A stretch of 64,000 nt of DNA from Ruminococcus sp. (GTDB lineage Bacteria; Bacillota; Clostridia; Oscillospirales; Ruminococcaceae), in contig JAISGY010000044.1 in the NCBI GenBank assembly GCA_031262835.1, forward strand, positions 1 to 64,000. Reading direction: 5' to 3'. Under the pieces are notes generated by a model. The model did not search any database. It had not been told where the DNA came from and saw only the letters and a list, made by a program, of their open reading frames with translations. This document shows positions 1-64,000 of the stretch, piece after piece (position 1 is the stretch's first letter; each line of letters begins with the position of its first letter). A program made the translations under genes and the position numbers.

Positions 1-54
1 ATATTTTTACCCGAAGATGAGATAAATAAAATTATTATGAGTGAAATAGAATAG
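1..54 (+). CDS. 3' end of a CDS entering from the left edge (…IFLPEDEINKIIMSEIE*), family not identifiable
   Basis: Open frame from base 1 to TAG at 52-54, followed 7 nt later by the next ATG. Confidence 0.4.
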   Translation: MFLPEDEINKIIMSEIE

Positions 55-61
55 GTGAACC

Positions 62-940
62 ATGCTCGAATTCCATGAACTTACGCTTGCTGAAAAACCC
101 ATTGTAGAAAAGGCTTTGCATACCTCCGACTTTAGGGGCTGCGAATACAGCTTTTCAAATAACCTTGCTTGGCGGCGCGCCGCTGACTCGAAGGTTGCGT
201 TTTATAAAGGCTTCTATATCTGCGCGGCGACAAACCCCGAGTTTTCCTGCGTTAATCCGGCGGGGGAGGGCGACAGAAAAGAGGTCATAGAGGTTCTTAA
301 AAAGCACGCCGAAAGCCTCGGCGGACCGCTTTCGCTAAGCGGCGTTTTGGAAGAACAGATTCCGTTTTTCGAGGAAAATTTCCCCGGGCAGTTTACAGTC
401 GAAAGCAACGAAGATTACTACGACTACGTCTATAATACGACGGATTTTCAAGACTTCCCCGGGAAAAAATACCACGGAAAGCGCAACCACCTCTCGCGCT
501 TTAAAACCCTTTTTAACTATGAGTGCGATGATATAACCGAGCGCGATTTTGACGATTGTATAACCTTCGCCGCGAAAAAGTTTGACGATAAGGGCGACGA
601 AGATGTCGAAACAGCCGTTGCGGAACAATTCGCGATAAATACTTATTTTAACGACTATTATAATCTCTCGCTTTTCGGGAAAATTATAAGGGTTGACGGT
701 GAAATTATCGCGTTTTCGGTCGGCGATAAGCTCAATTCCGACACGGTTGACGTTCATATTGAAAAGGCTGATACGTCGTTCCACGGAGCATATACGGCGA
801 TTGCGAATTTCTTCTCCGGGGGTGTGACGGAGCAGTATCTTAATCGTGAAGAGGACCTCGGAATCGAGGGTTTAAGAAAATCTAAGCAGTCATATTACCC
901 CGTGTTTCAGATTAAAAAGCACAGATTAATTTTCAAATAA
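62..940 (+). CDS. DUF2156 (phosphatidylglycerol lysyltransferase C-terminal/GNAT-like) protein
   Basis: 292 aa ORF; overall pattern …YHGKRNHLSRF…; …DLGIEGLRKSKQSYYPVFQIKKHRLIFK typical of DUF2156. Confidence 0.8.
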   Translation: MLEFHELTLAEKPIVEKALHTSDFRGCEYSFSNNLAWRRAADSKVAFYKGFYICAATNPEFSCVNPAGEGDRKEVIEVLKKHAESLGGPLSLSGVLEEQIPFFEENFPGQFTVESNEDYYDYVYNTTDFQDFPGKKYHGKRNHLSRFKTLFNYECDDITERDFDDCITFAAKKFDDKGDEDVETAVAEQFAINTYFNDYYNLSLFGKIIRVDGEIIAFSVGDKLNSDTVDVHIEKADTSFHGAYTAIANFFSGGVTEQYLNREEDLGIEGLRKSKQSYYPVFQIKKHRLIFK

Positions 941-951
941 AAGAGGTTTTT

Positions 952-2307
952 ATGTCAGCTAAACCGGGAGCAAAACGCGCATCATTTTCAGGGCAAATCG
1001 GGTTTGTGCTTGCGGCGGCGGGGAGTGCCGTCGGGCTCGGAAATGTCTGGCGTTTTCCATACCTTGCCGCGAAATACGGCGGCGGCGCATTCCTCATAAT
1101 TTATCTTATCTGCGCCGTGACATTCGGTTTCACGCTTATGATAACCGAAATCGCGCTCGGGCGCAAAACCGGGAAAAGCGTAATTGAGGCGTATTCGAGC
1201 CTCAATAAACGCTGGAAATTTCTCGGGATTTTAAGCGCGGTTGTGCCGATTTTAATTCTGCCTTATTATTCTGTAATCGGCGGGTGGATAATAAAATATT
1301 TCTCCGCATTTGTAACAATGCAGGGGACGGCGGCGGCGGGGGACGGCTATTTCGGCGCGTTTATCGAAAACCCTTTTCAGAGCGTAATCTGGTGGCTTGT
1401 TTTCTCCGCGCTCACAATGCTTTTTATACTTTCGGGCGTTGAAAAAGGGATTGAAAAAGCCGCGAAAATCATGATGCCGCTGCTCATTATAATGCTTGTC
1501 GGAATAACCGTCTATTCGCTGACGATTCCGGGCGCGATTGCGGGGCTTCGCTATTACCTTTTACCCCGCGCCGAAGCATTTACCCCCGAAGCTGTCCTGT
1601 CGGCGGTCGGGCAGATGTTCTATTCAATGTCCCTCGCGATGGGCATAATGGTTACGTACGGCTCGTATATGAAAAAGAGTGAGAATATCGAAAAATCAGT
1701 GCGGCATATTGAGCTTTTCGACACCGGGGTTGCCTTCCTTGCGGGAATGCTCGTCGTCCCGGCAGTGTCGGCGTTCGCGGGCGGTGCGGAAAATATGCAA
1801 GCGGGACCGTCGCTCATGTTCATAACCCTCCCGAAGGTTTTCATGAGCATGGGACCGATAACGGGAATAATTATCGGCTGTTTATTCTTCCTCTTGATGC
1901 TATTCGCCGCCCTTACGTCTTCAATCTCAATCGCCGAAACAGTAGTCTCGATTTTCTGCGACAGATTCGGAATTTCGCGCAAAAAATCAATCCTCGTAAC
2001 CTCCGGCATAGTCTTAGTTTTAGGCGTGTTGTCCGCGCTCGGGTACGGCGTTCTGTCGGGGATTCATCCCTTCGGTCAAGACTCGTTCCTCGACTTTTTC
2101 GACTTTATCACAAACTCGGTAATCATGCCGATTGTCGCGCTTTTAACCTGTATCTTCGTCGGGTTCATAATCAAGCCGGAAACGCTTACCTCCGAAGTTA
2201 AACTCTCGTCAAAATTCAAGGCGGAAAAATTCTATAAAGTTTTCGTAAAATTTATCGCGCCGATAATCTTAGCCGCAATTTTAATCTTCGGGCTTTTTGC
2301 GAAGTAA
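952..2307 (+). CDS. Sodium-dependent neurotransmitter:sodium symporter (SNF) family transporter
   Basis: 451 aa, SGQIGFVLAAAGSAVGLGNVWRFPYLAAKYGGGAFL signature, many TM segments. Confidence 0.95.
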   Translation: MSAKPGAKRASFSGQIGFVLAAAGSAVGLGNVWRFPYLAAKYGGGAFLIIYLICAVTFGFTLMITEIALGRKTGKSVIEAYSSLNKRWKFLGILSAVVPILILPYYSVIGGWIIKYFSAFVTMQGTAAAGDGYFGAFIENPFQSVIWWLVFSALTMLFILSGVEKGIEKAAKIMMPLLIIMLVGITVYSLTIPGAIAGLRYYLLPRAEAFTPEAVLSAVGQMFYSMSLAMGIMVTYGSYMKKSENIEKSVRHIELFDTGVAFLAGMLVVPAVSAFAGGAENMQAGPSLMFITLPKVFMSMGPITGIIIGCLFFLLMLFAALTSSISIAETVVSIFCDRFGISRKKSILVTSGIVLVLGVLSALGYGVLSGIHPFGQDSFLDFFDFITNSVIMPIVALLTCIFVGFIIKPETLTSEVKLSSKFKAEKFYKVFVKFIAPIILAAILIFGLFAK

Positions 2308-2362
2308 AACTGCCGAAGATTCCTTGATTTCTAACTCGTTTTCTGTATCTCTTAGCAAAAAG

Positions 2363-2385
2363 CTCCCCGAAAAATTCTCGGGGAG
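2363..2385. terminator. Convergent intrinsic terminator CTCCCCGA-N7-TCGGGGAG
   Basis: Perfect 8-bp stem followed by TTTT, between convergent genes. Confidence 0.75.
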
Positions 2386-2390
2386 TTTTC

Positions 2391-4130
2391 CTATTCGAGC
2401 TCAAGCGGCGTAACGTAAATCGTCCGGTTGTGTGTGAAGATAACCATTCCGGGTTTTGAGCCGGCGGGCTTTTTGACATAGCGAACCTCGACAATATCAA
2501 CCGGGACCTGCGACGACGTCCGCGCCTTAGAATGAGCGGCGGCGAGCCTTGCCGCGTAGCGCAAAGTCTCTTCCGAAGGGGTCTTACCCTCGGTTTTGAC
2601 GATAAGATGAGAGCCGGGGATATTTTTTGTGTGAAGCCAAAAGTCGGTTTTTTCCGCGCTTTTGGTGATTAAATCGTTCTGCGAATTGTTCCTTCCGACA
2701 AGAATTTCAGTGCCGTCGGGCGCATGAAAAATTATCGGCGGCAAGAGCTTTTTTACACGCTTTTTCGGGTTAACATTCTGCTTAACAAACCCCTCAGAAA
2801 CAAGCTCCGCGCGGAGTTCCTCAATCTCCGAATCGGTTTTCGCCCGCGACAAAAGGTCGATAACACTCTCGATATAAGAAAGCTCATCGCCGCCCTTTTT
2901 AATCTGCTCGGTGAGGATTTTTTCGCGCATCTCTGCCTTTTTATATTCGAGGTAGTATTTTTGCGCATTTTTCGCGGCTGAAAGCCTTTTATCAAGCGGA
3001 ATTTTTATAACAGGAAGATTTTCATCATAAAAATTTTCGCACGAAAAACTGTCTATACCGTCTTTTATGCGGTATAAATTCGCCGAAAGAAGGTCGCCCA
3101 TCGTCTTTAACTCGAAACGTTCGGCGGCTTTTAGAAGTTCAAGTTTTTGCGCGGTAATTCTGCCGGTAATCCGCTCAATACGGTTGTTAAGCAGCTTTTG
3201 CAGGTCTCCGGCGCGCTGATGAAGCCTTGTGCTTATGTCCTTTTCACGATAGAAATAATCAAGGCATCTGCAAGCGGAAAGCTCACCGGTAAAGTTTTTC
3301 TTTTCAAAAATCCCTTCATACTCAAAAACGTCAACGATTGTAAAATCTTTCAGTGCGTTTTTTTCGATAATAACGGTCGGGCAGGTTTTCCCCGCACTAA
3401 GACTTGCTGAAAACTCTTTGATAACGGCACAGAGCCTGTCTAACTGTGAGGCGGTCAGTTCATGTACTTTTATCCCGTTAACACCCGCCGCGGCATACAC
3501 CCATTCCCTCGCAAGGAGGGGACAGACCCCCTCGAAAATCTTAATAAGCCCTCGAGAAGTTTCACCGCCGATTTCCGCAAGCTTTGCAGACAGTTCTGTT
3601 TGCGTAAAGTTATTGATACTAAGCCGCTCATCATCAATGGGCGGCATCTGATAACGCACTCCGGGCAGAACAAGCCGCTTTTCGGAAACGTTCATGTCAA
3701 CCCGCTTAATGCTGTCGATAACTTTCCCGTCAGCACCGATAAGGATAACGTTTGAATACTTCCCCATAATCTCGGCGGCAAGGGTAAGTTTCACCATATC
3801 GCCGAGTTCGTTCATACTTTCAAAATCAAAAAAAAGTACCCGCTCAAGCCCGTCCTGCCGTATAGACAAAAGCTTTCCGCCGCCCAAGTGCTTTCGGAGC
3901 AGCATACAAAACATCGGCGGAGCCTTCGGGTTTTCGGGAACATTTTCGGTTAAAAGAACCCTTGCGGAATCGGGGGACGCCGATAAAAGCAGCTTATGGT
4001 TGCCGCTTTTTGCACGCATTGTGATTATGAGTTCCTCTTTCGAGGGTTGGTTTATTTTATCAATCCGCCCGTTTTCAAGGAAAGAAATTTCACGGCGAAT
4101 TGAGTACAAATATGCTCCGTCAAGTGACAA
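2391..4130 (-). CDS. rqcH: NFACT family protein, Rqc2 homolog RqcH (fibronectin-binding A-like)
   Basis: 579 aa; MSLDGAYLYSIRREI N-terminus, C-terminal GRNNSQNDLITKSAEKTDFWLHTKNIPGSHLIVKT. Confidence 0.9.
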   Translation of the reverse strand: MSLDGAYLYSIRREISFLENGRIDKINQPSKEELIITMRAKSGNHKLLLSASPDSARVLLTENVPENPKAPPMFCMLLRKHLGGGKLLSIRQDGLERVLFFDFESMNELGDMVKLTLAAEIMGKYSNVILIGADGKVIDSIKRVDMNVSEKRLVLPGVRYQMPPIDDERLSINNFTQTELSAKLAEIGGETSRGLIKIFEGVCPLLAREWVYAAAGVNGIKVHELTASQLDRLCAVIKEFSASLSAGKTCPTVIIEKNALKDFTIVDVFEYEGIFEKKNFTGELSACRCLDYFYREKDISTRLHQRAGDLQKLLNNRIERITGRITAQKLELLKAAERFELKTMGDLLSANLYRIKDGIDSFSCENFYDENLPVIKIPLDKRLSAAKNAQKYYLEYKKAEMREKILTEQIKKGGDELSYIESVIDLLSRAKTDSEIEELRAELVSEGFVKQNVNPKKRVKKLLPPIIFHAPDGTEILVGRNNSQNDLITKSAEKTDFWLHTKNIPGSHLIVKTEGKTPSEETLRYAARLAAAHSKARTSSQVPVDIVEVRYVKKPAGSKPGMVIFTHNRTIYVTPLELE

Positions 4131-4142
4131 GTTTTTTTACCT

Positions 4143-5420
4143 CTAAACTATACTTACAGGGTCGATATCCGTTTCGGAAATAATTATTTCGGTTAAAGGG
4201 AACTGTTTGCGTAAAAGATCTGCGGCGTATTCTTTCATCATTGCTTCCGTTGCATAATGCCCGCAGTCGAAAACAGGGAAATTACGCCCCTTCGCATCAA
4301 TAAAATGACTGTGCTTAAGGTCGGCGGTTATGTAAACGTCGGCTAAATTTTCGTCATAAATTCTGCTTAAAAATTCGCCGCCCGCGCCGGAACAAAACGC
4401 AACCTTCTTGATGTTTAAATTACCCTTTATGTCGGTAAACCTAACAACAGCCGAATGAAACATTTCCTTAAGTTTCCCGGCAAAATCAGAAGCGGTAGTA
4501 TCTATAGCTTCGGGCAGCTCAAAGATAATCCCGATGCCGCTGTTATCGTATGTCGGTTCAATCGGCGTTTTATTGTAGATATGGTCAACCGCGAAAAATC
4601 TTGTAAACTCCGGAATGAAGATGTTGTTCATACCCGTTTCGGAGGAATCGAAACAGGTGTGCGAACAGATACAGGCGATGCCGTTTTTCATAGCATGAAC
4701 AGAAGGCGTTTGCGGTAAAAGCTTCGTAAGCGGGTGAAAAATAACGGGGTGATGCGAGATAATAATTCCGCAATTTTTCGCCATTGCCTCTTCGACAACA
4801 TCAAAACTTATGTCGAGAGCGACAAGAACCTTGTCAACCTCTGCGTCGGATAGCTCACCGACAAGAAGCCCCGAATTATCCCAATCTTCGGCATGAGAAA
4901 AGGGCGCGATACAGTCGAGTGCGGAGTAAATTTTTTTTACAGTCGCTTTCATATCTCTCACCATCGTTGCATTAATAATATCGTATTTTTTTCCTGAATC
5001 GAAAACAGTCTTTCTGCCGGTTATTCTGTAGCCTTCGCTTAACAGAAAGTTAACGAGTATTTCGCGTCGCGTCATAGGTTGCAGTATTAAGTTTTTGCCG
5101 CAAAGCCGCTCCCCGCCGCGCAACAAAATGTCCGCTATAAGCTCTCCGCCCATACCGGCAATTACAATATCGGTAACTTCTGTCAGGTCGATTCCGTCGA
5201 AGCCGTCGGTCTGACAAAACGAAATGCGGGCGCCTGCTTTTTCGGCATTTTTCTTCGCAGTGTCGAGCGGCTTTTTATTTATATCGGTGCAAAGAGCCTT
5301 TTCGCAGATACCCGCGCACAGAAGGCTAATGGGCAGTTTCCCATGGTCGGTACCGATGTCACAGATATACTTTCCGCGTACAAACCCCGCAACTGCCCCA
5401 AGTCTTGCGTCAAGCTTCAT
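4143..5420 (-). CDS. Fusion protein: TrmK-like tRNA (adenine22-N1)-methyltransferase domain + Nif3-like dinuclear metal-centre protein
   Basis: N-term ICDIGTDHGKLPISLL / IAGMGGELIADIL / LILQPM (TrmK); from about aa 155 ATVKKIYSALDCIAPFSHAEDWDNSGLLVG … IISHHPVIFHPL … DCGHYATE (Nif3), one uninterrupted ORF. Confidence 0.9.
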   Translation of the reverse strand: MKLDARLGAVAGFVRGKYICDIGTDHGKLPISLLCAGICEKALCTDINKKPLDTAKKNAEKAGARISFCQTDGFDGIDLTEVTDIVIAGMGGELIADILLRGGERLCGKNLILQPMTRREILVNFLLSEGYRITGRKTVFDSGKKYDIINATMVRDMKATVKKIYSALDCIAPFSHAEDWDNSGLLVGELSDAEVDKVLVALDISFDVVEEAMAKNCGIIISHHPVIFHPLTKLLPQTPSVHAMKNGIACICSHTCFDSSETGMNNIFIPEFTRFFAVDHIYNKTPIEPTYDNSGIGIIFELPEAIDTTASDFAGKLKEMFHSAVVRFTDIKGNLNIKKVAFCSGAGGEFLSRIYDENLADVYITADLKHSHFIDAKGRNFPVFDCGHYATEAMMKEYAADLLRKQFPLTEIIISETDIDPVSIV

Positions 5421-5611
5421 GCGACAAGCTTATTTATGTCTTCTACAAGCTTGTCCGCGTCATTCCCGTGAACAGTACAGGCTTCGGCAATTGTTTCGCC
5501 TCTCGAGGCGGGACAGCCGAGGCAGTGCATACCGATACCTAAAAACAATTCCGCAGTCTGAGGGAATTTATCGAGTACATCGCCGATAATTGAATCTTTT
5601 GTAACAGTCAT
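5417..5611 (-). CDS. DUF1858 domain protein (ScdA N-terminal-like, Cys-containing)
   Basis: 64 aa; ITKDSIIGDVLDKFPQTAELFLGIGMHCLGCPASRGETIAEAC; ATGA overlap with the downstream gene. Confidence 0.85.
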   Translation of the reverse strand: MTVTKDSIIGDVLDKFPQTAELFLGIGMHCLGCPASRGETIAEACTVHGNDADKLVEDINKLVA

Positions 5612-5678
5612 CTTTTTTTACCTCTTTTTATAAAACTATGTAATTATTATACCCGATTTTTAACGAAATGTCAAGTAT

Positions 5679-6659
5679 TCAGCGCAAAGCACCATGAATC
5701 GTAATTCCGATAAAATAAACAACAGTGATCACGGTAAGCGGCGCAAGCCAAAGCCCGATAAACTTACGCGAAGCCGTAAGCTCTTTGCAGTTGTTTTCAA
5801 GCTTAAAGTCATCGCGGCTTTTTATAAGCGTAATTATAAGCAGGATAAGACCTGTTACTATCATGCCAAAAAGGATTAAGTATATAGCGGAGGGATTGAA
5901 GCCTGAACCAAAACCATTAACAGGATCATACGGGAAAAGCGAGCGGAAGGTAGCGAAGAAATTTATACACATATGCAGAATTATTGACGGGAATATGGAA
6001 CGTGTCTTTGCCATTAAGAATGAAAAGCATATACCGGCACCTAACGTCAAGGGTATCTGTGCATAGTTTGTGTGCCATAATGCGAACATGACGGCGGAGT
6101 ATATTACGGCAAGGAAACTGCCGTATTTTTCTAAATTTCGGAGGAAGACACCACGGAATATAACTTCCTCTAAAATCGGAGCCATAAATATAAGCATTAT
6201 TGCAATGGCAATTCCGCCGAATGCCGACCCGTCAGTATTTGAATTTGATTCAGTAAATGTAACCCCCGCGGCTTTTTGGATTGCGCTAATAAGGAGAGCA
6301 CCCATTCCACTCGTGAAGTAGGTTATAAATATACCTATAAAAATCCATTTAACAATTTTGCCGGTTTTTACCTGAGGTTTACAAAAGCTCATCTTCAGAC
6401 TGTTGCCAATACCCTGCCCGCTCTTACGTGCAATAAGTATCAGCGACGGTAAAAATATAACATATTTTATAATGTTATATACTATCTGTACAACTATCAT
6501 AGCATGGTATCCGTCAGGGGTGTTTCTATTGTCCTCTGTTATTCCGTAAATTTTGTATATAGCTAAAATAGCTAATTGTCCGATTATAAACGTAATGACT
6601 GAAAAGCCTAAGAGAAGCCCTGAATTGATATTGGCGTCTTTTCGTAAACTTTTTTCCAT
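5679..6659 (-). CDS. CPBP family intramembrane glutamic endopeptidase, tandem copy 1
   Basis: APILEEVIFRGVFLRNLEKYG (EExxxR) and FALWHTN motif; start placed at MEKSLRKDANINSG. Confidence 0.9.
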   Translation of the reverse strand: MEKSLRKDANINSGLLLGFSVITFIIGQLAILAIYKIYGITEDNRNTPDGYHAMIVVQIVYNIIKYVIFLPSLILIARKSGQGIGNSLKMSFCKPQVKTGKIVKWIFIGIFITYFTSGMGALLISAIQKAAGVTFTESNSNTDGSAFGGIAIAIMLIFMAPILEEVIFRGVFLRNLEKYGSFLAVIYSAVMFALWHTNYAQIPLTLGAGICFSFLMAKTRSIFPSIILHMCINFFATFRSLFPYDPVNGFGSGFNPSAIYLILFGMIVTGLILLIITLIKSRDDFKLENNCKELTASRKFIGLWLAPLTVITVVYFIGITIHGALR

Positions 6660-6721
6660 TTTAAAACTCTCCATTTAATTTAGATAATATTATAGCTAAG
6701 ATTTCACGAAATGTCAAGTAT

Positions 6722-7699
6722 TCATCGCAAAGCGTTATAAATCGTAAGTCCGATAAATACTGCTACAGCAGCTATCGTAAGCGGCGCAAGCCAAAGTCCG
6801 ATAAACTTACGTGAAGTCGTAAGCTCTTTGCAGTTGTTTTCAAGCTTAAAGTCGTCGCGGCTTTTTATAAGCGTTATTACAAACAGAATAAAGCCTATTA
6901 TTACTATAACGGTAAGGATAAGGTACATAAAGACCGGATTAAAGCCTGAATCCTCAGGTGAACCGTCCGGGAAAAGCGAGACGAAGTTACCGAAGAAATT
7001 CAAACACAGATGCAGAATCATTGACGGAAATATAGAACCTGTCTTCACCATCATGAACGAAAAACATAGACCGCCTGCAATTGTAAAGAATAACTGTGAA
7101 TAGTTGGTATGCCATAAACCAAACATGACACCGGAGTATATTACCGCAAGATAACCTCCGTATTTTTCCAAGTTCCGTAAGAGCACTCCGCGAAACAATA
7201 TTTCCTCTAAAATCGGAGCCATAATTACCGTCATAATTGTAACGGCAATTCCGCCGAACGCCGACCCGTCGGTATTTAAATCAGCCGACCTAAGGGAGAC
7301 TCCGAAAGCCTTTTCTATTGCCATGAATAACATAGTTGATAAAATAGATACAGCATAAATTACAAAAAAACTTATAAACATCCATTTAACAATCTTACCG
7401 GCACCTACCTTTGGCTTACAGAAGCTTTTGCGCAGACTGTTTTCACCGCCCTGCTTTAATGCACGGGCAATTACAACAAGTAGCGGCAGAAATACTATGT
7501 ATTTGATAAGATTATAAATTATGTTTGATATAATGATTGCTCGGTTCTCATCAGGGCTGATACTTGGATTGTCTGTCGGTACACCGTAATAATTGTATAC
7601 AGCACGAATAACAAACTGTCCGATTATAAGTGTAATGAGTGAAAATCCCAATATCAACCCGGAATTGATATTAGCGTCTTTCCGTAAACTTTTTTCCAT
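6722..7699 (-). CDS. CPBP family intramembrane glutamic endopeptidase, tandem copy 2
   Basis: APILEEILFRGVLLRNLEKYG; GLWHTN; same N- and C-termini as its neighbours. Confidence 0.9.
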   Translation of the reverse strand: MEKSLRKDANINSGLILGFSLITLIIGQFVIRAVYNYYGVPTDNPSISPDENRAIIISNIIYNLIKYIVFLPLLVVIARALKQGGENSLRKSFCKPKVGAGKIVKWMFISFFVIYAVSILSTMLFMAIEKAFGVSLRSADLNTDGSAFGGIAVTIMTVIMAPILEEILFRGVLLRNLEKYGGYLAVIYSGVMFGLWHTNYSQLFFTIAGGLCFSFMMVKTGSIFPSMILHLCLNFFGNFVSLFPDGSPEDSGFNPVFMYLILTVIVIIGFILFVITLIKSRDDFKLENNCKELTTSRKFIGLWLAPLTIAAVAVFIGLTIYNALR

Positions 7700-7740
7700 T
7701 ATGTAACCCTCCGTTTATTTAGGTAGATATAAATACCGAA

Positions 7741-8706
7741 TTATGTACGGGGTATAGCATTATAAATCGTAAATCCGATAAACACGGCAATAAGAATTAC
7801 CGTAACCGGCGCAAGCCAAAGAGCCTTAATTTTACCGGATGTTGAAATCTCTTTACAGTTGTTTTCGAGCTTAAAATCATCGCGGTGTTTTACAAGCGTT
7901 ACTATGAGCAGGATAAAACCCACAATAATAAAACAGAACACCACGAAAATGGATAATATACCGACAAATTTTAATGGAGTATCACCCGATATATCATTAA
8001 CCAAAAGATTATTTATGTTCCCGAAAAAATTCACGGAACAATGGAAGATAATTGACGGGATTATAGAGCGCGTTTTTACCATTATAAATCCGGAACAACA
8101 ACCGGCAATTATAGCGAAGGGTATCTGCGGGTAGTTAGTATGCCAAAGTCCGAACATTACAGCTGAGAATATAATCGCAAGAAGCCCCCCGTATTTTTCA
8201 AGGTTACGAAGGAATACCCCTCGGAATAAAATCTCCTCGAAAATCGGTGCTGCTATGACTGTCATAAGGGTTATAATAAAATTACCTGTACTCGTTCCGT
8301 CACTGTCAATCGAAATTTGGTTCAGTTCTAACCCGGCGGATTGTGTAATTGCGGCGAATATTTGGCTAAGCAGGAATGCTCCGGCATAAGTGACAAAGAA
8401 CGCCATAAATATCCATTTAGCAATCTTACCGGCACCTACCTGCGGCTTACAGAAGCTTTTGCCGAGGCTGTTGCCTATACCTTGCTTAAATGCACGTGCG
8501 GCGATAATTACTATCGGGAGAAGGACAGCATACATTAAAATGTCATTTGCGAGATTCAAAAAAACAGTTGCGGTATCTCTGTTCGCTTCACCAAAATAGC
8601 TTTTAAGTACAGGTCTTATTAATGCAATACCTATCTCCGCGGCAAGAACAAAAAACAAGAGCAGTCCTGAATTGATGTTGGCGTCTTTTCGTAAACTTTT
8701 TTCCAC
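7741..8706 (-). CDS. CPBP family intramembrane glutamic endopeptidase, tandem copy 3
   Basis: APIFEEILFRGVFLRNLEKYG; GLWHTN; same N-terminus MEKSLRKDANINSG. Confidence 0.9.
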   Translation of the reverse strand: MEKSLRKDANINSGLLLFFVLAAEIGIALIRPVLKSYFGEANRDTATVFLNLANDILMYAVLLPIVIIAARAFKQGIGNSLGKSFCKPQVGAGKIAKWIFMAFFVTYAGAFLLSQIFAAITQSAGLELNQISIDSDGTSTGNFIITLMTVIAAPIFEEILFRGVFLRNLEKYGGLLAIIFSAVMFGLWHTNYPQIPFAIIAGCCSGFIMVKTRSIIPSIIFHCSVNFFGNINNLLVNDISGDTPLKFVGILSIFVVFCFIIVGFILLIVTLVKHRDDFKLENNCKEISTSGKIKALWLAPVTVILIAVFIGFTIYNAIPRT

Positions 8707-8770
8707 TATGTACCTCTCCTTAAAAAGGAGCGGCAGACCGCCGAAACTCAGCAGTCCGCCGCAGACTCAT

Positions 8771-9769
8771 TTACTTTACAGCCTCTTCAACCGCAACAGC
8801 GCAAGCAACGGTAGCCCCAACCATGGGGTTGTTGCCCATACCGATTAAGCCCATCATCTCAACATGAGCGGGGACGGAGCTTGAGCCGGCGAATTGTGCG
8901 TCGGAGTGCATACGTCCCATTGTGTCGGTCATGCCGTAGGAAGCAGGACCGGCAGCCATGTTGTCGGGGTGGAGGGTTCTTCCTGTGCCGCCGCCGGACG
9001 CAACCGAGAAGTATTTCTTCCCGTTTTCATTGCACCATTTCTTGTATGTTCCTGCAACAGGATGCTGGAAGCGGGTGGGGTTTGTGGAGTTACCGGTGAT
9101 GGAAACGTCTGCTTTTTCATAGCGGAGTATCGCTACACCCTCGTTAACATCATCAGCCCCATAACAGCGAACCTTTGCCTTTTCACCGTTTGAATATGCC
9201 TTTTCCTGTACGATTTTAAGGTCGCCGGTGTAGTAGTCATATTCGGTCTGAACGTAGGTAAAGCCGTTAATGCGGGAGATTATCATAGCCGCGTCCTTGC
9301 CGAGACCGTTAAGGATTACGCGGAGAGGCTTCTTGCGCGCCTTGTTAGCGGTGCGGGCGATACCGATTGCACCCTCTGCCGCCGCGAAGGATTCATGTCC
9401 CGCAAGGAAGCAGAAGCAGTCTGTCTCTTCTTCAAGAAGCATCTTGCCGAGGTTGCCGTGACCGATACCTACAGCGCGATTTTCTGCAACAGAACCGGGA
9501 ACGCAAAACGCCTGTAAGCCGAGTCCGATATCAGCCGCCGCATCGGCAGCCCTTTTTGTGCCTTTTTTAAGCGCGATTGCAACGCCGAGGGTATACGCCC
9601 AAACAGCATTTTCAAAACAGATATTTTGTACGCCGCGAACTATCGAACCGACGTCAACGCCCTTTTCTTTGCAGAAAGCATCAGCCGCTTCAAGTGAGTC
9701 AAAACCGTATTCCTTAAGACAAGCCTCAATTTTAGGCATCCGTCTCTCTTTTCCTTCAAAAGTAGCCAT
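8771..9769 (-). CDS. GGGtGRT family protein (unknown function)
   Basis: VASGGGTGRTLHPDNMAAGPASYGMTDTMGRMHSDAQFAGSS; start chosen at MATFEGKERR with GGGAGGAA SD. Confidence 0.85.
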   Translation of the reverse strand: MATFEGKERRMPKIEACLKEYGFDSLEAADAFCKEKGVDVGSIVRGVQNICFENAVWAYTLGVAIALKKGTKRAADAAADIGLGLQAFCVPGSVAENRAVGIGHGNLGKMLLEEETDCFCFLAGHESFAAAEGAIGIARTANKARKKPLRVILNGLGKDAAMIISRINGFTYVQTEYDYYTGDLKIVQEKAYSNGEKAKVRCYGADDVNEGVAILRYEKADVSITGNSTNPTRFQHPVAGTYKKWCNENGKKYFSVASGGGTGRTLHPDNMAAGPASYGMTDTMGRMHSDAQFAGSSSVPAHVEMMGLIGMGNNPMVGATVACAVAVEEAVK

Positions 9770-9773
9770 CTCT

Positions 9774-10475
9774 TTATTCCTCCCTCGGATCAATGTATTT
9801 TACCGCGCCGTCTTCTTTGCTCCAGCGTCCGTAGACTGCGGTATTTGCTTTAAGCGCATCCTCGGGGGATTTGCCCTTGCGAATATCTTCGAGCATCTTG
9901 CCGACCCTTACATATTGGTAGCCGCAGATAAGCTCGTCCGCGTCAACGGCGAGTTTAAGCACATACCCTTCGGCAAGTTCAAGGTAACGAACACCCTTAG
10001 CGGCTGTTGCGTAGATAGTACCAACCTGTGAGCGAAGCCCCTTGCCGAGGTCTTCAAGCCCCGCGCCGATCGGCAAACCGTTGTCGGAGAAGGCAGTCTG
10101 TGTACGTCCGTAAACGATCTGGAGGAAGAGTTCACGCATTGCAACGTTTATCGCGTCGCAAACGAGGTCGGTATTGAGTGCTTCGAGTATGGTCTTACCG
10201 GTTAAGATTTCGCCCGCCATAGCGGCAGATTGCGTCATACCGGAACAACCGATAGTTTCAACGAGAGCCTCTTCGATTACGCCCTCTTTAACGTTAAGCG
10301 TAAGCTTACAAGCACCCTGTTGCGGCGCGCACCAACCCACGCCGTGAGTGAGCCCTGAAATGTCTTTGATTTCATACGCCTTAACCCATTTTCCCTCTTC
10401 GGGAATGGGAGCGGGACCGTGTTTAGGACCCTTAGCAACGGCGCACATTCTCTCGACTTCATGAGAATAAGTCAT
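9774..10475 (-). CDS. IscU/NifU-like iron-sulfur cluster assembly scaffold family protein
   Basis: LVETIGCSGMTQSAAMAGEILTGKTILEALN pattern; immediately upstream of GGGtGRT gene; SD GAGAGGTG before MTYSHEVERM. Confidence 0.75.
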   Translation of the reverse strand: MTYSHEVERMCAVAKGPKHGPAPIPEEGKWVKAYEIKDISGLTHGVGWCAPQQGACKLTLNVKEGVIEEALVETIGCSGMTQSAAMAGEILTGKTILEALNTDLVCDAINVAMRELFLQIVYGRTQTAFSDNGLPIGAGLEDLGKGLRSQVGTIYATAAKGVRYLELAEGYVLKLAVDADELICGYQYVRVGKMLEDIRKGKSPEDALKANTAVYGRWSKEDGAVKYIDPREE

Positions 10476-10593
10476 TTTTTTTAACACCTCTCGGTTAATA
10501 ATAGGAAAATTACAGCAATAGTAAATATATGCTGTAATATAACCGCTTCCATCTATTATATACTATTTTGAAACGCTTGTCAAGCAGATAATG

Positions 10594-10890
10594 TTAATAA
10601 AATATGTTATCTTTAACATCACTGTTTTTTATATATTCGGGAAGATGAACAGACGAATGAAGTTTTACTAAAATTGTGTCAACCCCGATAAGCTCAATAT
10701 CCGAAAAGGGGATAATAATATCGTCTTCCCGCCCGAAAATCCCCATAAACTTGGGGTTGCCGAAGATTACTATTGACGAAAGACCGCCGCCGATTGTGTC
10801 GAACTCAACATCGTCAATAAACCCCATCTTTGAGCCGTCGGTTATGTTTATAACTTCTTTTCCGCGAAGTTCCGCAAGCGTAAATACCAT
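10594..10890 (-). CDS. YlmC/YmxH family sporulation protein (PRC-barrel)
   Basis: MVFTLAELRGKEVINITDGSKMGFIDDVEFD…. Confidence 0.85.
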   Translation of the reverse strand: MVFTLAELRGKEVINITDGSKMGFIDDVEFDTIGGGLSSIVIFGNPKFMGIFGREDDIIIPFSDIELIGVDTILVKLHSSVHLPEYIKNSDVKDNIFY

Positions 10891-10910
10891 TTTTTTCACC
10901 CTCCAAACAA

Positions 10911-10938
10911 AAAAAGCCCTCATATATTATACGAGGGC
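10911..10938 (-). terminator. Intrinsic terminator GCCCTC…GAGGGC + T tract
   Basis: On - strand after the stop at 10946: GCCCTCGTATAATATATGAGGGC TTTTTTT. Confidence 0.75.
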
Positions 10939-10945
10939 AGTGTTA

Positions 10946-12076
10946 TTAATTATACTTTATGTCAAAGAGCGTTTCGTCTGAAAATCTACAGTTACTGAAA
11001 TCTGTTTGATAACCCGATGAGGCAATAAGCGAAAACGATTCGGAAAAGGTCGAATTTATGAAATTTAACTGCGATTCCGGGGCATTAATCGTCGTATCAT
11101 TCATAAAAGAATTTGTAATTGACAGGTCCTTGCTATATGGAGTAGAAATATCGGCTCGGTCGGTAACGGTAACGTTTGACAGGGTTGTTATAATTCCGCT
11201 TGAAATATTAAGAGAAAGCCGGGCAAGTTTTATGTCTTCTAAGCCTACGTTTCCGTTTGAAAGATTAAGCGTTAATGAGCTTTGAGCATCTGTTTCGGGG
11301 ACTTCTATCTTAAGATAACCGCCGTCACTTCCGTTTGTTACATTTAAGAATCCGCCTGAAAAATCAAGCCGAATATGTTCGGTATGAGTTACGCGGAAAG
11401 TGTCGCCGGAAACAATATCAACATCTGTATTATTGAGGTTAATGTTGATAGAATCTACGGTATCGGCAAATTCTTGTGTTAGAAGCGGCATACCGAGAAA
11501 ATTTGCTCCGTCTTCAGAAACGCCGTTTTCGTTATAAAAGGTGAATTCAACGGGTTCTTCGACCATTTGAACCTGCACAGCACCGTAATCCACCGGGTGA
11601 GCCCACGCCGTATCAAGAAATGCTGCTGCCGCAAAGGTCATACCGAGGATAAAGAACCCTACTAAGCAACCGAGTATAAATTTTCCCGTCTTGAATTTTC
11701 CCTTGCGCGAGCTGATGCCCGAACCGGGCGGGGGAGGTATGTAACCGGCGGAAGGTTTTGCGTCTCTGTCAAAAGCTGTCTTAATCTTCAGTACATCTCT
11801 TTCGGGCATTAAGTCAGCTTCTGTTAAACCCTGCGAAGTATTTGTCACACCGTCTTTTTTCAAATTTTTATATTGTTCCGAATTGTTAAATTCCGCACCC
11901 TCTGCAATAATCCGCTTCGCGAGCGCATATGGATTCCCGAGACGAAGCATTACCGATGTTTCAGAGTCAGACCTGTAAAATTCATTCTTATAAAACCGCA
12001 AAGCTGCTTCGGACTCATCCTGCGGAAGTACGTCAAGATGTCCGCGAAGCTCCGCAAGGTATTCTGTTGACGTCAT
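10946..12076 (-). CDS. DUF1700/HAAS-domain membrane protein with C-terminal putative-adhesin (DUF4097-like) beta-helix region
   Basis: MTSTEYLAELRGHLDVLPQDESEAALRFYKNEFYRS; TM; repeated NxxSGxI/VxL segments. Confidence 0.75.
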   Translation of the reverse strand: MTSTEYLAELRGHLDVLPQDESEAALRFYKNEFYRSDSETSVMLRLGNPYALAKRIIAEGAEFNNSEQYKNLKKDGVTNTSQGLTEADLMPERDVLKIKTAFDRDAKPSAGYIPPPPGSGISSRKGKFKTGKFILGCLVGFFILGMTFAAAAFLDTAWAHPVDYGAVQVQMVEEPVEFTFYNENGVSEDGANFLGMPLLTQEFADTVDSININLNNTDVDIVSGDTFRVTHTEHIRLDFSGGFLNVTNGSDGGYLKIEVPETDAQSSLTLNLSNGNVGLEDIKLARLSLNISSGIITTLSNVTVTDRADISTPYSKDLSITNSFMNDTTINAPESQLNFINSTFSESFSLIASSGYQTDFSNCRFSDETLFDIKYN

Positions 12077-12241
12077 TTTTAAGTTGCCCTCCGTCCTTGT
12101 TATTGATTTAATTATATCATATGGAATATAGCTTGTCAACAATTTTCTGCAACTTTAATAGTTTCGTAATATCTCTTGTTATATTTTGTAATACAAAAGA
12201 TAATGAAGTGAAATATTTTTTTAAAAACGCACTGATTTTAC

Positions 12242-12270
12242 TTGACAAATTGTAATTTATGTGTTAATAT
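12242..12270 (+). promoter_or_regulatory. sigmaA-like promoter TTGACA-N17-TAATAT
   Basis: Read directly; 49 nt upstream of lipoprotein ATG. Confidence 0.6.
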
Positions 12271-12318
12271 GTATGATAGGTAAAACTTAAATTTTGTTCC
12301 GTTTAAAAAGGTGTTATA

Positions 12319-13140
12319 ATGAAAAGATTACTCACGCTTGCGCTTGTAATTTTGCTTGTCGTTCTCCTACCGGCTTGCAGTAAGAAAGAGACCGTGAATC
12401 TGCCGCTGACAATTGACGAACGCCCGCATAGTGAATTTATCGGGAAGAGATTTGCCGTGCTTGACGGAACGGGGTATGAAACAATAGTTGACAGTGTTTT
12501 TAAGTCAAAGGATTATATCATTTTCGAGAGTAATGATGACGGCGTTGCACTGCTTAAAAACGGAGCAGTCGATGCCTTAATCGGCGACTATACCGCCGCT
12601 ATTCCGTGGATAAGCGAGATCGGACCCGAGACTTTCGGATTGTCCGTCGTACCGGCGGAGCTTGCGAGCTTCGATTATGCGGCGATGGCGAAGAATACCG
12701 CGAATGCCGAAGAATTTAACGCTTTTCTTGCCGGGATAAAGGCTGACGGAACGCTTGACGATATGTCTAAAAGATGGGTTGATGAATATGACAAGAACAA
12801 TATTCCGAAGATTTCCGATGTTTTCACCCCGAAAAACGGGACTGCGAACGGCGAAATAATTGTCGGGATAAATTACGAATGTGCGCCTTTTGATATGCCC
12901 GATAAGGACGGAAACCCTACAGGTTTTGAAGTAGAGCTAATGACAAGATTTGCCGACAGCCTCGGGAAAGCGGTTAATTTTGAGGTTGTATCGTTCTCTG
13001 ACATGATGCCCTATTACACTTCCGGACAACCTGACTACATCACAGCGATGTGCTATGAAATATCGGATTCCGAAGCCTCCGGTATTATCTTCACCGACAC
13101 CTACTATGAAGCACTTCTTGCGGTTATATATGTAAAATAG
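12319..13140 (+). CDS. Extracellular solute-binding (SBP_bac_3-like) lipoprotein with permuted half-domain order
   Basis: Lipobox LLPAC; …ELASFDYAAMAKNTANAEEFNAFLAGIKADGTLDDMSKRWVDEYD (C-half) precedes EIIVGINYECAPFDMPDKDGNPTGFEVELMTRFADSLG (N-half). Confidence 0.75.
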   Translation: MKRLLTLALVILLVVLLPACSKKETVNLPLTIDERPHSEFIGKRFAVLDGTGYETIVDSVFKSKDYIIFESNDDGVALLKNGAVDALIGDYTAAIPWISEIGPETFGLSVVPAELASFDYAAMAKNTANAEEFNAFLAGIKADGTLDDMSKRWVDEYDKNNIPKISDVFTPKNGTANGEIIVGINYECAPFDMPDKDGNPTGFEVELMTRFADSLGKAVNFEVVSFSDMMPYYTSGQPDYITAMCYEISDSEASGIIFTDTYYEALLAVIYVK

Positions 13141-13150
13141 TCATAAAGAA

Positions 13151-13182
13151 TTCGCCGTCGGGATAATCTTCCTGACGGCGAA
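13151..13182 (+). terminator. Intrinsic terminator TTCGCCGTC…GACGGCGAA + GTTTTAATTT
   Basis: 9-bp stem after the stop at 13140. Confidence 0.75.
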
Positions 13183-13197
13183 GTTTTAATTTAATAT

Positions 13198-13241
13198 TTA
13201 CTTCTCGGCGTTCATCTTATCGTTACTTCTCGGCGTTCATC
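13198..13241. repeat. 19-nt direct repeat TTACTTCTCGGCGTTCATC (period 25) spanning the stop codon of the XRE gene
   Basis: Copies at 13198-13216 and 13223-13241. Confidence 0.95.
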
Positions 13242-13954
13242 AGTATCTGGATGTGGGCTTCGGCGTTTTTGACAACGTTTAACATTGCGGAAGCTGTTGC
13301 CGGGAATTCGTCGGAGAGGGAGGTTGAGGTGATTACAGTTTCATCGGTCTTGCGGCAGATGTCACCGCCGGAAAGTTTAACACCCTTAGCGGAAGCTACC
13401 ATGTTCGCAAGGAGGGTGCTCTCGGAGGCACTGCACATTGCGAAAGCGGTTTCCTCGGGGACTTCAAAGAAGCGATTGTCGTTTTTGGAGTTCGAGATAA
13501 AAACCACGCGGAAAATTGCATAGATTGACGTCATGATGTAGAGAGAGGCGTTCTTCATGAGGGATTGGCTCTTTGTGCGGGAGATGAGGGAGAAGAGGAT
13601 ATTAACGGCGTTGTTAATGAGCTTTTTGTTGAACTGGAGCATCATGTCGGAGGGAGCAATCCGCTCCTTTTTTGATGTGTCCTCTTCGGGCATATCGTTG
13701 TATGTAAGGGTGCGCCCGGTAATTTCGGGGGAGCGTCCTAAGAGGTAGTCGCAGGAAACCCCGTAGAAATCGGAAACCTTCAAAACGAAGGAAAGCCCGC
13801 ATTCGCGTATACCCTTTTCATAGTGCGAAAGGAGAGCCTGACTGACTCCGAGGGCATCCGCCGCCTTTTTTTGGCTAATGCCTTTTTCCCGTCTGAGCAT
13901 GGTTATAATACGAGCGAAACTGTTTCCGCCCTGTTGCGATTTGCTATCTGACAT
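13223..13954 (-). CDS. XRE-family HTH transcriptional regulator with long C-terminal domain
   Basis: ARIITMLRREKGISQKKAADALGVSQALLSHYEKGIRECGLSFVLKVSDFYGVSCDYLLGR. Confidence 0.9.
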   Translation of the reverse strand: MSDSKSQQGGNSFARIITMLRREKGISQKKAADALGVSQALLSHYEKGIRECGLSFVLKVSDFYGVSCDYLLGRSPEITGRTLTYNDMPEEDTSKKERIAPSDMMLQFNKKLINNAVNILFSLISRTKSQSLMKNASLYIMTSIYAIFRVVFISNSKNDNRFFEVPEETAFAMCSASESTLLANMVASAKGVKLSGGDICRKTDETVITSTSLSDEFPATASAMLNVVKNAEAHIQILMNAEK

Positions 13955-14134
13955 CTATACTATTCTCCCAACGGATAACGCCATAAATTTAAAAATCTAT
14001 TATTATATGGTATGAAATACAAACAGTAAAGTATAATGTAATTATACATCAAAAAATGTGATTTGTAAAGAGATAAATGGGAAATTTATCGTATCAAGTT
14101 GCTGAACTTTAATGTGATTATTTGTTGAAAATCA

Positions 14135-15655
14135 CTAAATGTCAGTTAACTTTTCAGATTTTTCGTCTAAAACACGCCTTGCGGAAGTTATTAAATCCGA
14201 ATAGTGGATTGAATCGGAAGTTACATAGACCTCGCTTATGTAATTGTTAACTAAGAATTCAAGGTCTTCCGGCTCGGATTTTGTCGCTGTTAAGTATTCA
14301 ATAACTGTTTTTTTCGCATGAAGGTTTTCGGTTCCGCAGTCGAAGGGCTCGGTAAGATAACGGTAAATTATCGCAAAGTCGCTGTCTTCCCCGACAATTT
14401 CTGTAGCTGCTTTTGTCAGATCAATCGGGTGAACAGCCGAGGGGACATATTTCCAAACGGCAGCGTCCGCACCCGGAATTGCCATAAATTCCGCCAGAAA
14501 TGAAAAGTCGTTTGTGTTATCCATACAGATGGTAATGTCGTTTGAAAGGGCGCGCTTTTTCATGAGGCGGGAAAGAGCGTATTCGTACTCTTTCGACTCC
14601 ATGCAAGTCGCCGTAAGCATATCAGCGGCAAGTTCTGCCATGTGAGAAGATGTGTTAACGGCGGGATAAAAACGCCTGTTAACAGAAAACCTCTCGTAGT
14701 TTTCGGTGTAATATTTATAGTAATCCTCGAATCGCGTGAGCATCTTGACCGCTAAGCTGTAATTCTTGCTCCGTGCCGCCGCCGCACCGGTAAAGAACGC
14801 GTCCTCAATATCGCTGTAAACAAGGCGGGTTAAGTCGCTACCGCAGTCCTCTCCGCAAAGCATCATGTACTTTTCATGAAGTTCAAGCGTTTTATCGTAT
14901 TCGTTTTCAACAAAGTGAAACTGCATTTTTCGGATATAGAGAACGTTTTTATAGTATGGGTCGGTTTTTTCCGAGAGACGCAAAGCCTCATCCCAAGCCT
15001 TCTCCGCCTCAAAAATGTCATATTTGCAGAGTGCATCGAAAATGGAAATGTTATTTTTAAGCGCGATGTCGGGTATGTCTTCACTTTCGGCTGCCATGCG
15101 GCTCATTGCGACATTCCGAAGTTCTTTTGCACGGAGAAGCTCGGGTTCGTAACCGCTGTGTTCAAGGGTTATTTTCAGGAGTTTGCATTTTTCCGGTATT
15201 TGGGTGAATCTTTCGTTAATCTTACCGACAAATCTCGTCTCCGGCGTAAATTTAACCAACCGTATTGCGTTAGAAAAATGCTCATAACCTTTATAAAAAG
15301 CAGTGTGTATATCGACAGAGGCGCAGTCGTAATTTTTATATTCCCCGGAAGTGAAAAATTCCGTAAGAATTTCAGTTTCTGGTAAAATCTCGTCCGCGTC
15401 GATATACATAAACCACTCTGCATCGACTTTGGAGAAAATTGCGTTTCTGGCTTCGGAGAAATCGGTGTTCCATGTATGTTCAAAATAAATATCGGCGCGC
15501 GCCTCTGCAACTTTTTTTGTTCCGTCAGTTGAAACTGTGTCTGCAATAATAACCTTGCAGTCTACCGCCTTGCGTAGCGGATCAAGGCTGTCAAGGCAGA
15601 GCGCAAGATTTTTTTCCTCATTTTTAACAATAATTCCGATTGCCAATGTATTCAT
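14135..15655 (-). CDS. Family 2 glycosyltransferase with C-terminal helical/TPR-like region
   Basis: MNTLAIGIIVKNEEKNLALCLDSL…CKVIIADTVSTDGT…WFMYIDADEIL. Confidence 0.85.
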   Translation of the reverse strand: MNTLAIGIIVKNEEKNLALCLDSLDPLRKAVDCKVIIADTVSTDGTKKVAEARADIYFEHTWNTDFSEARNAIFSKVDAEWFMYIDADEILPETEILTEFFTSGEYKNYDCASVDIHTAFYKGYEHFSNAIRLVKFTPETRFVGKINERFTQIPEKCKLLKITLEHSGYEPELLRAKELRNVAMSRMAAESEDIPDIALKNNISIFDALCKYDIFEAEKAWDEALRLSEKTDPYYKNVLYIRKMQFHFVENEYDKTLELHEKYMMLCGEDCGSDLTRLVYSDIEDAFFTGAAAARSKNYSLAVKMLTRFEDYYKYYTENYERFSVNRRFYPAVNTSSHMAELAADMLTATCMESKEYEYALSRLMKKRALSNDITICMDNTNDFSFLAEFMAIPGADAAVWKYVPSAVHPIDLTKAATEIVGEDSDFAIIYRYLTEPFDCGTENLHAKKTVIEYLTATKSEPEDLEFLVNNYISEVYVTSDSIHYSDLITSARRVLDEKSEKLTDI

Positions 15656-15766
15656 ATAAAGTTCCATTCTGCTGCAAATGCGGCACGTATAGAGTTTATT
15701 CTACTTTCACGTTAAACATTATACCATAAATTTTTGTATTTTGCAAGTGATTTTACAAAAAAACAA

Positions 15767-15789
15767 GCCGCCCAATTAACATGGACGGC
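15767..15789 (-). terminator. Intrinsic terminator after oadB-like gene
   Basis: - strand GCCGTCC-N9-GGGCGGC TTGTTTTTTTG. Confidence 0.7.
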
Positions 15790-15796
15790 GTAAGTC

Positions 15797-17017
15797 TTAA
15801 CCGATAATATTTAGGAGAACTCCGGCGGCAACGGCAGAGCCGATAACCCCCGCAACGTTCGGTCCCATGGCGTGCATGAGAAGGAAGTTTGTCGGGTCGG
15901 TTTCGGAACCGACTTTTTGGGAGATACGCGCCGCCATAGGAACGGCGGAAACCCCGGCGGAACCTATAAGCGGGTTAACCTTTTTCCCGGTAACAACGTA
16001 CATAATCTTACCAAAGAGCAAGCCTGTTGCAGTACCTATAGCGAAGGCAACAACACCAAGGAGGAGAACCTGCAGGAAGCGCGGGCTTAAAACCTTGTCC
16101 GCAACGGTTGTCGCGCCGACAGAAATGCCCAAGAAGATTGTTACAATATTCATCAGCTCGTTTTGTGCGGTCTTTTCAAGGCGTCCGACAACACCGGATT
16201 CCTTAAAGAGGTTGCCGAGCATGAGCATACCGACAAGGGGAGTTGCCGAGGGCACGAGGAGGTTAATAACAATTGTTACAATTATCGGGAAGAGTATCTT
16301 TTCGGTCTGTGAAACGGGGCGGAGTGCTTCCATCTTAACGGAGCGTTCCTGTTTTGTGGTTAAGAGGCGCATTATGGGAGGTTGGATAACCGGGACAAGC
16401 GCCATATATGTATACGCCGCAAGCGCGATTACACCGACATCAATTCCGAACGGTGTGCCTGTTTGGCTTACGCCGCCCGACAGAAGCTGAGTTGAAACAT
16501 AAATTGCCGTCGGACCGTCCGCTCCGCCGATTATTGCTATTGAGCCGCATTCTTCCGGGGTGAAGCCGAAAAACGCAGCACCGATAAAGGTCAAGAATAT
16601 CCCCGCCTGTGCCGCCGCACCTAAAAGGAAACTCTTGGGATTAGCGATAAGGGGACCGAAGTCGGTCATACAGCCGATTCCGAGGAATATAAGCGGCGGG
16701 AAAATCTGGAGTTTTACGCCGAGGTATAAAAGGTCAAGGAGTCCGCCTTCATGGAGGACGTTAGAGAAGCTTATTTCACCGTCGAAGAGCTCGGGGTGAA
16801 ACATCTCCGCGTAGGGCAGATTCGTAAGGAGCATACCGAACGCAATCGGCAGAAGCAGGAGCGGTTCAAATTTTTTCTTTATTGCAAGGTACATGAAGAC
16901 AAATGATATGAGTATCATTATCAGTCTTTTTATGCCGTCGGGTTCGGTGAAGAGGTAGTATATGCCGGATTCGTGCAGAACGCCTAAGATGGTTTCCGAA
17001 AAAGATTTTATCTCCAT
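15797..17017 (-). CDS. Sodium ion-translocating decarboxylase subunit beta (OadB/GcdB/MmdB family)
   Basis: LIFLGIGCMTDFGPLIANPKSFLLGAAAQAGIF; IIGGADGPTAIYVS; LLMHAMGPNVAGVIGSAVAAGVLL. Confidence 0.95.
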   Translation of the reverse strand: MEIKSFSETILGVLHESGIYYLFTEPDGIKRLIMILISFVFMYLAIKKKFEPLLLLPIAFGMLLTNLPYAEMFHPELFDGEISFSNVLHEGGLLDLLYLGVKLQIFPPLIFLGIGCMTDFGPLIANPKSFLLGAAAQAGIFLTFIGAAFFGFTPEECGSIAIIGGADGPTAIYVSTQLLSGGVSQTGTPFGIDVGVIALAAYTYMALVPVIQPPIMRLLTTKQERSVKMEALRPVSQTEKILFPIIVTIVINLLVPSATPLVGMLMLGNLFKESGVVGRLEKTAQNELMNIVTIFLGISVGATTVADKVLSPRFLQVLLLGVVAFAIGTATGLLFGKIMYVVTGKKVNPLIGSAGVSAVPMAARISQKVGSETDPTNFLLMHAMGPNVAGVIGSAVAAGVLLNIIG

Positions 17018-17025
17018 TTTTTAGC

Positions 17026-17433
17026 TCACCAACCCGTTCTTTTCATTGAGGCAACCGTCCCGGCATAGCCCCATTCGGTGCTTCTGCGCTTTCCGGTTTT
17101 GCGCGGTTTCTTGACTGCAATCCCGGTAACAACGCCCTTGCCGTCCGTGAACGCCGCGACAGCAGCGGTTATCGCCGCGATGACGCTTTGCGGTATACCC
17201 GAAGTGTCTGCCTGCACCGAAGTTTCGGACTGCGAAGTCTGTGTCGAAGTCGGAGAGTCCGCTGTCTGCGTCTGTCCCGGCTTTTGCTTGTCTTGTTTAT
17301 TTTTATTAACAGCGGTGAAAATTTTCCCGTACGTCCAGACGACTGCAATAAGTATGATGAGTGCCGCAAATACTATGACAAGCCCCGTCAGAACAACGGT
17401 AAAAACCTCGCCCCACGTTAAAAGCATATCCAT
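17026..17433 (-). CDS. OadG family (decarboxylase gamma subunit-like) small membrane protein
   Basis: Single N-terminal TM MDMLLTWGEVFTVVLTGLVIVFAALIILIAVVW, charged/variable linker; adjacent to beta subunit. Confidence 0.75.
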   Translation of the reverse strand: MDMLLTWGEVFTVVLTGLVIVFAALIILIAVVWTYGKIFTAVNKNKQDKQKPGQTQTADSPTSTQTSQSETSVQADTSGIPQSVIAAITAAVAAFTDGKGVVTGIAVKKPRKTGKRRSTEWGYAGTVASMKRTGW

Positions 17434-17532
17434 ATATATACCTCGAATTTTTTCAAAAATCAAATTTAGTATAACATATTTCGAGTTTTAATTATAGTGG
17501 ATTTAATAAATTTTTAATGGACAATTTGTGAA

Positions 17533-17560
17533 AACCCGCGTAAATTTCTTTACGCGGGTT
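17533..17560 (-). terminator. Intrinsic terminator AACCCGCGTAAA-N4-TTTACGCGGGTT
   Basis: Perfect 12-bp stem, 4-nt loop, 6 nt past the dynamin stop. Confidence 0.85.
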
Positions 17561-17566
17561 GATGAG

Positions 17567-19372
17567 TTATTTCACTTTGTACTTTGCGAGGATTACCGAA
17601 GCACTCTCTAAAATCTGCGCGGCGTTTGCAAGATGACGCTTTAGGGCAGGGGATTCGGCTTCGGAGGAAATCCCGGTGCGCGCTTGTTCAACCGCATCGC
17701 GCCCGGCTTCCGATTGGGCAGTGTAGACGGCATCAATCGTCTTGAGCGCGGAAGCCTCCATAAGGTCGTATGCCTTCTTAAGGTCCTTAACGACATTGTT
17801 TCGTATGTCGTCATAGTTTTCGAGCACCGCGTCGATGGTGTCGGTGCGCCCGCGTTTTTTGAGCATCGACCTAAACTGGGTAACCGTCCCGGCGGGGAAA
17901 CCGTCGTAGGGCGGATTATCCTTTGACTCGCGCGCGGCAGTCATAACCGTGTCGGCGACAACCATTCCCATCTCGCCCGTAAGTTCCTTTTGAAGGCGGT
18001 TTGAGTCGAGCCCCAACCCCCCCGCGAGGTCTGCAATACCGAGCTTTCGGGAGAGGTCTTCGCCTATGGTGCGGTTCATCTTGTCGAGGGTGCCTTTGTG
18101 TACCTCAATGCATTTGCGGTACGCCTCGCCGACCTTGTCAACGAGGAAAGAATAGAAATATTTGTCAATATCTTCGGTGTCCGAATCAATTCTTGCCTTA
18201 ACAATATCTTCGCGGAAATGCGCGAAAAACTCGTAAATCCACTGTTCCGCTTGTTGAAGCATCTCCGTTACCGAGAGATGAATCTTGGGCTTTTGAATGT
18301 CAAGCGCGTTTTTGAGATTGTCAATCTCTTCGTCAAGCATTACCGCAAGTTCGTCAAGCTTTTTCTTCGACATCTCCGACATACTTTGAATCATGCTGAT
18401 TCTTGCAAGCGCGTCGTCAACCATCAGTGACAGCATTGCGATAATCCGTCCGGCTTTAATTGTGTCTTTCTGAACAATTACCTCCCGCCGGAGAGCCATC
18501 TCGAAGCGGAGGAATTCATTCTCGTAAAAATCTTGGAATCCCTTAATATCGGGACGGTTGAGCCCGATTTTGCGTCGGTATTCGTCAATCCCGGAAACGC
18601 CGTAAACAAGGGCGTTAGGGATAATTGCCTGACAGCGTTCCGTAATCCGCCCGATAATCTTTTGTATATCCTCCATGGTGTTCATTGCGTCAATCATATT
18701 GACAAGCACAAAGAATTTGGTAAATTCCTGCGGGCGGATATACGAAGCAAGAAAACTCTGTTCGGACTCGGACATAGGGGTAAGAGCAGAGGCAATATAA
18801 ACTATTGCGTCGGCGTTAACAAGGTAGTCCTGTACCTGCTTATCAAGCCTGTCAAGGTCGGAAAGCCCCGGTGTATCGACAACTTGGATTTCCTTAAGAA
18901 GCTCAGCATCACCCCTTATGTCAATATGGTCAATGTCGTCCGAAAAAGCCTTCGAGAGACGTTCAAGCCGTTCGCGAACGAGGTCTTCCGGGGTAAGGGG
19001 GATACGCTGACCGCTTTTTAGGACGGCTTCGGCGGTGTTGTAGTCGCCGTACGATATACAGTTGATGGTAAATGTCTCCGGCGCAACGTTGACAGGGGTC
19101 ATATCCTTCCCCAAGAGCGCGTTGATGACGGTGGATTTTCCGCGCTTGAAGTCGCCGATAACAACGAGAGAGAAGGGCTCTGTCCGACGGGCGGTTATTG
19201 CTCTGTCCCAGTCGGTAAGCCGCCCGGAAAGCTCGGTTCCGAGAGCATTTTTAACGGCTGCGTTTGATATTAATTTTTTTATCTCACCCGCGACAAATTC
19301 AATATCGTTTAAAACGGTGTCGGACGGGGCGTTTTCTTTTACGGCGGGGTTTTGTAATGTTAATTCGCTCAT
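17567..19372 (-). CDS. Dynamin-like GTPase A (bacterial dynamin family)
   Basis: P-loop VVIGDFKRGKSTVINALLGKDMTP, G3 VVDTPGLSDLD; 601 aa helical C-terminus; no obvious TM. Confidence 0.9.
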   Translation of the reverse strand: MSELTLQNPAVKENAPSDTVLNDIEFVAGEIKKLISNAAVKNALGTELSGRLTDWDRAITARRTEPFSLVVIGDFKRGKSTVINALLGKDMTPVNVAPETFTINCISYGDYNTAEAVLKSGQRIPLTPEDLVRERLERLSKAFSDDIDHIDIRGDAELLKEIQVVDTPGLSDLDRLDKQVQDYLVNADAIVYIASALTPMSESEQSFLASYIRPQEFTKFFVLVNMIDAMNTMEDIQKIIGRITERCQAIIPNALVYGVSGIDEYRRKIGLNRPDIKGFQDFYENEFLRFEMALRREVIVQKDTIKAGRIIAMLSLMVDDALARISMIQSMSEMSKKKLDELAVMLDEEIDNLKNALDIQKPKIHLSVTEMLQQAEQWIYEFFAHFREDIVKARIDSDTEDIDKYFYSFLVDKVGEAYRKCIEVHKGTLDKMNRTIGEDLSRKLGIADLAGGLGLDSNRLQKELTGEMGMVVADTVMTAARESKDNPPYDGFPAGTVTQFRSMLKKRGRTDTIDAVLENYDDIRNNVVKDLKKAYDLMEASALKTIDAVYTAQSEAGRDAVEQARTGISSEAESPALKRHLANAAQILESASVILAKYKVK

Positions 19373-20335
19373 CTATTTTACGCCCCCTTCCGAAATTATG
19401 ACACAACGCACCTCCATGGCTTGCTTGTTAACAAGGTGCGAAACGGTCGGATGTGCGTCGGTGCGGCGGTTGTATAAAACTTCGCAGTTAATAAATTCAA
19501 GACCGCAGCAGAGTCTTCTGTAAAGGTCGGAGCAGGATGAATCGAGCGAAATACTCCTTGCAGGGGTAAAATGTATCTTCTCGTAACCGTCAATAACGCT
19601 GTCCTCGGTAAGGTTTTCGGGCTTGTAAATCCCGGTAAGCCCGATGGAAATAGCCCTAAGCGCAACCTTAAGGTAGTCGGACGGATCGTCGAGGGAAATT
19701 ATCCCCGCCCTGTCGCAGGTTATATCCGAAAGGCGGTACCACCCTGAAAGCGCGGTTTTGATGTTTGTGTCGGTAAGGGTCTCGCGCCTGTCGCTGTCTG
19801 TCCCGGTAAGCCCGTAAAAGGAGGCGGCGGACTTATAGAGGCAGTGTGCGTTCTGAATACGCCCGCATTCGCGCCCGATAAGGAACTTTAGGAGCTTTTC
19901 GTCCCCGCATTCCGCAAGCCCGGAGGAGATAACTATACAGGCTTCGGCAATGTTTTCGCCCTCAAGTGAATAGATAATATTATTAGATGTCGCAAGGACA
20001 AAAACCATCGGAAGCACCATATTAAGGCGTTCCGCGCATTTAACGGAAATTTCATAAACGGCTGCGAATTTAAGCGAACCCGCCTTAGCGGAACTCCCGA
20101 AAGCCATTCGATAGGTTTCGGCAATGTAGGGGAAAACAGGCTTCAAGACCTTTGTCATACCGAACATACCGCCGAGTTTTTGTCTGTAGTCGGTGTCGCC
20201 GTCGAAAGCGTAGTCAAGCTTCCCGCCGATAAGGTGTGAGTCGGATTTTAAGGCGTGGGCTTTTGAACGTGCCGAAACATAATGGTAAAAATTGGTATCT
20301 ATATCAAACAGAGGGTTAGTACGAGTTTCAATCAA
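19373..20335 (-). CDS. M48-like metallopeptidase homologue with degraded zinc site (putative pseudopeptidase)
   Basis: ACIVISSGLAECGDEKLLKFLIGRECGRIQNAH corresponds to …TSGLL..L.DDEL..VLAHELGHIKNRH; WYRLSDITCDRAGIISLDDPSDYLKVALR corresponds to W.R.SE.(S/T)ADRAGLL…D…A..AL. Confidence 0.7.
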   Translation of the reverse strand: MIETRTNPLFDIDTNFYHYVSARSKAHALKSDSHLIGGKLDYAFDGDTDYRQKLGGMFGMTKVLKPVFPYIAETYRMAFGSSAKAGSLKFAAVYEISVKCAERLNMVLPMVFVLATSNNIIYSLEGENIAEACIVISSGLAECGDEKLLKFLIGRECGRIQNAHCLYKSAASFYGLTGTDSDRRETLTDTNIKTALSGWYRLSDITCDRAGIISLDDPSDYLKVALRAISIGLTGIYKPENLTEDSVIDGYEKIHFTPARSISLDSSCSDLYRRLCCGLEFINCEVLYNRRTDAHPTVSHLVNKQAMEVRCVIISEGGVK

Positions 20336-20350
20336 AGTTAATACCCTCCC

Positions 20351-22399
20351 TTATTCCATATCGTTTGACAGCTGTTTGTGAAGATTATAACTCTCCGCAA
20401 GCAAGCTTCCGATATATTCAGCCATATTGCCGAGGCGGTTGCGCTCGGCGTCGGATAATTCTTTCCGATGTTCCTTCATCTCGTTGAGACGGTCTAAGGT
20501 CGTTTGTGTATCCGCAAGGATTGCTTCGGTTTCCTTTTCAATCTTCGTTTTTAAGCCTTCAAAGGAAGCGTAAACCTGCTGACGAACGGTTTCAGAGAAG
20601 TCGGAGTTAATCTTCATCTCCTTAAACTGTTTGTGAACGGCAATCTTGAGGTTTTGTTTGAATTTTTCAATCCGCTCTTCTGAAAGGAATTTTTCAACGG
20701 AGAATTTTCCCGCGAACGCACCGGTAAGCCCTGCAAGTGCAAGGATAGTGAGGGTAACTGGTCCTCCCACAAATCCTAAAACCCCGGCAAGAACAAATCC
20801 CGTTACAGCAACCGCGCCGCTCGATAAAAGCCCCGAAGCACCGCCAAGCAGCGCGCCCTTAACGCCCGCCTCGCGCATACCGATAAAGAGTCCGCCTGTG
20901 CCTATTGTCCCGAGCACAACGCTTATAACCGAGTCAACAGCACCCCCTGCACGTCTTCCGCGGTTGGCGGAAAGGGAGAACATCTCCTGTATGCGGTTAA
21001 CGGAGGCGAAGAATTCGTTCTCGAAGCCTTGCAGTCTTGACGCTTCGTCCGAGAGAGCAATGTTAATTTCATTCTGAATCTGTTCGCAGATGAGTTGGGC
21101 TTTGTTTTCAATGTTGTCGCGGATTTTGTCGGTAATCCGCATATGTACCTTTTTAAGGTTATCCTTCTTAAGGTCCTCCGCCGACATCATGAACCCGTCA
21201 ACAACGTCCATAGCGGTATCTTCAATCTGCTGCCAATAGCTCTCAAGGATTGGTTTTAACCCGCCGTATACATTCGCCGCGGCGTCGTTAATCTTAACGA
21301 ATTCGAGACGCTTTTTGGTGCGTATTTCGTCAATCTCGGCGGTAGCATCGCGATATTTGTCCATGAACTCGTCGGTCGCCATCATCAGCGCGTTTTCACG
21401 CAGGAGAATTATATTAAGAATCTCCGAGCCGGAACTGATAATCTTGTTTGCCAAAATCTGCAAGGCGATCGAGCCGCGCTCAACGGTTAACATATGTTCA
21501 AGTGCCTGTTCAAACTGCGGGAAGTTACTCTCCGCAAGGGAAACCTCGTCGCCCTGTTCCTTAGCGGTGAGGGCTTTTTTCGCATATACCCCGAAGACAC
21601 GCGGAGTGCCTATCTTGCGTTTATAAACGGCGAATTCCTTGCTCTGTTCGCCCATGACCTGTTTCGCCTTCTCCATGACGTAACTTTCAATACGCCGGCG
21701 GACAGTCTCGACAATCCGCTCTTCGTCCTCTTTCGAGAAGGTTCCGAAACAGTTAACGGCAAAGATAATACGCCCGAGGTCAGATGTCAGCATCTTGTTT
21801 TCAAGGAATTCTTTCTCGAACTGTGAGAAAGGACTGTTCGCGGAAATAACGAAAACAGCCGCATCAATCTCCGGCAGAATCGACAAAGTTACATTCGTCA
21901 TCTGTTCGTCGTCGTTAAGCCCCGGTGTGTCTATAATATCGACGTTGTTTTTACAAAACGCCGTGTCATAGTAGACGGTAGCCTGCTTCACGCTTTCGGC
22001 GGTTCGCTCCGACTCGAAGGTTAGCTTTGTAACGTAGTCCGAAAGCTTCTCAACCGGAACTCTAACCTGTGAGCCGTCCTTAAATTCGACGATAACGTAA
22101 GGGTCGCTTGAATATGTAATGCGGTTTAGGGCAGCGGTTGCGGGTAAAACATCGGAGGGCAGCACATCTTCGCCTAAGATAGCGTTGATGATGGTGCTCT
22201 TTCCACGCTTAAATTCCCCGACAACGGCAACCTCAAAATGTTCCTTAACGGCTTTTTCAAGCGTATCGGTAATCGACTCCGCCGTCTTTTCAAGCGCAAG
22301 GCTGTCGGCGAATTCCCGAAGCTTTTTAAGCTCTTCAACTATATCGGCAACTGTAGACTTATACGCCGAATAGCTTCCGTACTGTATTGTTTGCTCCAT
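20351..22399 (-). CDS. Dynamin-like GTPase B with hydrophobic membrane-inserting segment
   Basis: P-loop VVGEFKRGKSTIINAILGEDVLP, G3 IIDTPGLNDDE; hydrophobic stretch GALLGGASGLLSSGAVAVTGFVLAGVLGFVGGPVTLTILALAGLTGAFAG. Confidence 0.9.
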   Translation of the reverse strand: MEQTIQYGSYSAYKSTVADIVEELKKLREFADSLALEKTAESITDTLEKAVKEHFEVAVVGEFKRGKSTIINAILGEDVLPSDVLPATAALNRITYSSDPYVIVEFKDGSQVRVPVEKLSDYVTKLTFESERTAESVKQATVYYDTAFCKNNVDIIDTPGLNDDEQMTNVTLSILPEIDAAVFVISANSPFSQFEKEFLENKMLTSDLGRIIFAVNCFGTFSKEDEERIVETVRRRIESYVMEKAKQVMGEQSKEFAVYKRKIGTPRVFGVYAKKALTAKEQGDEVSLAESNFPQFEQALEHMLTVERGSIALQILANKIISSGSEILNIILLRENALMMATDEFMDKYRDATAEIDEIRTKKRLEFVKINDAAANVYGGLKPILESYWQQIEDTAMDVVDGFMMSAEDLKKDNLKKVHMRITDKIRDNIENKAQLICEQIQNEINIALSDEASRLQGFENEFFASVNRIQEMFSLSANRGRRAGGAVDSVISVVLGTIGTGGLFIGMREAGVKGALLGGASGLLSSGAVAVTGFVLAGVLGFVGGPVTLTILALAGLTGAFAGKFSVEKFLSEERIEKFKQNLKIAVHKQFKEMKINSDFSETVRQQVYASFEGLKTKIEKETEAILADTQTTLDRLNEMKEHRKELSDAERNRLGNMAEYIGSLLAESYNLHKQLSNDME

Positions 22400-22493
22400 A
22401 GGTGGTAATGGGGAGTTATACCGATTTGTCTCCCCGGTCCCCCTTTCCCCATAGATATTTTCATGGGAAGGCTGAAATAATTCTATAAATTAC

Positions 22494-22522
22494 ATTATAC
22501 CAAATTTTCAGTAAAAAGTCAA
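22494..22522 (-). promoter_or_regulatory. sigmaA-like promoter TTGACT-N17-TATAAT for dynamin operon
   Basis: AGTCAA at 22517-22522 and ATTATA at 22494-22499 on + strand. Confidence 0.75.
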
Positions 22523-22534
22523 CCGCTAAAACGT

Positions 22535-23512
22535 TTATTTTGTATTTATTTTTGCGGTTATTTCATCCATTATTTCCATTATACGGAGCGTATCCGCAAG
22601 CGGGATAATTTCGCTTTCAAGCAAGCCGGCGTTCATGCACTTTTGCGCTTCCATAACTTCGTATTCGTAACCGTTGCAAAGATGGGGTTCGGAGAATTCT
22701 TCGACAAAATTCCCCCATTTGTCATATAGTTTGAAGGAATGTCCGTACCAGAAATCGGGCTCGGTAACAATTCGTCCCTCTGTCCCGACGATAACAGCTC
22801 TGTTGTCGTCTTCAATGTCGAATCCGACAACGCTCGAAGTATAGGCATTGCCGTAGTCGAAGACGATAACTTCGTCCCTGTCAACGCCGGTTTCGCCGAT
22901 ATATCCGCGTGAATAGAGGTCCTTGTAATCGTAACCCAAGAAGCCGGTGAGGAAGGTTACGGAATAAACACCGAGGTCAAGGAGGGTTCCGCCGCCGAGA
23001 GCCTTGTTAAAGAAGCGGTTTTGGGGGTCGTACATCTGCGCCTTTGAGATATCTACACGAATCGTCTTTATCTCGCCGATTTTCCCCGCCTTAACGAGCT
23101 CGACTGCCTTGCGGTAATAGGGCAGGCACCTCATCCACATTGCTTCCATGAAGAAGAGCTTCTTTTCGCGGGCAATCTGTATAAGCTCCGCAGTTTCGGG
23201 AGCGGTTACGGTTAAACTCTTTTCACAGAGGACATTTTTTCCATGCTCAAAACAGAGCTTAACGTTATCAAAATGTATTGAAGTAGGGGACGCAACATAG
23301 ATAATGTCAATGTCGGGGTCGGCGGCAAGCTCTTCGTAGGAGCCGTAAAAACTTTTCGCGCCATACCTTTTCCCGAAGGTTTCAGCCTTTTCAATACCCC
23401 TCGAAGCGACAGCGGTAAGCTCCGCATCCGCCACAGAATTTATCGCGTCGGCAAGGCGTTCGGCTATCCAACCTGTTGCCATAATACCCCATTTAGTTAT
23501 TTTTTCGGACAT
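22535..23512 (-). CDS. Gfo/Idh/MocA family oxidoreductase
   Basis: KWGIMATGWIAERLADAINSVADAELTAVASRG…YVASPTSIHFDNVKLCFEHGKNVLCEKSLTV. Confidence 0.95.
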   Translation of the reverse strand: MSEKITKWGIMATGWIAERLADAINSVADAELTAVASRGIEKAETFGKRYGAKSFYGSYEELAADPDIDIIYVASPTSIHFDNVKLCFEHGKNVLCEKSLTVTAPETAELIQIAREKKLFFMEAMWMRCLPYYRKAVELVKAGKIGEIKTIRVDISKAQMYDPQNRFFNKALGGGTLLDLGVYSVTFLTGFLGYDYKDLYSRGYIGETGVDRDEVIVFDYGNAYTSSVVGFDIEDDNRAVIVGTEGRIVTEPDFWYGHSFKLYDKWGNFVEEFSEPHLCNGYEYEVMEAQKCMNAGLLESEIIPLADTLRIMEIMDEITAKINTK

Positions 23513-23608
23513 GAGAAGTCCTCCTGAATTTTTTTAGTTAATTATAACATAATAAAATAGAAAATACAAGGCTTAAATTATTAAATTTATACTAATGCGG
23601 GTAAAATT

Positions 23609-25117
23609 ATGATTCCGAAGACGCCCTTTGATAAGCCGAATTCAAGCGACTACAAGGATTATCCGCTTGTCTCCGATTTAGCCGAAAATATCGACAATGT
23701 AAAGAATATAATGTCGCAAAGCTCCGACCTGCTTGTGAATGAATTTACTGTCGGGAACACAAAGCTTGTGCTGTTATGTTTAGAGGGTATGGTTTCAACG
23801 GGCACGCTCGCCGATATGATACTCTACCCCATGACGACAATTACCCTTACGCCGGGTGAAAAGCCGGACAGTGTCACCATATATAACCACATCAAGGACA
23901 ATATGCTCCTCGGTATCGACAGGCTTGTTACCGCGAAGATTTCTGACGTAATTAAGAGACTAATGGCGGGATTTGCGGTTATAATGGTTGACGGGATTGC
24001 GTCGGCGTTCTGCTACGGGGCGCAGGGGTATAACACACGCGGTGTGGGTGAGCCGTCCTCCGAGGGGAATCTTCGCGGTTCACGCGAGGGGTTTGTCGAA
24101 ACGGTGCGTACGAATATGTCGATGATACGCCGTCGGATAAAGTCGCCGCTTCTTAAATTCGACCTCTTTCAGGTATCGACGAAATCGAACAACGACGTTG
24201 TAATGTGTTACATGACTGACAGAGTCCCGAAAAAGCTTCTTGCGGATATTAAGCGAAAACTCCTTGGTATGCAGATGGAGTCGGTTATCGAGAGCGGTTA
24301 CGTCGAGCCGTATCTTAACGAGACGAAGCTTTCGGTCTTTTCCGGCGTGTCGGTAACTGAACGTCCCGACGTCTTTACCGCAAAGCTGCTCGAAGGGAAA
24401 ATCGGTGTTTTAATAGACGGAACACCATTTTCAATCGTCCTGCCCTTCCTTTTTATAGAAAATTTCCAGACAATAGACGACTATACCTCCCGCCCGTTTT
24501 ACACCACCCTCGTAAAGCTTATAAGATACCTTTCGTTTTTTATCTCAATCTTCCTGCCCGCCCTCTATGTTGCCGTAATTAACTTCCACCCCGAACTCTT
24601 TAACCATACGCTGCTTGTAACCCTTGCGGAGGCGGAGGAACAGTCCGCGTTCCCGCTTGCAATTGAAGCGATAATAATTCTGCTTGCTTATGAAATTATC
24701 CGCGAATCAAGTCTACGCCTACCCAAAAGCATCGGCGGGGGAGTTTCGATAATCGGCGGGCTTATAATAGGCGACACAGCCGTCTCCGCCGGGATAATAT
24801 CGAACCCGATACTGCTTGTTTGCGCGATTGCGGTTATTGCGTCCTTCCTTATCCCGAATCTCTATCAGCCCGTCGCGTTCCTTCGGATTATTGCGGTTAT
24901 TGCCGGAGGGGTCGCGGGGCTCTATGGCATAGCACTCTTCGCGGCGGTTCTGCTTATTAATATATGTTCCCTCGAAAGCTACGGCGCGCCCGTAACCGCG
25001 CCCGTTTCACCCTTCACGGCACGTTCAATGCGCGACGTTTTAACAAGGATAAGCATGAAGAGCATGGTCAAGGATAAAATCACTATCGAAAAACTCAACG
25101 GGGTTAATATGAAATGA
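23609..25117 (+). CDS. Spore germination protein GerAA family
   Basis: 502 aa; GKIGVLIDGTPFSIVLPFLFIENFQTIDDYTSRPFYTTLVKLIRYLSF; EIIRESSLRLPKSIGGGVSIIGGLIIGD. Confidence 0.95.
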   Translation: MIPKTPFDKPNSSDYKDYPLVSDLAENIDNVKNIMSQSSDLLVNEFTVGNTKLVLLCLEGMVSTGTLADMILYPMTTITLTPGEKPDSVTIYNHIKDNMLLGIDRLVTAKISDVIKRLMAGFAVIMVDGIASAFCYGAQGYNTRGVGEPSSEGNLRGSREGFVETVRTNMSMIRRRIKSPLLKFDLFQVSTKSNNDVVMCYMTDRVPKKLLADIKRKLLGMQMESVIESGYVEPYLNETKLSVFSGVSVTERPDVFTAKLLEGKIGVLIDGTPFSIVLPFLFIENFQTIDDYTSRPFYTTLVKLIRYLSFFISIFLPALYVAVINFHPELFNHTLLVTLAEAEEQSAFPLAIEAIIILLAYEIIRESSLRLPKSIGGGVSIIGGLIIGDTAVSAGIISNPILLVCAIAVIASFLIPNLYQPVAFLRIIAVIAGGVAGLYGIALFAAVLLINICSLESYGAPVTAPVSPFTARSMRDVLTRISMKSMVKDKITIEKLNGVNMK

Positions 25118-26211
25118 CTACTCAGAAAAAAATCGGTTGGGGACAGGCACTGTTAATCCTCCTCTGCTGTCGGTCATTCGGACTGATGACCTTTGTACCG
25201 CTCCTCTCCGAAGATTTTGCCGTTTCGGAACAGATGACAGCGGTAATTATTTCGGCAATATTGCAGCTTATAATATGTATACCGCTCCTTGTCTTCACGA
25301 AGAAATTCCCGCTTCTAAGCGTAACCGAAGCTGCCGGGCGAAAAAAGAACTTCATAGGATTTCTCCTTATCGCAATCTGCTTCTTGTTCTTTGTATGCGA
25401 AACAGCGGATTCGCTCCTGTCATTCCAGATTTTTCTGGGCGACAGATTCTTTAAAACCGCGAACCCGTATCTTTGGATCGGGATATTTCTCGTAATCTGC
25501 GTTTATTGCGCGATAATCGGTATCGAGGGGATTGCGCGTTCAAGCACCGCCGTTTTCGTTATCCTTCTCATGATGTTAATAATAATGGGGGTGACCTCCG
25601 CAAGGGATTTCGACCCTGTTAATATCTACGTAACCGCGCCGAAAGGTACCCTTATCTTCGCCGTAATTGACGAACTCGCGAAAAACGGCGAAATTGTTGC
25701 GCTTGCGTTTTTGTGCAAATATATCCCCGAGAAGATGAACAGAACCGTTTGCGGCTTGCTTATCGGGAAGGTTATCCTAACCCTTGCGGTATTGACGCTG
25801 ATTCAAGGTGTCTTGGGCGATTTTGCAATGCTGACCGACTATCCGTTCTTGGCTGTCGGGGCGTACGCCGGGGTGAACTTTTTGCAGCGCGCCGACGCGG
25901 TCTATTTAGTGGTCTGGACGATGACAGCGGTACTCAAGACCGCGCTTTATATCAACATCTGCGCGGGGCTTATAACGGAATGTTTCCCGAAACTTCGCGG
26001 AAGCGCGGCAATTTCAGCGGCAATAATCTACCTTGTCGCCCTGCCCTTCTTGAAGGTGAACACCACCCTCTTTGCCGTCTACGGCAGTTTACCCTTCGTT
26101 ATCGCGCAGGTTGTAATTGTCCTCATTGCACCGATTGCAGAACTTATTGTTATGAGAAAGGAGAAACATGAGAAGATTACTTCCGATATTTCTTATAATG
26201 GTAATATTTAG
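25114..26211 (+). CDS. Endospore germination permease GerAB family
   Basis: 365 aa, about 10 TM; ATGA overlap with GerAA-like gene. Confidence 0.9.
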   Translation: MTTQKKIGWGQALLILLCCRSFGLMTFVPLLSEDFAVSEQMTAVIISAILQLIICIPLLVFTKKFPLLSVTEAAGRKKNFIGFLLIAICFLFFVCETADSLLSFQIFLGDRFFKTANPYLWIGIFLVICVYCAIIGIEGIARSSTAVFVILLMMLIIMGVTSARDFDPVNIYVTAPKGTLIFAVIDELAKNGEIVALAFLCKYIPEKMNRTVCGLLIGKVILTLAVLTLIQGVLGDFAMLTDYPFLAVGAYAGVNFLQRADAVYLVVWTMTAVLKTALYINICAGLITECFPKLRGSAAISAAIIYLVALPFLKVNTTLFAVYGSLPFVIAQVVIVLIAPIAELIVMRKEKHEKITSDISYNGNI

Positions 26212-27166
26212 CGGCTGCGCGGCGGCGGGGTTGCAGGTTAACGAGCGCGCATTTGTACAGCTCTTCGGCATGGAAAAAGAGGGCGAAACCTATCGCGTGT
26301 TTATGCAGCTCCTTGAAAACGAGACAGTAGAGGGCGAGGGGATAACCATCTTGGGCGCAGTCGCCGACGCGGAACTGAAGCAGGGGAAGAAGCTATTTTT
26401 AGGGCAGATGAAGCTCTTTGTAATGGGGGGCGGGCTTTCCGACCTCTCGGAGGAACTGAACGTCTTTTTATCGGGGGATATCTGCCCCGCCTGTCCGATA
26501 CTCTATTCGGAAGAACCGGGGGAGATTATAACCTCCGATGTACCGGCGGAAGAGATTTTAGCGGAGCTTAATGTATATTCCTCCCAAGGCAAAAGCGTCC
26601 TAACCCCTCTTACGGAGATTGCCGCAAAATCAGCCGGCAAATTTACCTCTGCGGCGGTGCCGAGGGTTGTCTTTCAAGATGAAAAAATCGCCTTTGACGG
26701 TTTGGTATTAATTGCAAAGAGCGGCATAATCGGAACGCTCACAAACAATGATGCCCTCGGGGTAAAACTGCTTTGCGGCGGAATTGAGAGTGCGGACAGG
26801 ATTACAGTTTCGCTTATAATAGGCGGGGAAAGGGTTTCAGGGGAGATACTTGATATTAAGGTTAAGCCGGAAGTCACTCTGCTTGACGGTGTGCTTGTCC
26901 TTCGCGAACGGATTATGATTCGCGCGGACATAACCGAAAAGCCAACCTTTATGAGTGATGCTGTTGCACTTGAAGCGATTAACGTCTATGTAGAGCGTGC
27001 TGTTGCTGAAGCCTATTTTGCAACCGTGCAGAATCTTAATACCGATGTTTTCGGCTTAGGGAAGCTTGTGAGGAAGCATTTGGGCGAATTTTACGACAAT
27101 TACGAAAGCAATCCGCAGTTTTACAGGCAAAACAGTATCATTGATATAGAAACAGAGACAATATAA
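26168..27166 (+). CDS. Ger(x)C family spore germination lipoprotein
   Basis: Lipobox MVIFSGCAAAG; INERAFVQLFGMEKEGETYRV; position third in gerA operon. Confidence 0.9.
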   Translation: MRRLLPIFLIMVIFSGCAAAGLQVNERAFVQLFGMEKEGETYRVFMQLLENETVEGEGITILGAVADAELKQGKKLFLGQMKLFVMGGGLSDLSEELNVFLSGDICPACPILYSEEPGEIITSDVPAEEILAELNVYSSQGKSVLTPLTEIAAKSAGKFTSAAVPRVVFQDEKIAFDGLVLIAKSGIIGTLTNNDALGVKLLCGGIESADRITVSLIIGGERVSGEILDIKVKPEVTLLDGVLVLRERIMIRADITEKPTFMSDAVALEAINVYVERAVAEAYFATVQNLNTDVFGLGKLVRKHLGEFYDNYESNPQFYRQNSIIDIETETI

Positions 27167-27168
27167 AA

Positions 27169-27194
27169 ATCGCGGCGATTAAAGTCGCCGCGAT
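27169..27194 (+). terminator. Intrinsic terminator ATCGCGGCGA-N6-TCGCCGCGAT
   Basis: 10-bp perfect stem followed by AGTTTTCTTC. Confidence 0.75.
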
Positions 27195-27208
27195 AGTTTT
27201 CTTCGGTC

Positions 27209-27382
27209 TTAGTCAGCAGAAGCCGGAGCGGAAACAGGGCAAACGTCTGCGCACGCGCCGCAGTCAATGCACTTTTCGGGATCAACCACATAGAGAGAAT
27301 CGCCCTCGGAGATAGCGTCATTGGGGCAAGCATCTGCGCAAGCACCGCAGGAAATACATTCGTCGCCGATTTTATATGCCAT
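27209..27382 (-). CDS. 2[4Fe-4S] ferredoxin
   Basis: MAYKIGDECISCGACADACPNDAISEGDSLYVVDPEKCIDCGACADVCPVSA. Confidence 0.95.
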   Translation of the reverse strand: MAYKIGDECISCGACADACPNDAISEGDSLYVVDPEKCIDCGACADVCPVSAPASAD

Positions 27383-27518
27383 AAGTAGCACCTCATTCAG
27401 TTTATTTACCATAATAAGCAAGTTTAATTGCCTATCTACTGTAATAGTTTAACCTATTATTAAGAAAAAATCAAGTGTTTTTTTAAAATTTCATAAAAAA
27501 GTCACAAGTTTGAGCCGG

Positions 27519-27554
27519 GACAAGTTACAGCCTTGACAAGTTACAGCCTTGACA
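27519..27554. repeat. Tandem 16-nt repeat (GACAAGTTACAGCCTT)x2 + GACA spanning the nspC stop codon
   Basis: Units at 27519-27534 and 27535-27550. Confidence 0.95.
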
Positions 27555-28674
27555 TGAAATCGCGGTAGTTGAATTTCCGCGCCGTGATATATTCGTTGTC
27601 GATTGTCTTAAATATTATAGAGGGGAGCTTCATGCCGTTGAAGGTGTTGTTCTTAACCATGGTGTAGATTGCCATGTCGCAGAATACTACTTCATCGCCG
27701 CGAATAAGCGGTTCTTTAAAGGAGTATTCACCCATAACGTCCCCCGCAAGACAGGTCCCGCCGGCAAGGATATAGCTGTGCGGCAAAGCCCCGGGTACAC
27801 CCGCGCCGATAACCTCCGGGCGGTACGGCATCTCGAGCACGTCCGGCATATGGCAAGCCGCCGACGCGTCAAGGATAGCAATCTCCTTATCCTTAGCACG
27901 GATAACGTCAAGTACCCTCGTGACTAAAAACCCCGCGTTCTGCGCGACAGCCTCTCCCGGTTCAAGATAAACATCAACGTCGAATTCCTGTCGGAAAGCC
28001 GTCACAAGTGACACAAGCTTCCCTATATCGTAGCCTTTTTCGGTTATCCTCTGACCGCCGCCGAAATTAACCCAGTTAACGGCGTGAAGATATTTTGAAA
28101 AGTTCTTCTTTACAGCCGAAAGCGTTCGTTCAAGCACTTCCGCGCCCTGTTCGCACATGGTATGGAAATGAAGCCCCGTTATCGCCTCCGGGAGTCGGTC
28201 CGGCATATCCGAAAGCCTCGTCCCGAGCCTTGAATACTCAGAGCATGGATTGTAAATCTCATGCGCAATTTCGGAATACTCCGGGTTAATCCGTAACCCG
28301 ATTTCTTTCTTCTTGTCGGATTTTTTTATCTCCGGGTAGAAAAGCTTAAACTGACCCATGTTGTTGAAGACAATGTGGTCGCATATCTTAACAATATGGG
28401 GGAAATCTTCCGGGTTATACGCCGGCGAATAGATATGGTTCTCTCTCCCCGGCATCTTGTCATACGCAAGCTCCGCCTCATATACCCCCGAAGCACAGGT
28501 CCCGTCCAAAAAGTCACTCATAAGAGGGTACATCGAATACGCCGAAAACGCCTTTTGCGCAAGAAGAATTTTACAACCGGAACGTGTCGCAACGTCCTTC
28601 AAAATCCCCAAATTGCTAAAAAGCAGGTTTTCATCAATTACATACGCCGGCGTTTTAAACGGGTAACGTTCCAT
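27541..28674 (-). CDS. nspC: Carboxynorspermidine decarboxylase
   Basis: PFKTPAYVIDENLLFSNLGILKDVATRSGCKILLAQKAFSAYSMYPLMSDFLDGTCASGVYEAELAYDKM. Confidence 0.9.
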   Translation of the reverse strand: MERYPFKTPAYVIDENLLFSNLGILKDVATRSGCKILLAQKAFSAYSMYPLMSDFLDGTCASGVYEAELAYDKMPGRENHIYSPAYNPEDFPHIVKICDHIVFNNMGQFKLFYPEIKKSDKKKEIGLRINPEYSEIAHEIYNPCSEYSRLGTRLSDMPDRLPEAITGLHFHTMCEQGAEVLERTLSAVKKNFSKYLHAVNWVNFGGGQRITEKGYDIGKLVSLVTAFRQEFDVDVYLEPGEAVAQNAGFLVTRVLDVIRAKDKEIAILDASAACHMPDVLEMPYRPEVIGAGVPGALPHSYILAGGTCLAGDVMGEYSFKEPLIRGDEVVFCDMAIYTMVKNNTFNGMKLPSIIFKTIDNEYITARKFNYRDFMSRL

Positions 28675-28679
28675 AGAGG

Positions 28680-28865
28680 TTAGTTCTCGCTTTTGTTTTT
28701 CGGTTCGTACTTGTAGCCCATCAGTTGGGATTCAAGGTTGCGCTTCATTGCGCTGCGATAGTCTTCGCGAAGCCTTGCTTGCTCCTCCTTTTCATCGGGT
28801 GAGAGAGGGGAAAACTTCGCCTTTCTTGCAAGCTCGTTAATACGGGCAATCTGTATATCCGTCAT
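28680..28865 (-). CDS. DUF896 (YnzC-like) small protein
   Basis: IARINELARKAKFSPLSPDEKEEQARLREDYRSAMKRNLESQL. Confidence 0.95.
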   Translation of the reverse strand: MTDIQIARINELARKAKFSPLSPDEKEEQARLREDYRSAMKRNLESQLMGYKYEPKNKSEN

Positions 28866-30052
28866 TATGATAAAAGCGCAAGCGTGTCGCGTGCAATAAG
28901 GAGTTCCTCATTTGTCGGAACAACCCACACATCCGTTTTTCCGCAGGAGATTTTCTTAAGCTCGCCGCGGCATTTATTCGCCTGCTCGTCAATCTTTATT
29001 CCGAGGAACTCAAGCCCCTCGCATGAATTTTCTCGAACATCGGTAGCGTTTTCGCCGATTCCTCCCGTAAAGAGAACAGCGTCCAAACCGCCCATTGCGG
29101 CAGCGTAAGCCCCGATATATTTACGAATCTGATAAGAAAGCATCTTCTTAGCAAGGATAGCGCGCTTGTTCCCGCTATCGGCAGCTTCGCCCACATCGCG
29201 GTTGTCGGAAGAAACGCCTGAAATGCCGAGCAGTCCCGATTTCTTGTTCATATAGTCGGACATTTCGGCAGGGGTGAAGCCGTGTTTTTCCATGACATAG
29301 GTTACGGCGGACGGGTCAACCGCACCTGTACGCGTCCCCATTAAGAGACCGTCAAGAGGCGTGAATCCCATAGTTGTATCGACCGATTCGCCGCCCTTTA
29401 CGGCGGTTATCGAAGAACCGTTCCCGAGATGACAGGAAACAATCTTAAGGTCCTTAATATCCTTCCCCATAGCCTTCGCAAGCGCGGCGGAAACGAAGCG
29501 GTGAGAAGTCCCGTGGAAGCCGTAACGGCGAACCTTCAAGTTTTCGTAATCTTCATAGGGGAGCCCGAACATGAACGCCTCTTCGGGCATTGTCTGATGG
29601 AAAGCGGTGTCGAATACAACCGCCTGCGGAACCGTCTCCGGCAGCACCTTCTTACAAGCCCAAAGTGCCAGCGCGTGGGGGTGGTTATGCACCGGCGCAA
29701 GTTCCTTGAGGTCGTCGATTTTCTGTATAATTTCGTCTGTAACAATAACCGTTTTCGAGAAGATTTCCGCACCCTGTACGATACGGTGTCCGACAGCCGC
29801 AATCTCGCCCATCGAGCCGATAACCTTCGCGTCCGATTCGGTTAAAACCCAAACAAGCTTCTCGAAAGCTTCGGTGTGTGTTGGGAAGTCGTGGTCTGCG
29901 TCATAAACCCTGCCGTCGGAGGCAGTGTGCTTGATGTGTCCGCCGATACCGATTCTGTCGGCGTTGCCTTTTGCCAAGACGCTCTCGTCGTTCATATCAA
30001 GAAGCTGATACTTAAGGCTCGAACTCCCGGCATTGATTACTAAAATTAACAT
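28865..30052 (-). CDS. ackA: Acetate kinase
   Basis: MLILVINAGSSSLKYQLLDM…VAVFDTAFHQTMP-like…RRYGFHGTSHRFVS; start chosen after GGGTGAAAG SD. Confidence 0.97.
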   Translation of the reverse strand: MLILVINAGSSSLKYQLLDMNDESVLAKGNADRIGIGGHIKHTASDGRVYDADHDFPTHTEAFEKLVWVLTESDAKVIGSMGEIAAVGHRIVQGAEIFSKTVIVTDEIIQKIDDLKELAPVHNHPHALALWACKKVLPETVPQAVVFDTAFHQTMPEEAFMFGLPYEDYENLKVRRYGFHGTSHRFVSAALAKAMGKDIKDLKIVSCHLGNGSSITAVKGGESVDTTMGFTPLDGLLMGTRTGAVDPSAVTYVMEKHGFTPAEMSDYMNKKSGLLGISGVSSDNRDVGEAADSGNKRAILAKKMLSYQIRKYIGAYAAAMGGLDAVLFTGGIGENATDVRENSCEGLEFLGIKIDEQANKCRGELKKISCGKTDVWVVPTNEELLIARDTLALLS

Positions 30053-30189
30053 ATATCTTTCACCCATTCCGAGTTTTTTTAACATTGTAAACCCTAAAGA
30101 ATAATTATACCACTAAAATATTAATAAATCAATTTAATGGTATAAACTTAAAGAAAAAATTACTTTTTGTCCAAATTTAGGACATATAT

Positions 30190-30786
30190 CTAATTATAAA
30201 GCTGTTCACAAGCGGTAATAATGTACCCGCGTTCATTAAATGTATTAATCTGTGCATCGCGAATGTTGTAGATGTCAATGTGACGAATCATCTGCGCGAG
30301 AGTTGAACCCTTCATCTTTATGTAGGATTCTTTAAGTGTCCAAATGCGGAAAAATTCCTCATCCTTTATCGGTGCGGAGTCGAGCATAGCCCGCTCGTGG
30401 TCGGTAAAAAAGCGTTTCGGCAGTCTTATGTCATAGTTTTTAACTCTCTCAACGTCAATACCGACGGGCTTGTTGCTGTGGACGAAGGCAATACAGCCTT
30501 CGGAGTGCGAAATGTTAAAATGAAAGTTTTCAATGTCCGCCAAGGAAGGCTTGCCGTTTTCGTTGTAGACGAAAGATTGCTCCTTTTCGGGAATCCCCGT
30601 AATCTTCGCGATACATTCACGCGCAAAAACCGCCGCCATGAGCGAGATTACCTTGCTGTGCGGGGAGTGGAGACGCAGGATTTTTTCGCGCCGCTCAAAT
30701 GAAAGGTGCTCGAAATAGTCCTCGTATTCCGCCGGAATCTCTGTTAAGTCCGGGTCAACTTCCGGAAAAAACGTCTTAATAATCAT
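30190..30786 (-). CDS. 4'-phosphopantetheinyl transferase superfamily (Sfp-like)
   Basis: FNISHSEGCIAFVHSNKPVGIDVERVKNYD…FFRIWTLKESYIKMKGST. Confidence 0.95.
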   Translation of the reverse strand: MIIKTFFPEVDPDLTEIPAEYEDYFEHLSFERREKILRLHSPHSKVISLMAAVFARECIAKITGIPEKEQSFVYNENGKPSLADIENFHFNISHSEGCIAFVHSNKPVGIDVERVKNYDIRLPKRFFTDHERAMLDSAPIKDEEFFRIWTLKESYIKMKGSTLAQMIRHIDIYNIRDAQINTFNERGYIITACEQLYN

Positions 30787-30796
30787 TGGGAATCCT

Positions 30797-31462
30797 CTAC
30801 ATATCGGAAATATATTTTTTATAGGCGTTAAGGTAGATAAGCCCAGAAATGACGGTTAACACTACCGATATCCAAAGCATTATCGTGAAGATTAATGAAA
30901 GCGTGTCATTAAGCCCGGTGTTGCCGCTGTCCATCATTATGAGTGAAACAAGTATGAATATAATTGTTACCATAGTGAAAGCGGTTTTAAGCTTGCCCCA
31001 AATACCCGCCGAGACAACGACACCCTTATCGGCAACAACAAGCCGCAGCCCCGAAACCATGAATTCGCGGGCAAGGATAATTATAACCGGAATCGGATTG
31101 ACAAGCCCGAGGTAGCAGAAGCAGACGAGAGCCGCCGCGACTAAAATTTTATCGGCGAGTGGGTCGGCAAACTTCCCGAAGGTCGTTTCAAGGTCATATT
31201 CGCGGGAGATATAGCCGTCCAAGAAGTCGGTTATGCTTGCAGCGACAAATATTATCAGCGCGATAATGTCATTAATCCGCAGGCTGAAAACACCGAAATC
31301 AATACATAAAAACACCGCGAAAAAGGGTACAAGAATAATGCGAAGCATCGTCAATCTGTTTGGAAGGTTCATGCCGAATCGCTTGTTAACGGGCGGGACA
31401 TCTGAAAAATCCTCTATAACAACCGACTCTTCGGAAGGGTTTGAGTTATTTTTATCTGACAT
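30797..31462 (-). CDS. pgsA: CDP-diacylglycerol-glycerol-3-phosphate 3-phosphatidyltransferase
   Basis: NLPNRLTMLRIILVPFF…SITDFLDGYISREYDLETTFGKFADPLADKILV. Confidence 0.95.
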   Translation of the reverse strand: MSDKNNSNPSEESVVIEDFSDVPPVNKRFGMNLPNRLTMLRIILVPFFAVFLCIDFGVFSLRINDIIALIIFVAASITDFLDGYISREYDLETTFGKFADPLADKILVAAALVCFCYLGLVNPIPVIIILAREFMVSGLRLVVADKGVVVSAGIWGKLKTAFTMVTIIFILVSLIMMDSGNTGLNDTLSLIFTIMLWISVVLTVISGLIYLNAYKKYISDM

Positions 31463-31477
31463 ATTTACCTCTGTTTT

Positions 31478-32803
31478 TTAGTCGTTTCGGAATCCCAAAA
31501 GGTCAAGGTCGAGCGTTTCGGTAATACGAACGGTTACAAAGTCGCCGGGGTAGGGTTTGTCGTCCGGCTCTGTTGTGAAAAATACCTTCCCGTCAATATC
31601 GGGAGCATCCATGTATGACCGCCCGAAGAAACATTCTGCATAGCGGTCGAAACCCTCGGTAAGTACAATAATATCCTTGTCAAGATACTTGTTGTTAGCC
31701 TCTGCCATAATAACATTTTGCGTGTCCATAATTATTTCGGCGCGTCTGTTCTTAATCTCATCGTCAATCTGTTCCGGGAATTCAGCGGCAGGCGTTCCTT
31801 CCTCCGCAGAATAGGGGAAACAGCCGAGCCTGTCGAACTTCATGCCGCCGACGAATTCACAAAGGCGGTTAAAATTCTCTTCGGTCTCTCCCGGGAAGCC
31901 CGTAATAAGAGTTGTGCGGAGGATTATCCCGGGGATACTTGCTCGAAGTTTTGCGACAAGAGCGCGCAGACTCTGTTCATCGCCCGGTCGGTTCATACGC
32001 CTTAAAATTTCTCCGTCGCAGTGTTGAATAGGAATGTCGAGGTATTTTACAATCTTGTCCGTCTTGTTTATCGTTTCGATAAGGCGGTCGGTAATCCGTT
32101 CGGGGTAGCAATAAAGCAGGCGAATCCACTGTATGCCGGGGGTCTCCGCGATTTTTTCGAGAAGCTCGGGGAGCTTACATTCAGAGTATAAATCCTCCCC
32201 ATAGCGCGTGATATCCTGTGCGATAATGTTAAGCTCTTTAACGCCGCTTCGGGCAAGTTCCGCCGCCTCTTTAAGGAGCGTTTCCGGCGGAACGCTTCGC
32301 ATCTTTCCGCGGATTGAAGGTATTGCGCAATACGAGCAGCGGTTGTCGCAGCCCTCCGCAATCTTAAGGTAAGAATAAAAACTAAGCGTCCCCGAAATCC
32401 GCCCGCCCGAGAGCGGGAGGTTACATTTATCGCCTGCAAAGAGCTTCGGTGAGTCGTCAAGCGAGGCAATAATGTCGGCGATTTTGTCCTCCGACCCAAG
32501 CCCGACAACCGCGTCTGCTTCGGGGAATTCGACAAGGAGTTCCTCTTTATAACGCTCCGCAAGACAGCCTGTAATGACGATACGCTTTACCTTACCCTCT
32601 TTTTTAAGGGAAACAAATTCGAGTATCGTTTCGATAGCCTCTTCCTTCGCCGACTGTATAAACCCGCAGGTGTTAATTATCGCAACATCGGCAAGTGCCG
32701 CGTCAGCCTCAAGCTCAAACTTCCCGTGAAGCTTATAGAGCATCCGTTCCGAATCGACCAAATTTTTTGAACAACCGAGTGAGACAATACCAACTTTAAT
32801 CAT
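31478..32803 (-). CDS. rimO: Ribosomal protein S12 methylthiotransferase
   Basis: KVGIVSLGCSKNLVDSERML; YLKIAEGCDNRCSYCAIPSIRGKMRS. Confidence 0.97.
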   Translation of the reverse strand: MIKVGIVSLGCSKNLVDSERMLYKLHGKFELEADAALADVAIINTCGFIQSAKEEAIETILEFVSLKKEGKVKRIVITGCLAERYKEELLVEFPEADAVVGLGSEDKIADIIASLDDSPKLFAGDKCNLPLSGGRISGTLSFYSYLKIAEGCDNRCSYCAIPSIRGKMRSVPPETLLKEAAELARSGVKELNIIAQDITRYGEDLYSECKLPELLEKIAETPGIQWIRLLYCYPERITDRLIETINKTDKIVKYLDIPIQHCDGEILRRMNRPGDEQSLRALVAKLRASIPGIILRTTLITGFPGETEENFNRLCEFVGGMKFDRLGCFPYSAEEGTPAAEFPEQIDDEIKNRRAEIIMDTQNVIMAEANNKYLDKDIIVLTEGFDRYAECFFGRSYMDAPDIDGKVFFTTEPDDKPYPGDFVTVRITETLDLDLLGFRND

Positions 32804-32812
32804 ATAAAACCT

Positions 32813-33817
32813 TTATTTCAACATCGAAATGTATTCAAATCCGTCAAGTAAACTTTCAATCTTAGTGAATGCTTTCATCGCGCCATTTGCAACGCAGTCA
32901 AGGGGTCTGTTCGCGACGATACATGGCGCGTGAAGCTCTGTTGTGAGATATTCGGGTAAACCTCCGAGGAGAGCACCGCCCCCGGTGAGGTATATGCCGT
33001 TTTCAAATATGTCTGCGACGAGTTCGGGCGGGGTCTGTTCAAGCACCGATTTTGCGCAGAAGACTATTTCCGAAACGGTGTCGATAATTGCTTCATATAT
33101 GTCAAAATCGGAAATTTCAACCTTTTCGGGCAAGCCTCTGACGATGTGTCGTCCCTTTACGGCGAAACGCTTTGAGCCGTCCGGCTGAAAGATGTTTGTA
33201 ATCGCAATCTTTGCGGCTTCGGCGGTCTTTTCGCCGATAAGGAGCTTGTAGCGGCTGCTTAAAAACTTAACGATAGCCTTGTCAAGCTTGTTCCCCGCAA
33301 CTCGAACCGACTGTCTTACAACAATTCCGTTCATCGAGACGACGGCAATGTCGGTTGTTCCGCCGCCGAAGTCGATAACCATGTTGCCGTTCGGGCGGCT
33401 TATGTCAGCACCCGCGCCGATTAGAGCAGCGAGCGGTTCTTCAAGAAGCCAAACCTTTTTCGCCCCGGCGGTTTTAGCGGCTTCGACGACTGCGCGGTTT
33501 TCAACATCCGTAATGGAGGAGGGTATGCACATTATAATGTCGGGCATGAGGAGCTGTTTCCCGGTTACGCGTTCGATAAAATGCTGAATCATGGTCTGTG
33601 TCATGTTGTGGTCGGAGATAACGCCGTCTTCGAGGGGGCGTATGACTGTAATGTAGTCGGGGGTTTTCCCCTCCATGCGATACGCTTCGCGCCCGACTGC
33701 GATAACCTCGGCAGTCTTCTTGTTGTACGCGATGCAAGACGGCTCGTTAAGAACAATCCCGCGCCCGCTCATGGTTATTATTATGTTTACGGTACCAAGG
33801 TCAATACCTATATCCAT
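32813..33817 (-). CDS. MreB/Mbl family rod shape-determining protein
   Basis: DIGIDLGTVNIIITMSGRGIVLNEPSCIAYNKKT; LLEEPLAALIGAGADISRPNGNMVIDFGGGTTDIAVVS. Confidence 0.95.
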   Translation of the reverse strand: MDIGIDLGTVNIIITMSGRGIVLNEPSCIAYNKKTAEVIAVGREAYRMEGKTPDYITVIRPLEDGVISDHNMTQTMIQHFIERVTGKQLLMPDIIMCIPSSITDVENRAVVEAAKTAGAKKVWLLEEPLAALIGAGADISRPNGNMVIDFGGGTTDIAVVSMNGIVVRQSVRVAGNKLDKAIVKFLSSRYKLLIGEKTAEAAKIAITNIFQPDGSKRFAVKGRHIVRGLPEKVEISDFDIYEAIIDTVSEIVFCAKSVLEQTPPELVADIFENGIYLTGGGALLGGLPEYLTTELHAPCIVANRPLDCVANGAMKAFTKIESLLDGFEYISMLK

Positions 33818-33835
33818 CTATAAACTCCGAACTGT

Positions 33836-34453
33836 TTAAGTTTTCGCACAAACCACTGCTTTTACCAGTTTCGCCCCGGCGGCGTAAAGAAGCTTTGTAC
33901 AGGCGTAAATTGTCGCACCCGTCGTGCAAACATCGTCGGCAAGGTATATACGCTTGCCCCTTATATCGTCTCTCCCGTTAGCGTACGACGCTTCGGCGTT
34001 CTTTTTACGCTCCGTTTCGGAAAGAAGGTGTTGCTTTGTTTCGTTAACGCGAATAAGAGCGTTTTTCTTCACGGGGATTGACGTTTCGCGTGACAGGTAA
34101 TGGGCGAAAATCTCCGCTTGGTTATAGCCGCGAAGAGTTTTCCGCCTTTTAACCATGGGTACAGGAACGATAAAGTCAAAGTTTTTATCAAGCGAGACGG
34201 CGGTAATCTTCGCAGAGTGTCTGGCAAAATTCCGCCCGTAAGCGAATTTAAGCGCGTATATCCCGTCAACAACAATATCGGTGTAGACAAAGGCGGAGAT
34301 TATCTCAGCCGGAACAGCAAGGTGCTCCGAAAGCTTAGCTTCACATTCTGCGCAAACAGTCTTATTCCACGCAATGAAACAATCACAGCAAGGGCAGCGG
34401 TTCGGGAAGACTATATCGAGAAGGAAATCATTAACCTTATATTCAGCCGTCAT
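33836..34453 (-). CDS. ComF family phosphoribosyltransferase-like protein
   Basis: FPNRCPCCDCFI…CAECEAKL; RGYNQAEIFAHYLSRE; YLADDVCTTGATI. Confidence 0.95.
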   Translation of the reverse strand: MTAEYKVNDFLLDIVFPNRCPCCDCFIAWNKTVCAECEAKLSEHLAVPAEIISAFVYTDIVVDGIYALKFAYGRNFARHSAKITAVSLDKNFDFIVPVPMVKRRKTLRGYNQAEIFAHYLSRETSIPVKKNALIRVNETKQHLLSETERKKNAEASYANGRDDIRGKRIYLADDVCTTGATIYACTKLLYAAGAKLVKAVVCAKT

Positions 34454-36653
34454 TTTTCAAGAATTCCTCAAGTAATGTGTAGCGCATTGTTTGTAAATTA
34501 TTATCCACCATTTCGCAGACTACATTCCTCGAACCGACGATAACAATAAGCTTTTTTGCGCGTGTTACGGCGGTGTAGAGAAGGTTTCTGCAAAAAAGCT
34601 TGTAATAACCGCCGAGAAGGGGAAGAACAACCGCGTCGAACTCACTGCCTTGACTCTTGTGAACGGTAATTGCGTAGGCAAGTTCAAGCTCGCGGAGCAT
34701 ATCGAATGTGTAATCCGCAAGCTTTCCGTCAAAATCAATTACAACACTGTCGTCTTCCTTAACAATCGAGCGGATAATCCCTATCTCGCCGTTAAAGATT
34801 CCCGTTCCGCTGTCATTGCCTTGCGTCCAGACAATATCGTAGTTGTTTGTTGTCTGCATAACCTTGTCGTTGACGCGGAATTTGTATATGCCGCCCGTGC
34901 CTGTGTCGGTTATCTGCGGGTTTAATACGTCCTGTAAACGCTTGTTAAGCGATTCAACCCCAAGGTCGCCTTTTCGCACCGGGGAGAGCACCTGTATATC
35001 GTCAAGAGGGGAGAAGCCGTATGCCCGCGGTAAGCGGTCGCAGACAAGCTCAATAACAAGCTCCAAGCAACTTTCGGAATCGAGCCTTTGCATGAAGAAA
35101 AAGTCGGTTGCCTTGAGTTCGGGGTACTCACCGCCGACGATTTTATGTGCATTTGTAACGATGCCGCTTTCTTTCGCCTGCCTGAAAACTTCATTTAGGG
35201 TTATAGCAGGGAGTTTGCCGCTTTTTATAATGTCTGCGAGAACATTCCCCGCACCGACAGAGGGAAGCTGGTCGCTGTCGCCGACAAGGATAAGCCGGCA
35301 ATCTTTTTTCAGTGCGCGAAGGAGCGCAGAGAAGAGCTCCGAGTCAACCATCGACATCTCGTCAATAACGCATACGTCACATTCAAGCAGCCTTTTTTCG
35401 TTATGTGAGAAGAGGGCTTTTCCCGCGGCATCGAAGGTAACTTCAAGGAGGCGGTGTATAGTCTTCGCGGAAAAGCCCGTGAGTTCGGATATCCGCTTTG
35501 CGGCTTTTCCTGTAGGAGCGGTAATCTGTACGACCTTTCCCTGTTCTTTGTAGAGGGAGATTATGGCGTTGAGGGTTGTCGTCTTGCCGGTGCCCGGACC
35601 GCCGGTAAGGACGGTAAGTCCGCTTGTCAGGGCAGAGCCGATCGCTTCTTTTTGCTTTTCGGCGTATTTAATTCCCTTGCCGGCTTCTTCTATTTCAATG
35701 TGCGCCATGTAGTCAAATTCATTATGCGAACGGGTTGCGGCTTTAAGGCGGTCTGCTATATAATCCTCCGCCGTAAAGTATTTGTAGAGGCTGACAAATT
35801 TTTCGGTATCTGTTTCGGTAATAGAAATCGCCTTTTTTTCCGACGCGATTTTAAGCGCGGTTAAAACTTCCGTTTCACCCACGTTTAATATTCGCATAAA
35901 TTCAGACTTAAACGATTCGAGAGGAAAAGCAGTGTGCCCGCCGTTAAAAGCAGCGTTTTTAAGGACAAATTCCGCGCCCGCAATGAGTCTTTCCGTAAAA
36001 TCAGAATCTATACCGAGCTTTTCGGCAATCTCATCTGCTTTCTTAAATCCGACGCCTATATCTTCGGAGCAGAGGATATAAGGGTTTTCGGTTATCATCT
36101 CTTTTGAAAACTGCCCCCAAATCTTCCAGACAGTCGCCGCCGTTCCGGGGGATATATCGAATCCCGTAAGGAACATCGAAAGTTCGCGGACACCGTAAAG
36201 AAGCTTGAAGTTTTCACATATTGTGTATGCCTTTTTCTTTGACATTCCGTCTAAGGTTGCAAGCTCTTCGGGGTGATTTTCAAGTATATCGAAGGCGTTT
36301 TCGCCGTATTTTTCAATAAGCTGTTTTGCGGTTTTCTTGCCGACACCCTTAACAGTCCCGCTGCTTAGATATTTAAGCATTGCGGCAGAGCCGGTCGGGA
36401 GCTTTCGCTCAACTGAAACCGCGTAAAATTGTTCGCCATATCTTTGATGAACGGCGAATTCGCCGAAAAGCTTAACCTCTTCGCCCTCGCTTATGTTCCC
36501 GAGTTCGCCGGTTACGGTAAGCGGGGAACCGTGGAAATCAATTACCATAACGGTGAAGCCGTTCTCTTCATTCTGAAAAGTAATGCTTTCAACAGAGCCT
36601 TCAATCGTTTCGGGGTTCCTTAAAACACGTCTCATATATTTCACTTCCCCCAA
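34443..36653 (-). CDS. recD2: RecD2-like ATP-dependent 5'-3' DNA helicase
   Basis: 736 aa; LTVLTGGPGTGKTTTLNAII; VIDEMSMVDSELF; LAYAITVHKSQGSEFDAVV. Confidence 0.95.
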   Translation of the reverse strand: MGEVKYMRRVLRNPETIEGSVESITFQNEENGFTVMVIDFHGSPLTVTGELGNISEGEEVKLFGEFAVHQRYGEQFYAVSVERKLPTGSAAMLKYLSSGTVKGVGKKTAKQLIEKYGENAFDILENHPEELATLDGMSKKKAYTICENFKLLYGVRELSMFLTGFDISPGTAATVWKIWGQFSKEMITENPYILCSEDIGVGFKKADEIAEKLGIDSDFTERLIAGAEFVLKNAAFNGGHTAFPLESFKSEFMRILNVGETEVLTALKIASEKKAISITETDTEKFVSLYKYFTAEDYIADRLKAATRSHNEFDYMAHIEIEEAGKGIKYAEKQKEAIGSALTSGLTVLTGGPGTGKTTTLNAIISLYKEQGKVVQITAPTGKAAKRISELTGFSAKTIHRLLEVTFDAAGKALFSHNEKRLLECDVCVIDEMSMVDSELFSALLRALKKDCRLILVGDSDQLPSVGAGNVLADIIKSGKLPAITLNEVFRQAKESGIVTNAHKIVGGEYPELKATDFFFMQRLDSESCLELVIELVCDRLPRAYGFSPLDDIQVLSPVRKGDLGVESLNKRLQDVLNPQITDTGTGGIYKFRVNDKVMQTTNNYDIVWTQGNDSGTGIFNGEIGIIRSIVKEDDSVVIDFDGKLADYTFDMLRELELAYAITVHKSQGSEFDAVVLPLLGGYYKLFCRNLLYTAVTRAKKLIVIVGSRNVVCEMVDNNLQTMRYTLLEEFLKNDG

Positions 36654-36857
36654 AAATCGGTAATTTTACTGCTGCAATTTTCATTTATAATCCTTATAAT
36701 TATAACACATAAAGGCACTAAAAGCAATAGATATTTATGGTGTAAATAATAAATAATTTTGAGTATATTGTTAATTTTTAAAACACATTTTTTTAACAAA
36801 TATATTAAAACAATGATGTATAATGACAGGTAGAATAATATTTTAGGAGTACATATT

Positions 36858-38015
36858 ATGCTCTCGAAAAAGATAAAGATTAATTCGGCGTTAACCGAAA
36901 CGGCAATTGCCTTCGACCCGCAGATACAGCTCGGCGGTTACAGCAACGAAAGCTGGAAGGTTCCCGAGGGGACCACACTTGAAACCGACCATGCTATTCT
37001 TAAGTTTTACGCACCGACCGCGAAGACGGTTGCGGTAAGGCGTTTTTGGTCTGAAGGTCCGCTTACCGATTTGACAAAAGGAGAGGACGGTATATGGACG
37101 CTTAAACTTGACAGTGAGGGTGAGCGATATTCGCCGCTCTTTTTCGAGGTTGACGGGGTTTATGTATTAAATCCGATGTCGGAAATCGGCTGGAGCCACG
37201 GGCACCCGATAAACTATATCGACTTCCCGCATAAGGGCAATGACTACTATATGTGCAAAGACGTTCCGCACGGGACAGTCGCGAGGGAGATTTACTATTC
37301 AACAATCTGTAACTGTTATAAGGGCTGTGAAGTGTATACCCCGCCCGGGTATAATACCGGGGAGTATGAGAGACTTCCGGTGCTGTATTTGCAGCACGGC
37401 TTCGGTGAAAACGAGAGCAGTTGGGTGCATCTCGGGAAGGTTAACTTCATCATGGACAACCTTCTTGCAGAGGGGAAGGCGAAGCCCTGTATAATCGTGA
37501 TGAACAACGGAATGGTTCAGACGCAATACGGAAACGGTACGCGCAAATGGGACGCAATGAAGCTTATGCCGATGCTTGTTGAAGAATGTATACCATTCAT
37601 CGACAGCCATTACCGTACACTTACCGATAAGTGGAATCGAGCAATGGCAGGGCTTTCGATGGGTTCAATGCAAACGAGCGTGACAACCCTCACTAACCCC
37701 GAGCTTTTCGGTTATGCCGGGATTTTCAGCGGATTTCTAAAAAAGCTGCCCGGAATCGGCGACGACGATAATTCGCACCTAAACGCATTTGACGATAAAG
37801 ACAAACTGTTTGAGAATTATAGACTTTTCTTCCGCTGCATGGGCGATAAGGACGAATTCTTCGCACAGTTTAAGGACGAATGTGAGATAATGAAAGAAAA
37901 GGGTCTTGCCCCCGGAGCTTGGGGGGCTCATAAAGAAATTATCTACGAGGGACACCACGACTGGAACGTATGGAGACAGAGTGTCAGAGACTTTTTGGAG
38001 CTTGTGTTTAAGTAA
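36858..38015 (+). CDS. Alpha/beta hydrolase-fold esterase (CE1/Fes-like) with N-terminal E-set domain
   Basis: VYTPPGYNTGEYERLPVLYLQHGFGENESSW; AGLSMGSMQT nucleophile elbow. Confidence 0.9.
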   Translation: MLSKKIKINSALTETAIAFDPQIQLGGYSNESWKVPEGTTLETDHAILKFYAPTAKTVAVRRFWSEGPLTDLTKGEDGIWTLKLDSEGERYSPLFFEVDGVYVLNPMSEIGWSHGHPINYIDFPHKGNDYYMCKDVPHGTVAREIYYSTICNCYKGCEVYTPPGYNTGEYERLPVLYLQHGFGENESSWVHLGKVNFIMDNLLAEGKAKPCIIVMNNGMVQTQYGNGTRKWDAMKLMPMLVEECIPFIDSHYRTLTDKWNRAMAGLSMGSMQTSVTTLTNPELFGYAGIFSGFLKKLPGIGDDDNSHLNAFDDKDKLFENYRLFFRCMGDKDEFFAQFKDECEIMKEKGLAPGAWGAHKEIIYEGHHDWNVWRQSVRDFLELVFK

Positions 38016-38022
38016 ACTAAAA

Positions 38023-38048
38023 GAGCCTGTACGAAAATGTACAGGCTC
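38023..38048. terminator. Bidirectional intrinsic terminator GAGCCTGTAC-N6-GTACAGGCTC
   Basis: Perfect 10-bp stem between convergent genes. Confidence 0.85.
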
Positions 38049-38053
38049 AAGTT

Positions 38054-38743
38054 TTATTCAGTAACAGCCGTCGTCACCGACGTTGCAACATAGTCGTCAA
38101 AACCGCGGTATTTGTCAATAATCTCTCGGACTTCGGAAACCTTGTCGTAACCCCTCGCTTCGGCGTCGGAAAGGGCAGCCTCGGCAGAATCGAAGTCGAA
38201 GAGGATAGCGTAAGCAATCGCGGTATTGCCGTAAACCTCGGCAAAATCGGGATCGAAAACTTTTGCCTTATCAAGATAATCAATTGCTTCGAGGGGTTTG
38301 TTCATCGTTATGAGAAGATTGCCGATGTTGTTATAAAGTACGGCGGTATCAATGTTGTTGGTAGAGTATGTGTCGGCAAGGAGGTAACATTCAAGGGCTC
38401 TGTCGTATTCGTTTAAGCCTTTTCGCGCAAGTCCCAAAAGGTTGTATGCACTAAAATACCCGCTTAGTGTATTTTCGGCTAAAACTTTATCACAAATGGT
38501 AATCGTGTTTTGATATTGCCCGGTTTTATAGTAACTTTCCGCAAGCATAAGGTCGAGTTCAAACTGCTTGTAGGTAGATAAACCCTTTTCGTCTGCCTCT
38601 GTAAGAAGGGCTATTGCATCAGCATAACGCCCTTCGCCGAAAGCCTTTGCGCCTGAGGTGGCAATTTTATCGCCCGCAGATTTACAGGCGGTAAAAAGGC
38701 TTATCAGAAGTACAAGAGAAATCGCGGTTAAGATTTTTTTCAT
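38054..38743 (-). CDS. TPR-repeat lipoprotein
   Basis: LLISLFTACKSAG lipobox; ADAIALLTEADEKGL… DRALECYLLADTYSTNN… TPR helices. Confidence 0.85.
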   Translation of the reverse strand: MKKILTAISLVLLISLFTACKSAGDKIATSGAKAFGEGRYADAIALLTEADEKGLSTYKQFELDLMLAESYYKTGQYQNTITICDKVLAENTLSGYFSAYNLLGLARKGLNEYDRALECYLLADTYSTNNIDTAVLYNNIGNLLITMNKPLEAIDYLDKAKVFDPDFAEVYGNTAIAYAILFDFDSAEAALSDAEARGYDKVSEVREIIDKYRGFDDYVATSVTTAVTE

Positions 38744-38764
38744 ATAATCACAAGCCTTCGTCGG

Positions 38765-40123
38765 TTAACCGTAATAAACACTTCCGAGTTGGATATTGCG
38801 GTAAATTTCCTTTGCGCGGGAGATGAGAGCGGCAGAGGTATTCGGCGTAACATCGTTTATAACATCGGTAAGGAGCGACGAAAGTATGCGGCGAATATCG
38901 CGCCCCGACGCACCGAGTTCCGATATACGTGTGCCGTCAATATTAAGCATACCGATTGTGTAACATTCGCGGCTTTCTATAATATCGTCGGCGATGGATT
39001 TCATACTTTCAATTACCGGTATGCGGTCGAAACAAATACTCCGTTTCGCCATGTTGTCCCCGCGGATAACTTCGGCTAAAAGCTTCCAGTTTTGATAACC
39101 GATTTCGCTAAGAAGCTTTTTAACGGATGTGCGGTCGGCAACGGGGGTGATGTAGTGGTTACGGACGAGGAGTTTAACGGTCGAAATTGTTTGGTTATCG
39201 TATTTTAAGCCGCGCAAAATCACGTCGGTCATATCCGCGCCGACCTCTTCATGCCCGGAAAAATGCCCTGCACCGGTTGCGTCCTGCCTAAAACAAGACG
39301 GTTTGCCGATATCGTGGAATAAAAGCGCGAGTCGGACGTATTTATCGGGTTTCGCAGCACCGACAGCAACAGCGGTATGTTTCCAAACATCGTAAATGTG
39401 GTACTTACTGTGTTGTTCAAAGTCTACCATCGGTCCTGTTTCGGGAATAATCTGTGTAAAAACTGATGCGTAACGATCGAGGATTGCAGAGGCATTGCGC
39501 CCGCAAAGGAGCTTTGTAAGCTCACCTGAAATGCGTTCTTTAGAGACGTTATCGAGAAGTTTTTGGTTACGGAATATTGCCGCAGCCGTGAAGGTATCCG
39601 GCTCAAAATCAAGAACCGACAGGAACCTAAGCGCGCGCATTATCCGAAGTCCGTCTTCGGTGAAGCGGGTGTCGGCGTCCCCCACACAACGCAAAACCCG
39701 GGCAAAAAGGTCTTTTTGTCCGCCGAACAAATCAACAAGCCCGTCTTTTTGATTATACGCCATTGCGTTGACGGTAAAATCACGTCTGGAGAGGTCCTCC
39801 CGCAGATTGTCGGTAAAGAATACCGAGTCGGGGTGTCTGCCGTCGGAATATTTCCCGTCAAGGCGATAGGTAGTACATTCGATCGGCATTTTATCAATGA
39901 GCACCATAACAGTGCCGTGTTTAATTCCGGTATCGACTGTACGGTACTCCGAAAAAACCGCCTTAATCTGCGCGGGGAGGGCGTTTGTGCAAACGTCATA
40001 GTCTTTGGGATCCTCACCGAGAAGGGAGTCTCTGACACAACCGCCGACTATATAGCCTTCAAAACCGGCTGCGGAAAGTTTCTGTAAAACTTCCCGCACC
40101 TGTGCCGGAAGATTGATTAACAC
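38765..40123 (-). CDS. cca: CCA tRNA nucleotidyltransferase with HD domain
   Basis: GYIVGGCVRDSLLGEDPKDYDVCTNALPAQI; RRDFTVNAMAYN; RLALLFHDIGKP. Confidence 0.95.
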   Translation of the reverse strand: MLINLPAQVREVLQKLSAAGFEGYIVGGCVRDSLLGEDPKDYDVCTNALPAQIKAVFSEYRTVDTGIKHGTVMVLIDKMPIECTTYRLDGKYSDGRHPDSVFFTDNLREDLSRRDFTVNAMAYNQKDGLVDLFGGQKDLFARVLRCVGDADTRFTEDGLRIMRALRFLSVLDFEPDTFTAAAIFRNQKLLDNVSKERISGELTKLLCGRNASAILDRYASVFTQIIPETGPMVDFEQHSKYHIYDVWKHTAVAVGAAKPDKYVRLALLFHDIGKPSCFRQDATGAGHFSGHEEVGADMTDVILRGLKYDNQTISTVKLLVRNHYITPVADRTSVKKLLSEIGYQNWKLLAEVIRGDNMAKRSICFDRIPVIESMKSIADDIIESRECYTIGMLNIDGTRISELGASGRDIRRILSSLLTDVINDVTPNTSAALISRAKEIYRNIQLGSVYYG

Positions 40124-40164
40124 TCTTAAAACACCCGCTTAGAAGGAATTTTTTTAAGCAAGAC

Positions 40165-41571
40165 TTACTTTAAGATTATAGCGCAGTAGTTACCGCCTTT
40201 TCTTACGGAGAAGGAAGCGCGGCCGTTGGTGCTGACAACGGAGGAGTCGGAGATGGAGAGTTTTCCTGTTTCGGTGTTGTAGTAATAAAGTCTTACAGTT
40301 CTTCCGGCGTGAGAAGCATTAAAGCCTACAGAAACAACGGCGTATAAACCGAAGTCTATATCGTCCCCGATCTTCATCTGCGAAGCACTTAATGCACCGT
40401 CCGCATATTTGTTAATTGCGGTAGACGGAATAGTTTTTATGCTGTAAGTAACGTCAACGTTAAGGGCTTTCGGTTCGGTTATATCCGCGCCGTTAATCGT
40501 AAAGCGAGAACCGTTGTCGTTTTCAAATGTTACATCGGCATCTCTATACTGAATAGCGTCGAAGAATGACTTCGGAACAGAGGTTTGCTTGTTCATTTCA
40601 ATACGAACATCCGCGCCTGCCGTGCGTCCGTTTATGTAGTTAGCGAGTGAAGTCCAGCCTTTATAGGAGGTGTTGGCAGCAAGATAAGCATCGCCGGAAG
40701 AAACAGCAGCAGAGGACGAACTGCCGGTTGAAGGTGTGTTAACAATAGGAGCATACACGCCGTATCCGTACGCATAGCTTGTCGCTCTGACAACGTCCGC
40801 TTCATTTTTAGTTGCTTCAAGAGCATACGCTTCTGTAAGATAGAAACGCCCGGTTGCACGATTGAAGAAATAGCCCCCGGTAGGAGTCGCAACTTCTGTT
40901 ACGGTCGCGCCTTTATATGCAGCCGCCGCTTCTGCTGCGGTAAGATAGTATTTGTTTGTATCACCGTTTAAATAAACCGGCGTGAAACTATAGTCATAGT
41001 ATTGTCCTGCGATATAGGTCATAACATTTGACACAATTCCGCCGGAACCTGTTACCGCTGCAGCAAAGGTGCTGTAACGATTGCCGGTGCGGATAGAGAA
41101 GAAGAGCCCGGTACCGTTTTTGAGAACGGTATTAATCTCAATTTTTGCGCCGGCATGACTTCTTGCGAGTGCTTCGGTCGGATAGTAGAGACCGTTGCTT
41201 CCGACTTGATATGCAACATATTCGTTTCCGTTTACGGTGTTAACAGTTTGCGTAACAAGGTAAACACCGTCATTTATCAAACCATCCCTGTCAACATAAT
41301 TGCCGGTTACGTTGTCGAAATAGGTGAATCTGTTGGAGGAATACGGAGTTGCCGGCTGTCTGATATATGCCGGAGGAACGTTGTTGAACTGATAATAAGC
41401 TTCAAGATTCGGATACCAATAAATAGCGTCTCCGTAGACATTTTCGGAAGCATACCTATAGGCGCTTCTGGGGATATAGTCATAGTCACGCGCGTTTACG
41501 ACAACAGCAGGTACAGCGAGTGTGAATGCGGTCAGTGCGGCGAGTGCAATACTAAGTGTTCTTTTTTTCAT
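40165..41571 (-). CDS. Secreted protein of unknown function with degenerate internal repeats
   Basis: Sec signal MKKRTLSIALAALTAFTLAVPAVVVNA; repeated [YF]Y[LP]T…A…(G)A.V motif. Confidence 0.7.
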   Translation of the reverse strand: MKKRTLSIALAALTAFTLAVPAVVVNARDYDYIPRSAYRYASENVYGDAIYWYPNLEAYYQFNNVPPAYIRQPATPYSSNRFTYFDNVTGNYVDRDGLINDGVYLVTQTVNTVNGNEYVAYQVGSNGLYYPTEALARSHAGAKIEINTVLKNGTGLFFSIRTGNRYSTFAAAVTGSGGIVSNVMTYIAGQYYDYSFTPVYLNGDTNKYYLTAAEAAAAYKGATVTEVATPTGGYFFNRATGRFYLTEAYALEATKNEADVVRATSYAYGYGVYAPIVNTPSTGSSSSAAVSSGDAYLAANTSYKGWTSLANYINGRTAGADVRIEMNKQTSVPKSFFDAIQYRDADVTFENDNGSRFTINGADITEPKALNVDVTYSIKTIPSTAINKYADGALSASQMKIGDDIDFGLYAVVSVGFNASHAGRTVRLYYYNTETGKLSISDSSVVSTNGRASFSVRKGGNYCAIILK

Positions 41572-41618
41572 AAAAAGCATCTCCGATCTATTTTTAAACA
41601 TTTATTTTACGGGGTAAT

Positions 41619-42905
41619 TTATTCTTGCGGTAATTTACCGCCTTGGGTTACTTCAATATTCGGTGCAGTCGGTTGAGCAGGCAACTCTATCGTTGTGAGT
41701 TTACCGACTTTTGCGGTGAAGTCGCTGCCGCTTCTTGCGACGTTCCTTGCGGCGAGGGAGTAAAGATCGCTCGACATGGTAGTAAGCTGTAAAAAGCGTC
41801 TTGCGGCGGGCAGTTGTGACGTGAACAGTTCCTTTATATCGGAAGAGAACGGAATAGCAAGGCGGTTCTTATTTTCGGCGTTTTTCTCGCGGGAAGCCTT
41901 AATTATCTCAACGCCGCGGTCGTTGAAGGCTAAAATTCGACCGAATGACGGCGGCATCATTAAGTCGGAACTGAGCGCCCCGATATATAGATTCAATAAA
42001 ATCCGGCGGATACGCGCCATTGTGTAACGCTTCGTCTTGACAAGTTCGAGGAATTCATCGAGTGAAACGGCGGCTTTTCCTGCTTCAAACAGGCGGTTTT
42101 CAAGCCCTTGACCCACATCGGGAAGCATAGCAAGCTGTTGGGGTACTGCTTTGCGCAAGAGACAGAGCAGCTCACGTTCAAGGTTGTCGAAATAACAGAG
42201 GGTTTCATTCTCTTCGTATTCTTTAACCGCTTTAAGCGTCTCTTCGGGAACGAAATCCGATATATCGTCGCCGTCTTCAATCATCTCTCTTATCTTTGAA
42301 GCGGAAGCGAAATTCTCTGTAGTTTCGGCTGAGTTATGGAAAACTCCTTCACGTTTTATCGGCAAGATTTCAAAACCGAGACTTAAATACTCAATGCCCT
42401 TAATATATTCAACGGCAAGGATGTTGTTCGGATCATCAAATACATCTGCGATAAGCGGTCCGGATTCAAGTCCGATAATTTCCTGTACAGCCTGCGGATA
42501 TGAAATGCCTTGCTCTAAAAGCGGACGGATTTTCTCGGGGGTTGAGGCATTCTTCGACGCTTCCGCAGCGGTTTTCAATATCTCAAGCGAAGCGTTTTCA
42601 GAGCCGAACGACAGTCCGTCCACACAACCGAGTGCTCCGAGTATCATCATTCCGGCACGTGCAAAAAGTTCAGCCGAAGAAAGGCAATACGGCACAGGAA
42701 GTTCAAGCACAAGGTCAACGCCGCCTGCAACAGCGATTTCGGCACGACGGAATTTGTCGATAATTGCAACATCGCCGCGCTGAACATAGTTTCCGCTCAT
42801 AACTGCAACTATGTGTGTAGCTCCGGCAGCGCGAACCTGTTCGATGTGGTGTTTATGACCGTTGTGAAATGGATTGTACTCAGCAATGATTCCGAATGTT
42901 TTCAT
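41619..42905 (-). CDS. tmcAL: tRNA(Met) cytidine acetate ligase / nucleotidyltransferase family
   Basis: MKTFGIIAEYNPFHNGHKHHIEQVRAAGATHIVAVMSGNYVQRGDVAIIDKFRRAEIAVAGGVDLVLELPVPY. Confidence 0.95.
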   Translation of the reverse strand: MKTFGIIAEYNPFHNGHKHHIEQVRAAGATHIVAVMSGNYVQRGDVAIIDKFRRAEIAVAGGVDLVLELPVPYCLSSAELFARAGMMILGALGCVDGLSFGSENASLEILKTAAEASKNASTPEKIRPLLEQGISYPQAVQEIIGLESGPLIADVFDDPNNILAVEYIKGIEYLSLGFEILPIKREGVFHNSAETTENFASASKIREMIEDGDDISDFVPEETLKAVKEYEENETLCYFDNLERELLCLLRKAVPQQLAMLPDVGQGLENRLFEAGKAAVSLDEFLELVKTKRYTMARIRRILLNLYIGALSSDLMMPPSFGRILAFNDRGVEIIKASREKNAENKNRLAIPFSSDIKELFTSQLPAARRFLQLTTMSSDLYSLAARNVARSGSDFTAKVGKLTTIELPAQPTAPNIEVTQGGKLPQE

Positions 42906-42932
42906 GTTCTTAAGATAACACTTTCTAATTCT

Positions 42933-43442
42933 TTATTTTATATACATCAAAATCGGATAACCGTCTGTGTATTCTTTTATTATAGAGGGGTGCATTTTTG
43001 AATGGGCAATAATTTTTTCTGCAAGACCGCTTTTTAAGAGCGACACGATTGAAGAAAAACTGTTTTCAAGGATCGGCTTGCAAAGAAGGGATAACGATAT
43101 AAGAAGCTTGCCCTCCTGCGACATAATTCGATATGGCCAGATTTGACATTCAAAGGGCTTATCATCCGCTAATTTACAACCGTTTTCGTCAAGCATAGGG
43201 CAGTTATACCGCTCGGGTTGGTATGCGTATTTGGGGTCGGTCTGCGGTGATTCCTTCATTACAAAGAGACTGCCGCCCCTTTCCTTTGACACAAACTTTG
43301 TCTCGGGGTAACGCTCCAGAATGATATCGCGCAGGGCGTCGTCAATAACAGGGGTTTCCCAGAGGTCGTACCTTGTGAACCAACAGCAGAGCCTGCATCC
43401 GGCACAATCGTCAGCCTTAATAAGTGAACTTAAAAGTGACAT
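42933..43442 (-). CDS. YkgJ family cysteine-cluster protein
   Basis: DDCAGCRLCCWFTRYDLWETP…NCPMLDENGCKLADDKPFECQIWPYRI. Confidence 0.85.
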   Translation of the reverse strand: MSLLSSLIKADDCAGCRLCCWFTRYDLWETPVIDDALRDIILERYPETKFVSKERGGSLFVMKESPQTDPKYAYQPERYNCPMLDENGCKLADDKPFECQIWPYRIMSQEGKLLISLSLLCKPILENSFSSIVSLLKSGLAEKIIAHSKMHPSIIKEYTDGYPILMYIK

Positions 43443-43463
43443 TGAATCTCCATTGGATAAAAA

Positions 43464-44207
43464 TCACCAACGCGCCCCTCGCTTAACTTCGGGACGCCAC
43501 CTGTCGCGAAGACGGGTGTATCTCTTGGCTTTTGCGGCGCGTTCAAGCATTTCGTCGCGGAAACGCGCTCTTCGCGCTTCTCTCTCGCGGACATTCCCGG
43601 CGACGAGGAAGATACGTTGGGCTATACGAAGGGGGAGAGCGAAATTGTCGGTAACGGCGAACCTGCCGACTGATATGCCCCTGTTCTCTGCCGTAAAATC
43701 GTCGAAGATGATCTCGTTGTCGGTTGAGTGAAAAGCGAGGTCTGCCGCCTGTTCTTTGTAAAAGCGCGCAACCTTGTTAGACTTTAACTTAAAGATAATG
43801 ACATTATTCTTAATTATAATGTCGTCAATATCTCGAATATCGCATATCCAGAGTTTTTTGTAAATCTTTCCGGAAAAAAATCCCGAATGTGAATATTCCG
43901 AAACGACCAAACTCTTTTCATTAATTTGTATAAAAGAGTGGGATTTATGCATATGAGACAGTCTGTCGATAATTTTTCCGCCGAAAGTACATACGATAAA
44001 TGCGTACAGAAGCGAAATTGATAACCCCGAAAGAATCAGCCTGTTTACAAACCTCGGAACTTCGACGCCCTCGGGGATAACGAAAAGCAACGTTATAAGG
44101 AAAGCCGCGAAGATAAACATAAACGCCGGTATACATAGAATCAAAAGCCGTTTGTAATACCGCAGCAAGAGCTTTCTTGGGGACGCGGGAAATATTTTCT
44201 TGTTCAT
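43464..44207 (-). CDS. Membrane protein with YcxB/PH-like domain
   Basis: Two TM helices then IQINEKSLVVSEYSHSGFFSGKIYKKLWICDIRDIDDIIIKNNVIIFKLKSNKVARFYKEQ. Confidence 0.55.
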   Translation of the reverse strand: MNKKIFPASPRKLLLRYYKRLLILCIPAFMFIFAAFLITLLFVIPEGVEVPRFVNRLILSGLSISLLYAFIVCTFGGKIIDRLSHMHKSHSFIQINEKSLVVSEYSHSGFFSGKIYKKLWICDIRDIDDIIIKNNVIIFKLKSNKVARFYKEQAADLAFHSTDNEIIFDDFTAENRGISVGRFAVTDNFALPLRIAQRIFLVAGNVREREARRARFRDEMLERAAKAKRYTRLRDRWRPEVKRGARW

Positions 44208-44412
44208 CTACAATACAAATCATCTAAGCACTATTTTTCAATGCTTATGATTACCCTTGATAATTATATCATGAAAAATACCATGTGTCAAGCTTTTTTC
44301 ATAAATGTAAGTAAATTTATTCAAAAGTAAATGTGGTTAACACAAAGTTAATTAAAAATTTACAAATTTCGCGCTTTTTCACTTGACAAAACTGACTTTA
44401 TATGATAAACTT

Positions 44413-44445
44413 ATAAAGTGCTTTATCGCGTTAAATCAATAACGC
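44413..44445 (+). promoter_or_regulatory. Two adjacent inverted repeats (ATAAAG-TG-CTTTAT; GCGTTA-N6-TAACGC) in transporter leader
   Basis: Read directly, just downstream of a TTGACA box at about 44374-44400. Confidence 0.4.
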
Positions 44446-44490
44446 ATTAACGCAACAAATTAACTTACAAATTGGTAGGGGAATCGGGTC

Positions 44491-46056
44491 ATGCTTTACG
44501 CAATAGTTCTAATATACATTATAATAATGCTCGGAATAGGGTTTTGGTGCAGGAAGCACACAAACAGTGTTGAGTCGTTCGTGCTCGGAGGGCGGTCGCT
44601 GGGCGGTTGGTTTACAGCGTTCGCGTACGGGACGTCGTATTTCTCGGCGGTTGTTTTTATCGGCTATGCCGGACAGTTCGGCTGGAGCTATGGCGCGGCG
44701 GCGACTTGGATCGGCGTCGGGAATGCGATTCTCGGTTCGATGCTTCCGTGGATAATTTTAGGAAACCGCACAAGACATATGTCGAAGGTTTTAGAGGCGG
44801 CGACGATGCCGGAGTTTTTCGAGCGGCGATATGACTCGAAGGCTCTAAAGACCGTTTCCGCGCTGATAGTCTTTATCTTCCTTATTCCTTATACCGCCTC
44901 GGTTTATAACGGCTTATCGAGGCTCTTTAACATGGCATTTGATATTCCTTATGAATTCTGTATAATTGCAATGGCGGTGCTGACGGCGATTTATGTTATC
45001 GCGGGCGGTTACATGGCGACGGCGATTAACGACTTTATCCAAGGACTTATAATGCTCGTCGGAATTGCCGCAGTTGTTATATGTGTCCTCGAATCGAAGG
45101 GCGGCTTAACCGAAGCTCTCTTCGGTCTCGGGAAGATTTCGGACGCTTCTGTTCCCGCAAACTCCCTCAATACGCTATTCGGTCCCGACCCGATTAACCT
45201 TTTCGGCGTCATAATACTTACATCCCTCGGAACATGGGGTCTTCCGCAGATGGTTCAGAAATTCTATGCGGTAAAGGACAAGCCCTCAATTGTCCGCGGA
45301 ACGATTATTTCAACGGTATTCGCACTTATTGTTGCGGGCGGTTCGTACTTCATGGGCGGCTTCGGACGGCTTTTCGCCTCCGCGACGAATGAAGAAGCTA
45401 TGGAAACCGGGCGTGTACTTATTCAAAGCGTTAACGGCAAGCTTTCTTACGACTCAATCGTCCCCGCAATGCTCAAGTCGGCTCTGCCGGAACTCTTAAT
45501 CGGCGTTGTGGTTGTGCTTGTTTTATCCGCTTCAATGTCAACACTCTCGTCGCTCGTTTTAACCTCCGGCTCAACGATAACAATTGACCTTATCAAGCCG
45601 AACTGCAAAAACGGTTTAACCGACAAAAAGCAGATTCTCATTATGCGTGTTCTTATCGCGGTATTCCTTCTTATCTCTGTCGTAATCGCTCTTAACCCGA
45701 ACACCTATATCACCACACTCATGTCAATCTCATGGGGCGCGCTTGCGGGAGCTTTCCTTGCTCCGTTCATGTACGGGCTCTTCTCGAAGAAAATTACCCG
45801 CACCGCCGTTTGGGTAAGCTTCGCCCTCGGCGTCGGGATAACACTCGTCCACATGGTTATATTCAGCCTCGGCTTCTTCCCGGAACTCACAAAAGCCGCC
45901 GCTTCGCTCCCTCTTAACCTCGCTTCACCGATTAACGCAGGCGCGGCGGCAATGATAATAACCCTCATAGTAACTCCGCTTGTAAGCCTTGTAACCAAAG
46001 TCAAAAATACCGCTCACGTCGATAAAATCTTCGACGATTGCGGCAGCTTTGAATAA
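44491..46056 (+). CDS. Sodium:solute symporter (SSS) family protein
   Basis: 521 aa; SVESFVLGGRSLGGWFTAFAYGTSYFSAVVFIGYAGQFGW; about 13 TM. Confidence 0.93.
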   Translation: MLYAIVLIYIIIMLGIGFWCRKHTNSVESFVLGGRSLGGWFTAFAYGTSYFSAVVFIGYAGQFGWSYGAAATWIGVGNAILGSMLPWIILGNRTRHMSKVLEAATMPEFFERRYDSKALKTVSALIVFIFLIPYTASVYNGLSRLFNMAFDIPYEFCIIAMAVLTAIYVIAGGYMATAINDFIQGLIMLVGIAAVVICVLESKGGLTEALFGLGKISDASVPANSLNTLFGPDPINLFGVIILTSLGTWGLPQMVQKFYAVKDKPSIVRGTIISTVFALIVAGGSYFMGGFGRLFASATNEEAMETGRVLIQSVNGKLSYDSIVPAMLKSALPELLIGVVVVLVLSASMSTLSSLVLTSGSTITIDLIKPNCKNGLTDKKQILIMRVLIAVFLLISVVIALNPNTYITTLMSISWGALAGAFLAPFMYGLFSKKITRTAVWVSFALGVGITLVHMVIFSLGFFPELTKAAASLPLNLASPINAGAAAMIITLIVTPLVSLVTKVKNTAHVDKIFDDCGSFE

Positions 46057-46072
46057 ATCCCGGTAGCAATTT

Positions 46073-46105
46073 GTTTCGGGGCAGCCTTTATGACTACCCC
46101 GAAAC
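46073..46105. terminator. Terminator GTTTCGGGG-N15-CCCCGAAAC + T7
   Basis: 9-bp stem then TTTTTTTATT; convergent genes. Confidence 0.8.
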
Positions 46106-46113
46106 TTTTTTTA

Positions 46114-47511
46114 TTATACCATATGAACTTTTTTTGCGGAATCGGAATGTTTGTCAATGTTGTAAAGTCTGTCGCGTCGGTCTTTGAAAAACTTCGGCGC
46201 AACCTTCGGGAACATCGCGTAGGTTAAAACATCTTCCGGCTGTTCAGACCATTCCGCACACTCTATCTTAAGCTTTTCAAGCTCGGGTTCGAGCAGGTCG
46301 GCAGGGCGGCAGGTTATCGCCTTTTCGTCGCCTAAAATCTTCTTCTTAAATTCGTCCGAAATATCGGTAGGAGTCTTCCCGTACCTCCCCGCAACCATCT
46401 CGCGGAATTCGGAGGTAACCATCTTGTACCGCTCACCGTTAACGATATTGAACACCGCCTGTGTCCCGACAATCTGCGAAGTGGGTGTAACGAGCGGGGG
46501 GTTGCCGGAGTCGGCGCGAACGCGGGGAACTTCCTGTAAAACCTCGGTGAACTTGTCTTCTTTTCCGGCTTGCTTGAGTTGGGAAAGAAGGTTGGAGAGC
46601 ATACCGCCCGGAACTTGATAGATGAGGGCATTAGCGTCAACCGCTAACATCTTCGGGTCAAGCTGCCCGCTCTTTATATACTTTTCGCGAAGCGTCATGA
46701 AATAATCGCGGATTTCGTTGAGGAGAACAAGATCAAGCCCTGTGTCGTATTCGGTGCCTTGGAGCGCGGCGACGAGGGATTCCGTGGGCATATGGGACGT
46801 ACCGTTCCCGAGGGGGGACATTGCCGTGTCGCAGATATCCGCGCCCGCTTCAATCCCCTTCATCATACACATCGAAGCAAGCCCCGAAGTGTAGTGGGTG
46901 TGGAGCTGTATCGGGAGGCTTGTAACCTCTTTTAGTGCCTTAACGAGGGATTCGGTGCGGTATGGGGTTAAGAGTGCCGCCATATCCTTGATGCAGATTG
47001 AGTCTGCGCCCTCTGCCTCGATTTGCTTTGCGTAGTCTTGGAAGTATTTATCGGTAAAAACTTCGCCGAGGGTGTAAGAAATCGCAACTTGAGCGTGCGC
47101 GCCCTCTTTTTTCGCCGCCTTGATAGCGGTCTTGAGGTTTCTGATATCGTTGAGCGCGTCGAAAATTCTTATAATATCAATGCCGTTTGAAACGGATTTT
47201 TGCACAAAATATTCGAGGACATCATCGGCGTAATGCCTGTAGCCGAGCATATTCTGCCCGCGGAAAAGCATCTGGAGCTTTGAATTCGGCATTTCGCGGC
47301 GGATAATGCGCAGCCTCTCCCAAGGGTCTTCGTTAAGGAAGCGGATACAGCTGTCGAAGGTTGCCCCGCCCCAACATTCCACCGAGTGGAAGCCGACCTT
47401 GTCCATCTTAGAAAGTATCGGGAGCATTTCGTCTATAGTCATACGGGTAGCTATGAGCGACTGATGCGCGTCACGAAGCACCGTTTCGGTTATACCGATT
47501 TTTTTTGCCAT
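46114..47511 (-). CDS. OadA-type biotin-dependent carboxyltransferase (oxaloacetate decarboxylase alpha / transcarboxylase 5S-like), without fused biotin domain
   Basis: ITETVLRDAHQSLIATRMTIDEMLPILSKMDKVGFHSVECWGGATFDSCIRFLNEDPWERLR. Confidence 0.93.
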   Translation of the reverse strand: MAKKIGITETVLRDAHQSLIATRMTIDEMLPILSKMDKVGFHSVECWGGATFDSCIRFLNEDPWERLRIIRREMPNSKLQMLFRGQNMLGYRHYADDVLEYFVQKSVSNGIDIIRIFDALNDIRNLKTAIKAAKKEGAHAQVAISYTLGEVFTDKYFQDYAKQIEAEGADSICIKDMAALLTPYRTESLVKALKEVTSLPIQLHTHYTSGLASMCMMKGIEAGADICDTAMSPLGNGTSHMPTESLVAALQGTEYDTGLDLVLLNEIRDYFMTLREKYIKSGQLDPKMLAVDANALIYQVPGGMLSNLLSQLKQAGKEDKFTEVLQEVPRVRADSGNPPLVTPTSQIVGTQAVFNIVNGERYKMVTSEFREMVAGRYGKTPTDISDEFKKKILGDEKAITCRPADLLEPELEKLKIECAEWSEQPEDVLTYAMFPKVAPKFFKDRRDRLYNIDKHSDSAKKVHMV

Positions 47512-47529
47512 TTTTTATAACACGCTCCT

Positions 47530-47901
47530 TTACGAAATAACCGCTAAGATTTGGTCTGAAGTGACAGCCGCGCCCTTTTCAACATTGACCGAGGCAAGCG
47601 TCCCGTCAACCGGCGCAACAATATCGTTTTCCATCTTCATAGCCTCTAAAACGAGGATAACCTGTCCTTTTTTTACAGCAGAACCGGCGTTTTCCTTAAT
47701 GTCAAGAATAGTCCCGGGCATCGGAGCCTTAATCTGTGTGCCGCCGGAAACGACAGGAGAGACCGCAGGGGTCGAGACCACAGGGGTCGAGACCGCAGGG
47801 GTCGCAAGAGCCGGAGCAGAGACCGCAGGGGTTTGTCCGTCGGCTTCTTCAACCGATACATCATATGCCACGCCGTTAACGGTAATATTATATCTTTTCA
47901 T
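47530..47901 (-). CDS. Biotin carboxyl carrier protein (1.3S/GcdC-like) with Ala/Pro/Val repeat linker
   Basis: VILVLEAMKMENDIVAPVDG biotinylation motif; 123 aa. Confidence 0.95.
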   Translation of the reverse strand: MKRYNITVNGVAYDVSVEEADGQTPAVSAPALATPAVSTPVVSTPAVSPVVSGGTQIKAPMPGTILDIKENAGSAVKKGQVILVLEAMKMENDIVAPVDGTLASVNVEKGAAVTSDQILAVIS

Positions 47902-47921
47902 ATATATCTCCTAAAGTAATT

Positions 47922-49178
47922 TTATTGCGCGTTGTGTTTACGGTCAAAACCATGCGGAGTACGCTTGCCGAAGGTTATATCAAGAGCGGAAGCAATCGTC
48001 TTGTACGCGGTTTCGGGCGTTACGAGCGCGGTAATGATACCGGAAGACAAGGCGTTTTTCGCCGACATTTCGGTCTTGTATTCGTCCGCAAGATCATTCC
48101 GTTTCGCGGTAAGGTCATTTGCGCCCTTAAGTTTGTCGTGATGTAAAAATTCGACAGCAGAAAGCGGCGCAAGGGGAGCGATAACTGCGTTTTCATACGC
48201 GTAAACCGCGTCAGCATTCGCCGAAACAAAGACGGACAAAGCAGAACCGTAAGCTTTGCCTGTAATAAGCGTAATCTTGCGGGTTGAGGCGTTAGCGTAA
48301 GCGGAAGTAAGCTTAACAGCCGCCTTAAGGCAAGCCGATTTTGAGAAACCGTCCGTATCAAGAATTGTTACAACAGGAACCCCATAAGCGTCGCAAATAC
48401 TTACAAATTTAGCAACTTTTGAGCAGTCTTCGCACTCGATTGAATCACCCACGCCGACAAATCCGCAAAGCGCACCGTTAACAGTCCCAAACGCCGTCAG
48501 CGAACCCTTACCGCAAGTTTCATAAAGCGTTACGAGCGAATCCTTTTCCGCAAGCCCGGCAATAACAGCCAAAGCGTCGCCGATAGGCAAACTCTCGGGA
48601 GCTTCTGACTCAAATTCGGGCAGGGGAGCAAGGTTATTGAGCGGGAGCTTTTCAAGAAGAGAAGCGGTAATTTTAAGCGATTCTTCCATGTTTTCGGTTA
48701 AAACCGCAATCGCACCGTCGGTAACATTGGTATCATTTCCGGGTGCAGTGTAAATCTCCGCCGATTTTGTGGCAATAAAAAGGTCTGATGACGACGCAAT
48801 TACCGCGAGCGAACCTGTACAAACGCCCTGTGTCAAGGCAATCTGCGGGATAACGCCGGAAAGGTCGGAAACCTTTTTGAGAACTTTCCCGTAATATCCG
48901 AAAACCGCCGCGCCGTCGTCTATGTACGCGCCGTTTGAAGCATAGACAGCAACAACGGGCATACCGCTCTTTGCTGCAAAATCAAGAGCCTGACAAATTT
49001 TTTCTGACGTGTTTTTATCCATAACGCCGTCGAAAATATAGGTAAGTGCGGGCGAACCCTTGACATAACCGTACGCCGCCGTAACATTCCCGAAACCGGG
49101 ATATATTTCGCTGTAGAAGCTGTCGTCAAAAAGACTTTTTAAAATCTCTTTTTCCGTCATTTTAATCTTATCGGGCAT
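47922..49178 (-). CDS. Carboxyl transferase domain protein (12S/MmdA/PccB-related, compact 418 aa)
   Basis: ALTQGVCTGSLAVIASSSDLFIATKSAEIYTAPG; crotonase-like two-lobe architecture; in operon with biotin carrier. Confidence 0.8.
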   Translation of the reverse strand: MPDKIKMTEKEILKSLFDDSFYSEIYPGFGNVTAAYGYVKGSPALTYIFDGVMDKNTSEKICQALDFAAKSGMPVVAVYASNGAYIDDGAAVFGYYGKVLKKVSDLSGVIPQIALTQGVCTGSLAVIASSSDLFIATKSAEIYTAPGNDTNVTDGAIAVLTENMEESLKITASLLEKLPLNNLAPLPEFESEAPESLPIGDALAVIAGLAEKDSLVTLYETCGKGSLTAFGTVNGALCGFVGVGDSIECEDCSKVAKFVSICDAYGVPVVTILDTDGFSKSACLKAAVKLTSAYANASTRKITLITGKAYGSALSVFVSANADAVYAYENAVIAPLAPLSAVEFLHHDKLKGANDLTAKRNDLADEYKTEMSAKNALSSGIITALVTPETAYKTIASALDITFGKRTPHGFDRKHNAQ

Positions 49179-49337
49179 ATAAAATTCCCTCTCTATATAA
49201 ACTTTAGAAAAAATCCAAAATCAAATTCAGTATAACACATTCCATTCCAAATTACAATACCTTTCGCAAAATATTAAGTTTTTGTCAACACTTTGTACGC
49301 AATTTAAAACCACGCGTTTAACCACGTGGCTTAAAAT

Positions 49338-50084
49338 CTATTTCACAGCGTTTTTAATTGCAATAACTTCCGCCGGGGTAAGGTCTCGAAAGGTTCCGGG
49401 CTTTAGCATACCGAGCTTTAACGGTCCTTCGGCAATGCGCTTAAGCCTTACAACGGTAAGCCCCGCCGCCTCGCACATACGGCGTATCTGTCGGTTTTTC
49501 CCCTCGCGGATAACGATTAAAAGCACCGTGCGTTTTGCTTCGGTAAGGAGCACTTCAACATGAGCTGCGACCGTGGTCTTCATGTCAGGTTCTTCGGGCG
49601 TTCCGAAGTTGAGTTTCATCGGGAGCGAAAGCTTTGTGAGCTGTTCTTCCGTAATCTTTTCGCGGACAGTTACCCGATATGACTTCGCAATCTCGCGGGA
49701 GGGGTGCATTATAGCCTGCGCAAGTTTCCCGTCGTTGGTAAAAAGCAGGAGCCCTTCGGTGTCCTTGTCAAGCCGCCCGATGGGATAAACCCTCTCGTCA
49801 ACGCCGCCGAGAAGCATTGTAACATTTTTTCTGTCGAGTTCGTCATTCATTGTGGTAACATACCCGCGCGGCTTGTTGAGCATTATGTACCGCAGGGCGC
49901 GGTGCTTCTCGCGCCTTATGACAACACCATTAACGGTGATAATATCCTTTATCGTCGCGCCGTCGCCGACCTTAACGTTTCTTCCGTTAACCTTAACCGC
50001 GCCGGACGCGATAAGTTCTTCTGCCTTCCGCCTTGAACATAAGCCACTCTCGGCGATTATTTTTTGCAGTCTGATTTTTTCCAT
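49338..50084 (-). CDS. rRNA pseudouridine synthase (RluB/RsuA family)
   Basis: S4 domain IRLQKIIAESGLCSRRKAEELI; YPIGRLDKDTEGLLLFTNDG. Confidence 0.95.
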   Translation of the reverse strand: MEKIRLQKIIAESGLCSRRKAEELIASGAVKVNGRNVKVGDGATIKDIITVNGVVIRREKHRALRYIMLNKPRGYVTTMNDELDRKNVTMLLGGVDERVYPIGRLDKDTEGLLLFTNDGKLAQAIMHPSREIAKSYRVTVREKITEEQLTKLSLPMKLNFGTPEEPDMKTTVAAHVEVLLTEAKRTVLLIVIREGKNRQIRRMCEAAGLTVVRLKRIAEGPLKLGMLKPGTFRDLTPAEVIAIKNAVK

Positions 50085-50115
50085 CTTAACACTTTCGGTG
50101 ATAGCAGAGATTCTG

Positions 50116-51306
50116 CTAAACATATTTTTTCAAGAAGTCAATAATTACATAGTAGAGTGCTTTCGGTTGTTTTCGCGTTATCTTATGAGCACCCGCGGCG
50201 GTTTTTATCATAACGGTGTCAACAACTTCAGTGTCGGTTATAAACTCCGCTCTCCCGACAGTTTGCCCGGCTTTAACAGGCGCGTAAACAAACTCCGGCA
50301 GTATTATCCTAAACTCCGTCTCGGGAATTTCGCCCTTTACGGACATCAGTATCGGTTTTCTTTCAAGTGTAAGCGGTGCTTCGTCAATATCCCCGCCTAC
50401 AACAGGTATGGTAAAATCCTCCGGCGCGTTAAAATCGGTTTCAACAGGCTTAACAACCTCAAATCCGTAATTTAAAAGGTTAGTATGGTCAGCCCAATCG
50501 TTCGGCGCGTCAAGTGTACAGCAAATCAGCTTTACACCGTTTCTCTCCGCCGCCGAGACAAGACAACGCCCCGCCTCGTCCGTAAAGCCGGTCTTTACGC
50601 CGATACAGCCGTCATAGAGGGAAAGAAGCTTGTTGCTGTTTGAGAGCCAACGCGGGTAGGGAGGGTTTCCGTATTCGAGTTTAATACTTTCTGTCGCGGC
50701 AATCTTCGCGAAGTCGGGGTTTTCGAGCGCGGCTTTAGTGAGGATTGCCATATCGGAGGCGGTTGAATAGTGGTTGGCGGCGTGAAGCCCGGAAGGGGTT
50801 ATGAAGTGGGAGTTATTCATGCCGAGGTCAGCTGCCCTGCGGTTCATGAGTTCGGAAAATCCCGCTGTTCCTCCGCCTAAAATGTAAGCTGTGGCATTCG
50901 CCGCGTCGTTCCCGGAGGGGAGCATCATACCGTAACACAGGTCAAGTTTAGAAACAAGGTCGCCTTCAAGAAGCCCCATTGAAGAACCTTCGACTAAAAT
51001 TTCGGGTCCCATTACAAATTCGGTGTCAAGTCCACCGCTTTCGAGCATTAAAAGGGTCGTCATAATCTTCGTGGTTGAAGCCATCGGAAGACGTTCGTTC
51101 TCATTTTTTCCGTAAACAATCTGCCCGGTTTTAGCATCTATCAAGACAGCCGCCTTTGCGGAGACACTCGGTGCATCGGTTTCGTGCGGCAAGGCGTACG
51201 CCTTTACACCAAAAAATGTATATGCTAAAACCGATACAACGCCGATTGCGGTTATTATCCCGATAACTTTTGCAGCTGTTTTGTGCTTATTCTTCTTGCG
51301 AAACAT
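50116..51306 (-). CDS. D-alanyl-D-alanine carboxypeptidase (DacF-like)
   Basis: LPMASTTKIMTTLLMLE (SxxK), SGNDAAN, KTGFTDEAG. Confidence 0.95.
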   Translation of the reverse strand: MFRKKNKHKTAAKVIGIITAIGVVSVLAYTFFGVKAYALPHETDAPSVSAKAAVLIDAKTGQIVYGKNENERLPMASTTKIMTTLLMLESGGLDTEFVMGPEILVEGSSMGLLEGDLVSKLDLCYGMMLPSGNDAANATAYILGGGTAGFSELMNRRAADLGMNNSHFITPSGLHAANHYSTASDMAILTKAALENPDFAKIAATESIKLEYGNPPYPRWLSNSNKLLSLYDGCIGVKTGFTDEAGRCLVSAAERNGVKLICCTLDAPNDWADHTNLLNYGFEVVKPVETDFNAPEDFTIPVVGGDIDEAPLTLERKPILMSVKGEIPETEFRIILPEFVYAPVKAGQTVGRAEFITDTEVVDTVMIKTAAGAHKITRKQPKALYYVIIDFLKKYV

Positions 51307-51375
51307 CTTTACACTCCCGATTATATTTCTATATAATCAGTTTGTGCAGCAGTTTCGTCAATATAAATGGTAAAT

Positions 51376-51786
51376 TTATTCGTCGTTGAAGATCTCGTCG
51401 TCGGAGGGAGTGTCTTTTTTCTTAAACAGGTCCTTGATTTTACCGATAAGTTCGGGTATTGCGGCGATTGCGCCCGCAGCACCATTTTGTTCCTCGGTAA
51501 TCTGGAGAAGCTTAACATCACTGCCGTTAACGACAAGGAATCCGAGCGGAAGGATTGTTATACCCGCGCCCGAACCGCCGCCGAAGTAGTTCTTTTCGGA
51601 CTTTGTCGGAAGGTCGGAACCGCCCGCCGCAAAACCGTACGAAACCTTCGAGACGGGGATAATCGTAATATTCCCGACCTGTATCGCCTCGCCGATAACC
51701 GTATCGGCATCTGAAAGGTCGTGAATCTTTGAGAGCGAAGCCTCAATCAGAGCCTTAACCTTGGTGTTTTCGTTATTATCGTTCAT
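51376..51786 (-). CDS. GerW family (YtfJ) sporulation protein
   Basis: ADTVIGEAIQVGNITIIPVSKVSYGFAAGGSD…GGGSGAGITILPLGFLVV. Confidence 0.95.
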   Translation of the reverse strand: MNDNNENTKVKALIEASLSKIHDLSDADTVIGEAIQVGNITIIPVSKVSYGFAAGGSDLPTKSEKNYFGGGSGAGITILPLGFLVVNGSDVKLLQITEEQNGAAGAIAAIPELIGKIKDLFKKKDTPSDDEIFNDE

Positions 51787-51800
51787 TTTTAACCTCGATT

Positions 51801-52487
51801 TTATTCCGCAGCAATCGCCGCACTTTTTTTAACAGATCCGGTGAGTTCGCGCCTTTTGCGAAGGAGTTTTGTGCCTATCAAGAGCCCGCTTGAGAGCAAA
51901 ATATGAAGCCGCATCTTGAACTTGAGTGAAACATTAACGTCGCTTTCGAGCTTTTTCGGATTTTCAAAATCACAGTCAATATCACAGCTTTCAACATAAG
52001 TCGTTGCAAGAGAACTTATCGCCGCAATTATTCCGTACACAATCCCGCTTACTATACCATAATTAACGGCGGTTTTTGCGGCGTCTTCGGAACGTATGGT
52101 AATATCTGCATAGATATTATCGACAACAATTTTGCGTAAAATACGTTTTATTCCTTTTGATGAGCTGCCGTAGATTATACCTAATTTTTCCTTAATCGAC
52201 TTTCCAAGCTCAATCATTTCGGCAAGGCTTCGTTTTGACTTGCCTTGCGGCGTATCTGCATCTGCCGACGCTTCCGTTTCGGGCAGCCCTGAAACCGGCG
52301 ACTCTACAGAGGACGGCTTGTCTTCACCCGATTTTGCCTTTTTTTCCTTGAAAGGAAAGATTTTTATGAACATATAGGTTACTTCAAATTTAAGCTTACC
52401 GTCAGCATAGCGAATTGACAGAACAAGCGGCATCATCAGAAGTATCCAAATGACTGCGGCGATTGCCGCTAAAATCCATATCCACAT
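51801..52487 (-). CDS. DUF2953 domain protein
   Basis: N-terminal TM, position between scpB and gerW, C-terminal conserved membrane-associated region. Confidence 0.75.
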   Translation of the reverse strand: MWIWILAAIAAVIWILLMMPLVLSIRYADGKLKFEVTYMFIKIFPFKEKKAKSGEDKPSSVESPVSGLPETEASADADTPQGKSKRSLAEMIELGKSIKEKLGIIYGSSSKGIKRILRKIVVDNIYADITIRSEDAAKTAVNYGIVSGIVYGIIAAISSLATTYVESCDIDCDFENPKKLESDVNVSLKFKMRLHILLSSGLLIGTKLLRKRRELTGSVKKSAAIAAE

Positions 52488-53047
52488 TAGTTTTCACCAT
52501 CGGGGAAGGTTTCGTCTATAACCGTCTGTTCGCCGCTGCTTGCCGGGATAGGGGGGAGGTCGGCGAGGGATTCGAGCCCGAAAGTTCGCAAAAATACATC
52601 GGTTGTCTTATACGCAATAGGCTTCCCGGGGACATCAAGCCTTCCGGCTTCTTCTAAAAGCCGCTTTTCGGCTAAGTTATTTACGAGGGAGGAACTGTCA
52701 ACCCCGCGCACGTGTTCGACAAAACTTTTTGTGACGGGTTGGTTATAAGCGATTATTGTAAGAACTTCAAGTGCCGCCTGAGACAGGGGTTGTGCCCGCC
52801 GCATATCGAAAGCGCGGCGGATATATTCATAGTATTCCCGCCTTACGGCAAGCTGATACGAGTCGTTAAGGCGAAGTACCGTAAGCGCAGAGCCTGTGTC
52901 TTCGTAACGGTCTTCAAGCTCGCGGATAAGCTTGTCCGCAAGGGGAAGTTCAATCTTTGCCGCTTCGGCGATACGTTCGCGGCTTATCGGTTCGCCCGAA
53001 GCAAAGAGTATCGCTTCGACTATCGCTATTCCTTCAAAAGCAGTCAA
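52487..53047 (-). CDS. scpB: Segregation and condensation protein B
   Basis: IVEAILFASGEPISRERIAEAA…QAALEVLTIIAYNQPVTKSFVEHVRGVDSSSLVNNL. Confidence 0.95.
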   Translation of the reverse strand: MTAFEGIAIVEAILFASGEPISRERIAEAAKIELPLADKLIRELEDRYEDTGSALTVLRLNDSYQLAVRREYYEYIRRAFDMRRAQPLSQAALEVLTIIAYNQPVTKSFVEHVRGVDSSSLVNNLAEKRLLEEAGRLDVPGKPIAYKTTDVFLRTFGLESLADLPPIPASSGEQTVIDETFPDGEN

Positions 53048-53056
53048 AATGCACCT

Positions 53057-53770
53057 TTATCTATTAAAACAAATTTCGGTATTGTCGTCATTAAGAAGTA
53101 TTCGCCCGGATTTAGAAAGCTCCAAGACCGCTAAAAACGCCGCGACACGCTCCGACTTGTCGATAATTTCATCGAACATATGGCTAAGTACGCATCTTCC
53201 CGTGCGGTACAGGATTTTTAGGATATAGACAATCTTGCTGTTAACCGAGAAAATCTTCGTCGTGACAATCCCTTCAAAAGGGTCAAGCTTCGGCGGCTTT
53301 TCCTGTATTGTGATGTTAATACCACTAAAAACGTCAAATAGAATCATCTTGTTGTGTTCGAGGGCGTAGGTGTTGTCAAATTGCATCGCGAGGGGTGCGC
53401 GGACGGTGAATGTGTCGCCCTTGTAGACGAGTTTCAAACGTGCGGCAAGGTCTTTTATAACCGCATATTCGATGAGCCGCCCCTCAAGTTCGCGCTTTAA
53501 TATATCCGCCGCTTGGGGTTTTGGCAGGAGCGACGCCGCCTTGATATAAAGGAGCTTCGCCGCCATCTCCAAAAATTCCGCCGCAATCTCGGTGTTCTTC
53601 TCCGCATATTCGTTGATGTATTCCATATATTGGTCGAGAAGAATCGAAATCGGAATATCGTTGATGTTTAGCTTGTGCTTTTGTATTAAAAACAAGAGCA
53701 GGTCAAGCGGACCTTCAAAGTTATCAAGCTTAAATTTTAAGACATCGGAGTATTCATTTTCTACAGGCAT
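53057..53770 (-). CDS. scpA: Segregation and condensation protein A
   Basis: FKLDNFEGPLDLLLFLIQKHKLNINDIPISILLDQYMEYI. Confidence 0.97.
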   Translation of the reverse strand: MPVENEYSDVLKFKLDNFEGPLDLLLFLIQKHKLNINDIPISILLDQYMEYINEYAEKNTEIAAEFLEMAAKLLYIKAASLLPKPQAADILKRELEGRLIEYAVIKDLAARLKLVYKGDTFTVRAPLAMQFDNTYALEHNKMILFDVFSGINITIQEKPPKLDPFEGIVTTKIFSVNSKIVYILKILYRTGRCVLSHMFDEIIDKSERVAAFLAVLELSKSGRILLNDDNTEICFNR

Positions 53771-53775
53771 AAGCG

Positions 53776-54414
53776 TTAAATTCCAAAAATTCCAAGCCAG
53801 TTTGTAAGGAACATAATTGCATCGATTACAAGGTTGTTAAAAAAACTCATAAATACCCTGAATACAGGAAGAAACGACAGAGCAATCAGTATAACAAACG
53901 AAATTCGTTCATAATTCATCATCCTGAAATAGGTCTTTTCGGGCAGTATAAGCGAAAATATTCGCGAACCGTCAAGCGGAGGAACCGGGATAAGGTTAAA
54001 TACCGCGAGCATGACATTGATTGTTACACCCGTCACAAATACCTGCATTATAACCATACCGACTTCGTTTAAGTGTTCCGGGCGAATATGATTCGCAATG
54101 CGGTAAATAATCATAAAGATGTAGGCTAAAATAAGGTTTGAGGCGGGTCCGGCAAGGGCGGAGAGGGCAAAACCGACTTTTCGGTTCTTGAAATTCATCG
54201 GGTTAATCGGAACGGGTTTTGCCCAACCGAATCCGGTTGCAAGCATTAAGACAGAGCCGAAAAGGTCAAGGTGCTTTAGCGGGTTGAGTGTTAGCCGCCC
54301 CATTCTGTAGGCGGTGTCGTCCCCTAATTTGTACGCCGCGAAGGCGTGGGCACATTCGTGAACAGGGAAGCAGATGAGCATGATTACGGCGTAAATTATC
54401 GTCTGTTCAAGCAT
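53776..54414 (-). CDS. Site-2 protease (M50) family protein
   Basis: FPVHECAHAFAAYKLGDDTAYRMGRLTLNPLKHLDLFGS; NLIPVPPLDGSRI. Confidence 0.95.
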   Translation of the reverse strand: MLEQTIIYAVIMLICFPVHECAHAFAAYKLGDDTAYRMGRLTLNPLKHLDLFGSVLMLATGFGWAKPVPINPMNFKNRKVGFALSALAGPASNLILAYIFMIIYRIANHIRPEHLNEVGMVIMQVFVTGVTINVMLAVFNLIPVPPLDGSRIFSLILPEKTYFRMMNYERISFVILIALSFLPVFRVFMSFFNNLVIDAIMFLTNWLGIFGI

Positions 54415-54477
54415 AACTCTTCCCCCTTCTCTTCATTTTAACATATTCTATCGCTTTATGCAAGCAGTTTTTGTAAA

Positions 54478-55794
54478 TTACACAACAGTTTTCACAAAAA
54501 TGTCGTAAACAGCATTGACAGCGGTTTCAAAATCGTCCTCCGCAACACCGATTATGACGTTAATTTCGCTCGAACCTTGGTCAATCATCTTGACGTTAAC
54601 GTCGGCGTGGGCGAGTGCGGAGAAAATCCGACCGGCAGTACCGCGTGTGCGTTTCATGCCGCGCCCCACAACCGCTATAAGCGCAAGGTTATCCTCAACG
54701 GTTAAAACGTCGGGGTGAACACGCTCAATGATTTCTTCAAGAACGCAGTCCTGCTTCGGTTTCAAGGCGTCTGCTGCGATTATAACCGACATTGTGTCAA
54801 CCCCCGAGGGCATATGCTCAAAGCTTAGATTGTTCTTTTCGAGTGCGCGGAGGACATTTCTGCCGAAACCGATTTCACCGTTCATGAGGTCCTTTTCGAT
54901 ATTGATAACCGAAAAGCCCTTCTTGCCCGCGATACCGGTTATGGTAAACCTGCTTCCGTCCTTTGCTTCGTCAACAATCATGGTGCCTTTATCGGAAGGT
55001 TTATTCGTGTTGCGAATGTTTATCGGAATTCCGGCAGTCCGTACGGGGAAGATTGCTTCCTCGTGTAAAACTCCCGCGCCCATATAAGAAAGCTCGCGAA
55101 GCTCCTTATAGGTTATCGTTTCAATAGGCTCGGGATTTTCAACAATCCGCGGGTCTGCGACAAGGAAGCCCGAAACGTCCGTCCAGTTTTCGTAAATCTC
55201 CGAACCGCTCGCTCTTGCGGCGATTGAGCCTGTTATATCGGAACCGCCGCGAGAGAATGTTTTAATCGTATCGTTGGGCATTGCGCCGTAAAACCCGGGA
55301 ATAACTGCTTTCCCGGCAATCTTAAGCTTTTCGGAAAGAACAGGATAGGTAGCATCGGGGTCGAATACGCCGTTGTCGTTAAAGAAGATACAAGACGCGG
55401 GCTCGATAAACTCAAAGCCGATGTATTTTGCGAATAAAAGTCCGTTAAGGTATTCGCCGCGGCTTGCGGCATAGTCTCTCCCGGCGCGGTGCGCGAAAGC
55501 GTCCTTGATATTCTCGAATTCCTCATCGAGGGAAATATCAAGGTTCAGGTCACGGATAATCGCATTATACCGCTCCTCAATCGCCGCGAATTCGTCTGTA
55601 AAGGAAATACCTCTTGCAGCCTTTGCGTAGCAATCATAGAGCATATCGGTAACCTTGGAATCGTTTTTGTCGCGCTTTCCGGGCGCGGAAACAACGACAA
55701 TACGTCTTGTTTCGTCCGCTAAAACAATGTCGCGGACTTTAGAGAATTGAACCGCGTCCGCCATTGACGAACCGCCGAATTTTACTGTTTTCAT
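54478..55794 (-). CDS. Aspartate kinase
   Basis: MKTVKFGGSSMADAVQFSKVRDIV; FSRGGSDITGSIAARA; two ACT domains. Confidence 0.97.
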   Translation of the reverse strand: MKTVKFGGSSMADAVQFSKVRDIVLADETRRIVVVSAPGKRDKNDSKVTDMLYDCYAKAARGISFTDEFAAIEERYNAIIRDLNLDISLDEEFENIKDAFAHRAGRDYAASRGEYLNGLLFAKYIGFEFIEPASCIFFNDNGVFDPDATYPVLSEKLKIAGKAVIPGFYGAMPNDTIKTFSRGGSDITGSIAARASGSEIYENWTDVSGFLVADPRIVENPEPIETITYKELRELSYMGAGVLHEEAIFPVRTAGIPINIRNTNKPSDKGTMIVDEAKDGSRFTITGIAGKKGFSVINIEKDLMNGEIGFGRNVLRALEKNNLSFEHMPSGVDTMSVIIAADALKPKQDCVLEEIIERVHPDVLTVEDNLALIAVVGRGMKRTRGTAGRIFSALAHADVNVKMIDQGSSEINVIIGVAEDDFETAVNAVYDIFVKTVV

Positions 55795-55848
55795 TTGAAA
55801 CCACCGTAAAAAATTGATATTACTAATTCTATGTGAAGTTTATTAAAA

Positions 55849-56796
55849 TTATCTTCTGCCAAAGATTTTCTCTTTGGTTAAAACAGCATCTTTTGAATAT
55901 ATGAGGGAGAGGGAGGTGTCGTCACGGTTTCCGTACTCGGATATTTCGGGAAGCATCTTGTCAAGAACACGCTTTCCCTTAAATTTCCCCTGTGAAATAA
56001 TAATCCGCGTGAGCTGTTCAAAAATCTTGCATAGGTCTTTTTTATCGCGATAAGCTTCAGAAACACCATCCGTACATAAAAATACCGCCGTCGGCAGGAT
56101 TTCCGAATAGTAATGCCTGAATTCATCTGCCGCGTCCGAGTCACAGATTGAGGTTGTCGCATTCAGAAAACAATTTTCGTCCCACGGTACGGGCTCGGAA
56201 AAATCTCCGTCCGCACTTTGCGCAAAAATCCGCCCGTCGCCGATTTGAATCCCGAACCAGTATTTTTCGGTAACCGCCGCAAGAAGGAGAGTGCTTCCGT
56301 AAACGCTGTAGATGTAGTCGTCAAAGCCCCAGTCAGACGGCAGTTTAGCTATTTCGTCGTCTCTGTAAGGGTGCGCGCCGAAATCTTCGTAAACTTCGTC
56401 GCCCCATCTTGAAATTATGCATTTTTCGAGCTGTGAGAGCTGTCTCTGTATATCTTCCGCATTTTTAAGAAGATTATTTCCGGCATTTTTGATGAATTCC
56501 TCCGCCGCCATAATCCCGATTGTTACGGCGAGTTCCGCGCCGCGCCCGCTGCGAAAATAGGGCTCCGCACCATGCCCGTCGGCAACCGCCGCAATAACGT
56601 AACCGCTTTTATGAAGGCACGCCGAATAATCCTGACACGGAAGACCATGACGAAGATGAGAAAGACCGATTGATGTTCCGTTAATACAGTTGTAGATATA
56701 ATCACCAACCCAGAATACAGAGTACAGAGTACAGAATACAGAGCAGAGGGCAGAAACAGTGAAATCTGTATTCTGTATTCTCGCTTCTTTATTCTG
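55849..56796 (-). CDS. PP2C-type protein phosphatase; open frame extends from the VWA stop codon but has no ATG/GTG/TTG before the ATG at 56511
   Basis: Upstream translation …VGDYIYNCINGTSIGLSHLRHGLPCQDYSACLHKSGYVIAAVADGHGAEPYFRSGRGAELAVTIGI-MAAEEF…; FLCTDGVSEAY; GNRDDTSLSLI. Confidence 0.8.
   Translation of the reverse strand, partial: QNKEARIQNTDFTVSALCSVFCTLYSVFWVGDYIYNCINGTSIGLSHLRHGLPCQDYSACLHKSGYVIAAVADGHGAEPYFRSGRGAELAVTIGIMAAEEFIKNAGNNLLKNAEDIQRQLSQLEKCIISRWGDEVYEDFGAHPYRDDEIAKLPSDWGFDDYIYSVYGSTLLLAAVTEKYWFGIQIGDGRIFAQSADGDFSEPVPWDENCFLNATTSICDSDAADEFRHYYSEILPTAVFLCTDGVSEAYRDKKDLCKIFEQLTRIIISQGKFKGKRVLDKMLPEISEYGNRDDTSLSLIYSKDAVLTKEKIFGRR
56711..56796. repeat. 86-nt fold-back element: two 32-nt arms of degenerate 7-nt repeats (CAGAATA/CAGAGTA; TCTGTAT) around a 22-nt loop
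   Basis: Left arm 56711-56742 and reverse complement of right arm 56765-56796 match at 26/32 positions by hand count. Confidence 0.9.
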
Positions 56797-57537
56797 TTAA
56801 TCCCATTCGTCGTCGGACACAACAGCGTCGCCGCGCATCTCTTCGACAGCGGTTTTGAGTTCGTATAAGAATTCTTCCTGCTTTGTCGGTTTTAAACCGT
56901 TGTCGGAAACAGCGGCGGCGGAACGGCTTGCAACCTGACTGCTTCGCACCGACACAAATTTTATCATCTTTTTAAGAAGCTCACTGTTTGTTGCCTTAAC
57001 GACGGAGTTTTCATTCCCGGTAAATTTTCTTAAAACCTCTTCGTTAGCGTCGTCCCCGACAGCAAGAGCAACCTTAATTGCGTGGACAAACCACTTGTTT
57101 TCGGAAAGCTCTTCGAGGGGTTTTTGCCACTCGTCGGTGGGTTCGCCGTCGGTCATGAGGAATATTACCGGGGCGTATGAGCCGGCGGCTTCCTGCATGA
57201 AGGCGGATTTTGAAAGCTTCTCGCGAAGTTCGGTGAATGCCGCGCCGAGGTCTGTTACACCCATTGCTTCGATAGGTTCCCATCTGAAAACGTCTGCGGA
57301 AACGGGTCCGTCAGGGGTTACCCACTTTATGCCGTTTGAAAATTCCATCGCCGCAATCTTTATTTCGGCGTCGGGGTTCGCCTCCGACATCTTTTTAAGG
57401 TCGGGAATAATCTCCTCGATAGCGTTGTTGACCGAACCGATTTTAGTTCCGAACATTGAACCGCTTGTATCTATAAGGAAGAATAAAACCATGGTTTTAC
57501 GGGGTACGGGTGCGCTTGTTAAAATACTTTCCGGCAT
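56797..57537 (-). CDS. TerY-like VWA domain protein
   Basis: MIDAS VLFFLIDTSGSMFGTKIGSVNNAIEEIIPDL; FLMTDGEPTDEWQKPLEEL. Confidence 0.9.
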   Translation of the reverse strand: MPESILTSAPVPRKTMVLFFLIDTSGSMFGTKIGSVNNAIEEIIPDLKKMSEANPDAEIKIAAMEFSNGIKWVTPDGPVSADVFRWEPIEAMGVTDLGAAFTELREKLSKSAFMQEAAGSYAPVIFLMTDGEPTDEWQKPLEELSENKWFVHAIKVALAVGDDANEEVLRKFTGNENSVVKATNSELLKKMIKFVSVRSSQVASRSAAAVSDNGLKPTKQEEFLYELKTAVEEMRGDAVVSDDEWD

Positions 57538-57584
57538 TGTTTTTATCCTTTCAATAATAAAATCCTATAATTTTGTGGTATCCT

Positions 57585-58886
57585 CTAATCCTCCGAGTTG
57601 TCGATAAATTCGCCGTCTGTTTCGGGGAAAGTTATCGTAACGCCTGTGCGGATTCTTGTTACCTCATTATTTCCGCGGACGGTTTCAAAGCCGTCTGTGT
57701 CAATAACAAGCCACGAATCGTCCGTGAGATTGCGGAGCCCCCAGATATTCGGGTTCTTTGCCCCTTTTGTAACAATACCCACGCGCTTCTTGTCGTCACC
57801 CGTTTCGGCAATTTCATGCTCGTATATGACTTTTCCGGGATAAAGCGGGATATTCGCATAACGCGTTTTAAGGGTTATCGGGAGTGAAAGCGGCGTACCG
57901 CAGTTAATACAGCGGTTTGAAGCACAGGCAGGGTCATAGAAAGTCTCATATCCGCAGCCGCCGCAGGGGATTATCATCGTCTTAACCGACCTGTAGATAA
58001 GCTGCCACTCTTTTTCAAGAAGACGCGGCTTTTCGTTCTTCATTACGGCGTAAGAAAACGCATAACCAAACGCCTCGCGAAGCGCGTCGGGCAGAATCGG
58101 GAAACGCTGTATGACATTAACGTGAACCCCGCGCACAGGGCGGTTAGAGTCGTCCGACTTGTCGAAGATGAATATCGGGTTTTCGGCGAAAATCTTCTGC
58201 TCAAGTTCCTCGGTCATACAGGGCGGCATCGCTGCTTTTCCCTCGAGCGGGTGGTTCATGTATGTTAAAAGAAAAAGTATAACCGAGAGGGAATATTTAT
58301 CGGTCTGGACATCGGGGAGCTTCTGCCCCATTACAACTTCCGGTGCCATGTACCGACATTTCCCCGCGATACCTAAGTTTTCACCGTACGGGGCAATATT
58401 GTCGTTGTCGCAGATTAAGACTTCGCCGGAATCGGGGTTGATGAAAAAGTTGCCGTCGTTTATATCTTGGTAAGAATAGCCTTTTTTATGGAGCTCGCGG
58501 AAACCTGTTATTATTTCGAGCGCACTGTCAATCATTGCCGTGAGGGAAGAAAACCTCGTTTTTGCAAGCAGATACGATGAGAAGCTTTTATATGCGGGCG
58601 GAATTATCGGCATGATATAGCCGAAAACGCCGTTATAGTCGTTCGTTATATCGACCGGCCAGAGAAAACGCTTGTCGGGTGCGCCGGAAGCGACATTCTG
58701 TTTAAGGTTATCGAGGAAGGCTGTCGGGTTTTTATGTATGTTTTTGTGATACCACTTAAGTGCCATAACCTTCCCGCAGTATTCGCAGTTATAGACTGTC
58801 CCTTGCCCGCCTTCGCCGATCTTTGATATTACCGTTGCAGTTTTATTGTTAATGGTGGTTAATACCCTTCCTGCCGCAAGTTCCAT
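57585..58886 (-). CDS. Protein kinase-like protein with zinc ribbon and FHA-like C-terminus
   Basis: KIGEGGQGTVYNCEYCGKVMALKWY; YSYQDINDGNFFINPDSGEVLICDNDNI; APEVV; CGGCGYET…CINCG; C-terminal PNIWGLRNLTDDSWLV. Confidence 0.85.
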   Translation of the reverse strand: MELAAGRVLTTINNKTATVISKIGEGGQGTVYNCEYCGKVMALKWYHKNIHKNPTAFLDNLKQNVASGAPDKRFLWPVDITNDYNGVFGYIMPIIPPAYKSFSSYLLAKTRFSSLTAMIDSALEIITGFRELHKKGYSYQDINDGNFFINPDSGEVLICDNDNIAPYGENLGIAGKCRYMAPEVVMGQKLPDVQTDKYSLSVILFLLTYMNHPLEGKAAMPPCMTEELEQKIFAENPIFIFDKSDDSNRPVRGVHVNVIQRFPILPDALREAFGYAFSYAVMKNEKPRLLEKEWQLIYRSVKTMIIPCGGCGYETFYDPACASNRCINCGTPLSLPITLKTRYANIPLYPGKVIYEHEIAETGDDKKRVGIVTKGAKNPNIWGLRNLTDDSWLVIDTDGFETVRGNNEVTRIRTGVTITFPETDGEFIDNSED

Positions 58887-58894
58887 ATTTGCTC

Positions 58895-60247
58895 CTAATC
58901 GATCTTAATGTTTACCGGGGTTTGCCTGTTAATATCCGTCTTGTCGCCGAGCTGGTACGATTCGTTTAAGCCCCACGCGTAAAGCTTCCCGTCAGTCTTT
59001 TTGCAGAGTGAGTATCGCACCCCGGCGGCAGTATCTTCCGCATCGTCCATAATTTTAACCGGGAATTTTCGGTTAACGTCGGTGCCGTCGCCGAGCTGTC
59101 CGTAGAAGTTTTTCCCCCATGCCCAAAGCGAACCGTCCGTCTTAACCGCGAGGGAGTGAAGCTCACCCGCCGCCGCGCTCTTTACGTCCGACATAAACAT
59201 GACCGGGCGGGTAATTACCGCTTCGGAAGAAAAGGAAGCGGAATCGTTTTCGATATCGGGGATAAGCCCCCATGTCCAGAGCGTTCTGTCAGATTTTACC
59301 GCGATGGAATGGTAGGTTCCGGCGGCGGCGAAAAGCACGTCATTCATTATGAATACAGGGGTCTTGCGGGTTTGGCGCGAACCGTCCCCAAGCTGTCCGA
59401 AGCGGTTTTCACCCCAAGCCCAAAGCGTTCCGTCCGATTTTACCGCAAGGGAATGAAGCATCCCCGCAGACACGCTTACCGTGTCCGACATGATTATCTC
59501 CATGCCGCTTTTAAGCGTACGAATGTTGCAAAGACTTCCGTCAAAACGTATCGCATAGGAATGCATCCGCCCGCCGCAGTCGATAAAAGCAACGCCGCGC
59601 ATTATCGGAACAGGGTTAAAACATTCCTCCGCCGCGTCGGGTCCGAGACCCCCGAAGCGGTTTTCACCGAAGCCGTAAAGCGTTCCGTCGAATTTCAGCG
59701 CGAGGGAGTGACTCCAGCCCATCGAAACCGACTTAACCCCGGACATTATCTCGGTAGGCTGTCTCACAGGGGCATCGTCGCCGACACCGGTGCTGCCGAA
59801 CTCGTTTAACCCCCACGTGAAAAGCTTGCCTGTCGGGGTAACGAATGCCGATTGCGAGAACTTCCCGGAAAGGGTGTTGTCAAACCGCTTAGGGCTTCCT
59901 GCCGTGACGGTTTTTATTATCTTAATCTGAGGCGAGGTTATGTCAATATCATAAGCGTATGCAAGAAGCTCATAGAATGTGTCGGCGGTTTGAATGTCAA
60001 TATCGCCGCTTTCGGTGAATCCCGCCAGTATCTGACGGAGCTCGGTTCTGTCGGCGGTTGAAGCCTTGACAAGTGCTTCGCCTTTACATAAAATCCGCAT
60101 TGCCGCGCGTAAATTTCGCATTTTCGGACACAAATCGTCAAAAGCGGCAAGCAGCCTGCCGCCGTCGTAAAAAATATCGCCGCCGAATCTGTCGCGTATG
60201 TAAGAAAAACACTCGAGCGGGTCGGTAAAAAACTTCGATTTAACCAT
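58895..60247 (-). CDS. RCC1-repeat beta-propeller protein with about 110-aa helical N-terminal domain
   Basis: Repeats such as [81 protein letters not shown]. Confidence 0.92.
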
Positions 60248-60276
60248 AATACTCACAAAGCGCAAATATATAAAAC

Positions 60277-60305
60277 ATTATACACTGTTTTTCCGAAAAA
60301 GTCAA
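60277..60305 (-). promoter_or_regulatory. sigmaA-like promoter TTGACT-N17-TATAAT for RCC1/kinase/VWA/PP2C operon
   Basis: AGTCAA at 60300-60305 and ATTATA at 60277-60282 on + strand. Confidence 0.75.
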
Positions 60306-60349
60306 GAAAAATATTTACTATTTTCAGCTTTTGTGAATTCCGCCCAAAT

Positions 60350-60709
60350 TTACTTCTTTCGACTATTTTTCGCCGCCCAATACGCCTGCGAAATCGCCAT
60401 TACTGCTGCTTCCTTGTCGCGGTCGGAAATTTCGCCCCCCGCGAACATCGCCGAAACCTCCGAGACGAGCTTATCCATATAAAGCGAGCCGCTCTGAGGC
60501 GTTTCGGCAGGTTCCCCCCCAACAAGCTCATCGGTCGTTATCCCGAAGATATTCGCGAGGGCGCGGACGTGTTCAAAACGGGCGGCGGGCTTTACGCCGC
60601 GTTCGTAGTTTTGGATTGTGCGGTCGGTAACGCCGATTTTTTCAGCAAGCTCCTTCTGCGTTAAACCCATTCGGACGCGCTGTGACTTCAAAATTTCTTT
60701 GAATTCCAT
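60350..60709 (-). CDS. XRE-family HTH transcriptional regulator
   Basis: LKSQRVRMGLTQKELAEKIGVTDRTIQNYERGVKPAARFEHVRALANIFGITTDELVGG. Confidence 0.93.
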   Translation of the reverse strand: MEFKEILKSQRVRMGLTQKELAEKIGVTDRTIQNYERGVKPAARFEHVRALANIFGITTDELVGGEPAETPQSGSLYMDKLVSEVSAMFAGGEISDRDKEAAVMAISQAYWAAKNSRKK

Positions 60710-60720
60710 AACTTATACCA

Positions 60721-60790
60721 TTTCTATTTTTATAGAAAAAATTTTCTTGAAATTCCTATTGACAAGAATCAAATTTCGTGTTACAATAGG
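60721..60790. promoter_or_regulatory. Divergent XRE/dinB control region: TTTCTAT-N4-ATAGAAA palindrome, TTGACA-N17-TACAAT promoter (+), CCTATTG-N22-CAATAGG inverted repeat
   Basis: Read directly: 60721-60738; -35 60759-60764 and -10 60782-60787; 60755-60761/60784-60790. Confidence 0.7.
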
Positions 60791-60825
60791 TATAACATGA
60801 ATATATTTTCTATAACTATTATACA

Positions 60826-62175
60826 ATGCGAAAAATATTTTGTCAAGCGTTTAGAAAAAAATTTTTTTACGGTACTATTAATATGTTTATGAATGAAGCG
60901 TTCGGGGGCGGCAAAATTGCGGGCAACAGCACTGATTACCGCAAAATCCTCCATTGCGATGTAAATAACTTTTACGCAAGCGTCGAAATCCTCCATCACC
61001 CTAAGCTTGCGGGGAAGCCTGTTGCTGTCGGCGGAAGCGCGGAGGAGCGGCACGGCATTATCCTTGCGAAAAATTATATTGCGAAGCCGTTCGGTATTCA
61101 AGTCGGAATGGCACTTTGGCAGGCGCGCCAAAGATGCCCCGACCTCATAATCCTCCCGCCGGACTACCCGAAGTACCAGAAATTCTCCGCCCTTTTCCGT
61201 AAAATCCTCCTTGAATACACCGACCTTGTCGAGCCGTTCGGGCTTGACGAGAGTTGGTGCGACGTTACGGCAATCTGCGGGAAGCCGGACGCGGCGAGGT
61301 TGCTTGCCGATGAAATCCGCGAGCGCGTTAAAAACGAGCTCGGGTTAACAATCTCAATCGGAGTATCTTACAACAAAATCTTCGCGAAACTCGGCTCCGA
61401 CATAAAAAAGCCGGACGCAACCACCGTTATTTCACCGACGAATTTCAAACGCGTTGTATGGGGACTCCCCGCGAGCGACCTCTTGGGGGTTGGGCGGCAG
61501 GTTGAAAAAGCCCTCACCGGGGTTGGGATATTGACGATCGGGGACATCGCTAACACCGATATTTCCTACATGGAGAGGCTTTTCGGGAAGTGGGGCGCGT
61601 ACCTTCATTGCTACGCGAACGGGCTTGACAATTCGCCCGTAAAGCCGGGAGACTTTACGCCTGTTATTAAGTCCGTCGGCAACTCAACGACCTGTCCGCG
61701 AGACCTTGTGAGTGACGCCGACGCGCATATTGTGCTTTATAACCTTGCGGAATCGGTTGCGGAGCGTATGCGCGAAATCGGAATGTCGGCGAAAACCGTT
61801 CAAATAAGCCTTCGCACAAACGACCTGCATTGGTTCGAGCGGCAAACGAGCCTTTCCCGCCCGACAATGATTGCGGCGGAGCTTGCCGAAGAGGGAATGA
61901 AGCTTCTCCGCAAGAATTACGACTGGCGGCTTCCGCTTCGTAGCATCGGTATTCGCGGCGCAAAGCTTGTCCCATACTCGCCCTCGGAGCAGCTTTCCTT
62001 CTTCGCGGACGAAACGAAGCGAAATCGTGCCGAACGCCTCGAATACGCCGTTGACGACATAAGGCGGCGTTTCGGCTATGAGAAGTTGGGGCGGCTTGTC
62101 CTTAAATCGGACGGCATACTCGGGCAGCTTGACGCGAAAACCGCCAATGTAATTCACCCCCTCGGGTTCTCGTGA
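60826..62175 (+). CDS. dinB: DNA polymerase IV (Y-family); true start may be the internal Met near 60889
   Basis: ILHCDVNNFYASVEILHHPKLAGKPVAVGGSAEERHGIILAKNYIAKPFGIQVGM. Confidence 0.93.
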   Translation: MRKIFCQAFRKKFFYGTINMFMNEAFGGGKIAGNSTDYRKILHCDVNNFYASVEILHHPKLAGKPVAVGGSAEERHGIILAKNYIAKPFGIQVGMALWQARQRCPDLIILPPDYPKYQKFSALFRKILLEYTDLVEPFGLDESWCDVTAICGKPDAARLLADEIRERVKNELGLTISIGVSYNKIFAKLGSDIKKPDATTVISPTNFKRVVWGLPASDLLGVGRQVEKALTGVGILTIGDIANTDISYMERLFGKWGAYLHCYANGLDNSPVKPGDFTPVIKSVGNSTTCPRDLVSDADAHIVLYNLAESVAERMREIGMSAKTVQISLRTNDLHWFERQTSLSRPTMIAAELAEEGMKLLRKNYDWRLPLRSIGIRGAKLVPYSPSEQLSFFADETKRNRAERLEYAVDDIRRRFGYEKLGRLVLKSDGILGQLDAKTANVIHPLGFS

Positions 62176-62238
62176 TGTAAAGCAAAACGCCCTTACGGCA
62201 AATTTCATCGCTTAAATTCTGTAAAGGAGCTGTTCTTA

Positions 62239-62508
62239 ATGGAAGATTTGCTCAGAAACGATTATAAAGTTTACGTCGAAGTCCTCGAAAAACGGGCGAA
62301 GGACGGCATAATTACGCCGCTTGCCTTTGTATGGGAGGACGGCAGGAAATACGCCATCGACGGCGTTATCGACATTCGCAAGGCGGCGAGCCTCAAAGCC
62401 GGCGGCGCGGGGCTTCGCTACACCGTTAAAATCGCCGGCAACGCCCGCTTCATGTTCCTCGAAGAAGACCGAGGCGTTCGCCGTTGGTTTATGGAGAAAA
62501 AAGGTTAA
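62239..62508 (+). CDS. Small dinB-linked protein of unknown function
   Basis: 89 aa, VWEDGRKYAIDGVIDIRKAASLKAGGAGLRYTVKIAGNARFMFLEEDRGVRRWFMEKKG; GGAG SD; directly after dinB. Confidence 0.7.
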   Translation: MEDLLRNDYKVYVEVLEKRAKDGIITPLAFVWEDGRKYAIDGVIDIRKAASLKAGGAGLRYTVKIAGNARFMFLEEDRGVRRWFMEKKG

Positions 62509-62536
62509 CTATACTATATAAATATCTCGAAAGTTC

Positions 62537-63220
62537 TTGCAATTGCTCGAAAAATATGCTAAAATAATTATCGGAAAGGGTTTGATTATTATTTTAGATG
62601 TATTTATAAAGGCAATCTTAGCCGGGCTCTCAATCGCAATCGGCGGCACAGTCTTCCTCTCGGTCGAATCCCGCCCTCTCGGCGCGTTCCTCTTCGCCGT
62701 CGGGCTTTTCGCAATCCTTACCCGCGGTTTCAAGCTCTACACCGGCGCGATAGGCTACTTCTGGGAGAGGGACAGGCGTTTCAAGCTCGAAGTCCTCGTA
62801 ATCTGGCTCGGGAACTTCGCGGGGACGTTTCTCGGCGCGCTTTTAGTTAACCTTACCCGAATCGCCCCCATAAGCGGCAAGGCAGCCGCCCTCGTTGACA
62901 TAAAGCTTGCGGACAACCCCCTCTCAATCTTCGTCTTGGCAATCTTCTGCGGAATGTTAATGTACATAGCCGTTCACGGTTTTAACACTGCCGAAAAAGG
63001 TACAATAAAAGCGGTCGCCTGTATTCTCCCCGTCGCCGTCTTTATCCTCTGCGGTTTTGAACACTGCATCGCCAATATGTACTACTTCTCCCTCGCCGTC
63101 AAATCATTTACTTACCCTACCATGTGGCTTTACCTGTTAATAATGACCCTCGGCAACGCTCTCGGCGCGTGGATTCTCTCCGTACCCCCGTATTTATTGT
63201 CAGAACGCACAAAAAAATAA
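62537..63220 (+). CDS. Formate/nitrite transporter (FNT) family protein; start may be TTG near 62580
   Basis: FIKAILAGLSIAIGGTVFL; CGFEHCIANMYYFSLAV. Confidence 0.9.
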   Translation: MQLLEKYAKIIIGKGLIIILDVFIKAILAGLSIAIGGTVFLSVESRPLGAFLFAVGLFAILTRGFKLYTGAIGYFWERDRRFKLEVLVIWLGNFAGTFLGALLVNLTRIAPISGKAAALVDIKLADNPLSIFVLAIFCGMLMYIAVHGFNTAEKGTIKAVACILPVAVFILCGFEHCIANMYYFSLAVKSFTYPTMWLYLLIMTLGNALGAWILSVPPYLLSERTKK

Positions 63221-63279
63221 CAAATTTTTGTGCACTCATACAAATTCACAAAATTAGAGAAAAAAATATCATTTTTCTA

Positions 63280-63308
63280 TTGACAAATCAATAATAATAT
63301 AATATACT
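63280..63308 (+). promoter_or_regulatory. sigmaA-like promoter TTGACA-N17-TATACT
   Basis: Read directly upstream of prepilin gene. Confidence 0.65.
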
Positions 63309-63395
63309 AATAATCACAGGGAACAAACACTAAAAATCACAACAAAAACTTGGAACAACATATAAACGCAAAGAAAATACATGGAGGTGTTTCCA

Positions 63396-64000
63396 ATGAA
63401 TAACATTCGCGGGAAACTCCTCAAGGGGTTTACCCTCGTAGAACTAATCGTAGTAATCGCAATTATCGGTATCCTCTTCTCGGTAGGTTCGCTCGCAGTT
63501 TCAGTCATAATCCGCGATGCGAATATTAAAACCGCGAACGACTCCGCCCACGAGGCGCTTACATACGTTCAAAACTGGTTAATCGACCTCGAGATAAAAA
63601 ATGTTGATATTGAAACAATATTCAATGCACACAACTACAACGGGAAGGATTATTTCCAACTCCTTTCATCAAACAGCGGTTCGGCTTTTCAAACAACAAC
63701 AGGCGATTACGCCGGCATAAAAGTTTGTCTTTTAGAAGGCAATCCCTATTCAAAAACTACGGAGCTTAAGAAGACAACAGTTGACCCCGAGTCCGATGAC
63801 GGTAAGAAAATTTACGACAGCTTAAAAACCCTCTCCGATTCCTTCTCGTCAAGCTATGACGGAAGATGGCGGGTTGTCGTTAACGCAACCGACTACACCG
63901 TAGTCCTCGCATATTGGCAATCGACAGATTATCCGGCGGAACAGATAACAGGCATAACCGGCTATATGTTCCCGACGAAGACCGAAGGTTTTACGGCGGC
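63396..64000 (+). CDS. Type IV prepilin/pseudopilin-like protein (truncated by window end)
   Basis: MNNIRGKLLKGFTLVELIVVIAIIGILFSVGSLAVSV; GGAGGTG SD at 63383. Confidence 0.92.
   Translation, partial: MNNIRGKLLKGFTLVELIVVIAIIGILFSVGSLAVSVIIRDANIKTANDSAHEALTYVQNWLIDLEIKNVDIETIFNAHNYNGKDYFQLLSSNSGSAFQTTTGDYAGIKVCLLEGNPYSKTTELKKTTVDPESDDGKKIYDSLKTLSDSFSSSYDGRWRVVVNATDYTVVLAYWQSTDYPAEQITGITGYMFPTKTEGFTA

Follow-up and report, generated by a model that had tools for sequence, protein, structure and literature searches.

There are few documented start codons outside the canonical set, because genes that carry them are shortened or missed by gene callers. Among the described cases, the closest to the locus reported here are the Staphylococcus aureus genes cvfC1 (AUU) and ccpN (AUA), in which an extended Shine-Dalgarno (SD) sequence guides the start and expression in reporters is about 10% of that from AUG, although in rich medium ccpN can reach 30% (PMC13009471). 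The infC gene starts with ATT in E. coli and with ATC in Streptomyces (cited in PMC5472188), and in Streptomyces a GTC start on sigR allows IF3 to keep the level of SigR under that of its partner RsrA (PMC5472188). At the level of gene content, the relevant system is the TerY-P triad, which comprises a VWA protein, a PP2C phosphatase and a kinase with a zinc ribbon (PMC11090510, PMC4978471).

In this report, we describe a PP2C-type Ser/Thr phosphatase gene of the gut bacterium Ruminococcus sp. from a 64,000-nucleotide stretch of DNA, which in its whole length is called the window; the best reading of its sequence is that it adds a new instance to the known kind of non-canonical start represented by infC, cvfC1, ccpN and sigR. 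As in cvfC1 and ccpN, we propose for a Firmicute gene a conserved AUH start with an extended SD close to it, whereas the gene is a different one, the codon is AUC or AUU and the evidence is comparative. In the same genus, infC itself has an AUA codon with a strong SD; however, infC is autoregulated by its own product, and PP2C would only be a target. With sigR, the gene would share the principle that a regulatory protein is kept substoichiometric to an operon partner by means of a non-canonical start, although the codon there is GTC and the effect was demonstrated experimentally for sigR and is proposed for PP2C.

Results

The phosphatase gene lies on the minus strand, where its frame runs without interruption from 56796, immediately behind the TAA (56799-56797) of the upstream VWA gene, to a stop at 55849. 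The original prediction, that this frame contains no ATG, GTG or TTG before 56511 and that 56511 is beyond the catalytic motifs, was confirmed: the earliest such codon is the ATG at 56511-56509, past GLSHLRHGLPCQD and VADGHG, and the conserved CQD and ADGHG motifs precede it. The PP2C domain of P0001 (PF13672, E 6.6e-35) spans residues 43-270, and because it begins at residue 43, these motifs would be lost if 56511 were used; a caller limited to ATG, GTG and TTG would nevertheless pick this codon, at the cost of the catalytic motif. The metal-binding aspartates are present, with D40 G41 H42 G43, D210 G211 and D259 D260 invariant in alignment A2. The near-cognate codons in frame before 56511 are ATA 56778, CTG 56727, ATC 56697, ATT 56685 and ATC 56670, with a few more after them. 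Our candidate is the ATC at 56697-56695 (I34 of P0001), which would give a gene extending over 55849-56697 on the minus strand and a product of 282 aa with the predicted N-terminal peptide (M)YNCINGTSIGLSHLR, in which the ATG at 56511-56509 encodes an internal methionine, residue 63.

The four other members of the small genus that were compared all carry the gene, at 89, 81, 72 and 50% identity; the 89, 81 and 72% identical set represents the sister species G004, G002 and G001, and the titled sister genomes are all MAGs from one sample series (Hm464). In the gene alignment of four species, the codon at the candidate position is ATC in the source genome (G000), ATT in G004, ATT in G002 and ATC in G001. 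No in-frame ATG, GTG or TTG occurs before the motifs in G000 or G004. G002 and G001 likewise lack ATG and GTG in frame ahead of the motifs and have one TTG each, located at codon -24 in G002 (SD energy -2.4) and at codon -8 in G001 (-4.9, 13 nt away); the two TTG codons are in different places, unconserved and without a usable SD, and a canonical start at the upstream TTG is, strictly speaking, still conceivable in these two species.

To a wider circle of relatives, 299 genomes of the family, we applied a profile search and inspected the codon aligned with 56697-56695 at 30 loci, of which 29 were usable (L084 matched only from profile position 54). ATG, GTG or TTG stands exactly at the aligned position in 18 of the 29 and within a few codons of it in a further eight; the other three, with AUC or AUU, are G000, G004 and G002. 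The near relative G003 starts with ATG (MINFNSTSIG) at almost the same place, and in an alignment with G003 and with homologues from Treponema, other spirochaetes and Synergistaceae, L054 and L057 have their Met in the start column. The starts of homologues lie at the I34 position or close to it and not at the equivalent of 56511, an outcome that would have spoken against the original prediction.

Selection and the predicted fold both bear on the segment upstream of 56511. Compared among four species, dN/dS is 0.06-0.13 for codons 1-61 (from the candidate start to just before 56511), which resembles the remainder of the gene, and the changes are mostly at third positions. In an AlphaFold2 model of the 282-aa protein (pLDDT 83.9, pTM 0.87), the first element is a strand at residues 3-9, and the fold has matches among PP2C structures in the PDB; by sequence, no solved structure matched the protein. 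In this model, a start at 56511 would remove the first three predicted strands together with the DGHG motif. The ATG at 56511 was rejected as the true start, because selection reaches upstream of it and the fold would lose strands. The purifying selection on codons 1-61 and the PP2C fold of the model indicate that the gene is functional; judged from the strong purifying selection upstream of 56511 and from the lack of a well-placed canonical start in three sister species as well, it is neither broken nor an assembly error.

The candidate codon is preceded by an extended SD, TGGGTTGGTGATTA (56699-56712, minus strand), with the core GGTGAT at 56706-56701. Over the 20 bases before the codon, the pairing energies are -12.5 (G000), -11.0 (G004), -11.1 (G002) and -12.9 kcal/mol (G001), calculated with an assumed Firmicutes 16S tail as the anti-SD; the 16S 3' end was not found in these assemblies. 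The motif varies among the four species (GGTGAT, GGTGGT, GTGTGAT and GGGGTGAT), its strength is kept despite this change, and all four share an aligned spacing of 6, which lies within the range of window ORFs that have good sites. Of 6,000 random 20-mers from the window, 0.5% are as strong as -12.5 and 2.3% as strong as -10; the 61 window ORFs that begin with ATG and are 150 aa or longer, some of which are not genes, have a median of -6.1. Neighbouring in-frame near-cognates are mostly weak or poorly spaced for SD pairing; a far-upstream ATA in G004 also reaches -10.4. The G003 orthologue (L035 / L047:1314) has the opposite arrangement to the sister species, with an ATG start and an SD that is practically absent (-0.1 kcal/mol). 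Local RNA folding predicted for G000 and G001 leaves the strong SD region (56698-56717) mostly paired (mean unpaired probability 0.12), and on these models such pairing is a possible further layer of control.

Non-AUG initiation had been among the options of the original prediction, and the conserved AUC/AUU codon with its strong SD supports this option and allows the codon to be named. We regard it as highly probable that the gene is intact and starts at the AUC at 56697-56695, read by fMet-tRNA through the strong extended SD. Weighing against this reading are the upstream TTG codons of G001 and G002, the -10.4 of the ATA in G004, the assumed 16S tail, the predicted pairing of the SD, the origin of the titled sister genomes in a single sample series and the ATG without an SD in G003. 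Initiation at a different near-cognate or at a TTG is unlikely. The ATT at 56685, four codons downstream, recurs at codon +4 in three species, but this codon is GTC in G001 and the spacer is 13 nt; the CTG at 56727, inside a repeat element, has an SD of only -0.8; and the TTG codons of G001 and G002, with their weak SDs, are missing in G000 and G004. Another route into the frame would be an out-of-frame GTG overlapping GGTGAT, followed by a programmed -1 frameshift. This GTG is found at -8 in all four species and opens a frame of about 60-71 codons, but it belongs to the SD core, has only a weak SD of its own in three of the four and yields a product that is not domain-like, and inspection by eye showed no slippery heptamer; we give this route very little credence, and it was rejected on account of its position inside the SD core and the lack of a visible slippery site.

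Between the VWA stop and PP2C lies a heptad inverted-repeat element (56711-56796, minus strand), an imperfect hairpin (z -2.2) of TCTGTAY units (TCTGTAT and TCTGTAC). The element has 196 overlapping matches in G000; copies are plentiful there and in G003 and sparse in G004 and G002, whereas the G001 genome has zero matches and the search of other genomes from the family and order found none. The repeat is thus genus-specific, and it is a bystander at the PP2C start. The gap between the two genes measures 36-144 nt among the species and its sequence is unconserved; in G001 it is only 36 nt, with the same start architecture. G001 supplies the element-free orthologous operon proposed for comparison, and the ATG is missing there too. 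Inactivation of the gene by the element, another of the earlier options, is refuted by this repeat-free genome, which has the same start, and by the dN/dS of 0.06-0.13 upstream of 56511. More generally, a pseudogene, or a start lost through repeat insertion or assembly error, might be considered because the element adjoins the gene and the source is a draft MAG, but four separately assembled species agree, one of them without a matching repeat, and the catalytic motifs are complete; conservation refutes this reading, and we consider it very improbable.

The frame continuity between the VWA stop and PP2C, from which a readthrough fusion had been envisaged, is real in the source genome and extends to G004 and G001, but it is accidental and is lost in G002. 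There, the VWA stop and PP2C are in different frames and a further TAA interrupts the PP2C frame between them, which refutes readthrough of the TAA. The variable gap and the wider-family homologues, which are encoded separately and each have a start of their own, also speak against a VWA-PP2C fusion, and its probability is negligible.

To place the AUC start in its genomic context, we screened 461 kb of the source genome (the window and 20 further stretches, about a quarter of the genome) for near-cognates with a good, well-spaced SD that lie in a coding-like frame, 20 or more codons ahead of its first canonical start. With a stricter coding filter, applied first, infC was the sole result; scoring the frame bodies gave two clearly positive cases, the PP2C gene and infC (AUA). 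The GTC and ATT candidates of the screen were rejected for low coding scores, the ATT lying upstream of a nadD-like gene with its own ATG. As only these two genes were recovered, the genus generally keeps the canonical start rule, and infC serves as an internal positive control. In the source genome, infC (L063, G000:C69:3575-4084) has its AUA behind AGGAGGGG, with no canonical start upstream; the AUA with an AGGAGGG(G) or GGAGGGG site is found in four species of the genus (G000, G001, G002 and G004). An altered initiator tRNA was also considered and rejected: a search for initiator-like anticodon stems found CAU tRNAs only, in G001 and G003, and two GGGCTTATAACCC matches were not tRNAs by ARAGORN.

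Upstream of PP2C on the minus strand are genes for a VWA-domain protein (56797-57537; PF00092, E 3.9e-12), a Ser/Thr protein kinase (57585-58886; PF00069, E 2.5e-14) with a C-terminal CxxC..CxxC zinc-ribbon-like segment, read from cysteines in the translation only, and an RCC1-like repeat protein (58895-60265; PF25390, E 4.3e-67, and PF00415), the first gene of the conserved cluster. Within the reach of their contigs, G004 and G001 have the same order of RCC1-like, kinase, VWA, PP2C and aspartokinase genes, and G003 shows VWA, PP2C and aspartokinase. As in the TerY-P triad, three protein classes share one operon and the kinase has CxxC pairs at its C-terminus; unlike it, the operon has an added RCC1-like gene, and no restriction or tellurite genes were seen beside it. 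The composition fits a TerY-P-like triad, and the TerY membership of the VWA protein is only weakly matched (PADLOC TerY, E 0.0023, 15.5 bits). PP2C homologues 35-41% identical were observed in genomes of Treponema, other spirochaetes and Synergistaceae (L055-L059), with neighbouring kinase and VWA genes at L055 and L057; this operon type is thus common to distant phyla.

Discussion

Our data suggest a model whereby an ancestor carried a canonical codon at the PP2C start position, and this codon would have changed to AUC or AUU on the branch leading to G000, G004, G002 and G001 while the SD was retained. The start-proximal extended SD, UGGGUUGGUGAUUA, would then position the AUC for recognition by fMet-tRNA, so that ribosomes could use this codon. 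By analogy with cvfC1 and ccpN, the yield of PP2C would be low, about a tenth of that from AUG, and IF3 discrimination would cap it at a level substoichiometric to the kinase and the VWA protein. On this analogy, the phosphatase is probably held low by IF3 discrimination, and its output may be responsive to IF3. The combination of a strong SD with an AUC codon, shared only with infC in the screen, suggests that low and controllable production of the phosphatase is deliberate.

If this start is used, a kinase-phosphatase operon would join infC as the site of a conserved non-canonical start, here AUC/AUU, and start-codon control of the kinase/phosphatase ratio would become directly testable. It would also provide a recipe, namely a homologous start position, an AUH codon and an extended SD, that in a quarter of the genome recovered only PP2C and infC. 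We further offer the tentative speculation that the PP2C start acts as a standing sensor of IF3 or ribosome status, with PP2C rising only when start-codon discrimination relaxes and the kinase and VWA protein being made from AUG; were this the case, the state of translation would set the phosphorylation set-point of the TerY-P-like pathway.
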